Below, piece by piece: positions 1 to 64,000 of a stretch of 64,000 bases of DNA (positions are counted from its first letter, which is position 1; every line of letters begins with the position of its first letter). A program made the translations under genes and the position numbers. Source of the DNA: Bacteroidia bacterium (lineage in GTDB: Bacteria > Bacteroidota > Bacteroidia > AKYH767-A > OLB10); contig JAEUTH010000042.1 of NCBI GenBank assembly GCA_016788165.1, positions 62,001 to 126,000 of the forward strand, read 5' to 3'. The notes beneath the pieces were generated by a model that saw only the letters and a program-made list of their open reading frames with translations, made no database searches and was not told the origin of the DNA.

Positions 1-1064
1 CCTTTTACTGGATGGCAGAAGCGTTTGCAAAACTGCCACATCAGTTTACCTATGTTTTTATGCATCCGCATAAACCGGCACTTGCAACGCAAATAGAGGC
101 TTTGGGTAATCGGGTAATACAAATAAAATATGCAGGCAAAAACGATGGACTAACAGCAGGCATGCAACTATATAGTCTTTTTAAAAAGTTGAAACCCGAT
201 GTAGTGCATGCCCATTTGTTTGATGCTTCGATGTTTGCACTTACTGCGGCATGGCTGGCAGGCATAAAGAAAAGAGTTTATACACGGCACCACAGTGATT
301 TCCACCACAAATCATACAAACATGCTATAAAGTATGATAGATGGATAAATAACAGAGCCACACATATAGTTGCTATTTCTGAAAACGTAAAAGAGATACT
401 TATAAAGTTGGAACATGTAAAACCAACAAAAATTTACTTAATACATCATGGCTTTAATCTGGATGCACTTGTGCAAGTAGAAGCCGAAGCAGTTGATGCG
501 TTAAAACTGAAGTACAATGCAAAACAGCAATATCCGGTAATTGGTGTTATATCGCGTTTTACTTACTGGAAAGGCATTCAATACATCATACCCGCTTTTG
601 AACAACTACTGCAACAACACCCCCATGCACTACTTATTTTAGCTAACGCCACCGGTAGCTATAGCCAAGTACTGGACGAAATGTTGGAAAAATTACCGGT
701 TGGTTCCTGGCAAAAAATTGAGTTTGAACCAAACATTGCAGCACTTTACAAATTGTTTGATGTATTTGTGCATGTGCCTGTTGATAAAGCCTTTGAAGCC
801 TTTGGGCAAGTGTATATCGAAGCACTGGCTGCCGGGGTACCATCAGTATTTACGCTTAGCGGTATTGCCCCTGAATTTATCGAACATGGTAAACATGCTT
901 ATATAGTTGATTATTGTAACAGTGTTCAAATTAATGAAGGCATACAATATTTACTTTCCAGTTCCAATGGCAGCGACATGGTGCAAAACGGCCGCAATGC
1001 AGTTTACAACTTATTTGGTATAGATAAAATGATAACTAAGTTGATGTTTGTTTATGAGCAATAG
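1..1064 (+). CDS. Glycosyltransferase family 4 (5' end outside window)
   Basis: The reading frame is open to the left edge (codons for F-Y-W precede the first ATG at 12), so the true start lies outside the window. The protein has a GT-B, GT4-like layout: an N-terminal acceptor-side half with DVVHAHLFDAS, then the donor-binding half starting at VISRFTYWKGIQYIIPAFEQ. Near the C-terminus EAFGQVYIEALAAGVPSV carries the two glutamates spaced as in the GT4 E-x7-E motif that contacts the nucleotide sugar. It probably adds a sugar to a surface polysaccharide or lipid-linked oligosaccharide in the cytoplasm. The next gene is a second glycosyltransferase whose start overlaps this stop codon, so they form one operon. 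The sugar specificity cannot be read from sequence. Confidence 0.9.
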   Translation, partial: FYWMAEAFAKLPHQFTYVFMHPHKPALATQIEALGNRVIQIKYAGKNDGLTAGMQLYSLFKKLKPDVVHAHLFDASMFALTAAWLAGIKKRVYTRHHSDFHHKSYKHAIKYDRWINNRATHIVAISENVKEILIKLEHVKPTKIYLIHHGFNLDALVQVEAEAVDALKLKYNAKQQYPVIGVISRFTYWKGIQYIIPAFEQLLQQHPHALLILANATGSYSQVLDEMLEKLPVGSWQKIEFEPNIAALYKLFDVFVHVPVDKAFEAFGQVYIEALAAGVPSVFTLSGIAPEFIEHGKHAYIVDYCNSVQINEGIQYLLSSSNGSDMVQNGRNAVYNLFGIDKMITKLMFVYEQ

Positions 1065-1953
1065 CCCCTTTTTCAGTTTAATAATTCCCAGTTATAACCG
1101 CGCTGGTTTTATTGCCAAGGCAATTCAATCGGCTACGCAGCAAACATTCAGTTCTATTCAGATTATAGTAATTGATGATGGCAGCACCGACAACACAAAT
1201 GATGTAGTTGCAAGTTTAAATTTACCTAATCTGCAATACTATAAAACCGAAAATGCCGAACGTGCAGCAGCCCGAAATTTTGGCGTATCAAAAGCAACAG
1301 GGCAATACATTACTTTTTTAGACTCGGACGACTACTTACTTCCAAACCATTTTGAAGTTGCTTACCGGTTTATACAAGCACAAAATAACCCCGCCATTTT
1401 TTACCAACCCAATAATTTTGTGGATGCCAACGGAAAAGTTACCCATCCGCATAAAAAAATTAAGGACGATGTTACCCGTGCATTAATTGTAGAAGGCAAC
1501 CTGATGAGCTGCATAGGCGTGTTTTTAAGAAATGAAATAGCACAAACATTTAAATTTAATACCGACAGGGCTTTAAGCGGTACCGAAGACCATGAACTTT
1601 GGCTACGTATTGCTGCACATCACACCATACTTTATAATCGCGTAGTTACCTCGTGCATGGTACAACACGATAGCAGAAGTGTAATGGCTGTAAATGATGC
1701 AACACTGATCAAGCGATTGCAGTTATTTGTGTATTATATGAAGCAAAACCAGCAATTTATTGCCAGATATAAAAATTTACTGCCAGCCATGGAAGCGCAA
1801 GCCTGGTCGTACTTATCGCTACACTTTGCATTAACAGGCAAGCATAAAAAACAAGCAATTCATTTTTTCACAAAAGCTGTACGTACCTACCCGCCTTTTA
1901 TATTTCAGAAAAGATGTGCAGCCATAATTAAACAACTGCTTTTAAACAATTAG
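1054..1953 (+). CDS. Glycosyltransferase family 2
   Basis: This is a GT-A fold family 2 glycosyltransferase of about 299 residues. It begins with the classic FSLIIPSYNRAGFIAKAI, continues with IVIDDGSTDNT for nucleotide binding, and has FLDSDDY as the metal-binding D-x-D motif. I place the start at the ATG at 1054, 11 bases inside the upstream gene; a TTG at 1048 is in frame but less likely. The overlap suggests translational coupling with the GT4 gene and a joint role in building a glycan. Acceptor and donor sugars are unknown. Confidence 0.9.
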   Translation: MSNSPFFSLIIPSYNRAGFIAKAIQSATQQTFSSIQIIVIDDGSTDNTNDVVASLNLPNLQYYKTENAERAAARNFGVSKATGQYITFLDSDDYLLPNHFEVAYRFIQAQNNPAIFYQPNNFVDANGKVTHPHKKIKDDVTRALIVEGNLMSCIGVFLRNEIAQTFKFNTDRALSGTEDHELWLRIAAHHTILYNRVVTSCMVQHDSRSVMAVNDATLIKRLQLFVYYMKQNQQFIARYKNLLPAMEAQAWSYLSLHFALTGKHKKQAIHFFTKAVRTYPPFIFQKRCAAIIKQLLLNN

Positions 1954-2074
1954 TTTTTAATTGAAAATTTTAGCAATAAAAAAAATAGGATATGCTTAGA
2001 ATAGCTTTTAAAAAAATTATTGATTTATAAATTTTATTGGCAATTTCTTAAACTAATAGGGTATAAAACATTTT

Positions 2075-2082
2075 TATATTTG
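2075..2082 (+). promoter_or_regulatory. -7 box upstream of terC
   Basis: TATATTTG matches the Bacteroidota sigma-ABfr -7 consensus TAnnTTTG and lies 24 bases before the terC start. I see no good TTG element at the usual distance upstream, so this is a partial match. I looked in this leader for a yybP-ykoY manganese riboswitch, which often precedes terC-family genes, and saw no such motif. Confidence 0.45.
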
Positions 2083-2105
2083 CCGCCCTTAAAAATCTCC
2101 CTTGT

Positions 2106-2867
2106 ATGCTTGCAAACATTGACTTTAGTTTTGCGCCTCTTTTAACTTCGGCCGGCTTGGTAAGTTTATTTACCCTGGTAATGCTCGAAATAGTACTAGG
2201 TATTGACAACATCATTTTTATTGCCATTATATGCGGCCGCTTACCAATCGAAAATCAAAAGAGAGCCCGCACTATTGGTTTAATGCTGGCTTTGATTATG
2301 CGGGTTTTATTGCTAATGCTTATAACAGAAATAGCAAGCATGACCAATCCGCTATTTTATATAAAAGAGTTTGGTGTAAGTGGCCGTGATTTAATTTTGT
2401 TTGCCGGGGGCTGGTTTCTGATTATAAAAACCATCATAGAAATAAATCATAAGTTTAAAATTGCTGACGATAAAACCTATCATGAGAAAAAAATAACTAT
2501 GATGGCAGCCATCATTCAAATTATTATAATTGATTTGGTTTTTTCATTCGATTCAATTTTAACAGCAGTTGGTTTAAGCAGCCAAATTATCATTATGATA
2601 TTAGCTGTGGTAGTTAGCATGTTTGTAATGCTGTTTTTTGCTAAATATGTAAGCGACTTTGTAAACAAGTATCCTACCGTAAAAATGCTTGCATTATGTT
2701 TTTTAGTAGTAATAGGAGCTTTACTTGTAATCGAATCGTTGCACATTCATATCGAAGGTATTGACTTTAAAAGCTACGCTTATGTAGCCATGGCATTTTC
2801 ACTCATAGTTGAGTTGCTTAATATCAGATTGCGTAACGTGCTTGATAAAAAGGCAAATGATGACTAA
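2106..2867 (+). CDS. TerC/Alx family integral membrane protein
   Basis: The protein is 253 residues with about seven hydrophobic helices, as usual for the TerC family. The first helix contains LEIVLGIDNIIFI and a later one DLVFSFDSILTAVG; the paired acidic residues inside membrane helices are the family's hallmark and are thought to handle metal ions. Characterised relatives export manganese (Alx, MntP-like TerC), sometimes also loading exoenzymes with metal; older names refer to tellurite resistance. No tellurite operon partners are present here, so metal homeostasis is the safer inference. The 3' end overlaps the convergent neighbour by 4 bases. Confidence 0.88.
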   Translation: MLANIDFSFAPLLTSAGLVSLFTLVMLEIVLGIDNIIFIAIICGRLPIENQKRARTIGLMLALIMRVLLLMLITEIASMTNPLFYIKEFGVSGRDLILFAGGWFLIIKTIIEINHKFKIADDKTYHEKKITMMAAIIQIIIIDLVFSFDSILTAVGLSSQIIIMILAVVVSMFVMLFFAKYVSDFVNKYPTVKMLALCFLVVIGALLVIESLHIHIEGIDFKSYAYVAMAFSLIVELLNIRLRNVLDKKANDD

Positions 2868-3328
2868 ACAAATTGTTTTGCCCAGCTTTGTGCAACAGGC
2901 TTTAGCCACTCGTTTTTAAAAGCGCCTACTGTTTCAATTAAATTATCATACATCTTTGCATTTTCAGGTGCATTGCTTAATAAATGGAGTGGCATTAATT
3001 TAATTTCATTATCGGTTTTAATTGCAACCTGCATTCTATCGAAAAAATGTACATTAAAGGCTTGCTCGAGTTGTTGAACAAAATGAACCGATTTATCAAT
3101 AGAGCAACCGCTTGCATCGTTCACCTGTTGATTTACTGCAATAACTAAAAACAAATTATCTACCCAATTAAAACTCGCTTGTAAAAGGTTGTTGTGGGCT
3201 GTCCAGTTTTCAATAAAATCAATGGTTTTCGAAGTAAGCAATTTGCCTTCCGCTTCGTTTAAAAAACGGTTGCATTGATATATCCATATACGCGATGTAT
3301 CAGGTAATTCATTAAATGATATGTACAT
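2864..3328 (-). CDS. Conserved Bacteroidota protein of unknown function
   Basis: This 154-residue protein resembles small Bacteroidota proteins that databases often label 'ABC transporter ATPase', recognisable from an N-terminus like MYISFNELPDTSRIWIYQ. I see no Walker A loop, ABC signature or membrane segment, so that label is not supported. The middle (NWVDNLFLVIAVNQQVN) is hydrophobic beta-rich and the whole looks like a compact soluble alpha/beta protein. It converges on terC and has its own -7 box (TACTTTTG) 24 bases upstream of the ATG. Function unknown. Confidence 0.8.
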   Translation of the reverse strand: MYISFNELPDTSRIWIYQCNRFLNEAEGKLLTSKTIDFIENWTAHNNLLQASFNWVDNLFLVIAVNQQVNDASGCSIDKSVHFVQQLEQAFNVHFFDRMQVAIKTDNEIKLMPLHLLSNAPENAKMYDNLIETVGAFKNEWLKPVAQSWAKQFV

Positions 3329-3351
3329 ATTTGTGGGTGCTTGATTAACTA

Positions 3352-3359
3352 CAAAAGTA
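3352..3359 (-). promoter_or_regulatory. -7 box for the 2864-3328 gene
   Basis: On the minus strand this reads TACTTTTG, an exact TAnnTTTG match. It would start transcription near 3345, giving a leader of about 17 bases before the ATG at 3328. No clear TTG partner was seen. Confidence 0.45.
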
Positions 3360-3444
3360 TATATAACCCCCTTTAAATTTTGCAGATTATTTTACTTTTA
3401 ATTTAATTGTTGCCTTAATTCTTATTTCCATTAAATTTAACCTA

Positions 3445-4302
3445 ATGAAGAAAACTTTTTTGGCTCTCAGCCTTTTATCGCTACATACTTATTTGTTGGC
3501 ACAAACCGATAATACCAAATCATCGGTTGGTACAACCAGCATGGTTTACGCCCATTCAAAAAATTGTTTCGAAGACTATTACAACACCTTTGTTAAAAGA
3601 GGTGCAACCAATCCGGCCGATGGCCAACATCAAATTATTATTTCTATACGAAAAGATAACACCTGCGAATGTATTGCAGGCAGGATTGAAGTAAAAGATG
3701 GCAAAATAAAACAACCATTGTACGTAAAAAATGCAGATGGAACCTATCGAGTAACTCAAAAAAAATTGAGTAAAAATACCGGGCAGGGCGATCATTCATT
3801 TGGCCAATTAGCAACCGTAGTTAAGGGCATGTCGCGCACTTTTCAAACCAGCGATTATGAAGTAATTAACTTGTTTTTTATTGAATGTTTAAATCCGTTG
3901 CCGGCAACTAAAACAGACGTAACAAATAGCGACACGGCAAACAATAGTGCAACCAAAACAGCAGCATTAGCTATAGCCAACAATTTAGTTTTTTCAACCG
4001 GCAGTACCGACTTACAAAAAAGTTCGATTGCCGGCCTTGAGCAATTGGCTGATGCAATGACCAACGAGCCTGCAACCCAAATTTCCATCGTTGGCCACAC
4101 TGACAATGACGGCAGCATAGCGGCTAACATCGTTTTATCTGAAAACCGCGCTTTGGCAGTAAAAGCTTTTTTAGAATCGAAAGGTATAGACAGCAAACGC
4201 ATATTAACTTTTGGCTATGGCGAATCGAAACCTATTGCCAGCAATCGAACAGCAGCAGGGCGTAGCTTAAACAGGCGTATTGAAATAATTACGCAGTATT
4301 AG
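3445..4302 (+). CDS. OmpA-family outer-membrane/peptidoglycan-binding protein
   Basis: A signal peptide (MKKTFLALSLLSLHTYLLAQ) is followed by a region of about 130 residues with two cysteines in DNTCEC that I do not recognise, a short Thr/Asn/Ala-rich linker, and a C-terminal OmpA-like domain from about residue 180. The OmpA part shows LVFSTGSTDLQKSS, VGHTDNDGS and NRALAVKAFLESKGI...RILTFGYGESKPIASN, ending in GRSLNRRIEI; the Asp and Arg are those that bind diaminopimelate in peptidoglycan. There is no N-terminal beta-barrel, so it is a periplasmic anchor rather than a porin. It is 285 residues and appears to be a single-gene unit. Confidence 0.88.
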   Translation: MKKTFLALSLLSLHTYLLAQTDNTKSSVGTTSMVYAHSKNCFEDYYNTFVKRGATNPADGQHQIIISIRKDNTCECIAGRIEVKDGKIKQPLYVKNADGTYRVTQKKLSKNTGQGDHSFGQLATVVKGMSRTFQTSDYEVINLFFIECLNPLPATKTDVTNSDTANNSATKTAALAIANNLVFSTGSTDLQKSSIAGLEQLADAMTNEPATQISIVGHTDNDGSIAANIVLSENRALAVKAFLESKGIDSKRILTFGYGESKPIASNRTAAGRSLNRRIEIITQY

Positions 4303-4372
4303 TATTAGGCTTCCATTTAATTAAAATCCTACCAACATTGTTTGGGTATCAAAATTTTGATTTGGTAACGTA

Positions 4373-4402
4373 TTGCAACATCCAAGTTTTTGTTTAAGTT
4401 TG
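4373..4402 (+). promoter_or_regulatory. Promoter (TTG-N19-TAAGTTTG) of the T9SS cargo gene
   Basis: TTG at 4373-4375 and TAAGTTTG at 4395-4402 are separated by 19 bases, a near-ideal Bacteroidota promoter. Transcription would begin near 4408. This settles the start of the following gene: the in-frame TTG at 4373 is the -33 element, and the first possible start on the transcript is ATG 4430. Confidence 0.7.
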
Positions 4403-4429
4403 TTTAACTCATTTGTAATTTACTATGCC

Positions 4430-5836
4430 ATGAATAAACTTAAACTGGCGATTGCAATTTTGGTTTCCATATTTTTATGCTATAAATGTATAGCCCAAAA
4501 CCAAATAAGAACAACAACATTAGAAAACAACAATTGGGTAATATATACTGTTTTTGTTGATGTTAACAAGAATGGTTACTTCGATAACCAGGAGATGGTT
4601 TTGCCTAATCATATGCTAATAAACGATGGTGCATATTATGTAACTGACAGTAAAGGTCAGTTCAAAGCAAAAACAAATATTACCGGTACTATTAAAAGCA
4701 GTAATAAAAATTTTGAGGTAAATAATGTAGCTGCCCAGTCTAATCATAAACACAATCTCATTGGCTTAATCTATAATCAAACCCAAAACGATTACTCTAT
4801 AAATTTAGTTGCAGACAAGCGCAATCAAATTGCAACTGAAACAAACTTACATTTAATAGTGAGGCAAGCCATACAAACCGATAATTTGATACAGTTAAAA
4901 CTTTTTTTACCTACAGGCCTAAAACTAAAAACAAGCAGTATGGCACCAAGCCAAATACACAACCAATACCTGTTATGGGATATTGCAAGTTTGGATCAGT
5001 TAAATGAAAATACTATTGATGTAACACTTGTTGCTGCTGATGGTTTGTTGCCCACAGCCATAAGATTTAATGCTGAAATTATTACAACTGCAACTGATTT
5101 ATTAAAAAGCAATAATCAAACTACTTTGGATGCAATAGCGGAACCAACCATAACGCCTAACTCAAAAATAGTTGACCCTGCCGGAGTAATTAAAACCAAC
5201 AACACATTACCCATAAACATTTCGCTGCTTTATACCATTCATTTCCAAAACACCGGTAACACCACAGCCAGTAACTTAACCATTGTAGATACGCTGCCAA
5301 ATAAGTTAGCACCTGGTACATTTAGTTTTGTTGCAAGTAGCCATCCTTGCAATATACAATTAGCGCAAAATGCTGTAACATTTAGCTTTACCAACATAAA
5401 CATTCCCGATTCAGGTGCTAGCCAGCTTCAAAGTATGGGCTGGGTGCAGTTTATGGTAAATACCAATAATAATGTGTTGCTTAACGATTCGATTGAAAAT
5501 GTAGCAGATGTTATTTTTGATGTAAATCAACCCATTCGTACTACTGAAGCGCGTATTGAATTTGTAAACATTGCAGCTATTAATGATATGGATGCAAATG
5601 CAATGTTGCAGATTTGGCCTAATCCCATTTATAACGTCAGTAAAATAGTTTTAAGTAAAGCATGCCAAAACTGTGCAATTACCATATTTGATAACACAGG
5701 CAAGCAAATTCAAAACCGTGAGTTAAATTACGAACTGAATTTAAATGCAGATGAATTTGAAAGTGGTTTATACTTTTACAGGGTAAGCAATACTACAAGC
5801 TTGTTAACGCAGGGTAAATTTGTAGTTCAAAAATAA
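4430..5836 (+). CDS. Secreted T9SS type A cargo with DUF11-like repeat domain
   Basis: The protein is 468 residues from ATG 4430, which directly precedes a signal peptide (MNKLKLAIAILVSIFLCYKC). The middle, around residues 250-380, has the Bacteroidota 'conserved repeat' look: YTIHFQNTGNTTASNLTIVDTLP, like DUF11/DUF7619 beta-sandwich domains. The C-terminal 75 residues (QIWPNPIYNVSKIVL...GLYFYRV...GKFVVQK) form a type A T9SS sorting domain. It is therefore probably exported by T9SS and cell-surface attached. No catalytic motif is visible. The promoter at 4373-4402 rules out the longer TTG-started frame. Confidence 0.85.
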   Translation: MNKLKLAIAILVSIFLCYKCIAQNQIRTTTLENNNWVIYTVFVDVNKNGYFDNQEMVLPNHMLINDGAYYVTDSKGQFKAKTNITGTIKSSNKNFEVNNVAAQSNHKHNLIGLIYNQTQNDYSINLVADKRNQIATETNLHLIVRQAIQTDNLIQLKLFLPTGLKLKTSSMAPSQIHNQYLLWDIASLDQLNENTIDVTLVAADGLLPTAIRFNAEIITTATDLLKSNNQTTLDAIAEPTITPNSKIVDPAGVIKTNNTLPINISLLYTIHFQNTGNTTASNLTIVDTLPNKLAPGTFSFVASSHPCNIQLAQNAVTFSFTNINIPDSGASQLQSMGWVQFMVNTNNNVLLNDSIENVADVIFDVNQPIRTTEARIEFVNIAAINDMDANAMLQIWPNPIYNVSKIVLSKACQNCAITIFDNTGKQIQNRELNYELNLNADEFESGLYFYRVSNTTSLLTQGKFVVQK

Positions 5837-5847
5837 CCATTTGCAGT

Positions 5848-6390
5848 TTAGTCTTCTTTACCTTTTTGGCCAATAAAATTATCTTCTGCATTTTTAAATA
5901 GCGCATTAAATGTTGTTAAGCTGCCGTATATACGGGTTATGTATTGCTGCATTTCTAATTTCTCTTCATCCGTAAATTTAGTATGTGCATTTACTTTTTG
6001 TTCCATAACGCGCAGTCGGTCGCGCAGCATAACAATCTTGTGAAAAAATTTATCAATCGGTATTTCAGTTTGTTTTAAATCAGTACGGCCCGGTATTAAA
6101 ATCATACGGCCACCTGTCCATTTATCGCCAAGCTTTACGGTTTGTTGTACATCGCTAAAGCGATTTAAAATACCAATCAGCGAACGCTCTATCTGACTAA
6201 TCGAAACCAAATCCGTATCGGGTTCAACAGCTTCTATTACTTCTATGGCAGGGCTGCTAATAGCCACATCCATTTTACCCGATTGAATAAAAACAACCGT
6301 ATAGGTTTGTTGGCGGATATTAATTATAACCCCTTCGCCTAACTCGTGGTGTTTGATGCGTGAACCGATACCTAATAAATCATTATTCAT
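5848..6390 (-). CDS. Conserved Bacteroidota protein with SH3/Tudor-like N-terminus
   Basis: The protein is 180 residues, without signal peptide or membrane helix. Residues 5-45 (GIGSRIKHHELGEGVIINI...) resemble the small beta-barrel seen in UvrD/PcrA C-termini and CarD-like proteins, which often touch RNA polymerase or nucleic acid. The C-terminal half is predicted helical (EIPIDKFFHKIVMLRDRLRVME...). It lies 93 bases from the mutL stop, on the same strand and downstream, so it could share transcription with mutL. I do not know a function. Confidence 0.78.
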   Translation of the reverse strand: MNNDLLGIGSRIKHHELGEGVIINIRQQTYTVVFIQSGKMDVAISSPAIEVIEAVEPDTDLVSISQIERSLIGILNRFSDVQQTVKLGDKWTGGRMILIPGRTDLKQTEIPIDKFFHKIVMLRDRLRVMEQKVNAHTKFTDEEKLEMQQYITRIYGSLTTFNALFKNAEDNFIGQKGKED

Positions 6391-6483
6391 TTGATTTCTA
6401 TTTTAAAATGAGTGCCGAAAAAAAGTAATTTTTAAATTATTTAAACTTATAATTTAAGATGCCATGAAACCGGTTAAAACAAC

Positions 6484-8286
6484 TCAAACCAATTTGTCCA
6501 ATTCATCTGCTTGCAATAAGGTAAAAATTTTCCCTCCGTAAATGCCATCATTTGGCAAATTACTTTGAAACAAATCTGTTAGCAATGATTTCATTTCGGC
6601 ATCCGATAGTGCTGTTCCTACCTTAATTGAAGCTGCACGTGCCATACTCTTAGCTAAATTGTTTCGTAATTCAAGTCTGAAACTTTTACTGTTCATTTTA
6701 AATTGCTCTAAAATACTTTCCAGCAGGGTAACCTCACTCCCCTTTGTAGCCCATGTTGGTATGCCATGTACCAAATAAGTGTCTTTACCAAAAACGTTTA
6801 AATCAAAACCCAATTGTTTTAAGTCGGATTCCAACTCTTGCATGATTACAAAATTTTCGGCAGTTAACTGCATGGTTTGCGGAAACAAACTTTGTTGGCT
6901 GCTGTTAGTTTTATTTTGAAATGCAGCTTTATTGTTTTCAAATAAAACACGCTCATGTGCGGCTTGTTGGTTAACCATTACCAAACCCATCGTGTGTACA
7001 AATACAATGTATTTGTTTAATACCTGAAAGCAGTTTTGATTGGTGTAAAGTGCATTTTGACTGGATGAATTTATTTGTTGCGCACCTGTTTCAATTTGCT
7101 GTTGTAAAGCTTGCCATTGCTCAAAATTAATTTTATGAGTACTGCTTTCTACATTATGCCTGGGGTTAAAATCCGTAGTTGTTTTAAACGGATTGTAGTC
7201 AGGATTAATGGATATTTGTGGCTGCTTGGGCTGCTGTTGCAATTGGCTTAGTGGCAAGTCGAAAGTAGTACTGTGTTCAAAATCTAACGAGGGTGCTACA
7301 CTAAATTTACCCAAGGCACGTTTTACAGCACTTCTGATGATAGCATAAACCGACCTTTCATCTTCAAACTTTATTTGTGTTTTGGTAGGATGTATGTTTA
7401 CATCAATACTTGCAGGATTTACTTCAATAAAAATAAAATACGATGGGTGTGCATCTTTAGGTATTAATCCTTCATAGCCATTATTTACGGCATGGTTTAA
7501 AAAACCATCGCGTACAAAACGGTTATTAATAAAAAAGTACTGCTCGCCTCGTACTTTTTTGGCATGCTCGGGTTTGCCAATAAATCCAAAAATTTTTACA
7601 ATGGAGGTTTCTTCTTCAACCGGTACCAATCGCTCATTATAATTTGCGCCTAACAAATTACAAATGCGCTGCCGTAGGTTTGCGGCTTTAACTTGAAACA
7701 CTTCGGTATTGTCGTGAAACAAACTAAAAGCAATATTGAAATGCGGTATTGCTACACGCATAAACTCCTCCAGTACATGCCGCATTTCTTGTGCATTGCT
7801 TTTTAAAAAATTTCTGCGGGCCGGTGTATTAAAAAACAATTGTCTTACGCTAAAGGTAGTACCAGCCGGAGTGGCTACAGCTTGTTGTGATTTTACGTCA
7901 GAACCTTCGATTACAATTTCAGTGCCTATCTCATCATCATACCTGCGTGTGCTTAATGTTACTTGTGCAATTGCAGCAATACTGGCCAATGCTTCGCCCC
8001 TAAACCCCTTGGTTCTGATATTAAACAAATCATCGGCATTTTGTAATTTACTGGTAGCATGCCGTTCAAAACTCATGCGCGCATCCGTATCGCTCATACC
8101 ACTGCCATTATCAATTACCTGTATTAGTGTTTTACCGGCATCTTTAATAATTAATTTAATAGTATCTGCCCCAGCATCAATAGCATTTTCAAGCAATTCC
8201 TTTACGGCTGAGGCCGGTCGTTGTATTACTTCGCCTGCTGCAATCTGATTTGCTACGGCATCGGGCAAAAGCTTAATGATATCCAT
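6484..8286 (-). CDS. mutL: DNA mismatch repair protein MutL
   Basis: MutL couples MutS mismatch recognition to strand removal. The N-terminal GHKL ATPase is intact: LLENAIDAG (32-40), DNGSGM (59-64), TKGFRGEALASI (92-103), and the transducer domain runs to about 330. A Gln/Asn-rich linker covers roughly 340-415. The C-terminal dimerisation domain (415-600) departs from endonuclease-type MutL: DQHAxxE is NQQAAHE at 439-445, the ACxxAV motif reads SMARAASIK (547-555), and the CPHGRP position reads LPNDGIYGG (577-585). This suggests that it lacks nicking activity, like enterobacterial MutL. Length is normal. Confidence 0.95.
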   Translation of the reverse strand: MDIIKLLPDAVANQIAAGEVIQRPASAVKELLENAIDAGADTIKLIIKDAGKTLIQVIDNGSGMSDTDARMSFERHATSKLQNADDLFNIRTKGFRGEALASIAAIAQVTLSTRRYDDEIGTEIVIEGSDVKSQQAVATPAGTTFSVRQLFFNTPARRNFLKSNAQEMRHVLEEFMRVAIPHFNIAFSLFHDNTEVFQVKAANLRQRICNLLGANYNERLVPVEEETSIVKIFGFIGKPEHAKKVRGEQYFFINNRFVRDGFLNHAVNNGYEGLIPKDAHPSYFIFIEVNPASIDVNIHPTKTQIKFEDERSVYAIIRSAVKRALGKFSVAPSLDFEHSTTFDLPLSQLQQQPKQPQISINPDYNPFKTTTDFNPRHNVESSTHKINFEQWQALQQQIETGAQQINSSSQNALYTNQNCFQVLNKYIVFVHTMGLVMVNQQAAHERVLFENNKAAFQNKTNSSQQSLFPQTMQLTAENFVIMQELESDLKQLGFDLNVFGKDTYLVHGIPTWATKGSEVTLLESILEQFKMNSKSFRLELRNNLAKSMARAASIKVGTALSDAEMKSLLTDLFQSNLPNDGIYGGKIFTLLQADELDKLV

Positions 8287-8313
8287 AAAATGAAAGCCTG
8301 TTTAAATTCAAAC

Positions 8314-8349
8314 TTAAAAAAAAAGTGGCTGATATAAATACAGCCACTT
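8314..8349 (-). terminator. Intrinsic terminator of the TonB-C-like gene
   Basis: AAGTGGCTG (8323-8331) pairs with CAGCCACTT (8341-8349) around a 9-base loop; reading on the minus strand the stem is followed by a run of T (A8 on the plus strand). It lies between the 8477-8992 gene and mutL and would separate their transcripts. Confidence 0.7.
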
Positions 8350-8476
8350 CAGGTATAAAGATCTGTGTGTGTTAAACGTTGCAAATATATGTTAAAACTT
8401 ATGTAAATGGTATTATCCTTCGTAATCCTATCAAATAAAGTATAATCGCGTTTTACTTAACTATTCCAACATCAAA

Positions 8477-8992
8477 TTAAAACACAACGGTAATGGTACC
8501 TTTTGTCTCGAGCGGATAGGTAGGGTCGGTATCAAAAATAGTAGCTTCGGCAGCTTGCTTTGCCTTGGTTAAAAGGTAACCGGATGTGGTGTTGGTGCCT
8601 TCGCCACCGGGTTCGGCTTTTTTAACCCGACCATATTTATCTACAATAATATTTACCACAACAATGCCTTTGTCCTGAGTTAGTATTTTCATATCGGGGG
8701 TCTTGGTAATTTTGCGTCCGGGCACATCGGCAGTTACCGTACCCGATGGTAGCTTGCTATTACTCAACTGGGCTTTAGGTACTAGGTTTTCGTCAAAATA
8801 AATAAGGCTAATCTCATTGGTTTTATAACCCTTAGTACCATCGGTTTTAGTAGCAAAGTTTACCACATCATTGGTAACCGAAACAATTTTACCCGCTATC
8901 CTATCGCCATTTTTTAATACTACTAATTGTTGTGCTTGCGATAAGGTTATAGCTAATGCGAAACAACTAACTGAGGCTACAATTTTTTTCAT
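8477..8992 (-). CDS. Secreted protein with TonB C-terminal-like domain
   Basis: From ATG 8992 the protein is 171 residues with a signal peptide (MKKIVASVSCFALAITLSQAQ). Residues about 22-75 (LVVLKNGDRIAGKIVSVTNDVVNF...) resemble the short beta domain that in Bacteroidota reports on surface-exposed 'KNGDxIxG' proteins. The C-terminal part (DKGIVVVNIIVDKYGRVKKAEPGGEGTNTTSGYLLTKAK... with a break after AEPGG) matches the TonB C-terminal fold used by periplasmic energy transducers. There is no N-terminal membrane anchor of the TonB type, so it is probably a periplasmic relative. An upstream in-frame TTG at 9016 is disfavoured because the signal peptide begins at 8992. Confidence 0.75.
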   Translation of the reverse strand: MKKIVASVSCFALAITLSQAQQLVVLKNGDRIAGKIVSVTNDVVNFATKTDGTKGYKTNEISLIYFDENLVPKAQLSNSKLPSGTVTADVPGRKITKTPDMKILTQDKGIVVVNIIVDKYGRVKKAEPGGEGTNTTSGYLLTKAKQAAEATIFDTDPTYPLETKGTITVVF

Positions 8993-9046
8993 TCTTAAAA
9001 TTTTTTGATAATACAATTTTGTTTAATTACAAGATTAATAACGTAA

Positions 9047-9054
9047 CAAACGTA
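9047..9054 (-). promoter_or_regulatory. -7 box for the TonB-C-like gene
   Basis: The minus strand reads TACGTTTG, an exact TAnnTTTG match; transcription would begin near 9040, about 48 bases upstream of ATG 8992. No convincing TTG element was found. Confidence 0.4.
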
Positions 9055-9147
9055 GTGCAATTGGCAACACTATTATTTTTACCAACAAAAACTTTATTAA
9101 CACATTCATTTTAATTTAGCGCGCTGTTTTTATTCAATTAATTTATT

Positions 9148-9768
9148 TTGATAACCTATCCCAGCAAAATATTTGAAGATGCCGTAAACGAATTTGCCCG
9201 CTTGCCCGGCATTGGCCGCAAAAGTGCATTACGTATGGTTTTGTTTATGCTTAAACAAGATGTATCAACGGTACAACATTTTAGTGAAACCATACAACGT
9301 TTACGTGCCGAAATTAAATATTGCAACCATTGCCATAACATTTCCGAAACCGAAATTTGCAGCATTTGTGCCGACAACAAACGTGATAAAAACCTACTGT
9401 GCATTGTTGAAAATGTACGCGATGTTATTGCCATTGAAAACACACAACAATACCGTGGTTTGTACCATGTATTAGGTGGTATTATTTCGCCATTAGATGG
9501 CATAGGACCTGCACAATTAAACATACAAAGTCTGATTGATAAGGCCACATCCGGTCAGATAAAAGAAGTAGTAATGGCCTTGGCTACAACCATGGAAGGC
9601 GATACTACCGTGTTTTACCTATATAAAAAGCTTCATCCGTTAGGAGTTTCTATTACAACCATTGCACGGGGTGTAAGTGTTGGTGGCGAAATAGAATATG
9701 CTGATGAAATAACGCTGGGGCGTAGCATACTAAACCGTGTAGCGTATGAAAATTCAATAACCAAGTAA
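9148..9768 (+). CDS. recR: Recombination protein RecR
   Basis: RecR acts with RecO (and RecF) to load RecA at gaps. The 206-residue protein has the helix-hairpin-helix ARLPGIGRKSALRM (17-30), a zinc finger CNHC...CSIC around residues 57-72, and a Toprim domain (LLCIVENVRDVIAIE, then LATTMEGDTTVFYLY). The start is unusual: a stop codon (taa at 9139-9141) lies just upstream and no ATG precedes the conserved YPSKIFEDAVNEFARLPG, so translation must begin at TTG 9148 (or ATT 9145). It stands upstream of a glycosyltransferase 50 bases away. Confidence 0.95.
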   Translation: MITYPSKIFEDAVNEFARLPGIGRKSALRMVLFMLKQDVSTVQHFSETIQRLRAEIKYCNHCHNISETEICSICADNKRDKNLLCIVENVRDVIAIENTQQYRGLYHVLGGIISPLDGIGPAQLNIQSLIDKATSGQIKEVVMALATTMEGDTTVFYLYKKLHPLGVSITTIARGVSVGGEIEYADEITLGRSILNRVAYENSITK

Positions 9769-9818
9769 ATGTTTAAAATGGCTACCATTTTTTTAAAAAC
9801 CATTGATGCATTCTGTTC

Positions 9819-11762
9819 ATGAAAAAGCTATCGGTAGTTATTGTTAACTACAATGTAAAATATTTCTTAGAGCAGTGCCTGCACTCCGTATTTAAGGCTG
9901 CACAATTGTTACCTGTTACAGTATATGTGGTTGATAACAACTCCGTTGATGGCAGTGTAGAGATGGTGGAACAAAAGTTTAGCGACACCATTTTAATTGC
10001 CAATAAAATTAACGTTGGGTTTTCGAAAGCAAATAATCAAGCCATGCGCCTGATAACAACGCCTTACGTGCTGTTGCTTAACCCCGATACATTGGTAGAG
10101 GAAGATACATTTTTAAAATGTATTCAATTTATGGATAACCATGATGATGCGGGCGGTTTGGGCGTTTATATGATAGATGGTAAAGGCAATTTTTTACCCG
10201 AAAGCAAACGGGGTTTGCCTACACCCTGGGTAGCATTTTATAAAATATTTGGTTTAAGTGCATTGTTTCCAAAATCAAAAACTTTTGGTCGCTACCACTT
10301 GGGATATTTAGACAAAAACCAAACGCATGTAGTTGATGTATTAAGTGGTGCATTTATGTTGATGCGAACTGCCACACTTGATAAGGTTGGATTGCTTGAC
10401 GAAGACTTTTTTATGTATGGCGAAGACATAGACCTAAGCTATCGAATTACAAAAGGCGGCTATAATAACTACTATTTCCCCGAAACAAAAATAATTCATT
10501 ATAAAGGCGAAAGCACAAAAAAAAGTAGTGTAAATTATGTGTTTGTCTTTTATAAAGCGATGGTAATTTTTGCGCAAAAACATTTTAGCCATCAACATGC
10601 AAAAGTAGTTTCGATGTTAATACATGCTGCAGTTTACTTACGGGCAGGCATGGCAATTTTAACACGTATCAGCAAACAAATTTTTGCTCCGTTAATGGAT
10701 GCACTTTTAATTTATGGTGGTTTTGTGCTGATTAAAATTTATTGGGAAAACAACTATAAAGTTTTTCATTATCCACCCATTTACGATTACATTTTTATAC
10801 CCGGTTACGTTTGTGTTTGGCTAAGCGGTATTTATTTAAGTGGTGGTTATGACAAGCCTTTGCGTTTGCAAAAAATTATGCGCGGCCTGTTATCTGCTAC
10901 TGTTTTTATTTTGGTAGTTTATGCCCTGTTGCCTGAAAACTTAAGGTTTTCGCGCGCATTAATTTTATTAGGCACAGCTTGGGCTGCTTTAGCCACCAGT
11001 GGTATCAGAGCTACACTTCATACGCTTGGTATAAATATTTATGGTTTCGAACGGAACGAAAAAAAACGCATCGTAATTGTTGGTAAGATACAGGAGGGTT
11101 TAAGGGTACTTACGCTATTAAAGCAAGTAGAAACCAACCTTTCGTTTATTGGTTTTATTAGCGATGAAAAAAACGACACACAAATATTGGGTAACGAACA
11201 GCAACTACATGAAATTTTAAACGTATATAAGATTGACGAAGTTATTTACTGTGCAAAGGATGTTAAAGCCAACGACATTATACAAAGTATGCTGCAACAT
11301 ACACAAGCCAACATCGAATTTAAAATAGCGCCTGAAGAAAGCGCTTTTGTAATTGGCAGCAACTCAATAAATGATAATGGCAGTTTGTATTTAGTAGCTA
11401 TTAATGCCATACAAACACCAACCAATAAGCGTAACAAACGGTTGCTGGATATTGCCCTGTGTTTGCTTCTGATATGCACGTTACCGTTACTAATATTTAC
11501 CATTAAAAACATAAGCCAGTTTATTAAAAATTTGTTTCATGTTTTTACCGGAAGTTACACTTGGGTAAGTTTCGCATCGAGTAGTAATGAAAAAACAAAC
11601 TATAAACCCGGCATTCTTAATCCAACAGATGCATTAAAAAATTATCATGCCGATGCAGCTACCATTGTGCGTTTAAATATGCTATATGCACGCGAATACA
11701 ATGTGTATGATGATTTGCAAATTGTACTAAAAAACATTCCGGCATTGGGTCGCAAGGCATAA
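9819..11762 (+). CDS. GT2 glycosyltransferase fused to a degenerate polyprenyl glycosylphosphotransferase
   Basis: The 647-residue protein has three parts. Residues 1-250 are a rhamnosyltransferase-like GT2 domain: LSVVIVNYNVKYFLEQCLHS, VYVVDNNSVDGS, LLLNPDT and FMYGEDIDLSYRI. Residues 265-400 hold four or five membrane helices, and 415-510 a Rossmann-like CoA-binding-3 segment (KKRIVIVGKIQEGLRVLTLL). Residues 537-645 look like the ends of a WcaJ/WbaP sugar transferase: KRNKRLLDIALCLLLIC at the front and YAREYNVYDDLQIVLKNI at the back. The catalytic middle of that domain is absent. The GT2 activity is likely real; the second half probably only anchors the protein. Specificity is unknown. Confidence 0.85.
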   Translation: MKKLSVVIVNYNVKYFLEQCLHSVFKAAQLLPVTVYVVDNNSVDGSVEMVEQKFSDTILIANKINVGFSKANNQAMRLITTPYVLLLNPDTLVEEDTFLKCIQFMDNHDDAGGLGVYMIDGKGNFLPESKRGLPTPWVAFYKIFGLSALFPKSKTFGRYHLGYLDKNQTHVVDVLSGAFMLMRTATLDKVGLLDEDFFMYGEDIDLSYRITKGGYNNYYFPETKIIHYKGESTKKSSVNYVFVFYKAMVIFAQKHFSHQHAKVVSMLIHAAVYLRAGMAILTRISKQIFAPLMDALLIYGGFVLIKIYWENNYKVFHYPPIYDYIFIPGYVCVWLSGIYLSGGYDKPLRLQKIMRGLLSATVFILVVYALLPENLRFSRALILLGTAWAALATSGIRATLHTLGINIYGFERNEKKRIVIVGKIQEGLRVLTLLKQVETNLSFIGFISDEKNDTQILGNEQQLHEILNVYKIDEVIYCAKDVKANDIIQSMLQHTQANIEFKIAPEESAFVIGSNSINDNGSLYLVAINAIQTPTNKRNKRLLDIALCLLLICTLPLLIFTIKNISQFIKNLFHVFTGSYTWVSFASSSNEKTNYKPGILNPTDALKNYHADAATIVRLNMLYAREYNVYDDLQIVLKNIPALGRKA

Positions 11763-11771
11763 GTTAATCTG

Positions 11772-13778
11772 CTATTGCCACTGTTTGATTTGCAGGTTTT
11801 TAAAATAAAACTTCTGCCCTTTGGGGTTCCATAAAAATATACGGACTTCATCGTGCCTGGCAATAACAGGCAGATTAACCAAAGCCGAAAAATGATGCCA
11901 TGTTAATTTTGATTGTGCCTGCGGCAGCAACGGCACATAATCCTGATAGCTGGTAATTGTATCATGTCCTGCATAGGTTGATAAAAACACCTCGTCAAAT
12001 GCTGTTACACCATACACATCAACATCAATTAAAAAACTTTGAGATGCAACAAATGCCTGTGGCGCTTTTAATGTTAGTGTAACCGGGTAGTTGTGGTTGC
12101 TATCAACAAATGCCAACCATTGCGTATTACCGGCTGATGTTTCATTAATTTTTGAGGCCTGAAAACTCCATGGTATAGTTGGCAATTCTAAATTAAAATT
12201 ATATGCTGCAGTTGGTTGCCTGTTACCAAAACCTAAAAATGCTGCCAGCGATTGGTTAACCGGTTGATTGCTTTTTTTATAAAGAGATATTTTACCATTG
12301 CTTGCTATGCATATAAACAGGTTTTGTAGTTTGGGATAGTTTGATAAAACATCACTTCGCACAAATTGATTTTGCATTACTAAATAATCGAAAGGGTATT
12401 GCAATGCATTTTCGATGGCCACAGCCGAAGTTGTAATAACGGCAAAACCTTTTCTATCCAATAATATAAATGGCATATTAGGTGCATAGGCATCAATTAC
12501 CAAAATACTTTCTTGTGCCGGCACACCGTTATGCGTTAGCCAGGCAGCCGCTCCTTCAAAATTTTGCAAGGTGGTTACGTATCTGTCCCAAGGGCCACTG
12601 CTGTTACGCATAGCTTGCACTTGTTTTGATTTAAATGCAAACCATGTAGTTAATGATATAACTAAAATAATTGAAATTGCTTTAGGCCAGTAAGCAGTAA
12701 TTCGGATTGCTATTACCAGCAATAAAATTAGCGGCAATAAAAATGTATCAATAAAATAATAATCATGTTGTTGCATTTGCCTCCACATAAGCAAAGCATA
12801 GCAACTTGCGCCACCTAATAAAACTATTTGCACGTATGCAAATTGTCCAAGCCACCCATTTAGTTTTGTTTTAAAAATTGTAACTGTTAGTGTAAACACA
12901 AATGTCAGCCAAACTAAATAATGCGCCAAACTGAAATAATGAAACAACCATTGCTTGTATATATCGGCAGCTATTTGCTTAAATTCTGCAAAATTACGTG
13001 CTGGCATTGGTGTGCTTAAAAATATGGAACCATACACTTTGCGCAAATAATTGTTATAAAAAGTATAGCCAACAATTACTGCTATTGCTGCTATAAAATA
13101 AAACCAAAACATACGTTGGTAATGGCCGCTTTTAAAATTATAAATCAGTTGTACCAAGCCAATTGCAAGCAAACACATTATAAAAGGTGTACGTGTAAGC
13201 GCAGCCAGGGTAAAGAAAACCAATGCAAGTATCCAGTGTTTTTTTTGCCGGTGTTGCAGGCATAACACATAAAAATAAAAACCAATGCTGGCATTAGCCC
13301 AGGCAGTAATACCGGGCAAAAAGCCATTTGCATAATAGGTAAAAACCGGAGTAGTTAATACAAAAACAGGCATAAACAAAGCCCATAAATTATCCAATCC
13401 TAACTGCTTACAAATACGTGCTAAAAAATACAATCCAACTAAAGCATAAAGCAATGTATAACACCTGAAAACCCAGGGTGAAACGCCAAAACACTGCATC
13501 AAAATAGCAACTAAATATTCATGTATTGGAAAATCAACGGCTGTTATACCGGTAAACTTTTTTAAACCATCAGCAGGCTCAAACTGTACGTTTAAATTAA
13601 AAGTTTGTGGATGAAAAAAATCAAATCCATTATTTAAAAAACCAATGGCTAACGCATACCTATCGCTTTGAGACCAACCATGAATGTGTTGCGGAAACTC
13701 ATTTATATTTCCATGATAGAAAAAAACACACAGCAAAATAATTATCAAAAACCCGCTGCCTTTAATTAAGTACGACAT
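11772..13778 (-). CDS. GT-C fold membrane glycosyltransferase (ArnT/PMT-like)
   Basis: The 668-residue protein begins with a helix (GFLIIILLCVFFYHGNI) followed by a periplasmic loop with GWSQSDRYALAIGFL; a conserved acidic residue in this first loop (here in SQSDRY) is where GT-C enzymes bind polyprenyl-phosphate sugars. About ten further helices follow up to residue 400, and then a soluble periplasmic domain of about 250 residues. This is the layout of ArnT/PMT/GT39-GT83-like enzymes that transfer sugars from lipid carriers on the periplasmic face. It converges on the GT2 fusion gene, 9 bases apart. The acceptor cannot be deduced. Confidence 0.78.
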   Translation of the reverse strand: MSYLIKGSGFLIIILLCVFFYHGNINEFPQHIHGWSQSDRYALAIGFLNNGFDFFHPQTFNLNVQFEPADGLKKFTGITAVDFPIHEYLVAILMQCFGVSPWVFRCYTLLYALVGLYFLARICKQLGLDNLWALFMPVFVLTTPVFTYYANGFLPGITAWANASIGFYFYVLCLQHRQKKHWILALVFFTLAALTRTPFIMCLLAIGLVQLIYNFKSGHYQRMFWFYFIAAIAVIVGYTFYNNYLRKVYGSIFLSTPMPARNFAEFKQIAADIYKQWLFHYFSLAHYLVWLTFVFTLTVTIFKTKLNGWLGQFAYVQIVLLGGASCYALLMWRQMQQHDYYFIDTFLLPLILLLVIAIRITAYWPKAISIILVISLTTWFAFKSKQVQAMRNSSGPWDRYVTTLQNFEGAAAWLTHNGVPAQESILVIDAYAPNMPFILLDRKGFAVITTSAVAIENALQYPFDYLVMQNQFVRSDVLSNYPKLQNLFICIASNGKISLYKKSNQPVNQSLAAFLGFGNRQPTAAYNFNLELPTIPWSFQASKINETSAGNTQWLAFVDSNHNYPVTLTLKAPQAFVASQSFLIDVDVYGVTAFDEVFLSTYAGHDTITSYQDYVPLLPQAQSKLTWHHFSALVNLPVIARHDEVRIFLWNPKGQKFYFKNLQIKQWQ

Positions 13779-13850
13779 GGATGCAAATAAAATTAATAAC
13801 CAAGTAAAAGAAAAAGACCATTATTGTAAATCATTTAAAAATCAATTTGT

Positions 13851-14558
13851 ATGAATAGTGATGATAAAAAAATAAGACGTGCCTTTACTAAAAAAGACTG
13901 GCAAGAAATTAAATCGGACAATAGCTGGAGTGTATTTAAAATTATGGCCGAATTTGTTGAAGGATTCGAAAAAATTGGTCGCTTAGGCCCTTGTGTAAGC
14001 ATATTTGGCTCGGCCCGTGTTACCGATGATGACCCTTATTATAAATTAGCCGAAGAAATTGCTTATCAACTTACTGCAAATGGTTACGGCATTGTAACCG
14101 GTGGCGGCCCAGGTATAATGGAAGCCGGTAATAAAGGTGCGCAGCGCGGCCGCGGTCGCTCGGTAGGCTTAAACATTAAACTGCCATTCGAACAGTTTGT
14201 AAATCCTTATGTTGATGCTGATAAGGATATAACCTTTGATTATTTTTTTGTGCGCAAAACCATGTTTATTAAATACTCGCAAGGCTTTATTGCCATGCCC
14301 GGTGGTTTTGGAACTATGGACGAATTGTTTGAATCGCTTACACTCATTCAAACAAAAAAAATTGCCAAATTCCCTATTATATTGGTGGGTACTGAATATT
14401 GGGCAGGCCTGGTTGACTGGATAAAAGATACTTTGATAAAAGGTAACTATATTTCTGTTGAAGATTTAGATCTTTTTACATTAGTTGATACGCCCGAAGA
14501 AGTGGTAGATGTGATTAATAAATTTTATAGTAAATACACACTTAAACCCAATTTTTAA
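13851..14558 (+). CDS. LOG-family (TIGR00730) Rossmann-fold nucleotide phosphoribohydrolase
   Basis: The 235-residue protein has the lysine-decarboxylase-like Rossmann fold of the LOG family: VSIFGSARV, GIVTGGGPGIMEAGNKGA and AMPGGFGTMDELFE, which is the family's PGGxGTxxE motif. LOG enzymes hydrolyse nucleoside 5'-monophosphates to base and ribose-5-phosphate; in plants they activate cytokinins, whereas in bacteria they belong to nucleotide turnover. 'Lysine decarboxylase' in old annotations is wrong for this family. The gene is divergent from the GT-C gene, and mscL follows 100 bases downstream. Confidence 0.9.
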   Translation: MNSDDKKIRRAFTKKDWQEIKSDNSWSVFKIMAEFVEGFEKIGRLGPCVSIFGSARVTDDDPYYKLAEEIAYQLTANGYGIVTGGGPGIMEAGNKGAQRGRGRSVGLNIKLPFEQFVNPYVDADKDITFDYFFVRKTMFIKYSQGFIAMPGGFGTMDELFESLTLIQTKKIAKFPIILVGTEYWAGLVDWIKDTLIKGNYISVEDLDLFTLVDTPEEVVDVINKFYSKYTLKPNF

Positions 14559-14658
14559 TATGCATAATACAGGGCTGTTTGATAATTAAAAAACGGTTTA
14601 TTTGCACTATAAGTAAAATAATCAGTTATCAATTCACAAATCTTCAAACAAAATCAAA

Positions 14659-15087
14659 ATGAGTTTTATAAAAGAATTTAAAGAGTTTGCCATGCGTGGC
14701 AATTTAATTGACTTTGCCGTAGGTGTAATTGTAGGTGGCGCATTTGGTAAAGTTACCTCTTCATTTGTTGATGGCATGGTAATGCCCATTATCGGTAAAA
14801 TGGTAGGAGGTATGAACTTTAGCGATATGAAATATAAAATACAAGACGGCAGTAAGGAGGTTTTAAATGCTTCGGGCGAAGTGATAACGGCATCGGTACC
14901 CGAAGTCTATATTAAATATGGCGAGTTTATTACTGCAACCATTGATTTTATGGTTGTTGCTTTTGTTATGTTTCTGGTAATTAAGGCTATGAATAGGATG
15001 AAAAAAGCCGAACCCGCTGCTGCACCTGCTGCACCACCGGCACAAGAAGTTTTACTTACCGAAATCAGAGATTTATTAAAAAAATAA
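14659..15087 (+). CDS. mscL: Large-conductance mechanosensitive channel MscL
   Basis: MscL opens under membrane tension to release solutes after osmotic downshock; it is a homopentamer in the inner membrane. The 142-residue protein has the typical N-terminus (SFIKEFKEFAMRGNLIDFAVGVIVGGAFG), a first pore-lining helix, a periplasmic loop, a second helix (FITATIDFMVVAFVMFLVIKAMN) and a C-terminal helical bundle after an Ala/Pro-rich linker (AAPAAPPAQEVLLTEIRDLL). Length and motifs are standard. A strong terminator follows. Confidence 0.97.
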   Translation: MSFIKEFKEFAMRGNLIDFAVGVIVGGAFGKVTSSFVDGMVMPIIGKMVGGMNFSDMKYKIQDGSKEVLNASGEVITASVPEVYIKYGEFITATIDFMVVAFVMFLVIKAMNRMKKAEPAAAPAAPPAQEVLLTEIRDLLKK

Positions 15088-15107
15088 TACCCTTAAAATT
15101 TACTTGT

Positions 15108-15144
15108 AAATGCTAACACATAAAGTGTGTTAGCATTTATTTTT
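15108..15144 (+). terminator. Intrinsic terminator of mscL
   Basis: AAATGCTAACACA (15108-15120) pairs perfectly over 13 bases with TGTGTTAGCATTT (15126-15138) and is followed by ATTTTT. Confidence 0.85.
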
Positions 15145-15208
15145 ACTATAACATATATAGTATTAGTTACAAAAATAATAACGAATCAATATTTTAAAAA
15201 CAAACTTT

Positions 15209-16117
15209 ATGATCAGAAAAATTACACTCATACTTCTTGCCCTGCCAGCACTTATACAGGCACAAAATACAGCCACAGTTGATACCTCATGGAAAGTGGG
15301 CGGTATATTCAGTTTAAGTTATAACCAATCAAGCTTTACAAATTGGGTTGCCGGTGGCGACAACAGTATGGCCTTAAATGGTATTTTCAGTGGATTTGCC
15401 AATTATAATAAAGGCAAATGGGTGATGGACAATAGTTTGTTGTTGGCCTATGGTATGACTAAGGTTGATGGACAGGATTTGCGAAAAAACGATGACAGGA
15501 TAGAACTCAATATTAAACCCGGATACAATATTACCAAGAAATGGTACCTGTCTTATTTATTTAATATGCGTACACAATTTGATAAAGGCTACGATTACAA
15601 TGCCGAACCAAGGGTACTTACCAGCGAATTTTTATCGCCTGCATTTTTTATTAATGCATTGGGTGCTGAATACAAACCCTCTGACAACTTTTATTTATTC
15701 GCATCGCCACTAACGGTTAAAACCACCTATGTAAATGCAGCCGACTCGAAAATACCGCATGTGCTTTATGGTGTTGATGCCGATAAAAATGCACGTAACG
15801 AATTTGGTTTTTACGCCACAGTAAGATACAAGTGTGAAATCATGAAAAACATCAGTTTACAAACCAAACTCGATTTGTTTAGTAATTACAGCGAAAACCC
15901 ACAAAATGTTGATGTTAATTGGGAAATGCTGTTAGGCATGAAAGTAAACAAATACATATCGGTAACTTTAGGGTTAGCAGCAATATATGATGACGATGTT
16001 TTTGTGCCTAAAGGAAAAGACAGCCAAGGTGCATTAGTTTATGGTAAAGGCCTTCAGTTTAAACAAACCTTTGGTGTTGGTTTTACCTATAATATGGGTG
16101 CTGCCGTTAAAAAATAA
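15209..16117 (+). CDS. DUF3078 outer-membrane beta-barrel protein
   Basis: A signal peptide (MIRKITLILLALPALIQAQ) precedes a 280-residue beta-rich protein with alternating hydrophobic strands, matching the Bacteroidota family DUF3078: SWKVGGIFSLSYNQSSFTNW, VAGGDNSMALNGIFSG, and RIELNIKPGYNITKKWYLSY. The last residues form an aromatic-ended strand (FGVGFTYNMG). Such proteins are thought to be outer-membrane barrels; the function is unknown. It has its own terminator and seems to be monocistronic. Confidence 0.88.
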   Translation: MIRKITLILLALPALIQAQNTATVDTSWKVGGIFSLSYNQSSFTNWVAGGDNSMALNGIFSGFANYNKGKWVMDNSLLLAYGMTKVDGQDLRKNDDRIELNIKPGYNITKKWYLSYLFNMRTQFDKGYDYNAEPRVLTSEFLSPAFFINALGAEYKPSDNFYLFASPLTVKTTYVNAADSKIPHVLYGVDADKNARNEFGFYATVRYKCEIMKNISLQTKLDLFSNYSENPQNVDVNWEMLLGMKVNKYISVTLGLAAIYDDDVFVPKGKDSQGALVYGKGLQFKQTFGVGFTYNMGAAVKK

Positions 16118-16139
16118 ACTTGCTTGCAAATATTTGCCA

Positions 16140-16176
16140 AATAGCCCTCGGTGTAAACCATGGGCTATATTTTTTT
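16140..16176 (+). terminator. Intrinsic terminator of the DUF3078 gene
   Basis: ATAGCCC (16141-16147) pairs with GGGCTAT (16162-16168), followed by ATTTTTTT. Confidence 0.75.
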
Positions 16177-16272
16177 AATCAAAAATGATTTTTACATCAC
16201 CGGTTTCTATCAAATATGCATAGCAATATTTGCATAACACATTGCAAACTAATAGCGGTAATTACCCTTTTG

Positions 16273-17835
16273 CTATGAATTTAAAAAAGCCACTGCAAGC
16301 TCGGCACAGCGATGTCCGTCCATAGCTGCCGAAACAATACCACCTGCATAACCGGCACCTTCGGCACATGGAAATAGTCCATTTAATTCAACATGCATAC
16401 AAGTATCGTTATGGCGTGGTATGCGAACCGGGCTTGAGGTGCGGCTTTCAGTAGCTACTAAAATGGCATCGTTGGTTAAATAGCCTTTCATTTTACGGCC
16501 AAATACTTTTAATGCATCTTTTAATGAAGCTGTAACTGCTGCTGGCAAAACATCGGCCAGCATGGTTGTTTTAACACCGGGATGATAGGAGCATTGCGGC
16601 AATGTGTTGCTTAACTTGTTTTCTACAAAATCGAGCATACGTTGTGCAGGCGCCACTAAATTTCCGCCTCCGGCTACAAAAGCACTTTCCTCTACCATTG
16701 CCTGGTAATGCATAGCAGCTAAGGGACCAAATTTTGCAAACCTTTTATAATCATCGGGCATTATGCTTACAACCAAACCGCTGTTTGCATAGGGATTGTT
16801 TCTGCGCGATGGCGACCATCCATTTACAACTATCTGATTAACATCGGTAGCGGCAGGCGCAATAATACCGCCAGGGCACATGCAAAATGAGTACACACCA
16901 CGACCCAATGATTGATTTACCAAACTATAGGATGCAGGTGGTAAGTAGGGCGTTTCGCTAATGTGGTATTGGCATGTATTAATAAGTTGCTGGCTATGCT
17001 CTACCCTTACACCCAATGCAAATGGTTTTGCTTCTATTAATATATTTTGACGCTGCAAGGTTTGATATACATCGCGTGCCGAATGGCCTGTAGCTAAAAT
17101 ACATGCACTGCATGGCAACACTACTTTGCTGTTATTAAAAGTGTATGCAATCCCCGTAATTTTGTTATTTACACTCAGTACTTCATTAAAGTGTGCATTA
17201 AAAATTATACTACCACCGCAATTTAAAATTGCCTCACGCATGGCCTCAATAATTTGTGGCAACTTGTTGGTACCAATATGCGGATGCGCATCTACTTTAA
17301 TTTGCGGATTGGCGCCAAACTCAATAAACGTATCAAGTACTTGCTGCACGTTGCCACGCTTGTTGCTGCGTGTATAAAGCTTACCATCAGAGTAGGTACC
17401 TGCACCACCTTCGCCAAAACAATAATTCGACTCGGGGTTAACCAAGCCTTGCTTGTTAAGTAGCGCCAAATCGCGTCTGCGGCTTTTTACATCCTTACCT
17501 CGTTCGATAATAACAGGTTTATAACCCAGTTCGATAAGGCGCAATGCGGCAAACAAGCCTGCAGGACCACAACCAATTACAGCAACAGGCATGGCATTGG
17601 CTACGTGTTGCAAAACCCTGTTTGCTATAGCCATTGCCGGCAAAGGCAATTTTAAACTATACACAAGTTGCAATCTTATTTTTACTTGCCTGTTTCGGGC
17701 ATCAATTGATTTTTTTTGTATCTGATAAAACAAAACATCATCGGGCCTTATGCCTAAATATTGTCTTAGGTTTTGCTCAATGCTATCTTCTGTTGCCGCT
17801 TGTTGCGGAAGCAAAACTATTTCTATTTGCTTCAT
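16273..17835 (-). CDS. FAD-dependent dehydrogenase (COG2509 type)
   Basis: The 520-residue flavoprotein has an N-terminal extension of about 80 residues, then a dinucleotide-binding fold (VAVIGCGPAGLFAALRLIELGYKPVIIERG, split by the glycine loop GCGPAG). It continues with NYCFGEGGAGTYSDGKLYTR and a second FAD-contact region ACILATGHSARDVYQTL, and ends with PCAEGAGYAGGIVSAAMDG. This matches the uncharacterised dehydrogenases grouped as COG2509, related to the HI0933/BaiN-like flavoproteins. Substrate is unknown. It lies alone between convergent and same-strand membrane genes, about 140 bases from the next gene upstream. Confidence 0.88.
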   Translation of the reverse strand: MKQIEIVLLPQQAATEDSIEQNLRQYLGIRPDDVLFYQIQKKSIDARNRQVKIRLQLVYSLKLPLPAMAIANRVLQHVANAMPVAVIGCGPAGLFAALRLIELGYKPVIIERGKDVKSRRRDLALLNKQGLVNPESNYCFGEGGAGTYSDGKLYTRSNKRGNVQQVLDTFIEFGANPQIKVDAHPHIGTNKLPQIIEAMREAILNCGGSIIFNAHFNEVLSVNNKITGIAYTFNNSKVVLPCSACILATGHSARDVYQTLQRQNILIEAKPFALGVRVEHSQQLINTCQYHISETPYLPPASYSLVNQSLGRGVYSFCMCPGGIIAPAATDVNQIVVNGWSPSRRNNPYANSGLVVSIMPDDYKRFAKFGPLAAMHYQAMVEESAFVAGGGNLVAPAQRMLDFVENKLSNTLPQCSYHPGVKTTMLADVLPAAVTASLKDALKVFGRKMKGYLTNDAILVATESRTSSPVRIPRHNDTCMHVELNGLFPCAEGAGYAGGIVSAAMDGHRCAELAVAFLNS

Positions 17836-17977
17836 GTTTATTGGCTTTAAATATGCATTTCAGATAACATGATACAAGTGATAAAATTCATCAGATAAAA
17901 TAAAACAAGCACTAATTAATTGCGCAAATCTTAGGCAGGCAATCATAAAATTTAAACTGCTACTTACTTGCAACAGG

Positions 17978-18457
17978 TTACCTCAAACGGTCGGAACTAC
18001 GCACCAAATCTTCATCCGCTTTAATGTATTTACCGGCCATAAATAAAAGTACCAATTGAATTAGCGGCAAATAGTATCCAATTAAATAAACTGAATGCGC
18101 ATCGGCTGTTTTACGCATCATTAAATTAGTAAACATATACATGCCGGCCATTAACAAAATAACAAACACTGCAATTACATAACACAGTTTTAATTGTATC
18201 ATACGTTTGTTGTATCTGAAAATGCAATAAAGAGTCAGTAAAATAATCAAACTGTTAATGGCCATTAATGCTGTATAACTTGCTGGTTCGTTAATGCTTA
18301 CACACTTTGTATAAACACCGGTAATATTCAGGTTAATATCAAACTCCTTGCTACTGCCCGAAAACACATAAGCAAATGGTGCAATTGCCGGAATAAATAA
18401 AGCTACACTAAGTAAAATTACAAGCAGCAGAAATATAGATTGTTTACGTTGTATCAT
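17978..18457 (-). CDS. DUF4293 four-helix membrane protein
   Basis: I place the start at ATG 18457 because DUF4293 proteins begin with MIQRxQ (here MIQRKQSIFLLLVILLS); the longer frame starting at 18490 adds 11 residues that do not fit. The protein has four hydrophobic helices with a small periplasmic loop containing a cysteine (YTKCVSIN). DUF4293 is widespread in Bacteroidota and of unknown function. It is divergent from the DUF4197 gene. Confidence 0.82.
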   Translation of the reverse strand: MIQRKQSIFLLLVILLSVALFIPAIAPFAYVFSGSSKEFDINLNITGVYTKCVSINEPASYTALMAINSLIILLTLYCIFRYNKRMIQLKLCYVIAVFVILLMAGMYMFTNLMMRKTADAHSVYLIGYYLPLIQLVLLFMAGKYIKADEDLVRSSDRLR

Positions 18458-18545
18458 GCAGCAAATTAAAGCAATGTGTTTTAAAGTCAAATTAAAAATA
18501 TTGCCGCTATTTTTTAATAAGGCACATTCACTATGTATTCATTAA

Positions 18546-18553
18546 TAGTTTTG
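18546..18553 (+). promoter_or_regulatory. -7 box for the DUF4197 gene
   Basis: TAGTTTTG matches TAnnTTTG, 53 bases before the DUF4197 start; no clear TTG element at the right distance. Confidence 0.4.
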
Positions 18554-18605
18554 CAGGTGGCTACATTTTTGCAAACAGGCCTTCAATCATTTTAAAAAAC
18601 AAACC

Positions 18606-19400
18606 ATGAAAAAATTAATTATTGCCATACTGTTTTGCTACACGCAAACGTACAGCCAAATTAAACTCGAAGTTATTGACCCACCCAAAACATCGGGCAG
18701 CAATAGTAGCACTCAAACAACAACTACTAACCACACTTCAAATACAGGGTCAATAACCAATAACGCAAGTGCCAATAAAAACCTGGGACGTGGTTTAGGT
18801 AATGATGTAGTGGTTGATGGCCTGCGCGAAGCTTTAACATTGGCAAGCCAAAATGCAGGTAATAAAGCCGGCTTAAAAGATGGATTTTTTAAGAACAACC
18901 TGATAAAAATTCCGTTTCCACCCGAGATTAAAGACATTGAAAAAACGGTACGAACTTTAGGTATGAGCAAACAAGCCGATAAGTTTATTGAAAGTCTGAA
19001 CCGTGCTGCCGAAGATGCCGCCAAAAAAGCAGCACCCATTTTTATAAATGCCGTAAAAGGTATGTCAATTCAGGATGGGCTCTCAATACTACAAGGCGGT
19101 AATGATGGTGCTACGCAATTTTTAAAAACAAATACACAAACCGAGTTAAGTACAGCCTTTGCACCGGTGGTTAAAAACTCATTATCAAAAACACAGGTAA
19201 CAAAATATTGGAAAGATGTAGCCAAGACCTATAACAAAGTTCCGTTTGCAAAACCAATAAACCCCGATTTGGAAAAATATGTAACGGAGCGTGCTATAAG
19301 CGGCTTGTTTACTTTGGTTGCGCAAGAAGAATTAAAAATACGACAAGACCCTATGGGGCAGGCAAGTAATTTGCTTCAAACCGTATTTGGCGGCAAGTAA
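18606..19400 (+). CDS. DUF4197 secreted protein
   Basis: A signal peptide (MKKLIIAILFCYTQTYSQ) is followed by a short Ser/Thr/Asn linker, then the DUF4197 helical domain: GLREALTLASQNAG, FFKNNLIKIPFPPEIKDIEK, LNRAAEDAAKKAAPIFINAV and VTERAISGLFTLVAQEEL. DUF4197 occurs as periplasmic or outer-membrane proteins in many Gram-negatives; function unknown. At 264 residues it is usual for the family. It ends in a clear terminator. Confidence 0.88.
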   Translation: MKKLIIAILFCYTQTYSQIKLEVIDPPKTSGSNSSTQTTTTNHTSNTGSITNNASANKNLGRGLGNDVVVDGLREALTLASQNAGNKAGLKDGFFKNNLIKIPFPPEIKDIEKTVRTLGMSKQADKFIESLNRAAEDAAKKAAPIFINAVKGMSIQDGLSILQGGNDGATQFLKTNTQTELSTAFAPVVKNSLSKTQVTKYWKDVAKTYNKVPFAKPINPDLEKYVTERAISGLFTLVAQEELKIRQDPMGQASNLLQTVFGGK

Positions 19401-19418
19401 AAGTTTAAAAACTTCTTA

Positions 19419-19457
19419 AAAAGCCCATGACCGGTAGTTTGCCTCATGGGCTTTTTT
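19419..19457 (+). terminator. Intrinsic terminator of the DUF4197 gene
   Basis: AAGCCCATGA (19421-19430) pairs with TCATGGGCTT (19444-19453), followed by a T run to 19457. Confidence 0.85.
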
Positions 19458-19497
19458 ACGTTAGGTGGTTGTAAATATTACATTCGCGGCCTGTCAA

Positions 19498-19530
19498 TTT
19501 GACCCCATAAATAGCGTGGCAATATATTTG
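19498..19530 (+). promoter_or_regulatory. Promoter (TTTG-N21-TATATTTG) of grpE-dnaJ
   Basis: TTTG at 19498-19501 and TATATTTG at 19523-19530 are 21 bases apart, a very good Bacteroidota promoter. Transcription would begin at about 19536. The ATG at 19538 would then be almost leaderless, which favours ATG 19568 as the start of grpE. Confidence 0.7.
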
Positions 19531-19567
19531 AAAACCTATGTTCAAATTCAAAAAAAACAAGACGAAT

Positions 19568-20131
19568 ATGAGTACCGATACAGCTAATAATGCTACTGAA
19601 ATTAATAATACACCTGCTGACGCAAATCAAAATCAAACCGAAACCGCTACCAACAATCAACCTGAAACTGCAACAGAAAATAATGCAGAGCTTACCTTAG
19701 CCCAAGCAGAAGCACAAACCTATAAAGATAAATTTGTAAGACTTACGGCAGAGTTTGACAACTACAAAAGGCGCACCTTGCGCGAGCGAATGGACTTACT
19801 TAAAACTGCCAATGCCGATTTAATGATTGCATTGCTACCTGTCTTAGATGATTTCGACCGTGCTCTTAAAGCGCTAAGTAATGATGCCAATCAGCAGGCA
19901 CTGGAAGGCATAACAATCATACATTATAAGTTCAAGCAATTGCTTGAACAAAAAGGATTAAAAGCAATGGATTGCGATGGTAAACCATTTGATGTGGATT
20001 TGCATGAAGCCATTACGCAGGTACCCGCTGCAAACGAAAGCCAAAGCAATACCATTATGGAAGTTGTTGAAAAGGGATACTTTTTAGAAGATAAAGTAAT
20101 CAGACATGCCAAGGTGGTTGTGTTTCAATAA
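19568..20131 (+). CDS. grpE: Nucleotide exchange factor GrpE
   Basis: GrpE releases ADP from DnaK. The first 50 residues are a low-complexity Asn/Thr/Glu tail, common in Bacteroidota GrpE. A long coiled coil follows (LAQAEAQTYKDKFVRLTAEFDNYKRRTLRER), then the C-terminal beta domain with VLDDFDRALKAL, HEAITQVPA and VVEKGYFLEDKVIRHAKVVV. An upstream ATG at 19538 adds 10 residues (MFKFKKNKTN), but it sits about 2 bases after the predicted transcription start, so I prefer ATG 19568. dnaJ follows after 39 bases in the same operon; dnaK is not in the window. Confidence 0.93.
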   Translation: MSTDTANNATEINNTPADANQNQTETATNNQPETATENNAELTLAQAEAQTYKDKFVRLTAEFDNYKRRTLRERMDLLKTANADLMIALLPVLDDFDRALKALSNDANQQALEGITIIHYKFKQLLEQKGLKAMDCDGKPFDVDLHEAITQVPAANESQSNTIMEVVEKGYFLEDKVIRHAKVVVFQ

Positions 20132-20170
20132 TTAACCTATATCCTAAAAAACAATCCGAAATAAAAAGAA

Positions 20171-21322
20171 ATGTCAAAAAGAGATTACTACGAAATACTG
20201 GGCCTAAACAAAGGCGCAGCCGAAGGCGATATAAAAAAAGCGTACCGTCAAATGGCATTAAAATATCATCCCGATAAAAACCCGGGCGATAAAGCAGCCG
20301 AAGACAAGTTTAAAGAAGCAGCCGAAGCTTATGAAGTATTAAGCACACCCGAAAAAAAACAACGTTACGATCAGTTTGGCCATGCAGGCATGGGTGGCGC
20401 AGCAGGTGGTGGTGCCTATGGTGGCGGCATGAACATGGAAGACATATTCAGCAATTTTGGCGATGTTTTTGGCGAAGATAGCCCCTTTGGCAGTTTTTTT
20501 GGCGGAGGTCGCAGTGGTGGCAAACGCGTAAACAAAGGCTCAAACATCAGAATAAAAGTTAAGCTAAACCTGAACGAAATTGCACACGGAGTTGAAAAGA
20601 AAATTAAAGTAAACAAACAAGTTGCTTGTAACACTTGTAAAGGTTCAGGTGCACAAGGCGCATCGGGATTTAGTACCTGCAGTATGTGTAAAGGCAGTGG
20701 GCAGGTACGCAGGGTTACCAATACTATTTTAGGCCAAATGCAAACAGCATCTACATGCCCAAATTGTAGTGGCGAAGGGCAAGTAATTGTAAATAAATGC
20801 AAAGCATGTTATGGCAGTGGTATTGTACATGGCGAAGAGGTAATAAATATTAATATACCTGCCGGTGTTGGCGAAGGCATGCAATTAAACATGAGCGGCA
20901 AAGGCAATGCTGCCGAGCGTGGCGGCTATGCAGGCGATTTATTGGTAGTGATAGAAGAAGCCGACCATGGCGAACTTAAACGCGATGGCAACAACCTGCA
21001 TTATGATTTATACATAAACTTTGCCGATGCAGCATTAGGCTGTAATGCCGAGGTGCCCACTATTGACGGTAAAGCAAAAATTAAATTAGATGGTGGTACA
21101 CAAGCCGGCAAAGTATTGCGCTTAAAAGGCAAAGGACTGCCACAGGTTAACTCACATGCTAAAGGCGATTTACTGGTAAACATTAATGTTTGGACGCCTC
21201 AAAATTTAAGTACTGAAGAGAAAAAAATTTTAGAACGTTTGCGCGATAGCAATAACTTTAAGCCACATCCCGGTAAAAACGATAAAGGCTTTTTTGAAAA
21301 GATGAAAGAATATTTCAATTAA
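20171..21322 (+). CDS. dnaJ: Chaperone DnaJ
   Basis: DnaJ delivers clients to DnaK and stimulates its ATPase. The J domain carries KYHPDKNPG with the essential HPD. A Gly/Phe-rich stretch follows (about 75-120), then four zinc-binding repeats [24 protein letters not shown] and CKACYGSG, and the two C-terminal beta domains. At 383 residues it is a full type I DnaJ. It shares an operon with grpE (heat shock; no HrcA/CIRCE element seen) and ends in a strong terminator. Confidence 0.97.
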
Positions 21323-21331
21323 ATTTATTTG

Positions 21332-21363
21332 AAAACGACTTTTAAATTAAAAGTCGTTTTTTT
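21332..21363 (+). terminator. Intrinsic terminator of dnaJ
   Basis: AAAACGACTTTT (21332-21343) pairs over 12 bases with AAAAGTCGTTTT (21349-21360), followed by more T. Confidence 0.85.
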
Positions 21364-21432
21364 ATGCATTGAAGTAACATTATCCTATCACATCACTCAA
21401 ATTTCCCATCTACAAAAGCTACCGCTAAGTTT

Positions 21433-22350
21433 ATGCTCTCAATAAAAAATGTTTCAAAAAAATACGCCAATCACCAAGCCTTAAGCGATGTAAGCATCGA
21501 AGTTGAATCCGGTGCCGTATTTGGATTATTAGGCCCAAATGGTGCCGGCAAAACCTCACTCATTCGAATTATAAATCAAATTACCGGCCCCGATACGGGT
21601 CAAATTTTATTAAACGGAGAAACGTTACAACCGGCACATATTGCCCAAATTGGCTACTTGCCCGAAGAACGTGGCCTGTATAAAAAAATGGAAGTAGGCG
21701 AACAGGCTTTATACCTGGCACAACTAAAAGGCATGAGCCGTATAGATGCCATGCGTGAACTAAAATTTTGGTTCGAAAAATTTGAAATGACCGGTTGGTG
21801 GAAGAAAAAAATTGAAGAGCTAAGTAAAGGCATGGCTCAAAAAGTACAGTTTATAACTACCGTAGTACACAAGCCCAAACTTTTAATTTTAGACGAACCA
21901 TTTACCGGTTTCGACCCTATAAATGCCAATCTGATAAAAGACGAATTACTGGAACTAAAATCGAAAGGTGTAACAACTATATTAAGTACACACCGTATGG
22001 AATCGGTAGAAGAATTGTGTACACATATTGCATTGATAAACAAATCGTATAAGGTTTTAGATGGCAGCGTGAAAGACATTCGTAAAAAATACAAATCCAA
22101 CATTTACGAGATAACCTATCAGGGCAATCAGGTTTCATTAGCCAATAGCCTTTGGGGTAATTTCGAATTATTATCCAATCAACCCATTGAAGATGGTATG
22201 CTTGCACGCATTAAGTTATTAGACGATACGAAGCCCAACCATTTATTAGGCCAGCTAATACAAAATATTGAAATAGTTTCGTTTAAAGAACATGTACCCG
22301 GCATGAATGAAATTTTTATCGAATGTGTAGGCACATCAAACGAATTATAA
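21433..22350 (+). CDS. ABC-2 exporter ATP-binding subunit (NatA-like)
   Basis: The 305-residue ATPase has Walker A GPNGAGKTS, a Q-loop (IGYLPEERGLYKKM), the signature LSKGMAQKVQF (LSKGM is usual in this subgroup in place of LSGGQ), Walker B LLILDEPFTGFDP and the H-loop STHRMESVEE. A C-terminal domain of about 80 residues follows, typical of NatA-type exporters. It is followed after 16 bases by its membrane partner. Substrate is unknown; homologues move Na+ or lipids/drugs. Confidence 0.92.
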   Translation: MLSIKNVSKKYANHQALSDVSIEVESGAVFGLLGPNGAGKTSLIRIINQITGPDTGQILLNGETLQPAHIAQIGYLPEERGLYKKMEVGEQALYLAQLKGMSRIDAMRELKFWFEKFEMTGWWKKKIEELSKGMAQKVQFITTVVHKPKLLILDEPFTGFDPINANLIKDELLELKSKGVTTILSTHRMESVEELCTHIALINKSYKVLDGSVKDIRKKYKSNIYEITYQGNQVSLANSLWGNFELLSNQPIEDGMLARIKLLDDTKPNHLLGQLIQNIEIVSFKEHVPGMNEIFIECVGTSNEL

Positions 22351-22366
22351 TACAACCAAACATTTT

Positions 22367-23695
22367 ATGAGTAAAATAGGATTAATCATCAGCCGCGAAT
22401 ACATTACCCGTGTCAGAAAAAAATCATTTATCATCATGACCCTTTTGGGGCCTTTATTGATGGGTGGTTTGTTAGCAGCCGTTGCCTATATGGCTATAAA
22501 CAGTAACGACAATGTATCGGTTATTCAGGTTGTTGATCAAACACCCAACCAAATTATAAGCAGTAAACTGGTAAGTACAGCAACTTTAATCTATATCAAC
22601 ACCACAACATCGGTTGATAGTTTGCGTGCACACTTTGATAGCGATAAAACGTACGGCATTTTACACATACCGGCTAACTTAACTAACGACCAATCGAATA
22701 TTAATTTTTATACTGAAAAGAAAGCCAACCTGAGTGTGGTATCGGCTATTGAAAAGGATTTACAAAAACAATTAGAAGCCGCCAAATTGCGCAATGCCGG
22801 TATCGACCCTGTTATACTTGCATCTATAAAAACCGATGTTTCTATAAAACAAAAAACCATATCCGGAACCGAAGAGAGTAATGCCGAAGCAAGTGCCATT
22901 ATTGGCTTTGGAGGTGGTTTACTTATTTACTTGTTTGTTTTTATTTATGGTGTACAAGTAATGCGTGGTGTGATGGAGGAAAAACAAAACCGAATTGTAG
23001 AAGTAATTATGTCGTCAGTAAAACCATTCGAGCTGATGATGGGTAAAATTTTAGGCATTGCCTTGGTTGCATTTACCCAATTTGTGTTGTGGATAATACT
23101 AACCTTTGTTGTAAGCAGTGTAGCTACTACGGCCGTTAGTAAGCTAAATCCGCAGGCATCGGCCACTATGGTTGAAATGCAAAAGAACCAGTTAGGTGCT
23201 TCGCCACTTGCACAAACCCAACCGCAAACACCAGTAAACGATTCGTTAGATATATCGAAAATGATAAGCAGTTATAACCTACCAAAAATGCTGCTGATGT
23301 TTTTATTTTATTTTGTTGGTGGTTACTTATTATACAGTGCCTTGTTTGCAGCCATAGGCGCAGCGGTTGATAGCGAAACCGATGTCCAGCAATTTATGAT
23401 ACCCATTACCATACCATTAATTTTTGCTTACGTGGCAAGTACCATTGTTATGCAAAACCCCGATAGCAGTATGGGATTTTGGTTTTCGATTATACCCTTA
23501 ACATCACCCATCGTTATGATGGTTCGTATACCTTTTGACCCACCGATGTTAGATATAGTTTTGTCGATGGTTTTACTGGTTGCCGGTTTTATTGGTACAA
23601 CCTGGCTGGCAGGTAAAATTTATCGCACCGGCATCTTGATGTATGGCAAAAAAATAACGTACAAAGAGTTGTTCAAATGGCTTTCGTATAAGTAG
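22367..23695 (+). CDS. ABC-2 exporter permease (NatB-like)
   Basis: The 442-residue protein has an N-terminal helix after VRKKSFIIMTLLGPLLMGG, a large extracytoplasmic region (about 45-175), and five more helices. The cytoplasmic signature GVMEEKQNRIVEVIMSSVKP is typical of the NatB/ABC-2 family. It forms an operon with the ATPase just upstream. Substrate cannot be inferred. Confidence 0.9.
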   Translation: MSKIGLIISREYITRVRKKSFIIMTLLGPLLMGGLLAAVAYMAINSNDNVSVIQVVDQTPNQIISSKLVSTATLIYINTTTSVDSLRAHFDSDKTYGILHIPANLTNDQSNINFYTEKKANLSVVSAIEKDLQKQLEAAKLRNAGIDPVILASIKTDVSIKQKTISGTEESNAEASAIIGFGGGLLIYLFVFIYGVQVMRGVMEEKQNRIVEVIMSSVKPFELMMGKILGIALVAFTQFVLWIILTFVVSSVATTAVSKLNPQASATMVEMQKNQLGASPLAQTQPQTPVNDSLDISKMISSYNLPKMLLMFLFYFVGGYLLYSALFAAIGAAVDSETDVQQFMIPITIPLIFAYVASTIVMQNPDSSMGFWFSIIPLTSPIVMMVRIPFDPPMLDIVLSMVLLVAGFIGTTWLAGKIYRTGILMYGKKITYKELFKWLSYK

Positions 23696-23753
23696 AAAAG
23701 CGCATGCCTCTAAACAAATAAATGGTAGTGGATGAAAAATAAAGTTGAATACC

Positions 23754-24413
23754 TTACTCAATTTCGGCAACTTCGGTAATACCGCCTGTTGATTTGTCGC
23801 CTATTTTAACCTTAACCTTGGCGTTTAGCGGCAGGTAAATATCAACCCTTGAACCAAATTTTATAAAGCCAAACTCAGCGCCTTGTTTTACCATATCGCC
23901 CTCGTGCGGATAATATATAATGCGCTTGGCTAAAGCACCGGCTACTTGCCTGAACAAAACCGAAACTTTGTTTTCTTTTTCAACAACAATAGTACTCCGC
24001 TCATTTTCGGTTGATGATTTAGGATCCCAGGCTACTAAGTATTTGCCTGTATGATACTTTACATATTTTACAATACCGCTAATGGGGTACCAATTGGCAT
24101 GCACATTTATAGGCGACATAAAAATACTAACCTGTAATCGCTTGGCTTGATAATACTCGGCTTCAAAAACTTCTTCAATAACCACTACCTTACCATCGCA
24201 AGGCGCTAACACCAACGAATCGTTACGTTTTACTTTACGTGCAGGTAGCCTGAAAAACTGGAGTATAATTAAAAACAATGCTACTGTTACCACCAAACTT
24301 GCTATACGCAAAAAGTCGTGCATTGGGAAAAAATAAAATACAATCACATTTACCAGTAAGCAAAAAAGTGCCGTATAAGTTATAGTCCGATATCCTTCCT
24401 TATGAATAGTCAT
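23754..24413 (-). CDS. Phosphatidylserine decarboxylase family protein
   Basis: Decarboxylation of phosphatidylserine makes phosphatidylethanolamine. This is the short, archaeal-type enzyme (219 residues) with one hydrophobic N-terminal region, LAPCDGKVVVIEEVFE, FMSPINVHANWYP and the self-cleavage site FIKFGSRVD; cleavage at G187-S188 would generate the pyruvoyl prosthetic group. It is oriented with gdh on the minus strand but separated from it by a strong terminator. Ending close to the convergent ABC permease (58 bases). Confidence 0.92.
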   Translation of the reverse strand: MTIHKEGYRTITYTALFCLLVNVIVFYFFPMHDFLRIASLVVTVALFLIILQFFRLPARKVKRNDSLVLAPCDGKVVVIEEVFEAEYYQAKRLQVSIFMSPINVHANWYPISGIVKYVKYHTGKYLVAWDPKSSTENERSTIVVEKENKVSVLFRQVAGALAKRIIYYPHEGDMVKQGAEFGFIKFGSRVDIYLPLNAKVKVKIGDKSTGGITEVAEIE

Positions 24414-24443
24414 TACTTAAAAAGTTTATATTATAATTCTGAA

Positions 24444-24488
24444 ATAAAAATAAAAGGTCAGTTTGTATAGCAAACAAACTGACCTTTT
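24444..24488 (-). terminator. Intrinsic terminator of the glutamate dehydrogenase gene
   Basis: AAAAGGTCAGTTTGT (24452-24466) pairs over 15 bases with ACAAACTGACCTTTT (24474-24488). On the minus strand it is followed by a T-rich tract. It lies between gdh and the decarboxylase gene. Confidence 0.85.
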
Positions 24489-24503
24489 AAACTGTTTAAT
24501 TTA

Positions 24504-25787
24504 TTAATAAGAGCCACGGCTTTTAATGGCTGTAGCTACTTTATTCATAGCATATACATAAGCAGCAATACGCAATGATGTTTTATGCTTTTGAGCTACA
24601 CTCCAAACATTTTCAAAAGCTTTTGTCATCCAGTTATTGGCGCGTTTATTAATCTCCTCTTCGCTATAATAGTAACCGGTTCGGTTTTGTACCCACTCGA
24701 AATATGAAACGGTAACACCGCCACCATTGGCTAAAATATCGGGCACTACAATTACTCCTTTTTTGTTTAAAATATCATCGGCAGCCGAAGTAGTAGGTCC
24801 GTTTGCACCTTCAACAATAAGCTTAGCTTGTACGTTGGCAGCATTGTCTTTGGTAATTTGGTTTTCTAAAGCACAGGGTGCCAACACATCTACTTTTAAA
24901 CACAACAAATCATCGTTGGTTAATTTGCTTCCGCCTTTAAAACCTTCGAGGTTGCCTTTGTTACTGTTGCGGTAAGTTAATGCTTTTGCCAAATCAATAC
25001 CTTTTGGGTTGTAATAAGCACCGGTATAATCGCTGATGGCAACTAACTTTAATCCTTGTTCAACTAAAAAACGTGCACTAATCGAACCTACATTACCAAA
25101 ACCTTGTACGGCTAAAGTTGATTTTTTAGGATTAAGTTTCATTTTATTCATAGCGCAAATAGCCGAAGTATTAACTCCACGACCGGTTGCCTCTACCCTA
25201 CCTAATGAACCACCTAAATGCAAAGGTTTACCGGTAACAATACCGGGTGTAAAGCCACCTTTGAGGTTGCTAAATTCATCCACTATCCAGGCCATTTCTC
25301 GTGGGCCTGTATTCATGTCGGGTGCAGGTATATCTTTATCAACACCAAAAATATCGCTCATGGCTTTGGTGTAAGCACGGGTTAGGCGCTCAATTTCGCC
25401 AACACTCATTTTACTGGGGTCGCATTTAATGCCACCCTTTGCACCACCATAAGGAATATCGGCAATTGCGCATTTCCAGGTCATCCAAGCGGCTAAGGCT
25501 TTTACCTCATCTTCGTTCACATCCATGCTATAGCGAATGCCTCCTTTGCTGGGGCCTAATGCTGTTGAGTGGATAACGCGATAGCCGTTAAAAACTTTTA
25601 TTAATCCATTATCCATCATAATGGGTAGGTTAACCTCTATGTTTTTAGCCGGATATTTCATTACATCGTAAATGTCGGCTTCGAGGTTTAAAATTTTTGC
25701 TGCAACATCAAAACGTCTGATCATTTCTTCAAACGGATTACTGCTATGTGCAGTTATTGTGCTTGCCAATGATTTAGCTTTTGCCAT
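24504..25787 (-). CDS. Glu/Leu/Phe/Val dehydrogenase (glutamate dehydrogenase type)
   Basis: The enzyme interconverts glutamate and 2-oxoglutarate plus ammonium with NAD(P). From ATG 25787 it has 427 residues. Conserved parts include GPSKGGIRYSMDVNEDEV, the catalytic-lysine region IPYGGAKGGIKCDP, DKDIPAPDMNTGPREMAWI, and a Rossmann domain with STLAVQGFGNVGSISARFL. Length fits the hexameric class. The frame extends to a TTG at 25835, but those 16 residues (rich in Phe/Tyr) are not family-like. No -33/-7 pair was recognised upstream. Confidence 0.93.
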   Translation of the reverse strand: MAKAKSLASTITAHSSNPFEEMIRRFDVAAKILNLEADIYDVMKYPAKNIEVNLPIMMDNGLIKVFNGYRVIHSTALGPSKGGIRYSMDVNEDEVKALAAWMTWKCAIADIPYGGAKGGIKCDPSKMSVGEIERLTRAYTKAMSDIFGVDKDIPAPDMNTGPREMAWIVDEFSNLKGGFTPGIVTGKPLHLGGSLGRVEATGRGVNTSAICAMNKMKLNPKKSTLAVQGFGNVGSISARFLVEQGLKLVAISDYTGAYYNPKGIDLAKALTYRNSNKGNLEGFKGGSKLTNDDLLCLKVDVLAPCALENQITKDNAANVQAKLIVEGANGPTTSAADDILNKKGVIVVPDILANGGGVTVSYFEWVQNRTGYYYSEEEINKRANNWMTKAFENVWSVAQKHKTSLRIAAYVYAMNKVATAIKSRGSY

Positions 25788-25942
25788 AAGATATAGTTTA
25801 AGAGAGGCGCGAAAATAGAAAAATTTGCATTGCAATATTTACCGCAATATTAATTACCTGTACATACAAAACATCTGCTGCATTTTAGCAGTATCTGTGT
25901 AAGTGCGAAATTGCTTGCACCCGTTTTAATCAGGCCAGGTTA

Positions 25943-26605
25943 TTATTTGCCGTGCTTGTGTTTTAGCACCTTAGCTTCGATATAAAAAATAATTTCTTCG
26001 GCAATATTTTTACACTGATCGCCTACCCTTTCCAGTTTACGTACGGTTGAAATGGTGAAAAGTGATTGATGTATTTTATCGGGATTATTTTTAATGTATT
26101 CGGCAATAACGTGTGTAGCGTTTATATTTATCTGATCTAACAATTCGTCTTGTTTAAAGACATTACGCGCTAAGTTTGTATCCTCCTGACTGTATGCCCG
26201 CATTACATTATCCAAAATACGGATTGAGGTATCAAACATCGTAACCAATTGTGATACTTCTAATAAATCATGGTCGGGTTCATATTTTAAGTACAACACA
26301 TAATTAGCTATGCCTTCGGCTATATCGCCAATACGCTCTAAATTCGAATTGATTTTAAGTGAAGCCAGTACGAAACGCAGGTCGATAGCTACGGGGTTAA
26401 ACAGTGCAATTATGTTTTCGCAATCGCGGTCAATTTTTAATTCATATGAATTTACGCGTCTTTCATTAGCTCTAACTTCGCGTGCCAAATCCTGATCTAA
26501 ATTAACCAATGCTTCTTTGCTTTTGGCAAGTTGCGAAATGACCATTAAAAAAAGTTCGTTAATGCTTTCTTTTAGTTGCTTCAGTTCTGAGTCGAGATGT
26601 GTCAT
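25943..26605 (-). CDS. phoU: Phosphate transport regulator PhoU
   Basis: PhoU links the Pst transporter to the PhoR kinase and silences Pho genes in phosphate excess. The 220-residue all-helical protein has two PhoU repeats with the metal-binding E/D patterns (ERIGDIAEGIANYVLYL in the first, RKLERVGDQCKNIAEEIIFY in the second). It is the last gene of the pstSCAB-phoU operon, 52 bases after pstB. Confidence 0.95.
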   Translation of the reverse strand: MTHLDSELKQLKESINELFLMVISQLAKSKEALVNLDQDLAREVRANERRVNSYELKIDRDCENIIALFNPVAIDLRFVLASLKINSNLERIGDIAEGIANYVLYLKYEPDHDLLEVSQLVTMFDTSIRILDNVMRAYSQEDTNLARNVFKQDELLDQININATHVIAEYIKNNPDKIHQSLFTISTVRKLERVGDQCKNIAEEIIFYIEAKVLKHKHGK

Positions 26606-26656
26606 AATGTTGGTGTAATTTAGTTTGTATCAAGCAGGTTAAATGTATATCAGGCA

Positions 26657-27415
26657 TCAACCAAAACGACCTGTAACATAGTTTTGTGTTTGCATTTTAT
26701 CGGGTGCTGTAAAAATCTTTTTTGTGTTATCATGTTCAATTAACTCGCCCAGATAAAAAAATGCTGTTGTGTCACTTACTCTACTGGCTTGTTGCATATT
26801 GTGTGTAACAATAAGTATGGTATATTCTTGCTTTAACTCATAAATCAGGTCTTCAATTTTAGCTGTTGAAATTGGATCTAAGGCTGATGCAGGTTCATCC
26901 ATTAACAGTATTTGCGGTTCGATGGCAAGTGCGCGCGCAATACACAATCGTTGTTGCTGCCCTCCCGATAGTTCGAAAGCTGATTTGTTTAATTTATCTT
27001 TTACTTCATTCCACAATGCGGCTTGCTGTAGGGATTTTTCAACCCGTTCTTCGATATAGGTTTTATGTTTAATACCATTTACACGCAAACCAAATGCAAC
27101 GTTTTCGAAAATAGATTTAGGAAAAGGATTTGGTTTTTGAAATACCATACCTACACGTTTTCGTAATTCGTCAACGCGCAATTCCTTACCGTAAATATTT
27201 TTGCCGTCAATTAGCGCTTGTCCTTTTATGCTAACATTATCTATTAAATCATTCATACGGTTAAACACGCGTAAAAATGTGGATTTACCACAACCCGATG
27301 GGCCTATTAATGCAGCAACCGTATTTTTTTTTATCGAAAAATTTATGCCTTTTAATGCATAAAAATCACCATACCATAAATGTAGGTCCTGGGCTTCTAC
27401 TTTATTAAGAATCAT
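26657..27415 (-). CDS. pstB: Phosphate import ATP-binding protein PstB
   Basis: PstB is the ATPase of the phosphate importer. The 252-residue protein has Walker [11 protein letters not shown]-loop [20 protein letters not shown] (the PFP is characteristic of PstB), signature [16 protein letters not shown], Walker [14 protein letters not shown] and an H-loop [13 protein letters not shown]. It lies between pstA and phoU. Confidence 0.97.
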
Positions 27416-27453
27416 TTTATTTTCAAATTTGTTTTAGGTAGGGTGGGCAGTTT

Positions 27454-28320
27454 TTAATTCATTTTTACCTTACTACCCAGCACTTTACGTAGCCAATTTG
27501 CAAGTAAGTTTAACACCAGCACAATAAAAATTAAAACTAAGGCTGTACCAAATGCAATAGGCCTGCTTTCGGTTATGTTATTGCCTGATGTTGCTACCAC
27601 ATATAAATGATACGGTAAAGCCATTACCTGATCAAAAATGCTATGTGGCAATTGTGGTAAAAAATAGGCAGCTACGGTAAATAAAATGGGTGCTGTTTCG
27701 CCCGACACCCTACTCATACTTAAAATTAATCCGGTTAATATATTGGGCATGCCAATTGGTAACACTACGCTATACGTAGTTTGCCATTTGCTGGCGCCCA
27801 AACCCGAAGCGGCTTCACGAAAGGTATTACTAACGGCTTTTAAACTTTCTTCGGTAGTACGTATTATAACTGGTAAAACCAATATTGCCAGTGTAAATGA
27901 ACCGGCTATAATGCTATCGCCCCAACCAAGCTGATTAACAAAGAATTGCATGCCAAACAATCCGAAAACTATGGATGGAATGCCAGATAAATTATTAGTC
28001 ATTAAATTAATAAAACGCTTAAACCAACCATCTTTAATATACTCATTTAAATATATACCACTAAAAACGCCTATCGGAAATGCAATAGCTAAACTAACTA
28101 CCATTAAACATAGTGTACCTATGATTGCAGGTAAAATGCCGCCTTTAGTCATTCCATCTTCGGGCATTTTGGTTAAAAAATCAAAACTTACAACTGAAAT
28201 GCCATTAATAACTATGTATCCAAGTATAAAAAATAAAATAGCTATAATGCTAAAACTAAAAAGTCTTAAAGCACCAAAGGCCATTTTTTCTTTCATATTC
28301 TTTCTTGTCTGAAAATCCAT
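27454..28320 (-). CDS. pstA: Phosphate permease subunit PstA
   Basis: PstA is one of the two membrane subunits of the high-affinity phosphate importer. The 288-residue protein has about six helices and the EAA-type cytoplasmic loop FREAASGLGASKWQTTYSVVLP that contacts PstB. TNNLSGIPSIVFGLFG is also typical. A second possible start (MKEKMAFG) lies 8 residues in. It is 12 bases downstream of pstC. Confidence 0.95.
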   Translation of the reverse strand: MDFQTRKNMKEKMAFGALRLFSFSIIAILFFILGYIVINGISVVSFDFLTKMPEDGMTKGGILPAIIGTLCLMVVSLAIAFPIGVFSGIYLNEYIKDGWFKRFINLMTNNLSGIPSIVFGLFGMQFFVNQLGWGDSIIAGSFTLAILVLPVIIRTTEESLKAVSNTFREAASGLGASKWQTTYSVVLPIGMPNILTGLILSMSRVSGETAPILFTVAAYFLPQLPHSIFDQVMALPYHLYVVATSGNNITESRPIAFGTALVLIFIVLVLNLLANWLRKVLGSKVKMN

Positions 28321-28332
28321 ACAACCTTTGTG

Positions 28333-29538
28333 TTATCGTTTGAGTTTTTTGGGTGCCAGCATTTCAACAATTACATTTATTATAAACGTTAGTAAAAACA
28401 ACATGCACCCTAAAAAGAATAATGCTTGAAAATGAATACCGCCAAACGGTGCTTCGCCTAATTCGGCAGCAATGGTAGCCGGTATAGTACGTACCGGCTG
28501 TAAAAATGATGTGGGCACCACGGCTGCATTACCGGTTACCATAAGCACAGCCATGGTTTCGCCAATGGCACGTCCGATACCCAATATTACTGCTGCTGTT
28601 ATGCCCGAAACGGAATAAGGCAACACCACCCTTACAATGGTTTGCCAATGGTTTGCGCCTAATGCCAAACTTGCTTCACGCATGGCGCGTGGGGTATTAC
28701 GTATTGCATCTTCGCTTATGGTAATAATGGTAGGCAATGCCATTATACCTAATATAATGCTACCCGCTAATGCCGATTGGCCTACGTCTAAATTAAATGT
28801 TTGTTGTATAATGGGTACCATAACTACTAAGCCAAAAAAACCATACACAACAGATGGTATGCCGGCTAACAATTCGATTAGTGGTTTTAAAATTTTACGG
28901 ATACGGCTATCTGCAATCTCGGCCATATAAATAGCTGCTGCCAGGCCAAAGGGAAGTGCCAGCAATATAGCACCAATACTAACCCAAATGGTGCCTAATA
29001 ACAATGGCCATATACCAAGTTCAACTACTGGGCTTGCCGTAGGATACCATCGGTTGCCAAGCATTACCTGTTTAACTGCAATTTTATCAATAGATACTTT
29101 GCAGGCCCGTCCGTTAGGCAACACATATTGCTTACTTACAAATGCAATCATATTGGGATGTTGCATTAAAATAGTATCAATACAATGAGGCATGTTTTCA
29201 AAATTTTCGCCCAATTGTTCATCTGTGTAATAGTTGGTTATGTCGTCTAAACGGAATAATTCAATTTCGGCATCTGAACCACCAACCTGATTCCATTTTG
29301 TAAATTCTTGTTCAAAAATTTTTCTTACTTCATCGGCCGTCAGTTTGTTTACTTTATTGGCTGCACTCACCAAAAGCTCAGAACCTTCGGCTACAGGGGT
29401 TCGGTTAAAAATACCCACACCTTCTTTAAACAAATAAACTACAATAAGCACTACTAAAATACTGGTGGTTGTACTTGATAAAAACAAGACACCCTCAATA
29501 AAACGTTCCTTAAAGTCTTTTAAAAAATGTTTAATCAT
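28333..29538 (-). CDS. pstC: Phosphate permease subunit PstC with PstS-like insertion
   Basis: PstC pairs with PstA. At 401 residues it is about 100 longer than typical PstC. Residues 21-40 are the first helix and 175-401 the normal permease with the EAA loop MREASLALGANHWQTIVRVVLP. Between them, residues about 45-165 are extra and periplasmic, and include a segment that reads like part of PstS: KLTADEV...FTKWNQVGG at 65-87 and NMIAFVSKQYV at 129-139. The neighbouring PstS has KLTKEQI...ITNWKQVGG and GAIGYVGISYL. The phosphate-contacting SGT loop of PstS is not kept. The functional consequence is unknown. Confidence 0.93.
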   Translation of the reverse strand: MIKHFLKDFKERFIEGVLFLSSTTTSILVVLIVVYLFKEGVGIFNRTPVAEGSELLVSAANKVNKLTADEVRKIFEQEFTKWNQVGGSDAEIELFRLDDITNYYTDEQLGENFENMPHCIDTILMQHPNMIAFVSKQYVLPNGRACKVSIDKIAVKQVMLGNRWYPTASPVVELGIWPLLLGTIWVSIGAILLALPFGLAAAIYMAEIADSRIRKILKPLIELLAGIPSVVYGFFGLVVMVPIIQQTFNLDVGQSALAGSIILGIMALPTIITISEDAIRNTPRAMREASLALGANHWQTIVRVVLPYSVSGITAAVILGIGRAIGETMAVLMVTGNAAVVPTSFLQPVRTIPATIAAELGEAPFGGIHFQALFFLGCMLFLLTFIINVIVEMLAPKKLKR

Positions 29539-29626
29539 TTCCCTTTTTTAATCAATTACTGTAAGGCATCAAATCAATAAAAACAAACCAGGTATCGGGT
29601 TATGATGCAACTGTACAATTTGCATT

Positions 29627-30463
29627 TCATTTTTTAACGTCAATATATCCAACTTCTTTCACAATTGCTTGACCTGCATCTGATAGCAAGTAGTTGACAA
29701 ATTTTTGAACCTTGGCTTCGTTTTTCTTCTCATAAAAGTAAAACAATGGACGTGTTACCGGATAACTTTTATTTTTAGCGTTTACATAAGATGGCATTAT
29801 GTAACTAACACCCTTATCGTAACTAATTGAAATAGCCTTAACCGTTTTTTCCAAGTACGATATGCCCACATATCCAATGGCACCCTTTGTTTGAGCTATA
29901 CTTTCGATAATAGCACCGGTTGCAGGCATCATTAAACAAGTAGGTGCGTAATTTTTGTTTTTTAAAAGTTGGTCTTTAAAAAACTCATAAGTACCCGAAC
30001 TGCTTTCGCGGCTGTAAACGATAATTTTTAAATCATCACCACCCACTTGTTTCCAATTCGTAATTTTTCCGGTGTAGATATCGGCTATTTGTTCTTTGGT
30101 GAGTTTGGATACTTTATTTTTAGTATTAACCACTACAGCCAAGGCATCGTAAGCAACTACAAGCTCTTTAAAAGCTTTGCCAGCATTAGTAAGTTTAAGT
30201 TTTTCGTCCATTTTTAGTTTACGCGAACTCATTGCAATATCGGTTGTTCCGTCCATTAAAGCGGCTATACCAACACCACTGCCGCCACCCACCACAGTAA
30301 TACTACTGCCACTGTTGGTTTTCATAAATTTTTCGGCTTCCTTTTGCGATAATGGTAATACCGTATCACTGCCTTTAATGGTAAGTTTTGTTTGTGCAAA
30401 GGACTTTGTACCGAATGCTACTGCTATGGTTATAATACCAATTTTGATGATGCTATTTGTCAT
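29627..30463 (-). CDS. pstS: Phosphate-binding periplasmic protein PstS
   Basis: PstS captures phosphate in the periplasm and delivers it to PstCA. The 278-residue protein has a signal peptide ending in SFAQ, then KGSDTVLPLSQ, GGGSGVGIAAL and YSRESSSGTYEFF, whose Ser/Arg/Thr side chains bind phosphate in the family. It opens the pstSCAB-phoU operon, 88 bases upstream of pstC, and diverges from the PhoB-like gene across a 293-base region that contains two palindromes. Confidence 0.95.
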   Translation of the reverse strand: MTNSIIKIGIITIAVAFGTKSFAQTKLTIKGSDTVLPLSQKEAEKFMKTNSGSSITVVGGGSGVGIAALMDGTTDIAMSSRKLKMDEKLKLTNAGKAFKELVVAYDALAVVVNTKNKVSKLTKEQIADIYTGKITNWKQVGGDDLKIIVYSRESSSGTYEFFKDQLLKNKNYAPTCLMMPATGAIIESIAQTKGAIGYVGISYLEKTVKAISISYDKGVSYIMPSYVNAKNKSYPVTRPLFYFYEKKNEAKVQKFVNYLLSDAGQAIVKEVGYIDVKK

Positions 30464-30510
30464 AATTAAAAATTAAAGCGTATTAAAAGTTTCGCAAATA
30501 TTATCGGACC

Positions 30511-30527
30511 GTTAATCAATGATTAAC
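30511..30527. promoter_or_regulatory. Palindrome upstream of pstS
   Basis: GTTAATCAATGATTAAC is a perfect palindrome of 7-base arms around AAT, 48 bases before the pstS start. Its left part GTTAATCAAT occurs again at 30625-30634. It is a candidate operator, for instance for the adjacent regulator; this is inference. Confidence 0.4.
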
Positions 30528-30671
30528 CAACAATAATTTTCGCTTTCATAGCCGCAAAAAACAACCTACTAAATCACTTAATGGTTATTAGTATATTAAG
30601 TTAATGTTATGGATTATAAGATTTGTTAATCAATTGTGCAGCCATTGAGGCTAAAGTTATGTTTACCTTTA

Positions 30672-30693
30672 CAAATTGTTATTTAACAATTTG
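30672..30693. promoter_or_regulatory. Palindrome upstream of the response regulator
   Basis: A perfect inverted repeat with 10-base arms CAAATTGTTA and TAACAATTTG around a TT spacer, 64 bases before the response regulator start. It is a candidate autoregulatory operator. Confidence 0.45.
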
Positions 30694-30756
30694 GTAAAAC
30701 GCAGGTAACTATTCGGTTATTTGCCGCTTGTTTGTTTGCAACAAAATTAGATTGCC

Positions 30757-31437
30757 ATGTCGAACGCAGATTTTAAAATTTTATTGGTTGATGATGAACC
30801 GGATATTATTGAGTTTATTGAATACAATTTAAAAAAGGAAGGTTTTCAAATTTATACGGCTCATAATGGCAAAGAAGGCATACAACAAGCCATAAAGCAT
30901 CAACCACATCTAATTGTATTAGATATAATGATGCCCGTAATGGATGGCATTGAAACATGCCGTCAATTACGCGAAATGAAGGATTTCAAAAATACTGTAA
31001 TAGCCTTTTTAACCGCACGAAACGAAGATTACAGCCAAATTGCCGGCTTTGATGTAGGTGCCGATGATTATATAAACAAACCTATTAAGCCACGCATACT
31101 TATCAGCCGCATTAAAGCCCTGCTGCGCAGAACCTCAGACGAAACTACAGATGAGCCTATTAAAATAGGCGATATTGAAATAAACCGTGATAAATACAGC
31201 GTAAGTAAAAATGGAGTGGTTTTAAATTTTCCACGCAAAGAATTTGAGTTGTTGAGTTTGCTTGTGTCGCGTCCGGGCAAAGTATTTACACGTGAGGATA
31301 TTTTAAACCGGGTTTGGGGCGAGGATATAGTTGTGGGCGATAGAACGATTGATGTTCACATTCGAAAAATACGCGAAAAACTGGGTGACGAAAACATTAA
31401 AACCATCAAGGGTATTGGATATAAATTTGACATTTAA
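30757..31437 (+). CDS. OmpR/PhoB-family response regulator
   Basis: The 226-residue protein has a receiver domain (VDDEP with acidic pocket at 12-13, phosphoacceptor Asp56 in LIVLDIMMPVMDG, and the conserved Lys in INKPIKP), then a winged-helix DNA-binding domain (about 130-226) with FPRKEFELLSLLVSRPGKVF, RVWGEDIVVGDRTIDVHI and IKTIKGIGYKFDI. Its position opposite pstS suggests the PhoB role. No histidine kinase gene follows; the likely partner type is found at 62791-63735. Confidence 0.92.
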   Translation: MSNADFKILLVDDEPDIIEFIEYNLKKEGFQIYTAHNGKEGIQQAIKHQPHLIVLDIMMPVMDGIETCRQLREMKDFKNTVIAFLTARNEDYSQIAGFDVGADDYINKPIKPRILISRIKALLRRTSDETTDEPIKIGDIEINRDKYSVSKNGVVLNFPRKEFELLSLLVSRPGKVFTREDILNRVWGEDIVVGDRTIDVHIRKIREKLGDENIKTIKGIGYKFDI

Positions 31438-31527
31438 AACCCAACATCCTTCGAAACCCCTATAATATAAGAGTTTGCGGCATTTTTGCTGCTAAATAAC
31501 GGAAGGCTTCTTTTTTGTTTTGAAAAG

Positions 31528-31557
31528 TTTGTACGATTAAAAAAAATAATACTTTTG
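31528..31557 (+). promoter_or_regulatory. Promoter (TTTG-N18-TACTTTTG) of tRNA-Glu and rpsT
   Basis: TTTG at 31528-31531 and TACTTTTG at 31550-31557 are 18 bases apart. Transcription would begin near 31563, just before tRNA-Glu at 31577; rpsT downstream may be co-transcribed as no terminator separates them. Confidence 0.65.
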
Positions 31558-31576
31558 CAGCCTCATTTTTAAAAAT

Positions 31577-31651
31577 GGTCCGTTCGTCTAGGGGTTAGGA
31601 CGTATCCCTTTCACGGATAAAACACGGGTTCGATTCCCGTACGGACTACCA
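31577..31651 (+). tRNA. tRNA-Glu (anticodon TTC)
   Basis: A complete cloverleaf of 75 bases: acceptor GGTCCGT/ACGGACT (first pair a G-U wobble), D-arm with GTCTAGGGGTTAGGAC, anticodon stem TATCC/GGATA around CTTTCAC (anticodon TTC), T-arm ACGGGTTCGATTCCCGT, discriminator A and an encoded CCA end. Confidence 0.97.
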
Positions 31652-31714
31652 TTTTTATTTTGAGAATTCGTTTAGATTTCAAACTAAACACAAACAATTA
31701 AAAGATACATTGCA

Positions 31715-31969
31715 ATGGCAAATCACAAATCATCTGTAAAAAGAATTCGTTCAACAGAAACCAAGCGTGCGCGCAACCATTATCAAGCTAAAACTATGCG
31801 TAATGCTTTAAAAGCGCTACGCTCTAACAAAAGTAAAATCGAAGTGGCTAAACTTATTCCATCGGTATCGGCCATGCTTGATAAACTTGCCAAAACCAAT
31901 GTAATACACAAAAACAAAGCAGCCAATTTAAAATCGAGCATTGCCAAACATTATAATGCTATGGCATAA
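31715..31969 (+). CDS. rpsT: 30S ribosomal protein S20
   Basis: S20 binds 16S rRNA in the small subunit. The 84-residue, Lys/Arg-rich helical protein reads [20 protein letters not shown], as in the family, and has typical length. It is 63 bases after tRNA-Glu and probably shares its promoter. A strong terminator follows. Confidence 0.97.
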
Positions 31970-31990
31970 GCAACATTAAAAAAAATATAA

Positions 31991-32031
31991 AAAAACACCT
32001 TCGGAAATAAAATCCGGAGGTGTTTTTTTTT
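31991..32031 (+). terminator. Intrinsic terminator of rpsT
   Basis: AAAAACACCTTCGG (31991-32004) pairs with CCGGAGGTGTTTTT (32014-32027) with one T-G wobble, followed by a T run to 32031. Confidence 0.88.
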
Positions 32032-32089
32032 GTGCTAAACCTGGTGGTATGTTTTAATATTGATGCATCTTACACTAAATAACTTGCCA

Positions 32090-32785
32090 ATGGAAAATTA
32101 CGGTATAAAATCATGGGCCGAAGAAGACAGGCCACGCGAAAAATTAATTACAAAAGGAAGCAGGGCCTTGTCCGACACTGAATTGTTAGCCATTTTTATC
32201 CGTACCGGAACACAAAAAAAAACGGCCATTGATGTAAGCCGCGAATTATTACAAGCCGCTCAAAACAATTTAAATATTTTGGGTAAAATGAGTGTGCAGC
32301 AAATGATAAAGCTAAACATTAACGGCTTAGGAGTGGTAAAAGCCACCACGATAGTAGCTGCATTGGAATTGGGGCGCAGACGCAGAGAAGTAGCCGAAAA
32401 TATTACCCATAAAAAAATAATTACCAGTAAAGATGCCTATCATGCACTGATAACAGACCTGGAGTTTTTGCAAGTTGAAGAGTTTTGGATATTACTGCTC
32501 GACAGAAGCAATCAGATTATAAAAAAAATAAACATCAGCAAAGGCGGTATAACAGGCACCGTTGCTGATACTAAAATAATTTTTAAACACGCTATTGAGA
32601 ATAGTGCCAGCGGTATAATTCTTTGTCACAACCACCCCAGCGGTAATGTGCAGCCCAGTCAGGCCGATCGTGATTTAACCAAAAACATTAAAGCCGGTGG
32701 CATACACTTAGAAATAGCCGTTTTAGACCACATAATTATTGCCGGCAGCAATTATCTGAGTTTTGCAGACGAAGGCTACCTTTAA
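32090..32785 (+). CDS. radC: RadC-family JAMM-domain protein
   Basis: From ATG 32090 the protein is 231 residues, starting in the usual family manner (MENYGIKSWAEEDRPREKL). It has a helix-hairpin-helix region (about 45-95) and a JAMM/MPN+ metal-binding motif with HNHPSGNVQPSQAD, where two His and an Asp bind zinc. Despite the name, no role in DNA repair is established for RadC; family members may be metalloproteases or nucleases. Upstream in-frame starts at 32060 (TTG) and 32063 (ATG) are possible but not family-like. A kinase-like gene follows after 11 bases, probably in one operon. Confidence 0.92.
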   Translation: MENYGIKSWAEEDRPREKLITKGSRALSDTELLAIFIRTGTQKKTAIDVSRELLQAAQNNLNILGKMSVQQMIKLNINGLGVVKATTIVAALELGRRRREVAENITHKKIITSKDAYHALITDLEFLQVEEFWILLLDRSNQIIKKINISKGGITGTVADTKIIFKHAIENSASGIILCHNHPSGNVQPSQADRDLTKNIKAGGIHLEIAVLDHIIIAGSNYLSFADEGYL

Positions 32786-32796
32786 TTTCTTCCACC

Positions 32797-33873
32797 ATGA
32801 CAGCTACCAACGATACTATTTCGCGCAAAAAGCCCATATATCCTATAAGCCAACCGTTACGTAAGTTTTTAAAACATTATGGCCGCGAAGTAAAAATTAA
32901 TGCCGTATACTCAGATATGCTTCGCTATAACGGTGGCATTCCTTTATATGATGTACATGGAAAAGATACACTATGGCTTACGGTTTTATATCCACAAAGT
33001 GAAGCAACACAACTGCATTTGGCCCTGCTCGAAGTATATGCATTACTTAAAACCGGTGGCGAGTTAACCGACCATCTATCTGTACAGCGTATTGACTTTT
33101 GCACCTTTGGAAACTCAAACCCATTCAGGGTTCGCATAGTAAACAACTATAACGACAACTTCGATTATTTCTACGTAAAACAAGCCGATGCAAGCCGCAT
33201 TTATGGATTGGAGTTAGAGCATATTTTATCGCCCAATCGCATTAGTTATTTAGTATGTGATACTACTTTAATAGAAGAACATATTGCAGGCATACCGGGC
33301 GACATGTTTATTAAAAACCAGTTATCAGAAAAGGGTTTTAATGAAATACGGTTGGCCAAAGAGTTTGTAAAGTTTAACGAGCGTTGCTTTTTACGTTTGT
33401 TAGGCGATATGCGCTCCTATAACTATGTGGTAGATGTAACGCCCGATTTTGAAGAAACCCACTACCGTATTCGCGCAATTGATTTTGACCAGCAAAGTTA
33501 TGAGGGCCGCAAAAAAATTTATATGCCGCAGTTTTTTAAAGAAAACTTAGCCATCGTAAACCTATGCATCAAACACATTAATGCCGAAACACTACACCAA
33601 TATCAGTTAGAGGAACAAACCTTAATGGCCAGGCGCATTAAATCGGCAAAACACATGATACACGATTTATTAAACTGTATGATGCATGATACCATAAGCG
33701 ATGAAAGCCGGGTTTCGCAACTGCGTCAAGAGTTATATGAACATTATAATAACCCTGTTTTTTTAAACTGTAAAAACATGGGTGCTTTGGTACGTGCCAG
33801 CTTACGCGAAATGATTAAACGCAACAGCCAGCATTTTAAAAAAATGGCTGCCAAACGTGTAAAAGATTATTAA
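32797..33873 (+). CDS. Orphan protein with aminoglycoside-kinase-like motifs
   Basis: I do not recognise this 358-residue protein as a named family. It has no signal peptide or membrane helix. Several stretches line up with the order of an APH-type kinase fold: FDYFYVKQADASRIYGLELEH with Lys128 and Glu139/Glu141, a hinge-like TLIEEHIAGIPGD (157-169), a catalytic-loop-like LLGDMRSYNYVV (201-212) with Asp204 and Asn209, and IRAIDFDQQ (225-233) with Asp229. The C-terminal 120 residues are helical and basic. Together this suggests a phosphotransferase fold; that is inference. It probably shares the radC operon and overlaps the convergent gene by 4 bases. Confidence 0.75.
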   Translation: MTATNDTISRKKPIYPISQPLRKFLKHYGREVKINAVYSDMLRYNGGIPLYDVHGKDTLWLTVLYPQSEATQLHLALLEVYALLKTGGELTDHLSVQRIDFCTFGNSNPFRVRIVNNYNDNFDYFYVKQADASRIYGLELEHILSPNRISYLVCDTTLIEEHIAGIPGDMFIKNQLSEKGFNEIRLAKEFVKFNERCFLRLLGDMRSYNYVVDVTPDFEETHYRIRAIDFDQQSYEGRKKIYMPQFFKENLAIVNLCIKHINAETLHQYQLEEQTLMARRIKSAKHMIHDLLNCMMHDTISDESRVSQLRQELYEHYNNPVFLNCKNMGALVRASLREMIKRNSQHFKKMAAKRVKDY

Positions 33874-34397
33874 AAAATCTGACGGGCTTCGGCTTTTAAG
33901 GCATCAAGAGTTTGCTGATGCTTAATGTAATCGTTATTGATAATATATTCAAACAAGCCTTTGGCTAATTGTGCCGATGGTGCTTCGGCATCTATATTTT
34001 CGGCTATCGAAATTATAATGCGTATGGTTTCTTCTTTGGTTTGTTTTATAAGCATCCAAATCTCACTACTCATGTAAAGTTGCTGGGCAACATTATGTTC
34101 ATACTCATCGCGCAAGTTGTTAATCATCGAAAACTGCAATTGCCTAACCGTAAAATCGCTTTGATTAAGCCGGTTTATTAGATTATTAAACATCATACGC
34201 TCAACATACAAAACCATGCGCTCATAAGCTTGCAAACGTAAAGGTAAAGTATGTTGCTGTGTATTCTTTTTCAGTTCGAAAAGTTGCATGCGTTGTTCGC
34301 GTTCAAAAAACTTTTGAAGCATAATGTAAGTAGTTGCCATAACCAAACAGGGCGAAACCAAATAAAAAAGTATATCGAACAAACTTTTATCAATCAT
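33870..34397 (-). CDS. Membrane-anchored coiled-coil protein (DUF7935-like)
   Basis: The 175-residue protein begins with one hydrophobic helix (FDILFYLVSPCLVMATTYIML) and continues as a mostly helical, charged soluble domain (QLFELKKNTQQHTLPLRLQAYERM...). It resembles a conserved Bacteroidota family of membrane-anchored proteins, possibly the one called DUF7935; the name is from memory. Function unknown. It has a promoter 69-101 bases upstream and is divergent from the aminotransferase gene. Confidence 0.75.
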   Translation of the reverse strand: MIDKSLFDILFYLVSPCLVMATTYIMLQKFFEREQRMQLFELKKNTQQHTLPLRLQAYERMVLYVERMMFNNLINRLNQSDFTVRQLQFSMINNLRDEYEHNVAQQLYMSSEIWMLIKQTKEETIRIIISIAENIDAEAPSAQLAKGLFEYIINNDYIKHQQTLDALKAEARQIF

Positions 34398-34465
34398 AAA
34401 ATTTTTATAAAAAAGGTAAATGTGTTGCGCTAAAACGAAGCTGAAATCAGATAATTATTATGGGG

Positions 34466-34498
34466 CAAAAGTAAATTTATACTGTTACGTATCAGCAA
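34466..34498 (-). promoter_or_regulatory. Promoter (TTG-N22-TACTTTTG) of the 33870-34397 gene
   Basis: On the minus strand TTG (34498-34496) and TACTTTTG (34473-34466) are 22 bases apart; transcription would begin near 34459. Confidence 0.6.
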
Positions 34499-34586
34499 CA
34501 TCAACCCATAAAAAACCTAACAGTTTTAAAATGTGTAAATGTTTAAATAACCAATCAGTAAAAAACAGCATGCTAAAAGTAATTTT

Positions 34587-34594
34587 TAGCTTTG
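34587..34594 (+). promoter_or_regulatory. -7 box of the aminotransferase operon
   Basis: TAGCTTTG matches TAnnTTTG exactly, with predicted transcription start near 34600 and ATG at 34619. The in-frame TTG at 34592 falls inside this box and so is not a start codon. Confidence 0.55.
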
Positions 34595-34618
34595 CGGCCC
34601 AAACCAATAGAGCAATCC

Positions 34619-35809
34619 ATGAAATTATCGCAAAGGATACAGGAATTATCCGAAAGCCAAACCTTGGTAATGGCTAAACTAAGTCGCGAATTAAAAGAAC
34701 AAGGCCACGATATTATTAGCCTGAGTTTAGGCGAGCCCGATTTTGTAACACCTGAACATATTTGCAATGCAGCTAAATTAGCTTTAGACGAAGGATACAC
34801 CTATTACCCACCGGTTGCCGGCTTTGCCGATTTGCGGCAGGCCATAGTAACCAAGTTTAAAACCGAAAATCAGCTAGATTTTAAACCCAATCAAATTGTG
34901 GTTTCGGCCGGGGCCAAGCAATCAATTGCCAATATCATTTTTAGTTTAATAAACCCGGGCGATGAAGTAATTATACCTACACCATATTGGGTTAGTTACT
35001 CGCAAATGGTAACATTAGCAGGTGGCATACCCGTTTTTATTAATGCCAATATCGAAACCGACTTTAAAGTAAGTGCCGAGCAAATTGAAGCAGCAATTAC
35101 ACCACGCAGTCGTTTATTTATTTTCTCATCGCCATGCAACCCAAGCGGCAGTATTTATAACAAAGCCGAACTCGAAAGTTTAGCACAAATGTTTGCCAAG
35201 CATACACACATCATGATTTTAAGTGATGAGATTTATGAGCACATAAATTTTGCTGCAAAACATGAGAGTATTGCCCAATTTGATTCTGTTAAAGATCAAA
35301 CCATTATCGTAAATGGTGTTTCGAAAGCGTATGCCATGACCGGATGGCGCTTGGGATATATGGCAGCGCCTGTTGTTGTTGCCCAGGCTTGCGAAAAAAT
35401 TCAAGGCCAGTTTACATCAGGCACTAACTCCATTGCACAAAAGGCCGCTATTGCTGCTTTACAAACACCCATAAGTTTATTGGCCGAAATGAAGCGCTCC
35501 TTTTTACGAAGACGCAACTTAATTATTGCCAACCTTAAAGATATACCTGGCATACTGGTTAACGAACCACAGGGGGCATTTTATGTGTTTCCGGATGTGA
35601 GTGCCTTTTTTGGTAAAAAACATGATGGTGGCACCATACAAACCGCTAACGATTTATCCATGTATTTACTGAGCGATGCCAAAGTTGCAGTTGTTACAGG
35701 CGAAGCTTTTGGCAACGACAATTGCATCAGATTATCGTATGCAACAAGCGACCACTTATTGGTAGATGCTGCCGACCGTATTCGCAAATCACTTGCAAAA
35801 CTTAGTTGA
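34619..35809 (+). CDS. Class I/II pyridoxal-phosphate aminotransferase (aspartate type)
   Basis: The 396-residue enzyme begins at ATG 34619 (MKLSQRIQELSESQTLVM) and has the fold-type I features: SLSLGEPDFVTPEHI, GYTYYPPVAGFADLR, SAGAKQSI, the Asn in SPCNPSGSIY, DEIYEHI and the PLP lysine in GVSKAYAMTGWRLGY. It most resembles aspartate aminotransferase subgroup I-gamma enzymes, which make aspartate from oxaloacetate and glutamate. Substrate assignment is inference. The heptose kinase gene follows after 23 bases. Confidence 0.92.
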   Translation: MKLSQRIQELSESQTLVMAKLSRELKEQGHDIISLSLGEPDFVTPEHICNAAKLALDEGYTYYPPVAGFADLRQAIVTKFKTENQLDFKPNQIVVSAGAKQSIANIIFSLINPGDEVIIPTPYWVSYSQMVTLAGGIPVFINANIETDFKVSAEQIEAAITPRSRLFIFSSPCNPSGSIYNKAELESLAQMFAKHTHIMILSDEIYEHINFAAKHESIAQFDSVKDQTIIVNGVSKAYAMTGWRLGYMAAPVVVAQACEKIQGQFTSGTNSIAQKAAIAALQTPISLLAEMKRSFLRRRNLIIANLKDIPGILVNEPQGAFYVFPDVSAFFGKKHDGGTIQTANDLSMYLLSDAKVAVVTGEAFGNDNCIRLSYATSDHLLVDAADRIRKSLAKLS

Positions 35810-35832
35810 TTTAACAGCAAACCGTTAATCTG

Positions 35833-36828
35833 ATGTCAAACAAGGTTGAAGCACTTTTTAAAAATATAAGCCGGTTAAATGTTTTAATTCTGGGCGATGT
35901 GATGATTGATGCCTACATGTGGGGCAAGGTAGATCGGATATCGCCCGAAGCTCCGGTACCGGTGGTAGCTGTAACCAAACGCGAATCGCGTTTAGGGGGT
36001 GCAGCCAATGTTGCAATTAATATACAGGCATTAGGCGCCACACCATACTTATGTGGCATAATTGGTAATGATACGGCTGGTCAACATTTTATAGAGTTGA
36101 TGAAAGGTATGGAATTAAATACTACCGGCATTGTAAAAGTTGCAGGACGTAAAACCACCATAAAAACACGTGTAATTGGCAATAACCATCAACTGATGCG
36201 TGTTGATGACGAAAGCCTGCACCAACTTACAGAACCTCAAAACAACGCATTTATCAAAAAAATTAAAGCATTAATTACACGCTTCAAAATTAATGTAATC
36301 ATTTTTGAAGATTATGATAAAGGTGCATTAAACGCAACCGTAATTAACGAAGTTATTAAAGCAGCCCAAACATTAGGCATAAGCACAACCGTTGATCCTA
36401 AAAAGAAAAACTTTATGGCTTATAAAAATGTAACCTTATTTAAACCGAATTTTAGCGAATTGAAAGCCGGTTTAAAAATTGATCATTTAAATATTGAAGC
36501 CGCAACCATTCAAAAAAACACTGCAGCATTTTGTCGCAAACAAGCCATAGATATGCTTATGGTAACATTAAGCGAACATGGTGTTTACTACAGCAGCAAA
36601 AAGCAAATGGGTATTGTACCGGCCCATATACGTAATATAAGCGATGTATCGGGCGCAGGCGATACAGTTATTAGTGTGGCATCATGCTGTTTGGCTTTAC
36701 ATTTACAACCGGCACAAATTGCTGCAATTGCTAATTTAGCCGGAGGGTTGGTTTGCGAAAAAGTTGGCGTAGTGCCCATTGATAAAAAACAACTTATGCT
36801 TGAAGTAGCCAAAGAAGCTATACTTTAA
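35833..36828 (+). CDS. PfkB-family heptose-7-phosphate kinase (RfaE domain I)
   Basis: The enzyme phosphorylates D-glycero-D-manno-heptose 7-phosphate at C1 on the way to ADP-heptose. The 331-residue protein matches the kinase half of HldE: LILGDVMIDAYMWGKVDRIS, PEAPVPVVAVTKRESRLGGA, GGAANVAINIQALGA, and the anionic hole SDVSGAGDTVISVASC with the catalytic Asp. The nucleotidyltransferase half of HldE is absent, so ADP-heptose synthesis would need a separate gene outside the window. It is in the aminotransferase-menG-porT cluster. Confidence 0.9.
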   Translation: MSNKVEALFKNISRLNVLILGDVMIDAYMWGKVDRISPEAPVPVVAVTKRESRLGGAANVAINIQALGATPYLCGIIGNDTAGQHFIELMKGMELNTTGIVKVAGRKTTIKTRVIGNNHQLMRVDDESLHQLTEPQNNAFIKKIKALITRFKINVIIFEDYDKGALNATVINEVIKAAQTLGISTTVDPKKKNFMAYKNVTLFKPNFSELKAGLKIDHLNIEAATIQKNTAAFCRKQAIDMLMVTLSEHGVYYSSKKQMGIVPAHIRNISDVSGAGDTVISVASCCLALHLQPAQIAAIANLAGGLVCEKVGVVPIDKKQLMLEVAKEAIL

Positions 36829-36859
36829 AATCAATAATTTACAGTACTATCCTTATCTG

Positions 36860-37585
36860 TTGAAACCTGTAACACCATACAAACACTCGCAAAAAAGTAA
36901 ACACGAGCAAATTGAAGTAATGTTTAACAACATTGCACCCAAATATGATTTGCTTAACGGTTTACTATCTTTTGGTATTGATAAAAAGTGGCGTAAAACA
37001 GCCGTAAGTATGTTATCGAGCGAAAGGCCCAAACATATTTTAGATATAGCTACCGGTACAGCCGATTTTGCAATTAGTTGTATGAAACTGCGTCCTACAA
37101 AAATTATTGGTATTGATATTTCGGCAAAAATGTTAGCTATTGGACGTGAAAAGTTGCGCAAACTCGACCTCGAAAACCATATTCAACTGATGCAAGGCAA
37201 TTCAGAAAACTTACCGTTCTCTGATAACCACTTTGATGCAGTAACGGTTGCATTCGGAGTTCGGAATTTTGAAAACCTGCAAAACGGATTAGCTGAAATA
37301 AGACGTGTTTTAAAACCGGGCGGCTCATTAATTGTACTCGAGTTTTCGAAACCCAAAAAATTTCCGGTTAAACAATTTTATGCTTTTTACAGCAATACCG
37401 TATTACCTTTAGCCGGAAAAATAATTTCACGCGATAAGGCTGCATATACCTACCTGCCCGATTCAATTAAAGCTTTTCCGGCCGGATATGCATTTTTAAA
37501 AGAATTAGAAAAAGCACAATTTACTGATACCATTTTCAGGCCCCTTACGTTTGGTATTACAACCGTTTACAAAGCAAAAAAATAA
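36860..37585 (+). CDS. menG: Demethylmenaquinone methyltransferase (MenG/UbiE)
   Basis: The enzyme C-methylates demethylmenaquinone with SAM to make menaquinone. The 241-residue protein has the UbiE signatures VMFNNIAPKYDLLNGLLSFG, LDIATGTADFAI (SAM-binding loop), AVTVAFGVRNFEN and LKPGGSLIVLEFSKP. No ATG precedes the conserved start in frame before the previous gene's stop, so translation begins at TTG 36860 (KPVTPYKHSQ...). It lies 31 bases after the heptose kinase and its stop overlaps the porT start (TAATG), suggesting coupling. Confidence 0.94.
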   Translation: MKPVTPYKHSQKSKHEQIEVMFNNIAPKYDLLNGLLSFGIDKKWRKTAVSMLSSERPKHILDIATGTADFAISCMKLRPTKIIGIDISAKMLAIGREKLRKLDLENHIQLMQGNSENLPFSDNHFDAVTVAFGVRNFENLQNGLAEIRRVLKPGGSLIVLEFSKPKKFPVKQFYAFYSNTVLPLAGKIISRDKAAYTYLPDSIKAFPAGYAFLKELEKAQFTDTIFRPLTFGITTVYKAKK

Positions 37586-38286
37586 TGAAACAGTTTTTAA
37601 TCATCATACTTTTATGCATGCCTTACATGGCAACGGCACAACAAAGTCGGGTACAAAACCTGCCTAAGTATGATAAACAAAAAATACACTTTGGTTTTTC
37701 GCTGGGGCTCAATACCTGTAATTTTAAAATGGAAAAAAACGTAAGTTTATACACGTACGATTCATTATATAACATTGACAATATACGCCAAGGCGGTTTT
37801 AACTTAGGTATTGTAACCAACCTGCACATGGGTAATAATTTCGATTTAAGATTTATACCCGATTTATGTTTTGCCGACCGCACACTTGAATATACCTTTT
37901 ACATTAATAATGTACCGGCACGCTCGCCCACTCAAAAAAAAATCGAATCAACCTTTATTCAATTACCACTGTACGTAAAATTTAAAAGCGACCGTATTGG
38001 CAACATGCGTGCTTATGTTTTAGCAGGTGCACAGTACAATATCGACATGGTATCGCAAGCCAAGGTCGAAAATCAGGATAAGCAATACGTAAAACTTAAA
38101 CGCAACGATTATGGTTATTCCATAGGTACCGGATGCGACTTTTATATGGAAATGTTTAAACTTTCGCTCGAAGTAAAAATGTTTAACGGTATGGGTAATT
38201 TATTGGTAGAGGATAAAACCATTTTTGCACAATCTTTAAAAAGTTTGCGCACCAAAATGTTTACCTTTTCGCTATTGTTCGAATAA
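37585..38286 (+). CDS. porT: Type IX secretion outer-membrane protein PorT
   Basis: PorT is an outer-membrane barrel needed for T9SS protein secretion. The 233-residue protein has a signal peptide (MKQFLIIILLCMPYMATAQ) and beta strands such as KIHFGFSLGLNTCNFKM, LRFIPDLCFADRTLEYTFY, and an aromatic terminus (MFTFSLLFE). The order menG-porT is common in Bacteroidota and supports the name. The start codon overlaps the menG stop. Confidence 0.85.
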   Translation: MKQFLIIILLCMPYMATAQQSRVQNLPKYDKQKIHFGFSLGLNTCNFKMEKNVSLYTYDSLYNIDNIRQGGFNLGIVTNLHMGNNFDLRFIPDLCFADRTLEYTFYINNVPARSPTQKKIESTFIQLPLYVKFKSDRIGNMRAYVLAGAQYNIDMVSQAKVENQDKQYVKLKRNDYGYSIGTGCDFYMEMFKLSLEVKMFNGMGNLLVEDKTIFAQSLKSLRTKMFTFSLLFE

Positions 38287-38522
38287 CCGTTTTGCTTACA
38301 AGTTATACCATTGCATTTAAAAACTTACCAAACTTAATTTATAACCTAACCGTTATAATCCAAATAAAAAACTTGTTTGGTATGTAGTTGTATGTTATCA
38401 TTGCAGCGGCTTAACACTTATTTCTGTTTCAACATATAAAGCAGTTAAGCCCCAAACCTTTAAGGTTCATATCAAATCCACACTTTTTATTCCTTACTAA
38501 AGCTACAACTTTTAAACATCAC

Positions 38523-38550
38523 GTTTTTTTTGATTTATATCAAAAAAAAC
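38523..38550 (+). promoter_or_regulatory. Perfect inverted repeat in the rho leader
   Basis: Two 12-base arms, GTTTTTTTTGAT (38523-38534) and ATCAAAAAAAAC (38539-38550), face each other around TTAT. The element ends 28 bases before the rho start, so it lies in the 5' leader if the promoter is upstream. In RNA it would be an AU hairpin; as DNA it could be an operator. The rest of the 292-base region before rho shows nothing else I can name. Confidence 0.5.
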
Positions 38551-38578
38551 TTTCGTTATAAGCATTTAAAACAATAAC

Positions 38579-40459
38579 ATGTACGATATTTTAGAACTCA
38601 GCGATAAATCGCTTGACCAATTAAAAACCATTGCCACCGAAATTGGCTTATCTAACCTGGGCGAAATCGAAAAACAAAAACTCATTTATAAAATTTTAGA
38701 CCAACAAGCTTTGCAGCCCATAACCACCGATGAGTCGAAGAAAAAAACAAGAAAACCCAAAACCACAAAAACCAAAGCCGCAATTGCTGCCGATACCCTA
38801 ACTACAACACCGGCAAATACAGATGCTGAAACTGATTTTAAGCCCGTTGAAACCATTGCCGAGCCTGTTGCAACTTATAACACAGAAACCGAAACGCCTA
38901 TACCCCTTCAAGCAACAGCACATCAAAACGCTAACGATACCGATAAACCAAAACGCCAACGTATAAGGATACAGATAGAAGAAGAGGATACTAACAAACC
39001 TGCCGCTACTGTAACTACAGCAACACAAACTAACACAACTGAAACCGAAAATAAACCAGTTGTTGAAACAACACCAAATGCACCTGTAATTAACCCGCAA
39101 AAATCATCAGAAACTATATCTAACCCAACTGAATTTTCGAAACCGGCCGAACCCCGTAACAACGAAAACAGACAGCAATTTCAGCCCCGCCATCAAAATG
39201 AGCACCGCCAAAATAATAGGGACGACAGGCCACGCGAATTCAGACAAGACCAACAACGTTTTAACCCCAATCAAAACAATTCAAATCAAAATAATCCCAA
39301 TCAAAATAATTTTGTAAGAAAACCGGTCGAAACTTTTAATGATTTAGAGTTTACTGTTACTGCCGAAGGGGTATTAGAAATTGCAGATGAAAAGTATGGC
39401 TACCTACGCTCCAGCGACTATAATTACATGCCCAGCCCTGACGATATTTTGGTATCGCAGCAAATGGTTAAACTATATGGTTTAAAAACAGGCGATACCG
39501 TTGAAGGTTTAATCAGACCACCACGTGAAGGCGAAAAATACCTGACACTTGTAAAGGTTGAAATGGTAAACGGCCAGGAGCCATCGGTAATGCGCGACCG
39601 TACCCCATTCGATTTTTTAACGCCCCTGTTTGCACATGAAAAATTTGATTTAAGCACCGGTACACAAGGTTACTCAACCCGCATAATGGACTTATTTGCA
39701 CCCATTGGCAAAGGACAACGCGGCCTAATTGTAGCGCAACCCAAAACCGGTAAAACCGTATTGCTAAAAGAAGTTGCCAATGCCATAGCAGCCAATCATC
39801 CCGAAGTGTATTTGATAATTTTACTGATAGATGAAAGACCTGAAGAAGTAACTGATATGGCCCGCAGTGTACGAGCCGAAGTTATTGCCTCTACGTTTGA
39901 CGAACCTGCCGACCGCCATGTGCGTATTGCCAATTTGGTTTTAGAAAAAGCCAAACGGATGGTTGAAAGTGGCCACGATGTAGTAATACTTTTAGACAGC
40001 ATAACACGCCTGGCACGTGCTTATAACACCGTTGCACCTGCCACAGGCAAAGTGTTATCAGGCGGTGTTGAAGCCAATGCATTACAAAAACCCAAACGCT
40101 TTTTTGGTGCTGCACGCAAAATAGAAAACGGTGGCTCACTTACTATTTTAGCTACGGCCTTAATAGATACAGGCAGCCGTATGGATGAGGTTATTTTTGA
40201 AGAGTTTAAAGGCACAGGCAACATGGAGTTGCAGCTCGACCGTAAAATTGCCAATAAGCGCATTTGGCCTGCAATTGATTTAGTTGCCTCAAGTACACGC
40301 AGAGAAGATTTATTATTAAGCAAAGATGTATTACAGAAAATGTGGATACTGCGTAACCACTTAGCCGATATGAACCCGCTTGAAGCCATGGAGTTTATAC
40401 AGGAACGTATGCGCGGCACAAAAAGTAATGAAGAGTTTTTAATTTCGATGAACTCGTAG
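38579..40459 (+). CDS. rho: Transcription termination factor Rho with long disordered insertion
   Basis: Rho is the hexameric RNA helicase that ends transcription. The 626-residue protein is about 200 longer than E. coli Rho. Residues 1-45 are the N-terminal helical domain; about 46-250 are a low-complexity region (Thr/Lys/Glu, then a run of Asn/Gln near 228-244). The RNA-binding domain follows ([17 protein letters not shown]), then the ATPase with Walker [14 protein letters not shown], Walker [18 protein letters not shown] and the Q/R loops. Disordered insertions at this place are known in other phyla, including Bacteroides. A perfect inverted repeat stands in the leader. Confidence 0.97.
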
Positions 40460-41162
40460 TGTAACGGTTACTATACATACAACTTGATACATACTTAAAT
40501 TTACAGGCGTTGATGAAATGCCTTAAATTTTCAGTAATATTTTGGCTGGCAACAAATAATACTTTTCCATATGATAATGGTTATATGCCGCACATTGCCA
40601 AAAGCATACAATCCAACCATCAATTTATTGTTGATTACAGTTTAATTCTTATAAAATAATGAATTGGGGGTTGTAAAACATACTGCTCTATATAGGGTGG
40701 CTAAAGCGTTACTTAAATTTAAAACTAAGCATTATGTAAAGGTTACTACACCGGCTGTCAAACATAATTGCTGTTACAATTATTTGCTTTTTTTGTTCGA
40801 ATGCGTTTGCTTTCAACAACATAATTACAATTGCAAAGCTGTGTGTTGTTTCAGCCTTTGGCCATAATTTATTTTGTGTTTAATATGCGCGGAATGATGC
40901 TGAAAACGCAATTTGATCAAAGATTCAAAATGAAGTAATTGCATATAATTAGCTTATTGCCAATTATATTAACGGTGTTCGTTTTGGTAATTTTGGCTTC
41001 GATACGCTATCCACCTAATGTTTTTAATTGCCATTTTTGCAATTAAATTACAGGCCTCTTAAATATCGTACTCAGGTGTACTTTTTATATTTACCGCTTC
41101 ATTTCGATTTAATCCTTTTTATTTTTCTTATTTAAACCCCCTTTCCATCAAAGCTCTTATAT
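40460..41162 (+). other. 703-base region without a confident gene
   Basis: This gap separates rho from the chitinase gene. Two open frames exist (48 codons at 40513-40659, and one from TTG at 40664), but both have Cys/Phe/His-rich translations without family features, so I do not call them. AT-rich inverted repeats occur at 40943-40950/40962-40969 (ATATAATT...AATTATAT) and 41023-41031/41039-41047 (TTTAATTGC...GCAATTAAA). The second is 116 bases before the chitinase start and could be an operator. Confidence 0.4.
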
Positions 41163-42755
41163 ATGACAAAAAAATTAAATCTCTTCACACTCTTTTTTTT
41201 ACTAGCCTACACCATGTTGCTCCATTATAGCCATGCGCAAACCTTATTAGGTTATTGGCATAACTGGCAAACAAGCAATGCACCTTACATACCACTAAAT
41301 CAGGTTGATGTACGCTACAATTATGTCTGCCTTGCATTTGCTGTGCCCGGTGGTGGTACCGATTATAAAATGGAATTTATTCCCGATCAGGTTTCACAAG
41401 CTGTATTAATAACACAAATACAAGCATTGCAGGCACAAGGACAAAAAGTAATTATAAGCATTGGCGGTGCAACAGCACCCATTACATTAAGCACCGATGC
41501 CGAGCGCGATACATTTATTGTGCGTATGAATGGCATTATTAACACGTATGGTTTTAATGGTATTGATATTGATTTAGAAGGCAGTTCATTATCGCTTACC
41601 GGTGGCACAATTGCTAATCCCACCACGCCAGCCATTACCCGAATGATATTTGCCATTAAACAAATTATGGCCAACTACCATCAAGCTAAAGGCAAAAAAC
41701 TATTGTTAACCATGGCACCCGAAACGGCTTTTGTGCAAGGAGGCATGTCGGCATACACGGGTATTTGGGGTGCTTACTTACCCGTAATACATGCCTTGCG
41801 CGACTCACTTGATATGCTAAACGTACAACTTTATAACAGTGGTTCTATGTATGGTATTGATGGTAACATTTACACACAAGGTACTGCCGATTTTATTGTG
41901 GCTATGACAGAAGCAGTTATAAAAGGTTTTAATACTGCCGGTGGATTTTTTCAGGGATTGCCTGCATCAAAAGTTGGCATTGGACTACCGGCCTGCATAA
42001 ATGCAGCAGGTGGTGGTTTTACGGATACGGCTACCGTTAGGGCTGCAGCAAATTATTTACTTGGCGAAGGCCCAAAACCCGGCAGTTATACTTTGCAAAC
42101 TCCCGGTGGCTATCCTGCTTTAAAAGGGATGATGACCTGGAGTATAAACTGGGATAAGGTTGCTACATGCGGTGGTGTGTATGAGTTTGCAAGCAATTTC
42201 GAAAAAATATTTCAGCCCGATGCCTGCACCACATGCCCTGCTCCAACAAATACTACAGCAACAAATATCACAGCTACTGCGGCTAAATTAAACTGGCAGG
42301 TTAATAACTGCGCTGTTGCTTACCAGGTAAAATATAAAGTAAATGGTACAACAAATTGGATAACAGCTAATGTAAACAACAATACAGGTTTTATTAATGT
42401 AACAGGTTTACAACCTAACACCAAATACCGTTGGAAAGTAAGAAGCAAATGTGCAACTAACCCCAATGTGTTTTCTGATTTTAGCACTATAAAAACATTT
42501 ACAACAGCCTTGTTAAAAAGCGGTTTAAATTCGTTGGCTGAAATAAAAGTTTATCCCAATCCTGCATCAGACTTCATAAACATAGAAACAGGTACTGAAA
42601 CATTACCAATATCATTGCTGATTTTTAATCATTCGGGCCAAAAAGTTTTGGAATCCACCATAACTCAAAATCAACAAATTGATATAAGAAGCTTTAACCC
42701 GGGTATATATTTAATACGAATAAATAATCAGGCAATTAAGTTTATTAAGAAATAG
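41163..42755 (+). CDS. Secreted GH18 chitinase with Fn3 and T9SS sorting domains
   Basis: The enzyme should hydrolyse beta-1,4 bonds of chitin or related GlcNAc polymers. A signal peptide (residues 1-25) precedes a GH18 barrel (27-355) with KVIISIGGATAP and the catalytic FNGIDIDLEG; Glu139 is the proton donor and Asp137 its helper. A fibronectin type III module follows (about 358-448), then a type A T9SS sorting domain (LAEIKVYPNPASDFINIE to the end). An endo-N-acetylglucosaminidase is a possible alternative within GH18. T9SS export fits the PorT gene nearby. Confidence 0.93.
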   Translation: MTKKLNLFTLFFLLAYTMLLHYSHAQTLLGYWHNWQTSNAPYIPLNQVDVRYNYVCLAFAVPGGGTDYKMEFIPDQVSQAVLITQIQALQAQGQKVIISIGGATAPITLSTDAERDTFIVRMNGIINTYGFNGIDIDLEGSSLSLTGGTIANPTTPAITRMIFAIKQIMANYHQAKGKKLLLTMAPETAFVQGGMSAYTGIWGAYLPVIHALRDSLDMLNVQLYNSGSMYGIDGNIYTQGTADFIVAMTEAVIKGFNTAGGFFQGLPASKVGIGLPACINAAGGGFTDTATVRAAANYLLGEGPKPGSYTLQTPGGYPALKGMMTWSINWDKVATCGGVYEFASNFEKIFQPDACTTCPAPTNTTATNITATAAKLNWQVNNCAVAYQVKYKVNGTTNWITANVNNNTGFINVTGLQPNTKYRWKVRSKCATNPNVFSDFSTIKTFTTALLKSGLNSLAEIKVYPNPASDFINIETGTETLPISLLIFNHSGQKVLESTITQNQQIDIRSFNPGIYLIRINNQAIKFIKK

Positions 42756-42803
42756 ATTATTACGTTTCAGTTAAAGTATGTTTTTACTAAAACTGGCTAT
42801 TGC

Positions 42804-42841
42804 ATAAAAAAAGGCTGCTTCACACACATAGAAGCAGCCTT
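42804..42841 (-). terminator. Intrinsic terminator of the HtrA-like gene
   Basis: AAGGCTGCTTC (42811-42821) pairs with GAAGCAGCCTT (42831-42841). On the minus strand the stem is followed by TTTTTTT (A run on plus), so it mainly serves the HtrA gene that ends at 42870. Confidence 0.8.
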
Positions 42842-42869
42842 CAATCAGCAATTACAAATCCAATCACAC

Positions 42870-44318
42870 TTAATTCTTATTACCCACACCTACGCCATAC
42901 CAGGCACGCATGCCATTGGGATAAACGCCTTCAATCAACACCCCTTCGTTTTTACTTTTTGTTAATGCGGCTTCTACATCAGAAGTAGTTAGCACCGGTT
43001 GTTTATCAATAGATGTAATGATAAAGTTTTTTCTGATACCGGCAGCATTTAATTTGCCGCTGCCAATTTCGGCAACTCTTACACCGGTATCAATACCCAA
43101 TCTGCTTTTATCTTCGTTAGTTATAGGGCTTAACTGTGCCCCCATAACCGATATGGTTTCATTACGCACTACAGCCGTATTACCACTTCGGTTTTTTAAT
43201 GTTACCTTGGTAGTATATTCTTTCCCATTACGCAAGTATGCCACCACAACTGCATCGCCCGGCCTGTGGCGGCCCACTTGCTCCAGCATACTCGGCCAAT
43301 CGGTAATTGTGGTGTTTGATATTTTGGTTATTACATCGCCTGCCTTAATACCGGCTTCTTTAGCGGCACCGTCTTCGGTTACGTTATCAATATAAACGCC
43401 TTGCGAAATATTTAAGTTTTTCTCCTCGGCCAAGTCGCTGTTTACCGGCCTGCCTTGTATGCCAATATATGCGCGCTGTATGGTACCATACTCCATAAAA
43501 TCATCAATAACTTTACGTGCAATATTTACAGGCACAGCAAATGAATAACCTGCATAGCTACCGGTATTCGATGCAATGGCAGAGTTTATTCCAATCAACT
43601 CGCCATTGGTATTTACCAATGCACCGCCTGAGTTGCCCGGGTTAACAGCCGCATCGGTTTGTATAAACGATTCGATTGGTGCTACATTACTGCCATTATT
43701 TGCTAAAATATTTATGTTCCTTCCCTTTGCACTAACAATACCTGCAGTAACAGTTGAAGTAAGGTTAAATGGATTGCCAACGGCTAAAACCCATTGCCCA
43801 ACTTGTACATCATCACTATTACCAAATGGAATGAAGGGTAAATTTTGTGCATCTATTTTTATTAATGCCAAATCGGTACTTGGGTCGGCACCTATTACTT
43901 TGCCTTCATACTTCTTATTATCACTTAAAGTAACTTCTACTTTTTCGGCAGCATCCACTACGTGATTATTGGTAACAATATAACCATCGTTACTTATTAT
44001 AACACCCGAACCGGTTGATGCTTGCGGTTGCCTGCCACCACCGCCACCAAAAAATAATTCGAACGGACTGTATGCCGTTTGCTGCATACTGTACGAAGTT
44101 TTAATATGCACTACACCATGCACGGTGCGGTTTGCGGCATCAGTAAAATCTGTTGCTGTAGGTAAGGCGGCATTGCCCGATGTAAATTTTACCGGTGTAG
44201 CAGGTGCTACTGTATAAGCCTGTTTATTATTGGTTTTATTAAATACATAAGCACCGGTATATCCTGCTACCGTTGCTGCTAATATAAATGCTGCTGTTTT
44301 TTTAATGTTGTAAAACAT
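42870..44318 (-). CDS. Periplasmic serine protease of the DegP/HtrA family
   Basis: DegP/HtrA proteins degrade or refold damaged envelope proteins. The 482-residue protein has an N-terminal membrane anchor or signal (FILAATVAGYTGAYVF), a trypsin-like domain with catalytic triad His119 (TNNHVVDAA), Asp149 (STDLALIKID) and Ser230 (GNSGGAL), and two PDZ domains (about 290-370 and 400-475). A glycine loop FFGGGGGRQ lies in the LA region. This is the standard Do-type layout. It is convergent with the chitinase gene and ends in a terminator. Confidence 0.94.
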   Translation of the reverse strand: MFYNIKKTAAFILAATVAGYTGAYVFNKTNNKQAYTVAPATPVKFTSGNAALPTATDFTDAANRTVHGVVHIKTSYSMQQTAYSPFELFFGGGGGRQPQASTGSGVIISNDGYIVTNNHVVDAAEKVEVTLSDNKKYEGKVIGADPSTDLALIKIDAQNLPFIPFGNSDDVQVGQWVLAVGNPFNLTSTVTAGIVSAKGRNINILANNGSNVAPIESFIQTDAAVNPGNSGGALVNTNGELIGINSAIASNTGSYAGYSFAVPVNIARKVIDDFMEYGTIQRAYIGIQGRPVNSDLAEEKNLNISQGVYIDNVTEDGAAKEAGIKAGDVITKISNTTITDWPSMLEQVGRHRPGDAVVVAYLRNGKEYTTKVTLKNRSGNTAVVRNETISVMGAQLSPITNEDKSRLGIDTGVRVAEIGSGKLNAAGIRKNFIITSIDKQPVLTTSDVEAALTKSKNEGVLIEGVYPNGMRAWYGVGVGNKN

Positions 44319-44541
44319 GGTTTTAAGATTTATTATTTTGGTGTTATTAAATTATTGATTGCAAATTTGTTGTTGTTGTATGAATGCTTTGTGAAAGTTG
44401 TAGTTAGCAAAGTGTTAATCAAAAAACTAATATTTTATCCTACTAACGTATTGATGTGTTACAAGATTTTAATAGATGATATGGTTAACTGCAACTTAAC
44501 CTTTCTACCTTTACAGTAAGCAAATATTTAAATGATTATAA

Positions 44542-45327
44542 ATGTTTCGATTTTATAAATACCAAGGTGCTGGCAATGATTTTATTTTGATTGACGGCAT
44601 GCAAATGCACCCCCAATTTAGTAAAGACGAAATTAGCAACCTATGCAGCAGGCATTACGGCATAGGTGCCGATGGACTCATAATTTTAACGCCTTGCAAT
44701 CAGGCTGATTTCGAAATGCTTTATTATAACGCTGATGGCGGCTTAGGCAGCATGTGTGGCAATGGGGGCCGTTGCGCAGTTGCGTTTGCTCAACAGATTC
44801 GGTTAGTTAAAAATACTTGCACCTTTAAAGCATACGATGGTATGCACCATGCATTTGTTTTAGAAACAAACCTTAAAGAAAGTACTGTAAAGTTACAAAT
44901 GGCCGATGTAGATTTAATAATGCATACAGCGCTGGGATACGTGCTTAACACCGGATCGCCACATGTTGTAGTTTTTGTAGCTGATGTTGCAGATGTTGAT
45001 GTGGTTAAACAAGGTGCAGCACTGCGTTACAACGATGCATTTTTACCCGGAGGGACCAACGTTAATTTTGTATCAGTACATGACGATGTGTTACATGTGC
45101 GGACGTATGAGCGTGGTGTTGAAAACGAAACACAAAGTTGCGGCACCGGAGTAACGGCCTGCGCATTAGCGTATGCTTTTAAAACCAATACAAACATTCA
45201 AAACGTGCGGCTTAAAACACCGGGAGGTTTGCTTGAAGTTAATTTTAAACTTGATGCAACACATGCTTCACAAATTTATTTAACCGGTTTAGCTACACAA
45301 GTTTTCAGTGGTGAAATTGTTTTGTAA
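44542..45327 (+). CDS. dapF: Diaminopimelate epimerase
   Basis: DapF converts LL- to meso-diaminopimelate for lysine and peptidoglycan synthesis. The 261-residue protein has both catalytic cysteines in their motifs: MCGNGGRCAVAFA and QSCGTGVTACALAY, as well as the start FYKYQGAGNDFILID. A GNAT gene follows after 3 bases, so they are co-transcribed. Confidence 0.96.
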   Translation: MFRFYKYQGAGNDFILIDGMQMHPQFSKDEISNLCSRHYGIGADGLIILTPCNQADFEMLYYNADGGLGSMCGNGGRCAVAFAQQIRLVKNTCTFKAYDGMHHAFVLETNLKESTVKLQMADVDLIMHTALGYVLNTGSPHVVVFVADVADVDVVKQGAALRYNDAFLPGGTNVNFVSVHDDVLHVRTYERGVENETQSCGTGVTACALAYAFKTNTNIQNVRLKTPGGLLEVNFKLDATHASQIYLTGLATQVFSGEIVL

Positions 45328-45330
45328 ATT

Positions 45331-45846
45331 ATGTGTGAAATAAGATTACGTAAAGTACATGCAGGTGATGTTGCATTGATGCATCAGCTCGAAAATGATT
45401 ATAGACATTGGCTGGTAAGTGGCATACAGGCACCCATACCATTAACCGATTTCGAAACTTTTGTAACTCCTGAATTGCAAGATGTTTTTACGCAATTGCA
45501 AGAGCGTTTAATTATTGAAAACGGAACTGAAACTTTAGGCTACATTGATTTATATGATGTTGATTTTAACCATAGGCGCGCTGGTGTTGGGATATTGATT
45601 GCTCCTATGTATCGAAACAATGGGTATGCAAAAAAAGCCATTGCATTACTTAAAAATTATGCAGCCGATACATTACTACTTCGCATGTTATATGCAACTA
45701 TACATACTACAAATTTGCCTTGCATTGCTGCATTCGAAGCCAATGCATTTTGCTGTGCCGGTACTTTAAAAAACTGGGATATGCATACTTCAGGTTTTGT
45801 TGACGTTAAAATGTACCAAACATTTTTATGTGTTAATGCACAATAA
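45331..45846 (+). CDS. GNAT-family N-acetyltransferase
   Basis: The 171-residue protein has the acetyl-CoA binding pattern of GNATs in RAGVGILIAPMYRNNGYAKKAIALL (split at the loop YRNNGYA), followed by LLRMLYATIHTTNLPCIAAFEANAF. This resembles RimJ/RimL-type or speG-like enzymes. The substrate is unknown. It is co-transcribed with dapF and its 3' end overlaps the convergent DUF4838 gene by 14 bases. Confidence 0.87.
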   Translation: MCEIRLRKVHAGDVALMHQLENDYRHWLVSGIQAPIPLTDFETFVTPELQDVFTQLQERLIIENGTETLGYIDLYDVDFNHRRAGVGILIAPMYRNNGYAKKAIALLKNYAADTLLLRMLYATIHTTNLPCIAAFEANAFCCAGTLKNWDMHTSGFVDVKMYQTFLCVNAQ

Positions 45847-48052
45847 TTTCATCACAAAAAATCCAGCTTGGATGGCCTGCACCAATATGCCACACCGGAC
45901 ATTGACCCAAATTTTTCGCTTCAACTTTTAGGTATTGCGCTGGCTGCTTTTTAAACTCGGCTTTAAAGGTATGGGCTTTAAAATTGTTATCGGCCATTAG
46001 CGTTGGCGCAGCTTTTGTTGCCAGCAATTGGTAGTTAACCCCATCAACACTTACATAAAACGAAACACTTTCGGGGTAAAAAATCCAGCTTTTTTGAAAC
46101 TGCATAAAATCAACTGCAATACTTTGTACCGTATCTACTTGTTTTAAATTAATAATAGCCTGCATGGAACTACCTTCCCACCCCAGCCAGTTAAAGCTAT
46201 AATCATCAAAACCTTTACTGCCATCATTTAAAGTTTCGATTCCTTTTGCGGGATATTTTAAACTAAAACCGGGTGTTAGTTTAATGTCGGCCAGCATGGC
46301 TTTATGCCCATCTAAACCCGCATCAAAAATACGTTGCCATGCCTTGTTATAATCATAAATACTATAATTGTTTTCGTTAAGATGTATTACATGCAATTGT
46401 TCGCAGTCGGACATAAATTGTTTTAAATCGTTTTGCAATTGTTGTCTGACAACCCATTTGCCGTTGTTGTTTTCAAACACACCTAAATTACCGGTACCAT
46501 AAAATTTTGCCTGCTCTAAACGTGCATATTGAAGCGGCAATTTTTGTTTTTTAATTGCCTGATGTTTTGATGGATGTGCTGTTGCTAATGCAGCTTCAAC
46601 ATAACTTTCGTACTCACTCAATTGATTTGGTTTTAGCCAGGAATTATTAGGTGTAACGGGGTTGCTATAAATATCCAAAGGTGCTTTGCTTTGATTAAGT
46701 TGTTGTTCCATGTCAACCATATAAGTAATCATATCATCGGCACCGGCTCCATATTGCAATGTGGCATAACGCTCTATTAATGAGTCAACATCAACATAAG
46801 GATTCCACAGCAAGGCCGCTATTAAATAACTTTTTAGTTCCATGTTATCGCTCCAGTTACTTCCGCTTGCCTGTTCGAAAATATGGCGTACACCGTGCTC
46901 ATAAAAATATTGTATGTTAGGTTGCAGTACATGGATATTGGGAAAAGGCGAAACGTAATTTGAAAACTGCACCACATAATCCCATACCATTATGTTGTCG
47001 GTTAATTTGCACCACCCTTCAAAATCTGATCTGAAGGATGCAGCTTGCGGATCGTCTTCGATGGGTAAATGCCGGCCACATTCAATACTGCAAAACATAA
47101 TATTTACATTTTTAGCAGGCTTGGTAATTGCAGGTGGCTTGCGTGTATATTGATATGCCAGTGTTGAAATTATTTTTTGTGGGAATGCCGCTGCTACTTT
47201 GTTTACAAACCTGAGCATGGTACCGCTTTGGCTACCTTCGATACTATCAATTGTTTTGCATTGACTACAGGTACAGTATTCAAAATTATCATTCTGACTT
47301 ACCGACCAGTAAAGTGAGGCAGTATCCTTTCGCATCATAAGCCGTAAGCTTTCAATTACAGTTTGTAAAACAGCCTCATTACTCAAGCAAAGTTGCGAGC
47401 GTCTGCGCACTCCATTTAAAGCATAATACTCGGGGTGGGTATCAAAGTAAACCGAATCGGGTATTAAGTTTTTAAAGGTATGTACCCACATACCCCATTG
47501 GTCTTTAACACTGTCGGCAGATTTGCCATTTAAACCATGCCAGGTTATATACTCGGCATCGTTAGTGCCTGTATAATACAAACTGCGTGTGGTATAAGCC
47601 GGCTCATCTGTTATTTTAGTACTATCTACTGTTATGGTTTTCCGTTTTTCGAACAAAGGCTTTGTTGCGAATTTATTTACATGCAAACAGCGTTCGATAA
47701 AAACATAAACTGCATGTTGTAAGCCTTGTTTACTATTACTATATATGTAAACCACTTCTTGTTGCATCTCAATACAAAATGCATCGGTTTTCATTTGGTC
47801 AACATTAAATTTTACATCAGGAGGTGGTGTAAAAACAATTTGCAAATCTTTAGCAATGCTAACAACGGGTAGTGTTGTGCCACTTATTGCAGTTACGTAC
47901 TTATTAAGAATAACTGCTGCCTGCTTTTGATTTTCAGTTACTGCATGTATGCTATAAACTGCATTTCCATCTTTTACCAGCGTTAAAACTGATGCTGCAT
48001 TTACCATACTGCATGTGCAAATTGACAATAAAACGAATATAAAATGTATCAT
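45833..48052 (-). CDS. Secreted DUF4838 glycosidase-like protein with discoidin-type C-terminus
   Basis: A signal peptide (MIHFIFVLLSICTCSMVNAA) precedes an alpha-glucuronidase/GH20-like N-terminal beta domain (KQAAVILNKYVTAISGTTLP), then DUF4838 (about 150-500) with CTCSQCKTIDSIEGSQSG, NIMFCSIECGRHLP and GASGSNWSDNMELKSYLIAALLWNP-type text (shortened here: FEQASGSNWSDNMELKSYLI). The last 140 residues look like an F5/8-type carbohydrate-binding module, ending WHIGAGHPSWIFCDEIIV. It probably acts on host or microbial glycans. murB lies 4 bases upstream in the same operon, likely by chance of layout. Confidence 0.85.
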   Translation of the reverse strand: MIHFIFVLLSICTCSMVNAASVLTLVKDGNAVYSIHAVTENQKQAAVILNKYVTAISGTTLPVVSIAKDLQIVFTPPPDVKFNVDQMKTDAFCIEMQQEVVYIYSNSKQGLQHAVYVFIERCLHVNKFATKPLFEKRKTITVDSTKITDEPAYTTRSLYYTGTNDAEYITWHGLNGKSADSVKDQWGMWVHTFKNLIPDSVYFDTHPEYYALNGVRRRSQLCLSNEAVLQTVIESLRLMMRKDTASLYWSVSQNDNFEYCTCSQCKTIDSIEGSQSGTMLRFVNKVAAAFPQKIISTLAYQYTRKPPAITKPAKNVNIMFCSIECGRHLPIEDDPQAASFRSDFEGWCKLTDNIMVWDYVVQFSNYVSPFPNIHVLQPNIQYFYEHGVRHIFEQASGSNWSDNMELKSYLIAALLWNPYVDVDSLIERYATLQYGAGADDMITYMVDMEQQLNQSKAPLDIYSNPVTPNNSWLKPNQLSEYESYVEAALATAHPSKHQAIKKQKLPLQYARLEQAKFYGTGNLGVFENNNGKWVVRQQLQNDLKQFMSDCEQLHVIHLNENNYSIYDYNKAWQRIFDAGLDGHKAMLADIKLTPGFSLKYPAKGIETLNDGSKGFDDYSFNWLGWEGSSMQAIINLKQVDTVQSIAVDFMQFQKSWIFYPESVSFYVSVDGVNYQLLATKAAPTLMADNNFKAHTFKAEFKKQPAQYLKVEAKNLGQCPVWHIGAGHPSWIFCDEIIVH

Positions 48053-48056
48053 TATT

Positions 48057-49076
48057 TTATAAAATATTTACTTCCATATCTAAACAAACATCAAACTTTA
48101 GTTTAACCTCTTGTTGAATTTGTTGCGCACATGCAAACACTTCGGCACCGGTTGCACCGCCATAATTTACAAGTACCAAAGCCTGCTTTGCATGTGCGCC
48201 TGTGTTGCCAATACGCTTGCCCTTAAAACCACATTGCTCGATAAGCCAACCTGCTGCCAGTTTAATTTCATCGTTTGGCAATGCATATCCAACACAATCG
48301 GGATAGTTTGAAATCAGCATTTTGTATTGCTCCTTACTTATGGTAGGGTTTTTAAAGAAACTACCTGCATTACCAATTTCTTCGGGATTGGGCAGCTTGC
48401 TTTTTCTGATACTGATAACGGCATCGCTGATAGCCTTAATACTTAAAGTTTTTATTTGCATCAACTCCAACTGCTCTTTAATTGCCCCATAAGAAACTTT
48501 AAATTCGGGTTGCTTGTTTAGCCTGAAAGTAACTGATAAAATGATGCATTGGCTTTTTAATTCGGTTTTAAATATACTTTGGCGATAACCAAAATTACAT
48601 TGGCCGGCATCGAACGTTTTTAATGTATTAGTAGGTATGTGCAGCGCTTCGAGTTCAAAAAAAACATCCTTTAGTTCAACACCATATGCACCAATATTTT
48701 GCATAGGCCCCGCACCCACACTGCCGGGTATTAACGATAGATTTTCGACACCGGCATAATTTTGTGCAATGCACCAAATAACAAATTGATGCCACACCTC
48801 GCCTGCCTGTACTTTTACATATACGTGCTGTGTGGTTTCTTTCAACACTTCAATACCTTTATTAGCAATTTGCACCATCAGCCCATTATAATTTTGGGTT
48901 AGCAGTAAATTACTGCCACCACCTAAAATGTAATGTGGCTGCTCTTTAAAAACCGGCATTTGCACCAATTGCATTAAGTGATTGTAACTATCTATTTTTA
49001 CGAAAGATGTAGCTTGTACATCAATACCAAAAGTATTTAAGGGTTTAAGGGATATATTGTTTAATATTTCACTCAT
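48057..49076 (-). CDS. murB: UDP-N-acetylenolpyruvoylglucosamine reductase (MurB)
   Basis: MurB reduces UDP-GlcNAc-enolpyruvate to UDP-MurNAc with NADPH and FAD. The 339-residue protein is the long type I form with LGGGSNLLLTQNYNGLMV, LIPGSVGAGPMQNIGAYG, the region GYRQSIFKTEL with catalytic Tyr/Arg, and LPNPEEIGNAGSFFKNPTIS with the catalytic Ser. The gene is followed by the DUF4838 gene after 4 bases; the upstream small lipoprotein has its own terminator. Confidence 0.95.
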   Translation of the reverse strand: MSEILNNISLKPLNTFGIDVQATSFVKIDSYNHLMQLVQMPVFKEQPHYILGGGSNLLLTQNYNGLMVQIANKGIEVLKETTQHVYVKVQAGEVWHQFVIWCIAQNYAGVENLSLIPGSVGAGPMQNIGAYGVELKDVFFELEALHIPTNTLKTFDAGQCNFGYRQSIFKTELKSQCIILSVTFRLNKQPEFKVSYGAIKEQLELMQIKTLSIKAISDAVISIRKSKLPNPEEIGNAGSFFKNPTISKEQYKMLISNYPDCVGYALPNDEIKLAAGWLIEQCGFKGKRIGNTGAHAKQALVLVNYGGATGAEVFACAQQIQQEVKLKFDVCLDMEVNIL

Positions 49077-49097
49077 AAGTGCTTACGTATAAAATCA

Positions 49098-49133
49098 ACA
49101 AAAAACGCTGCACATTAATTTATGAGCAGCGTT
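49098..49133 (-). terminator. Intrinsic terminator of the small lipoprotein gene
   Basis: AACGCTGC (49104-49111) pairs with GCAGCGTT (49126-49133); on the minus strand the stem is followed by TTTTTGTTG. It separates the lipoprotein gene from murB. Confidence 0.65.
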
Positions 49134-49160
49134 ACTATTATTAAAAAGCCGATAACTTTA

Positions 49161-49286
49161 TTATGATGCCTTTTTTACAGATTTATAGTTTGCTTTACCG
49201 TATGCAGGACATTTTTCATGTTGCTTGCATGCAGTAAACGATGTAACTACGAAGGCTACTAAAACCAAAGCCATTAACTTTTTCAT
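49161..49286 (-). CDS. 41-residue lipoprotein
   Basis: A short gene translates to MKKLMALVLVAFVVTSFTAC plus 21 more residues (KQHEKCPAYGKANYKSVKKAS with two Cys in all). The N-terminus is a textbook lipoprotein signal: Lys-Lys, a hydrophobic core and a lipobox-like FTAC, giving lipidation at Cys20. A -7 box (TAGCTTTG) lies 26-33 bases upstream and a terminator follows, so it is a self-contained unit. I recall similar tiny lipoproteins in Bacteroidota; function unknown. Confidence 0.78.
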   Translation of the reverse strand: MKKLMALVLVAFVVTSFTACKQHEKCPAYGKANYKSVKKAS

Positions 49287-49311
49287 TTTTTTTTAATTAA
49301 TTATTTGCATG

Positions 49312-49319
49312 CAAAGCTA
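49312..49319 (-). promoter_or_regulatory. -7 box of the small lipoprotein gene
   Basis: The minus strand reads TAGCTTTG, an exact TAnnTTTG match, with a predicted transcription start near 49305 and ATG at 49286. No clear TTG element. Confidence 0.45.
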
Positions 49320-49394
49320 CTATTTACGGCTTAAATCACGCATATACTTTTCAACAAAATTGTGTTATTATTTACCGTTTATGCAGCAACCTGA

Positions 49395-50108
49395 TTAAAC
49401 CTGCTTGGTAGCTTTACGCTGATACAAATACATTTTCGACTCTTCGCCTTTAAGCAATCGTTCGATGTTTTTCTGATGTGTAATTAAAATAATGATGGCT
49501 ACCGTCATGGCAAACACATTCATAGTTGTAATGGTTTCGCCAAATACCAGCCAAATTATAATAGGAAAAGCAAACCCTGCCACCATGCTGCTTAACGATA
49601 TATAATTAGTTATTATAAAGGTTATAAAAAAAATAGCCGCACAAATAAGTGCCGCTTGCGGATGACAACCTGCCACAATACCTAAAGTGGTGGCTACACC
49701 TTTGCCGCCTCTAAAGCCAACATACACCGGGAAAATATGGCCTATTAAAGCACAAACTCCCAATGCCAATTTAAAATTAACGAACTGTTGTGTGCCCGGT
49801 AATGGTGTTTTTATGCTGGCAAAATCAATAGAGGTGCCCAACATCGAAACAGTTTTTAAATCGCCCAAATACAAACTTAAAATAGTAGCCATTTGCACGG
49901 CTAAATAACCTTTGGCAATATCCATAAGTAAAACAGGGATGCCTGCTTTTTTGCCCAATACCCTGAAAGTATTTGTAGCACCTGCATTACCACTACCATA
50001 CTCGCGCACATCAATGCCGTAAAAGGTACGACCTACCCAAACTGCCGATGGAATTGAACCCAGCAAATATGCCAACACGCAGGCAAATACAGTAGTGTAA
50101 TTAATCAT
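49395..50108 (-). CDS. plsY: Glycerol-3-phosphate acyltransferase PlsY
   Basis: PlsY transfers the acyl group from acyl-phosphate to glycerol-3-phosphate, the first step of phospholipid synthesis in many bacteria. The protein shows the three family motifs: LLGSIPSAVW, GSGNAGATNTFRVLGKKAG and GHIFPVYVGFRGGKGVAT. It has about five helices. At 237 residues it is longer than usual (about 200), with an extra hydrophilic stretch near 75-108. It seems to be a single-gene unit. Confidence 0.95.
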   Translation of the reverse strand: MINYTTVFACVLAYLLGSIPSAVWVGRTFYGIDVREYGSGNAGATNTFRVLGKKAGIPVLLMDIAKGYLAVQMATILSLYLGDLKTVSMLGTSIDFASIKTPLPGTQQFVNFKLALGVCALIGHIFPVYVGFRGGKGVATTLGIVAGCHPQAALICAAIFFITFIITNYISLSSMVAGFAFPIIIWLVFGETITTMNVFAMTVAIIILITHQKNIERLLKGEESKMYLYQRKATKQV

Positions 50109-50353
50109 ATAGGGTTGCGAATGTAATTTATTTTAACTTTTTAAACCACTCAAATGCATGGCCATAAATTGCTGCCTCTTTCATGATTATTTGGTGAAAT
50201 TTATGCTTAACACAAATTTTATTTCTGCATGAAACCCAATAAAATCAATGCACTTAGCAACCAATGGTGTATGAAGCAAAATTTATTTGTAACTTTTTTT
50301 AATAGCCATACATCTCACCTACAACTAATTCAAAAACTAAAAAACTAAATCGA

Positions 50354-50707
50354 ATGAATATCATTAAACTAATTACCCTTACCGCATTATTTGTTGTATG
50401 CGGTTTAGTTGCAAAAGCTGTTTCTGCAAATGAACCTGCATACGAAAGCGTTCAACTTGATGCGCGTGTTGTAAATGAAGTAACTGAAACTTTTACTAAA
50501 CTTTCGAATTACGACACGCCTTTAATTGTAGTAAAAATGACTGTAAATGAAGATGGAAGCGTTGTTGTAACCGATACCAACAATAATGAAAGTGTAACCT
50601 GCAAGGCAGTAAAAGAAAAATTAGAGTCACTATTTTTTGCTGATGCTGCAAATACAATTGCAGGTAAAGAATTTACTTATGCATTTAGAATAAAACCTGT
50701 GTTATAA
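50354..50707 (+). CDS. Small secreted protein of unknown function
   Basis: The 117-residue protein starts with a signal peptide (MNIIKLITLTALFVVCGLVAKA, cut here as two parts: MNIIKLITLTALFVV and CGLVAKA). The mature part is about 95 residues of alternating strands and helices (PLIVVKMTVNEDGSVVVTDTN), ending in TYAFRIKPVL. I do not recognise a family. A terminator follows at 50767. Its closest cousins may be short Bacteroidota periplasmic proteins with one beta domain. Confidence 0.65.
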   Translation: MNIIKLITLTALFVVCGLVAKAVSANEPAYESVQLDARVVNEVTETFTKLSNYDTPLIVVKMTVNEDGSVVVTDTNNNESVTCKAVKEKLESLFFADAANTIAGKEFTYAFRIKPVL

Positions 50708-50766
50708 TACAACCGTATTTTCGAAGCATACGGGCTGAGGATACCGGGATACTAATTTGCATGTAG

Positions 50767-50793
50767 AAGCTGTCTGAAAAGGGCAGCTTTTTT
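50767..50793 (+). terminator. Intrinsic terminator of the 50354-50707 gene
   Basis: AAGCTGTC (50767-50774) pairs with GGCAGCTT (50782-50789) with one T-G wobble, followed by a T run. Confidence 0.7.
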
Positions 50794-50805
50794 ATTTGCA
50801 TTAAT

Positions 50806-51609
50806 TTAAAAGTTGTAACGGTAACCCATTGTAAGCATTAACTGATAAGCCATAAAATGATGTTTGGCACGGGCATCATCGGTAGTTAGTACATTGGTGT
50901 AGTTAGCCCATGCGGTTTTAAAAGATGGCATCAGGTATAAAGATTTATAAAATAAAAAACTACAACCTGCTTCGGCACCAACTATATAACCCGCTACATG
51001 AAAACGATTATCCAAACGCTCGCCAAATAATGTTACATCAGTTTTCGGCACTACAATGCCGGCACCTGCTTTCAGTGTATAAGTTATATCAAACTTATTG
51101 CTGCGGCTTTGATACAAACTTTTTTCACGCAAAACATTTATCATGGCAAAATTGGCTCCATTGGTATGCTCTAAGTGCATAGTATCTTTATCAAACATAA
51201 AATAGTCGTCAACATATTCGCCTTTTACAGTACCTTGCATGTGAATGGATTTATCATGATTGATAATATATTTTGCATGGTCAAAAGCATATTCAATACC
51301 CCATCCCTTTTTTGTGTTTATATAACCAACTCGATATACGTATTGCGGGATAGAGATATTATTGGAAAATATTTTATTAAATCCCGGATAGTCTTTACCG
51401 CTCACTTTAACCCACTTAAAATCATACTCGAAATTGCTTTGACTACTGCTTTTAAAATGGATGGTGCTTTTACCAAACCAATCTTTATTATAACCCCATG
51501 CAAAATAAACTGAATGTTTTTTGACTTTAAAATTAGCCGAAGTTTGTGCATACATTTTCGTATGCGTTAGAAAAAAACAAATTCCTAAAAGTGAATAAAA
51601 ACGTAACAT
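50806..51609 (-). CDS. Outer-membrane beta-barrel protein
   Basis: The 267-residue protein has a signal peptide (MLRFYSLLGICFFLTHTKMYAQ, quoted in halves MLRFYSLLGI and CFFLTHTKMYAQ). It then alternates amphipathic strands and ends with the aromatic barrel closure LMLTMGYRYNF. Strand-like stretches are HSVYFAWGYNKDWF, GWGIEYAFDHAKYI and FDITYTLKAGAGIVV. A small eight-strand porin or lipid A-modifying barrel is possible; no catalytic His/Ser pair is evident. It diverges from the M49 peptidase gene over a region with a perfect inverted repeat. Confidence 0.78.
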   Translation of the reverse strand: MLRFYSLLGICFFLTHTKMYAQTSANFKVKKHSVYFAWGYNKDWFGKSTIHFKSSSQSNFEYDFKWVKVSGKDYPGFNKIFSNNISIPQYVYRVGYINTKKGWGIEYAFDHAKYIINHDKSIHMQGTVKGEYVDDYFMFDKDTMHLEHTNGANFAMINVLREKSLYQSRSNKFDITYTLKAGAGIVVPKTDVTLFGERLDNRFHVAGYIVGAEAGCSFLFYKSLYLMPSFKTAWANYTNVLTTDDARAKHHFMAYQLMLTMGYRYNF

Positions 51610-51642
51610 AAGTTGGTTTATAAAAAGGTTACGAAAGTAAAT

Positions 51643-51673
51643 GCCTTATTTAAAACAGCGTGTTAAATAAGGC
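51643..51673. repeat. Perfect inverted repeat between divergent genes
   Basis: GCCTTATTTAA (51643-51653) and TTAAATAAGGC (51663-51673) form 11-base arms around a 9-base spacer, 34 bases upstream of the beta-barrel gene start and 196 upstream of the peptidase gene. It could be an operator or a weak hairpin; nothing else is visible in this 259-base gap. Confidence 0.4.
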
Positions 51674-51868
51674 TTAAACAAAAAACTGAACATACTTATT
51701 AGCAGCAAACTTAACTAAAACCAGATTATTCAATTTAAGAAACGGGGATAAAGTAACAGATACGGTACTGATAAAATTTTGCAGCAGCAATCATAAACAA
51801 GCCCCCGCCAATTATGTTGTAAATATTTAATTTGCTTCATTTACGCAGTTTACAATAAATATTAAATC

Positions 51869-54004
51869 ATGCGACTTTTTACTTTCACAACTACCGGTAT
51901 TTTATCTATACTTCCTCTGTGTTTTTTATGGGCTCAAAAAAATCCCAATCCGGGCAAACCTGTTTCAACTGCAGCACCTAAGCAAACGCATCAGATAGAA
52001 ATGACATCAAAATCAAAAAATACTATGCTATTGCCATCTGATAAAATTATTGCCGAACGTTTTGCTGATATTCAAGTGCTGCGTTATGAAGTTACAGGCT
52101 TTGAATCGCTTACACTTAAGCAAAAAAAACTAGCCTATTATCTTACACAAGCCGGCCTGTCGGGACGAGATATTTATTGGGATCAGAAATACAAACACAA
52201 TTTAAAAATCAGAAAACTGCTCGAACATATTTTAAATACCTATAGCGGAAGTCGGGTTGGCGAACAATGGCAACTTTTTGAATCTTATTGCAAACAAGTT
52301 TTTTTTGCAAACGGTATTCACCACCATTACAGCAATGAAAAAATAATACCCGCATTTAAAAACGAATACTTCAAAGAATTACTTCCAAAAAGCGATCAAC
52401 AGTTTTATCAGGATGTATTAAAAACAGACTGGATGGGTGTTATGTCAAACATAGTTCCATTAATGTTTGCACAATCAATTGACTTTAAAACGGTTGATTT
52501 AGCTGCTGATGTTGACAATGTAAAAGCATCGTGCAACAATTTTTATGAAAACGTAAGTAAGGCCGAGGTTGAAAAATTTTATTCGGATTTGGCTGCAAAA
52601 TTCCCAAAAGAAAATTTACCATCATTGGGATTAAACAGTAAATTAATCAAAACCGAAAAAGGCATTTTCGAAAAAACCTATAAAGTTGATGGCATGTACG
52701 GCAAAGCCCTTAAAGAAATGGTATATTGGTTAAAATTAGCCGTTACCGTAGCCGAAAATCCCATACAAGCTCAAACACTTAATAAACTAATCACTTATTT
52801 CGAAACAGGAGATTTAGCAGCTTTCGATACCTATAACATCTCTTGGGTAAAAGATACCACATCGCGCATTGATTTGGTGTTAGGCTTCATTGAAGTATAT
52901 CATGATGCTATTGGTAAAAAAGGTAGTTACGAAGCTGTAATATCCATGAAAGATCTGGAAGCATCAAAAACGATAGCTACCATAGCTGCCAATGCCCAAT
53001 GGTTTGAAGACAATTCGCCCATTGCAACAGCCCATAAAAAAAGTAAGGTTACAGGTATAAGTGCCAAAGTTATTACCGTTATAAACGAAGGAGGCGATGC
53101 AGCACCGGCCACACCCATTGGTATAAACTTACCTAACGCAGAGTGGATTCGCGAAGGCCATGGAAGCAAATCGGTATCATTGGGCAATATTGTAGCATCA
53201 AACAATTTTGCAAAAGCAAAATCGCCTATGATTGATGAATTTGGCAGCAATGGGCAGGTAACAGCATTAATTAAAAAACATGGTGCACTGGCAGGCATGT
53301 TACATACCGATATGCACGAGGTAATTGGTCATGCATCGGGTCAGTTAAATCCGGGTGTGGCAACAACCGATGTTACATTGGTAAATTATGCAAGTACCTT
53401 AGAAGAAGCCCGTGCCGATTTAGTTGCATTATACTACATCATGGATCAAAAGTTAGTTGATATTGGCGTATGCCCTACAACTGATGTAGGTAAGGCGCAA
53501 TACGACTCCTATATTTTAAATGGATTGATGACACAATTGTATCGTATTAAGCCGGGCAACAATATTGAAGAAGCACACATGCGCAACCGCCAATTAATCT
53601 GTAAGTGGGTTTTAGAAAAAGGTGAAACCGAAAATGTAATTGAAAAAATTGTACGTAACAATAAAACCTACTTTGTAATTTCCGATTATCAAAAGTTGCG
53701 TAATTTATTTGGTCAGTTACTTGCCGAAGTACAACGCATAAAATCAGAAGGCGATTTTAATGCCGGCAAAAATTTAGTCGAAAAATATGGTGTTGTAGTT
53801 GATCAGGAACTTTTAAAAGAAGTGCATCAGCGTTGCGAAAAATTAAACATGGCACCATACACAGGCTTCATCCAACCTACTTTGGTACCAACTATGAATG
53901 CCGCAGGCGATATAACGGATGTAACCATTAACTATAACAACAGCTTTATTTCGCAAATGTTGATGTATGGTAAAAAGTATGCGTTTTTAGATATTGAAAA
54001 CTAA
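51869..54004 (+). CDS. Dipeptidyl-peptidase III family (M49) metallopeptidase
   Basis: M49 enzymes cut dipeptides from the N-terminus of oligopeptides using zinc. The 711-residue protein begins with a signal peptide ending in WAQ (23). The zinc site is intact: HEVIGH at 483-488 (the usual HExxGH variant in Bacteroidota) and LEEARAD at 511-517. The region HGALAGMLHTDMHEVIGHASG is typical of the bacterial secreted form. A periplasmic location is likely. The following YCF48-like gene starts about 50 bases after the stop codon and may be co-transcribed. Confidence 0.92.
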   Translation: MRLFTFTTTGILSILPLCFLWAQKNPNPGKPVSTAAPKQTHQIEMTSKSKNTMLLPSDKIIAERFADIQVLRYEVTGFESLTLKQKKLAYYLTQAGLSGRDIYWDQKYKHNLKIRKLLEHILNTYSGSRVGEQWQLFESYCKQVFFANGIHHHYSNEKIIPAFKNEYFKELLPKSDQQFYQDVLKTDWMGVMSNIVPLMFAQSIDFKTVDLAADVDNVKASCNNFYENVSKAEVEKFYSDLAAKFPKENLPSLGLNSKLIKTEKGIFEKTYKVDGMYGKALKEMVYWLKLAVTVAENPIQAQTLNKLITYFETGDLAAFDTYNISWVKDTTSRIDLVLGFIEVYHDAIGKKGSYEAVISMKDLEASKTIATIAANAQWFEDNSPIATAHKKSKVTGISAKVITVINEGGDAAPATPIGINLPNAEWIREGHGSKSVSLGNIVASNNFAKAKSPMIDEFGSNGQVTALIKKHGALAGMLHTDMHEVIGHASGQLNPGVATTDVTLVNYASTLEEARADLVALYYIMDQKLVDIGVCPTTDVGKAQYDSYILNGLMTQLYRIKPGNNIEEAHMRNRQLICKWVLEKGETENVIEKIVRNNKTYFVISDYQKLRNLFGQLLAEVQRIKSEGDFNAGKNLVEKYGVVVDQELLKEVHQRCEKLNMAPYTGFIQPTLVPTMNAAGDITDVTINYNNSFISQMLMYGKKYAFLDIEN

Positions 54005-54053
54005 CGCTTATTGTTGTGATGCCAAAATTTTAAACCGTATTTATTATTGCATC

Positions 54054-55094
54054 ATGTTACGTAAGATGATTCGAAAAATAATTTGCATTGGCTTAATTTT
54101 AATAACCAATCATATTGCAACAGCGCAAAGTTTTACGATGCAACATTTTACTTTGCCAAAAAGCATTTCTATCAGAGCGTTAGCTGTACTTAACGATAGC
54201 GTATGTTGGTTAGGTGGCAGTAACAGTACATTTGGTTATACAACTGATGCAGGCATTACCTGGACAACCGATAGTATTGCCACCGGTAAACTAACCGACT
54301 TCAGAAGCATTGCAGTGATAAATGATAGTACTATTTTACTTGCAAACATTGGAAGCCCGGCTCGCATTTATCGCAGCAGCGATTATGGCAAACACTTTAC
54401 AGTAGTTTATGAAAACAATCACAGCGATGTGTTTATTGATGCACTTTCGTTTAAAAATAATAGCGAAGGATATGCAGTAAGCGATCCTGTTAATCAATGC
54501 ATATTAATACTGCATACCATTGACGGTGGAAACACATGGCAACCTGTACCATGTAATTCGATAACAACACCCGATGCAGGTGAGGCATTTTTTGCAGCCA
54601 GCAACAGTAACATAATTTATACCGATAACGGAGTGCATATACTTAGTGGCGGCAACCGAAGTAGGATTTTTAGCAACCATGGCAAAGGTTTTATTGCATA
54701 CGACACACCGGTTATACGTGGCGCACCCATGCATGGCATTTATACGGCATGTGCTCAAAATCAAAATATATTTATAGGTGGTGGCGACTACAATAATAAA
54801 AGTTACAATCACTGCAATAAGGCTGTAAGTAATAATGGTGGTATAAGTTTTAAATTAGTGGCTAACGGTAAACCACCCGGTATAATCTCTTGTGCACAAT
54901 ATGTACCACATAAATCAAAAAACTTGTTGGCCCTAAGTTTACCGGGCATATATTACAGTAAGAATAATGGAACAAGCTGGAAGTTGATTGATGCACAAGC
55001 GAATTATTACACCTGTAGATTTTCGCCATCGGGTAAGGTTTGTTATTTAGCCGGCCCCAAAGGCAACATCGCTATCCTTTGGTTTAAACAATAA
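54054..55094 (+). CDS. Secreted YCF48/BNR-repeat beta-propeller-like protein
   Basis: From ATG 54054 the protein is 346 residues with a signal peptide (MIRKIICIGLILITNHIATAQ from the second Met, quoted here as MIRKIICIGLI and LITNHIATAQ). It contains repeated WxGGSN..FGYTTDAGITWTTD and YRSSDYGKHFTVVYEN, NNGTSWKLID units, the Asp-box pattern SxDxGxxW found in BNR and YCF48/photosystem-II-stability-factor-like propellers. Bacteroidota have many such secreted proteins of unknown role. A TTG-started frame at 53994 would overlap the peptidase gene and lacks a signal peptide. Confidence 0.8.
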   Translation: MLRKMIRKIICIGLILITNHIATAQSFTMQHFTLPKSISIRALAVLNDSVCWLGGSNSTFGYTTDAGITWTTDSIATGKLTDFRSIAVINDSTILLANIGSPARIYRSSDYGKHFTVVYENNHSDVFIDALSFKNNSEGYAVSDPVNQCILILHTIDGGNTWQPVPCNSITTPDAGEAFFAASNSNIIYTDNGVHILSGGNRSRIFSNHGKGFIAYDTPVIRGAPMHGIYTACAQNQNIFIGGGDYNNKSYNHCNKAVSNNGGISFKLVANGKPPGIISCAQYVPHKSKNLLALSLPGIYYSKNNGTSWKLIDAQANYYTCRFSPSGKVCYLAGPKGNIAILWFKQ

Positions 55095-55176
55095 TAAAGT
55101 AGCACTTTGTTACATCATCGTAACAACAAATATTTTCTATGTTATATTTCTGACTGCAAAAATTACTTTTGATGCT

Positions 55177-58080
55177 ATGAAAAAATCAATTGTACTACTT
55201 CTACTTACATGCACAATAATTAATGCATATGCACAACCCGATTATGCGGGCAAAGTAAATCCATTTGTGGGCACAGGTGGGCATGGGCACACGTATCCGG
55301 GAGCCAGTGCGCCTTTTGGCATGGTGCAACTTAGCCCTGATACACGTTTAGACGGTTGGGACGGTTGCAGTGGTTATCATTACAGCGATAGTATTATCTA
55401 TGGCTTTTCGCATACACATTTAAGCGGCACCGGTTGCAGCGATTATGGCGATGTGCTATTAATGCCCACCATACTTGATAAAGAAAATGTATTCGACAAT
55501 AAAATTTATGCATCAGCTTTCGATCACAGCAACGAAGCTGCATCGCCCGGTTATTACCGCGTGCTGTTAAATAAACACAACATTAAAGCCGAACTTACAG
55601 CCACTACACGTACAGGCATGCATCGCTATACATTTCCTAAAACCAAACAAGCAACCATTGTAATTGATTTAAAACATCGTGACGAAGTACTTGACTCATA
55701 TCTTACTGTTGTAAACGATTCGACCATAAAAGGCATGCGCAGAAGCAAAGCCTGGGCTACCGATCAGTATGTATATTTCTACATCCGTTTTTCCAAACCA
55801 TTTAAACAATACACGGTTGCCTTAAACGATGCAGCCATACGCAGCAATACAGCACAAGGTAAAAACGTAAAAGCACATGTTGATTTTAACTTACCACAAG
55901 GAGGTATCGTGCTGGTTAAAATAGGCATTAGCGCTGTAAGCGAAAACGGTGCACAGCAAAACTTAGATGCTGAAAACAGTAGTTGGGATTTTGATGCAAC
56001 AGCCAAACAAACACGTCAATATTGGAATAAAGAATTAGCTAAAATTGAAGTAAAAGGTAAAGCCACTGACGAAGCCATTTTTTACACTGCTTTATATCAT
56101 TGCATGCTTAATCCAAACACATATAACGATGTGGATGGTCAATACCGTGGCACCGATTTAAAAATACACCTGATGCCGGGTAATATGAAAAACTACTACA
56201 CGGTGTTTTCATTGTGGGATACTTTCAGAGGGCTGCATCCCCTACTCAGCATCATTGACGAACAACGCACCAACGATTTTATAAATACATTTTTATTACA
56301 ATATGAGCAAGGTGGCTTGTTGCCCGTATGGGAATTTTCAGGCAATGAAACCTATTGTATGATTGGCTATCACAGCGTGCCTGTAATAGTTGATGCTTAT
56401 GCAAAAGGCATCAAAGGCTTTGATGCTGCCAAAGCATTAAAAGCAATGGTGCATAGTGCTTCTACTGATAAATATGGCTTGCCATGTTATCGTAAATTTG
56501 GATTTCTGGCAAACGATTGCGAACACGAATCGGTAAGTAAAACTTTAGAATATGCTTATGACGATTGGTGCATTGCGCAATTTGCGCAATTAACCGGTGA
56601 TGCAACTACGTATGAAACATTTATCAAACGCAGTCAGTATTATCGAAATGTTTATAATGCAGCTAATGGTTTTATGCATGGTAAAAATAACGGCATGTTT
56701 ATACCCGGTTTCGAGCCGGCCGAAGTAAACAATTACTACACCGAAGCCAATAGCTGGCAATACAGTTTTTTTGTACCGCACGATGTAACCGGCTTAATGG
56801 CTTTGCATGGCGGCAAACAAAAATTTGCAGCCAAATTAGATGCCTTGTTTAAGGCCGACCCAACTTTAAAAGGCCGTAAGCAAGCCGATATTACAGGCCT
56901 TATTGGTCAGTACGCACATGGCAACGAACCCTCGCACCACATAGCTTACTTATACAATTTTGCCGATAAATGGTGGCAAACGCAACAACTTACCTACAAC
57001 ATTTGCCGTACGTTTTATCACCTGGCACCTGATGGCTTATCGGGCAATGAAGATTGTGGCCAAATGAGTGCATGGTATGTATTAAGTGCAATGGGATTTT
57101 ATCAGGTATGCCCAGGCAAACCGGATTATAGTATAGGCACTACGTTATTTGATAAGACTACCATCCATCTCGAAAACGGAAAAACATTTTCAATTAATGC
57201 CATAAACCGAACCGACAACAATTACATTGTAGAAACCATAGAGTGTAATGGCGCACCCTACTATAAAAGTTTTTTTACACATGATGATATAAAACAAGGC
57301 AAAACATTTACTTTCTATATGCAGGAGTTTATGGCCATAGATACTACACGCAGCTTTTTAGAACCACCGGTTACTACCGTAAATCAAAGTATAGTAACCG
57401 CACCGGTGTTGCATGCACAAAGTACTTTTAGAGGCGAACAACCTGCCGTAATTACAAGCAATGATAGCCAAGCTAAAATTATGGTAGCTATTGATGGAAA
57501 CAACTTTAATGCTTATCAACCTTTTACCTTAAATAAATCTACCACCGTAAACTACTACGCTGTTAACGGTAGCGACAGTAGCGCAGTTATAACTTCTAAG
57601 TTGTTGCAAATACCCGATAACCGGCAAATAAAAATGCAAGCCGTTTACGACAATCAATACACTGCAAGCGGTAACGATGCATTAATAGATGGCCTGCATG
57701 GTGATACAAACTGGCGTAAAGGCTATTGGCAAGGTTATGCAAATAAAACATTAGAAGCTATTGTTGACTTAGGCAAAAGCACCTTTGTAAGCGAAGTTTC
57801 ATTAGGATGTTTGCAAGATGTTGGCCCATGGATTTTTTATCCTTCTTCCATAATGTTTGCATACAGCAATGATGCTGTTGCCTATAAGTCATTGCCCGAA
57901 ATAATACCACAAGCGCCACAAGCAAATGAAGCCATTAGCACCAGTAATTTTAAGGCCGAACTAATGGCAACTTGCCGTTATATTAAAGTAATTGCCAAAC
58001 CTTTTGGCCCTATGCCTGCATGGCATATAAGTGCCGGTGAACCGGCATGGCTTTTTGTAGATGAAATAAATATCAAGTAA
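55177..58080 (+). CDS. Secreted GH92 alpha-mannosidase-like protein
   Basis: GH92 enzymes remove alpha-mannose residues from N-glycans or mannans with calcium. The 967-residue protein has a signal peptide (MKKSIVLLLLTCTIINAYAQ) and strong family motifs: NPFVGTGGHGHTYPGASAPF, FSHTHLSGTGCSDYGDVL, LWDTFRGLHPLL, GNEPSHHIAYLYNF (about residue 583) and GNEDCGQMSAWYVLSAMG (about 623). The last 200 residues are a F5/8-like module ending PAWHISAGEPAWLFVDEINIK (quoted as WHISAGEPAWLFVDEINI), nearly the same as the end of the DUF4838 protein. No T9SS tail is seen. Specificity within GH92 is unknown. Confidence 0.93.
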   Translation: MKKSIVLLLLTCTIINAYAQPDYAGKVNPFVGTGGHGHTYPGASAPFGMVQLSPDTRLDGWDGCSGYHYSDSIIYGFSHTHLSGTGCSDYGDVLLMPTILDKENVFDNKIYASAFDHSNEAASPGYYRVLLNKHNIKAELTATTRTGMHRYTFPKTKQATIVIDLKHRDEVLDSYLTVVNDSTIKGMRRSKAWATDQYVYFYIRFSKPFKQYTVALNDAAIRSNTAQGKNVKAHVDFNLPQGGIVLVKIGISAVSENGAQQNLDAENSSWDFDATAKQTRQYWNKELAKIEVKGKATDEAIFYTALYHCMLNPNTYNDVDGQYRGTDLKIHLMPGNMKNYYTVFSLWDTFRGLHPLLSIIDEQRTNDFINTFLLQYEQGGLLPVWEFSGNETYCMIGYHSVPVIVDAYAKGIKGFDAAKALKAMVHSASTDKYGLPCYRKFGFLANDCEHESVSKTLEYAYDDWCIAQFAQLTGDATTYETFIKRSQYYRNVYNAANGFMHGKNNGMFIPGFEPAEVNNYYTEANSWQYSFFVPHDVTGLMALHGGKQKFAAKLDALFKADPTLKGRKQADITGLIGQYAHGNEPSHHIAYLYNFADKWWQTQQLTYNICRTFYHLAPDGLSGNEDCGQMSAWYVLSAMGFYQVCPGKPDYSIGTTLFDKTTIHLENGKTFSINAINRTDNNYIVETIECNGAPYYKSFFTHDDIKQGKTFTFYMQEFMAIDTTRSFLEPPVTTVNQSIVTAPVLHAQSTFRGEQPAVITSNDSQAKIMVAIDGNNFNAYQPFTLNKSTTVNYYAVNGSDSSAVITSKLLQIPDNRQIKMQAVYDNQYTASGNDALIDGLHGDTNWRKGYWQGYANKTLEAIVDLGKSTFVSEVSLGCLQDVGPWIFYPSSIMFAYSNDAVAYKSLPEIIPQAPQANEAISTSNFKAELMATCRYIKVIAKPFGPMPAWHISAGEPAWLFVDEINIK

Positions 58081-58299
58081 TACAGTTGTAACACTGACTT
58101 TAAGAAAAATATTCTTACAAAACTCATTGCTGTTTTTAAGAAAGATAATCATTTCGATTCGGCAAACAGTTATATGACTAACAATAAATAGCTATGCATT
58201 AAAAAATGTTCATGATAGGCTACGCCTCACTAATCACCAGCGGCTAAATCATTTAAATCATCGGTACACACATTTTATTTACCTTTAACAGTAAATAAT

Positions 58300-59238
58300 A
58301 TGTCTATGAAAAAATTACTGCTTTTATCGTTAATACTTGGTTTGCAACATATTGTTTTTGCACAAGTAAACCTTGTACCAAACCCCAGTTTTGAAGATAC
58401 GGTAGCTTGCCCAAATAGTACCAATCAAGTTGACAGAGCTGTAGGTTGGTATCCCAGCAGAAACTCACCTGATTATTTTAACGCTTGTGATTGGATTAAT
58501 GGCTTGCTTGGAGTGCCAAATAATACTGCAGGCTATCAACACCCACAGTCAGGAGATGCGTATTGCGGTTTTATTGCTTATTTGCGTAATGACCCCAATT
58601 ACCGTGAAAATTTTACTTGCTCATTATTAAATTCATTAATAATAGGAAGAAAATACAAAGTGTCCTTTTACGCAAGCTGGTCAGGAAAGTATCGTTTGGC
58701 TTGTAATAAGATAGGGGCATTGTTTAGCACTGTAAACTATGATTCGCTTAATAACTCACCAATTTGTAATTACTCACATCTTTATACCGATAGTATAATT
58801 GTTGATTCAGTTAACTGGGTATTGGTTGAGGGTAGTTTTATTGCTGACTCCAATTACACTTATTTGTCTATTGGAAATTTTTTTGACTCTGCACTAGTAG
58901 ATACCATATATCCTTTGCCATCTTCTATTGCTTATTATTATATTGATGATGTATCTGTTTCAGAGGATACTACTTCCACAATTTTGGAAGTACCTTGCGG
59001 AGGCGATGCGATAACCTATTTCCCTAATCCTGTTAAGGATAAACTATATGCATGTACGGATACAAATAGTTTATTCAATATTGAAATTATTAATACGGTA
59101 GGCATATTGATGCTATATTGTAAAGCTAAGTCCATCAATACCGAAATAGATTTATCAGCATTAGAATCTGGTATTTATTATTTGAAACTAAATTTCAAAA
59201 ATAAAAGCTCAAGTATGCATAAACTAATAAAATTATAA
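58300..59238 (+). CDS. Secreted T9SS cargo, unknown function
   Basis: The 312-residue protein has a signal peptide (KKLLLLSLILGLQHIVFAQ), then a domain with VNLVPNPSFEDTVACP and SGDAYCGFIAYLRNDPNYRE, a beta-sandwich pattern resembling carbohydrate-binding or discoidin-like modules in Bacteroidota. The last 75 residues (ITYFPNPVKDKLYACT...GIYYLKLNF) are a T9SS type A sorting domain. A second Met lies two codons in. It forms an operon with the next gene (4 bases between them). Function unknown. Confidence 0.82.
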   Translation: MSMKKLLLLSLILGLQHIVFAQVNLVPNPSFEDTVACPNSTNQVDRAVGWYPSRNSPDYFNACDWINGLLGVPNNTAGYQHPQSGDAYCGFIAYLRNDPNYRENFTCSLLNSLIIGRKYKVSFYASWSGKYRLACNKIGALFSTVNYDSLNNSPICNYSHLYTDSIIVDSVNWVLVEGSFIADSNYTYLSIGNFFDSALVDTIYPLPSSIAYYYIDDVSVSEDTTSTILEVPCGGDAITYFPNPVKDKLYACTDTNSLFNIEIINTVGILMLYCKAKSINTEIDLSALESGIYYLKLNFKNKSSSMHKLIKL

Positions 59239-59242
59239 AATC

Positions 59243-61687
59243 ATGAAAAAGGAATTGTTTTTAACTATATTAAACATTGCACTAACTTGCACTAGTATTT
59301 TCGGACAAGCAACAACAGCTCCAAGTAACAATTGGTTAGGAGGACTTGAATACTTAGGCTGGGATAATGCTTCGCCAACACCCTTGCTCATCCAACATCT
59401 TACGCCTAACCAACCCATTCGTTTTTTAAATTTTGATAACAATGTAGGAGCCGGTGCGGTATCACCTAAAATGGAGTTAACCACAGGCAGTGCCATGATA
59501 GATGATTTGGGCACGGCCTTACCCAATGACGGACTTCGTATATGGAACCCGGGTTACCCGGCATCCATCGGCTTTCCGAACATAGATGGTGCTTTAGATT
59601 TATGGACAGGCGATAACAATACAACGCACATTCGCTTTGATGGTGGTGGCGCCATGCATACACAAAACAACAGGATGGAAGTTATTGGCAAGCGTAACGG
59701 TTTGTGGCTTAATGCAGCACCCGATTTTAATTTCCCGAACCTCAATGCGCGCATATTTTTTAACATTGGTACCGTAGCAGGCGGGGGCGATGAGTTTGCA
59801 CGTCTTAGCAACGATGGCACAGGCAATAACATTGGTTTTATGCGCATAGGTGTGCAGCCTGTGCCTGCCACACCCATAGATGCTGCACGCAGGTTAGAAG
59901 TGTTTGATGCAGCCAATGCACCTCAATTTCGGTTAACACAAACAGCAGGTACAAACTTTACCGATTTTCAGGTAAACAATCTTGGCGATTTATCTATATT
60001 TCCATGGGCAGGCGTAAACAACAGGCGTGTAGGTATAAACACCGGCAATCCACAAAACACACTCGACATTAATGCCAATGGCAACTACAACCCTTTAGTG
60101 CCCAACAGTGGCTTGCGCTTACGCGATATGCGTGCAGGCTCAAATACCAATGGTGCACCACATGGCAAAGTGCTATCGGTAGATGTAAACGGAGATGTAA
60201 TTTTGGTGGACGACCAGGGCGCTGGCTCCCTGTCGGTTTGTGGTGGCTCACTGGGTGCAAGTGCTGTTAACTACATCAATAAAGTGAGTGCAACCAATAC
60301 AATTTGTACTTCGGCCATTTTTGAAGACAATGCACAAAATGTAGGTATAGGAACAGTTACAAACTTAAATGCAAAACTCAATATTAACCAAACCTCACCT
60401 TTAGGTGCCGCTACCGGTTTGATGGTAATTGCCGATGGCACTACCAACGTAACGGGCTGCAACTCCAAGCAAAGCAGTGGAAGCACGGTTATTTCTTACT
60501 ACAGCGATATTAATAACGCAACCCTTGGCGCCAACAACAGGGCCTACTATGCCAGCATAAATGCCACTACCAATACCACCAACACAGGCTATCAGGCCGA
60601 TGTGCTTACGGCCAACGGTACCACTGCCAGTACCGTTACTAATTATGGTTTTAGAACAACTATTAACGGTACCGTGCAGGCACTGTATTCGTTTGGCTTT
60701 CATGCACAATCGTATAAAGCCAATTACAACTACGGCATCAGGGCCGAGGCCATTCCAACACCGGGCATAAACGCAGATGCATTAAGTTGTGGCGGATATT
60801 TTGATGGCGGCACTTCAAATGTGGGTACCAGCGTAATTAATGCTTATGGTGTTGAAGCCTATGCACATGGTGGCAGTACAGCCAATTACGGTGTTGCCGG
60901 CAAATGCAATGGCTCCGCTGCCGATAATTATGCTGTTTATGGTGAGGTTATACAGCCCGGTGCAGCTTCAAATAATTATGCAGGTTATTTTGCCGGCAAT
61001 GTGTATGCAACGGGTACTATTACCAGTTCCGACCAAAAACTTAAAACCAATATTACAGCCATTAGCAATGCCTTAAACATCATAAACCAATTACACCCTA
61101 AGCTTTTCGATTACTTATCGGCAAGCTATCCTTCCATGCATTTGCCCACAGGCACGCATGCCGGGCTTATAGCACAAGATTTGGAAATGGTATTACCCAA
61201 TTTGGTAAATACTGCCAGGCAGCCAGCAGTAACTGATAGCAATGGCGTAACCACACAAGCAGCCGTTGATTTTAAGGGGGTAAATTATCAGGAGTTGATA
61301 CCCTATTTAATTGCAGCCGTAAAAGAGCAGCAACAGCAAATAGATTCGTTAGCTAATTTAATAAGCAACAACGCCTATCCAAAACAGCCATTGCAATCCA
61401 TGTCTGTTACGTTAAGCAATCAGGCATCCATCATACTCAATCAAAACGACCCCAATCCCTTTGCCCAAAACACTACCATCACATATTCAATACCCGAAGA
61501 AGTAAAAAACGCACAACTATTAATTTACGATAACAACGGTACTATACTTAAAACCATTACGATTAACGAAAAAGGCCCAGGCAGTATTTTAATTTATGGC
61601 AGCCAATTATCATCTGGCATTTATACCTACACTTTAATAGCCGATGGCAAAGTGATTGAAACTAAAAAAATGGTAAAAATGAAGTGA
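59243..61687 (+). CDS. Secreted protein with S74 intramolecular chaperone and T9SS tail
   Basis: The 814-residue protein has a signal peptide ending in IFGQ, a long passenger rich in Asn/Gly/Thr (25-590), a peptidase S74 domain (about 595-705) and a T9SS type A sorting domain (about 727-814: NDPNPFAQNTTITYSIPEE...GIYTYTLIAD). The S74 autoprotease dyad is present: Ser596 in SSDQKLKTNI and Lys601, spaced as in phage endosialidases. S74 domains trimerise fibres and cut themselves off; here that would cut the passenger away from its sorting signal. The role is probably a surface adhesin-like fibre. Co-transcribed with the gene upstream. Confidence 0.85.
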   Translation: MKKELFLTILNIALTCTSIFGQATTAPSNNWLGGLEYLGWDNASPTPLLIQHLTPNQPIRFLNFDNNVGAGAVSPKMELTTGSAMIDDLGTALPNDGLRIWNPGYPASIGFPNIDGALDLWTGDNNTTHIRFDGGGAMHTQNNRMEVIGKRNGLWLNAAPDFNFPNLNARIFFNIGTVAGGGDEFARLSNDGTGNNIGFMRIGVQPVPATPIDAARRLEVFDAANAPQFRLTQTAGTNFTDFQVNNLGDLSIFPWAGVNNRRVGINTGNPQNTLDINANGNYNPLVPNSGLRLRDMRAGSNTNGAPHGKVLSVDVNGDVILVDDQGAGSLSVCGGSLGASAVNYINKVSATNTICTSAIFEDNAQNVGIGTVTNLNAKLNINQTSPLGAATGLMVIADGTTNVTGCNSKQSSGSTVISYYSDINNATLGANNRAYYASINATTNTTNTGYQADVLTANGTTASTVTNYGFRTTINGTVQALYSFGFHAQSYKANYNYGIRAEAIPTPGINADALSCGGYFDGGTSNVGTSVINAYGVEAYAHGGSTANYGVAGKCNGSAADNYAVYGEVIQPGAASNNYAGYFAGNVYATGTITSSDQKLKTNITAISNALNIINQLHPKLFDYLSASYPSMHLPTGTHAGLIAQDLEMVLPNLVNTARQPAVTDSNGVTTQAAVDFKGVNYQELIPYLIAAVKEQQQQIDSLANLISNNAYPKQPLQSMSVTLSNQASIILNQNDPNPFAQNTTITYSIPEEVKNAQLLIYDNNGTILKTITINEKGPGSILIYGSQLSSGIYTYTLIADGKVIETKKMVKMK

Positions 61688-61746
61688 GGAAAGCTCCGCT
61701 TTTTGTTTAGTTGAACTAAAAAATAAAAGAATTTCAATTTTTTTTT

Positions 61747-61772
61747 TACCCGGACCGGGGCTTAAATCTACC
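61747..61772 (-). pseudogene. Fragment resembling the 3' end of tRNA-Leu
   Basis: On the minus strand this stretch reads like the T-arm and 3' acceptor of the nearby tRNA-Leu: the last eight bases TCCGGGTA are the same, and 18 of the final 22 positions agree. No matching 5' half is seen in front of it. It is 78 bases from the end of the intact tRNA-Leu and is probably a remnant of a duplicated tRNA. Confidence 0.5.
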
Positions 61773-61824
61773 TGATGTTAGACAGGGCCGCTCAACTATA
61801 TTGTATAAAGCGATATAAATTAAA

Positions 61825-61848
61825 AAAGCGAACCTTTCAGTTCGCTTT
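61825..61848 (-). terminator. Intrinsic terminator of tRNA-Leu
   Basis: AAAGCGAAC (61825-61833) pairs over 9 bases with GTTCGCTTT (61840-61848) around CTTTCA; on the minus strand a T run follows. It sits immediately after the tRNA-Leu gene. Confidence 0.85.
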
Positions 61849-61849
61849 G

Positions 61850-61934
61850 TACCCGGAGCGGGACTTGAACCCGCACGACTTTAAGGGTCACAGGATTTTA
61901 AGTCCTGCGTGTCTACCAATTCCACCATCCAGGC
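61850..61934 (-). tRNA. tRNA-Leu (anticodon TAA)
   Basis: An 85-base class II tRNA: acceptor GCCTGGA/TCCGGGT (with a G-U first pair), D-arm GTGGAATTGGTAGACAC, anticodon stem CAGGA/TCCTG around CTTAAAA (anticodon TAA), a long variable arm and T-arm GCGGGTTCAAGTCCCGC. CCA is not encoded (the next bases are CAA). Confidence 0.96.
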
Positions 61935-61949
61935 ATTGGGTACTTAAAA

Positions 61950-61976
61950 TAAAAACCTCTTCAAAAACTGAAGAGG
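61950..61976 (-). terminator. Hairpin between tRNA-Gly and tRNA-Leu
   Basis: CCTCTTCA (61956-61963) pairs with TGAAGAGG (61969-61976); on the minus strand a T run follows. It looks like a terminator for tRNA-Gly, which leaves tRNA-Leu without a visible promoter of its own, so read-through or processing must occur. Confidence 0.6.
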
Positions 61977-61985
61977 ATTTTATCA

Positions 61986-62061
61986 TGGAGCGAAAGACGA
62001 GTCTCGAACTCGCGACCTCAACCTTGGCAAGGTTGCGCTCTACCAACTGAGCTACTTTCGC
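61986..62061 (-). tRNA. tRNA-Gly (anticodon GCC)
   Basis: A 76-base tRNA: acceptor GCGAAAG/CTTTCGC, D-arm GCTCAGTTGGTAGAGC, anticodon stem CAACC/GGTTG around TTGCCAA (anticodon GCC), T-arm GCGAGTTCGAGACTCGT, discriminator T and encoded CCA. Confidence 0.97.
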
Positions 62062-62073
62062 TTAATGAGGCCG

Positions 62074-62103
62074 CAAAAATATATTTTTTTCTTTTGTGCA
62101 AAA
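62074..62103 (-). promoter_or_regulatory. Promoter (TTTG-N17-TATTTTTG) of the tRNA cluster
   Basis: On the minus strand TTTG (62102-62099) and TATTTTTG (62081-62074) are 17 bases apart, with predicted start near 62067, just upstream of tRNA-Gly. Confidence 0.6.
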
Positions 62104-62165
62104 GCATTATTAAAAAAAAGCACAATTTTTTTAATAATCGTAGTTTCCAGCGGCTTTGTTTATGA

Positions 62166-62582
62166 TTATTTAAAATTAATCATCCCCGCTAAACTCACAT
62201 TACCCAGTATTTTATTGTTGGCTTCGCGTATTTTGGCTAAAACATGATGTAGCCCACAAGTTGCTTCGTCTTCACAATCATCGCAGGGCTGATAATACTT
62301 ATACGAAACGCAGGGCAACAAAGCCACAGGCCCGTCAATTAACCTGATAATATGGCCAATATTAATATCGGCCGGCTTTTTTATTAAGTAATAACCGCCA
62401 TGTTTACCCATTTTGCTTTGTACAATGCCATCGTGCTTTAATTCAAGCAAAATAACTTCTAAAAATTTTTTGGGGATTTTTTGCTTCTCGCTTATCTCTG
62501 CAATTAAAACCGGTGTGGCATTTTTTTGTTTTGCCAGATACTCTAAGGCCTTTAAAGCGTATTTACATTTTTTAGAAAGCAT
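62166..62582 (-). CDS. Rrf2-family transcriptional regulator
   Basis: The 138-residue protein has the Rrf2 winged-helix N-terminus (LSKKCKYALKALEYLAKQK, ending in the wing QSKMGKHGGYYLIKKP) and a C-terminal half with four cysteines in CVSYKYYQPCDDCEDEATCG (quoted in two parts: CVSYKYYQPC and DDCEDEATCG). Relatives such as IscR, NsrR and CymR bind Fe-S clusters or sense redox or sulfur; four Cys hint at cluster binding, but this is inference. It is divergent from the histidine kinase gene. Confidence 0.88.
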   Translation of the reverse strand: MLSKKCKYALKALEYLAKQKNATPVLIAEISEKQKIPKKFLEVILLELKHDGIVQSKMGKHGGYYLIKKPADINIGHIIRLIDGPVALLPCVSYKYYQPCDDCEDEATCGLHHVLAKIREANNKILGNVSLAGMINFK

Positions 62583-62629
62583 AGTAAATCAGATAAACCC
62601 TCAAAGTGGTTAAAGGGTAACATACCGGT

Positions 62630-62637
62630 CAAATGTA
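62630..62637 (-). promoter_or_regulatory. -7 box of the Rrf2 gene
   Basis: The minus strand reads TACATTTG, an exact TAnnTTTG match; predicted start near 62623, about 41 bases before the ATG at 62582. No TTG element at the usual spacing. Confidence 0.4.
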
Positions 62638-62790
62638 AAAACCATTTTGAAATTGTAACAGTTGGTGTACAATAATTTGGTTGGCCGAATTATTATTTGT
62701 TAGTGGTGCATTAAATTTGGTAACCCTAGTTTTAGTAATCTGTAAAGCCTTTACCTTGCCTAATTAATTTTAAACCGGTGTTTCAACTAA

Positions 62791-63735
62791 ATGACTGATT
62801 ATATAATCATTATTGCTTTAATAATTGTAACGTGTTTGATTTTTGGCTTTATAATTTATCGAATTAAAAAACAATATCGCGCCACACTTACATCCATCCT
62901 TGTTCAGATTAATCATTTACGTAAAGGCCATTTCGATAAGAAAATATCCGGTTCGGTAGCTGACGATTTGATTATTGAAATTAATCATTCATTACATGAG
63001 TGGGAAAAAGAGCAAGCCAATGAATTCGAAAAACTAAAAAATGTAGATTCTTATAGAAAAGAGTTTTTAGGCAATGTATCTCATGAATTAAAAACACCCA
63101 TTTTTGCAGTTGAGGGTTACATACATACGTTGATTGATGGTGGTATTGATGATGCAGATATCAATCAGGTTTACTTACAAAAAGCAGCTAAGAGTTTAGA
63201 CAGACTGACTGCAATTGTGAATGATTTAGAAACCATATCGCGTATGGAAGCCGGTGCCATGATTATTGATTGGCGCACATTTAATTTAAGCGATTTACTT
63301 ACAGAAGTAGTTGATACGCACGCTTTGCGTGCATCGGAAAAAAACATTAAACTTTTTATTGCCCCAGCTACCCCTAAACAAATTTATGTATATGCAGATA
63401 AAGAACGCATCAGGCAAGTACTCGATAATTTGGTAGTAAACTCTATTAAATATGGCAAGTCGAATGGAAACACTGAAATAAGTATCAGCGAAACAATCAA
63501 TGACTGTATTGTTCATGTGAAAGATAACGGTATGGGCATTGATGAAGCTCACATACCGCGTTTATTCGAACGATTTTACCGTGTTGATAAGCACCGCTCT
63601 CGGGCCGAAGGTGGCACCGGATTAGGACTTGCCATTGTAAAACACATTTTAGAGTCGCATCAGCAAAGTATTACAGTGCAAAGCAAATTAAATGAAGGCA
63701 CCGTATTTTCCTTTTCTATCAAACGTAGTGTTTAA
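62791..63735 (+). CDS. PhoR-like sensor histidine kinase
   Basis: The 314-residue protein has one N-terminal membrane helix (5-23), a HAMP-like segment (HLRKGHFDKKI), a HisKA domain with phosphoacceptor His98 (FLGNVSHELKTPIFAVEGYI, quoted as FLGNVSHELKTP) and an HATPase domain with NSIKYG, KDNGMGI and GGTGLGLAIV. There is no periplasmic sensing domain. It closely resembles the Bacteroidota PhoR-type partner of PhoB-like regulators, yet that regulator lies 31 kb away in this window. Confidence 0.92.
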   Translation: MTDYIIIIALIIVTCLIFGFIIYRIKKQYRATLTSILVQINHLRKGHFDKKISGSVADDLIIEINHSLHEWEKEQANEFEKLKNVDSYRKEFLGNVSHELKTPIFAVEGYIHTLIDGGIDDADINQVYLQKAAKSLDRLTAIVNDLETISRMEAGAMIIDWRTFNLSDLLTEVVDTHALRASEKNIKLFIAPATPKQIYVYADKERIRQVLDNLVVNSIKYGKSNGNTEISISETINDCIVHVKDNGMGIDEAHIPRLFERFYRVDKHRSRAEGGTGLGLAIVKHILESHQQSITVQSKLNEGTVFSFSIKRSV

Positions 63736-64000
63736 CTATTTCGAATAATTAAAAAATGGTTTACTTATAGCAAGCAACTCATTTGTTATCATAGCTGTTG
63801 CGCCCCAAATAATCTCCTGATTAATTTGATAACAAGGCACTTGTAATTGCAAGCCACTACTAACTATAACGGGCTTAATGGTTTTATTTTTATTGTGATT
63901 AAGTTCAGTTAATGATATCGGTATAACTGTTTCAACCTCATGCGCATTTGGTTGCCAAATTTGTTCGTTATCAGAATAAGAAATAAAAGGATGTACCATA
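63736..64000 (-). CDS. Nudix hydrolase, CoA-pyrophosphatase-like (5' end outside window)
   Basis: Only the C-terminal 87 or so codons are present; the frame is open to the right edge. The end reads YQINQEIIWGATAMITNELL, matching the C-terminal region of Nudix CoA pyrophosphatases (NUDT7/YeaB type), and EVETVIPISLTEL fits the preceding strand. The Nudix box itself would lie outside the window, so the assignment rests on this tail. Its stop directly follows the histidine kinase gene's stop. Confidence 0.72.
   Translation of the reverse strand, partial: MVHPFISYSDNEQIWQPNAHEVETVIPISLTELNHNKNKTIKPVIVSSGLQLQVPCYQINQEIIWGATAMITNELLAISKPFFNYSK

Follow-up and report, generated by a model that had tools for sequence, protein, structure and literature searches.

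The window, a 64,000-nt stretch of the genome of a Bacteroidia bacterium, carries at 32797-33873 an open reading frame (ORF) for a protein of 358 amino acids. Intact relatives with 41-67% identity are found across Bacteroidota, which argues that the ORF is a real gene. An earlier reading of the letters alone (the sequence-only reading) had described the ORF, its product length, and a set of kinase-like motifs, all of which we reproduced exactly. Its statement that the protein lacks a membrane helix was borne out by a best 19-residue Kyte-Doolittle mean of 0.88. The locus is organized as follows.

32060-32785, + strand: radC, 11 bp upstream of the kinase-like gene; adjacent to it in the window's genome only
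32797-33873, + strand: gene for the protein with the predicted protein-kinase-like (PKL) fold (ORF; family of 153 members; model pLDDT 89.5, pTM 0.87)
32797-33057, + strand: N-terminal extension, residues 1-87, with helices 19-27, 38-41, and 67-86 and hairpin 46-64 in the model
33076-33144, + strand: beta1-loop-beta2, residues 94-116 (model strands 94-102 and 110-116), with the nucleotide-loop signature
33178-33180, + strand: Lys128 in beta3 (strand 121-129), K in 153/153; probable ATP-phosphate lysine, equivalent to K72 of PKA
33190-33228, + strand: alpha-C-like helix 132-144 of the model with Glu139 and Glu141, putative salt-bridge partner of Lys128
33265-33300, + strand: hinge-like segment T157-L-I-E-E-H-I-A-G-I-P-G168 (strand 157-161), which aligns to the bacterial Pkinase hinge
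33397-33423, + strand: putative catalytic loop L201-L-G-D204-M-R/H-S/A-x-N209; LGDM[RH]xxN in 153/153, aligned with HCDIKPAN of Pkinase
33478-33495, + strand: putative metal-binding motif I228-D229-F-D-Q-Q233, from conservation and alignment with IDLG of Pkinase
33538-33870, + strand: C-terminal region, residues 248-357, all-helical in the model

Distribution and genomic context

Of the 98 genomes sampled from the window's class, 71 carry the family, as do 28 of the 297 sampled from other classes of Bacteroidota; the count was made by hand and takes in one broken remnant. This remnant (L151, G341:C1:3158142-3158407) has in-frame stops, and its genome, which is 7 Mb in size and complete in other respects, yielded no intact copy. 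Absence from 27 of the 98 genomes of its own class, together with this remnant, indicates that the gene is dispensable. The named loci belong to Cytophagales, Chitinophagales, Saprospirales, Sphingobacteriales, and Flavobacteriales, and the best 80 loci in a scan of the collection were all from Bacteroidota or unlabelled. There is a single copy per genome with rare exceptions; one genome (G184) has two, a normal one and a strongly diverged one (L150, G184:C3; 41% identity) on a long branch, with the catalytic motifs kept. In the gene tree, the sequences from other classes formed one clade and the window's family another, a pattern that fits largely vertical descent accompanied by losses.

No relatives were found on the plasmids, phages, or viral contigs searched, and searches for a defence, phage, plasmid, or viral origin each found nothing. 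No fused domains were seen in the family. A candidate fusion in one genome (G323, a 645-aa open frame) was rejected, as the extra upstream stretch is an arginine-rich read-through with no domain.

radC ends at 32785, and no terminator-like site was found between it and the kinase-like gene, so that a shared transcript, as proposed in the sequence-only reading, is plausible in the window's genome. The linkage itself did not hold elsewhere: radC was beside the family gene in no other genome examined, and a radC partnership was rejected, since none of the other family-bearing loci has radC nearby. In the window's own family, an O-methyltransferase gene precedes the family gene (L031:4352-4993 and L002-L007); radC takes its place in the window, which makes a local rearrangement likely. 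No neighbour was common across lineages, and a search for an operon partner returned lineage-specific genes only, such as DUF3817 in Cyclobacteriaceae and a TroA-like receptor in Chitinophagaceae.

Among local links, that to bshA (TIGR03999, E 2e-173), which we take to encode the first enzyme of bacillithiol synthesis, is the most suggestive: within the other-class clade, it lies directly upstream on the same strand at six loci (L137, L139, L140, L143, L147, L159). With mechanically called ORFs, the gaps range from -192 to 87 bp, and the value of -192 depends on which start is chosen. These six loci represent one ancestral arrangement. BshC was present in 384 of 395 genomes, and a co-occurrence test for bacillithiol is therefore powerless. 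For both reasons, the link to bshA stays a lead. In five genomes of the same clade (L137, L140, L143, L144, L148), a gene for a glyoxalase-II/MBL-fold hydrolase faces the family gene, converging on its 3' end.

Conservation of the putative catalytic residues

The order of the motifs alone is weak evidence for a kinase, because the loose pattern K..E..DxxxxN..D still arose in 16.5% of cases when the protein was shuffled. It is conservation that lifts the pattern beyond chance, and we assessed it over 153 relatives, which share 41-67% identity with the window protein and include the clade from other Bacteroidota classes. Lys128, Asp204, Asn209, and Asp229, the residues on which the sequence-only reading was built, were identical in all of them, and the free variation that it had named as counter-evidence was not seen. 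The key residues of the PKL superfamily are K72, the catalytic D166, N171, and the metal D184 (PMC1821047); K128, D204, N209, and D229 are conserved in that order. Glu139 was kept in 151 (98.7%) and Glu141 in 152 (99.3%) of the 153 sequences. Fully invariant positions numbered 34, among them also P146, E160, G203, M205, F230, D231, and Q232, and conservation of at least 98.5% was reached by just 15.6% of residues.

The nucleotide-loop signature C102-x-F/Y-G/A-N106-S/T-x-P109-F/Y-R111 has C102, N106, P109, and R111 invariant, and G105, at the G-loop position, is kept in 92%. P146 stands at the place of P104, and E139/E141 at that of E91. In the hinge-like segment E160, H162, G165, and P167 are invariant; IDFDQ is present in 152 of the 153 relatives; and in the C-terminal region Q268 is invariant, with Y269, E272, and E273 in 152. 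Two residues before the catalytic Asp, at the place of the APH/ePK His, all 153 sequences have Leu202.

These invariant residues might also serve AMPylation or nucleotide sensing. The protein would then have a PKL fold without phosphorylation, acting as a SelO-like AMPylator or as an ATP-binding pseudokinase or regulator, a reading suggested by the unusual hairpin of the nucleotide loop (CxFGNSxPFR) and by DFD in place of DFG; the superfamily tolerates shifts of this kind (PMC1821047). We consider it rather unlikely. Pseudokinases usually lose some catalytic positions, whereas here every ATP, metal, and catalytic position is conserved.

Predicted structure

An AlphaFold2 model of the whole protein, built on an alignment of 81 sequences, was two-lobed and confident (pLDDT 89.5, pTM 0.87). 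The model runs through three strands, the third (121-129) ending with K128, then helix 132-144 carrying E139 and E141, two strands leading into the hinge (151-161), and a long helix (183-200). Next come the catalytic loop at 201-209, a hairpin at 210-227, and then D229. Its secondary-structure elements follow one another as they do in a PKL domain.

In a Foldseek search with the model, the PDB and viral matches listed were almost all kinases, including the top PDB matches, as expected of a bilobal kinase fold. E-values were modest (best 2e-5), with TM scores of 0.2-0.45 and large rmsd; CtkA ranked 47th (E 7e-4). APH, choline kinase, and most other small-molecule kinases were absent among the top Foldseek chains listed, which are filled by ePK and PI3K, so that a family missing from such a list is not thereby ruled out. 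On structural re-alignment with VIA-align, all 50 matches listed were PI3K/PI4K/PIKK proteins, with Z of 11.4-13.0 over 245-286 residues; they comprise VPS34, PI4KIIIbeta, ATM/Tel1, p110gamma, and SMG1, with VPS34 the best (Z 13.0). The match to VPS34 begins at residue 18-19, inside the N-terminal extension. To check whether this ranking stemmed from the extensions at the two ends of the protein, we predicted residues 87-320 separately (pLDDT 86.0, pTM 0.79). VPS34 again came first (Z 10.2 over 208 residues at 3.9 A), and the best matches of the protein-kinase type were to the JAK2 pseudokinase (Z 8.2). VPS34/PI4K/PIKK proteins thus head the structural matches of both the whole model and the core. 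The prediction returned the kinase-type fold that the sequence-only reading had anticipated and not an unrelated one. These models suggest that the protein almost certainly has a protein-kinase-like fold; their support is strong for the PKL fold and moderate for an arrangement like that of PI3K.

Sequence and profile comparisons with known kinases

No credible match to a sequence family was found in Pfam, NCBIfam, PADLOC, PHROG, or PDB, and no kinase family matched significantly at the sequence level. Weak matches to ANAPC4, RimP, hemerythrin, and PhinosDhcerSyn in Pfam/NCBIfam were dismissed as chance, being below the cut-off and scattered over members. We set the family profile against three kinds of kinase-like protein drawn from related genomes (APH, HipA, and Pkinase), with 19 unrelated families of neighbour genes as controls. 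Pkinase gave the highest alignment score (33.4, against 12.3-28.1 for the 19 controls), in a register that pairs TLIEEHIAG with the hinge, GDMRSYN with HCDIKPAN, and IDFDQQ with IDLG. The hhalign probability was 18.7% for Pkinase, below significance, and 0.8% for APH; HipA compared with Pkinase likewise failed to reach significance. APH and HipA scored inside the control range, yet their catalytic Asp and Asn also lined up with those of the family. Sub-significant similarity is usual between PKL families. PI3K is described as having no sequence similarity outside the key motifs (PMC1821047).

The bacterial Pkinase (PF00069) of the same genomes is thus the best partner in profile alignment, sharing the hinge, DxxxxN, and ID[FL] in register, but the family is set apart from it by a score below significance, the lack of a PF00069 match and of the HRD/HxD His, and IDFD in place of DFG. 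In the window's genome, a Pkinase domain is encoded at C43:24826-25563 inside a 1774-aa open frame, and a second Pkinase gene lies on C23.

The sequence-only reading had proposed an APH-type fold. Its kinase part stands on the invariance of the motifs, the predicted fold, and the in-register profile alignment; the APH label gave way to the lack of a PF01636 match, to Leu202, and to PI3K ranking first among structures. That the protein is an aminoglycoside or antibiotic phosphotransferase, or another member of the APH/choline kinase cluster, is very improbable. It shares with these small stand-alone enzymes the D-x4-N spacing and the acidic residue after IDF, and it aligns weakly in register with APH proteins from the same genomes; its loop, however, is not HxDxxxxN, with Leu for the His of HxD (HGD in that cluster) in 153/153, and the family, in contrast to mobile resistance genes, is inherited mostly vertically and had no copies on the plasmids searched.

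A toxin-antitoxin role, with the protein as a toxin kinase of the HipA type, has still less to commend it. HipA is likewise a PKL kinase, and HipA/CtkA (PF07804) resembles the family in fold and in the alignment of the catalytic Asp and Asn. However, PF07804 matched neither the window protein nor anything else in the window's genome, and NxDxHxxN was found in 0/153 sequences. No small HipB-like partner gene is common to the family loci, and the single copy lies off mobile elements.

Relation to PI3K/PI4K

The predicted architecture is nearest to the PI3K/PI4K/PIKK branch (VPS34, PI4KIIIbeta, ATM; PF00454), not APH. The resemblance extends over 245-286 residues of the model, including the N-terminal helix and hairpin, and to a hydrophobic residue replacing the His of HxD, a D-x-[H/R]-x-x-N loop, and the IDF motif. 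On the other hand, identity is 7-13%, the window protein has Met, not Arg, after the catalytic Asp and IDFD, not IDFG, and it is a stand-alone bacterial protein of 358 aa. PF00454 had no match in it at E<=10 and none in the genomes of 61 relatives. The catalytic-loop motif of PI3/PI4 kinases is DRHxxN (PMC3823935); it was found in 0/153 sequences, where the loop is GDM[RH]xxN.

VPS34 and PI4KB, as the best structural matches, speak for a genuine bacterial PI3/PI4 kinase with inositol lipids as its substrate. We asked whether the hosts make such lipids, counting overlaps by hand among 98 carriers without the broken copy in G341. myo-Inositol-phosphate synthase was present in 16 of the 98 carriers, the same as background (59/395), and lacking in 82, so that most hosts are without inositol synthesis; a relative of phosphoinositol dihydroceramide synthase was present in just six, and the window's genome has neither. 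With no association with inositol genes among carriers, an inositol-lipid substrate was rejected. This evidence is indirect, concerning host synthesis of inositol only, and uptake of inositol by the host is possible. Phosphoinositides are thus unlikely as a general substrate, and as a general function phosphoinositide kinase activity is largely refuted, with next to no chance left to it. A distinction must be made between how the protein would work, as a PI3K-shaped kinase, and the group that it falls into, a PKL family without a name.

Discussion

We propose, with a probability of about 0.78, that the gene encodes a member of an undescribed, single-copy, cytosolic family of the PKL superfamily with a PI3K-like predicted architecture, which is probably an active kinase. 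A literature search found no description of such a kinase-like family, and the suggestion in the sequence-only reading of an undescribed kinase- or phosphotransferase-like family in Bacteroidota is supported by the invariant residues, the predicted fold, and the in-register profile alignment. It is a new family of a known superfamily, unusual in its PI3K-like predicted architecture.

We propose catalysis, metal binding, and a substrate class on the basis of the fold and motif conservation computed here. ATP-Mg would sit between the beta-rich N-lobe (residues about 94-161) and the helical C-lobe, with its phosphates positioned by Lys128, which may be held by Glu139 or Glu141. Asn209 and Asp229 would bind the metal, Asp204, as the catalytic Asp, would activate the hydroxyl of the acceptor, and phosphate would pass to that acceptor. 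Deep, mostly vertical inheritance, one copy, no fusions seen, and no conserved partner gene fit a housekeeping kinase of small molecules, lipids, or proteins better than a role in defence, toxicity, or resistance. More tentatively, the family may comprise compact stand-alone bacterial kinases built on a PI3K/PI4K-type architecture, largely vertical in Bacteroidota, with a non-inositol substrate, possibly in the metabolism of bacillithiol (a low-molecular-weight thiol) or lipids.

The family is found in roughly one-quarter of the sampled Bacteroidota genomes, and in about 70% of those of its own class, and it is unnamed, unmodelled, and unannotated in Pfam, NCBIfam, and PDB. If active, it carries out a phosphorylation that has so far escaped notice in the physiology of this major phylum. 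A PI3K-like shape in hosts without phosphoinositides would bear on the origin of that eukaryotic kinase architecture, and if the non-inositol PI3K-type reading is true, the PI3K-like fold would have in this family a bacterial branch whose chemistry is its own.
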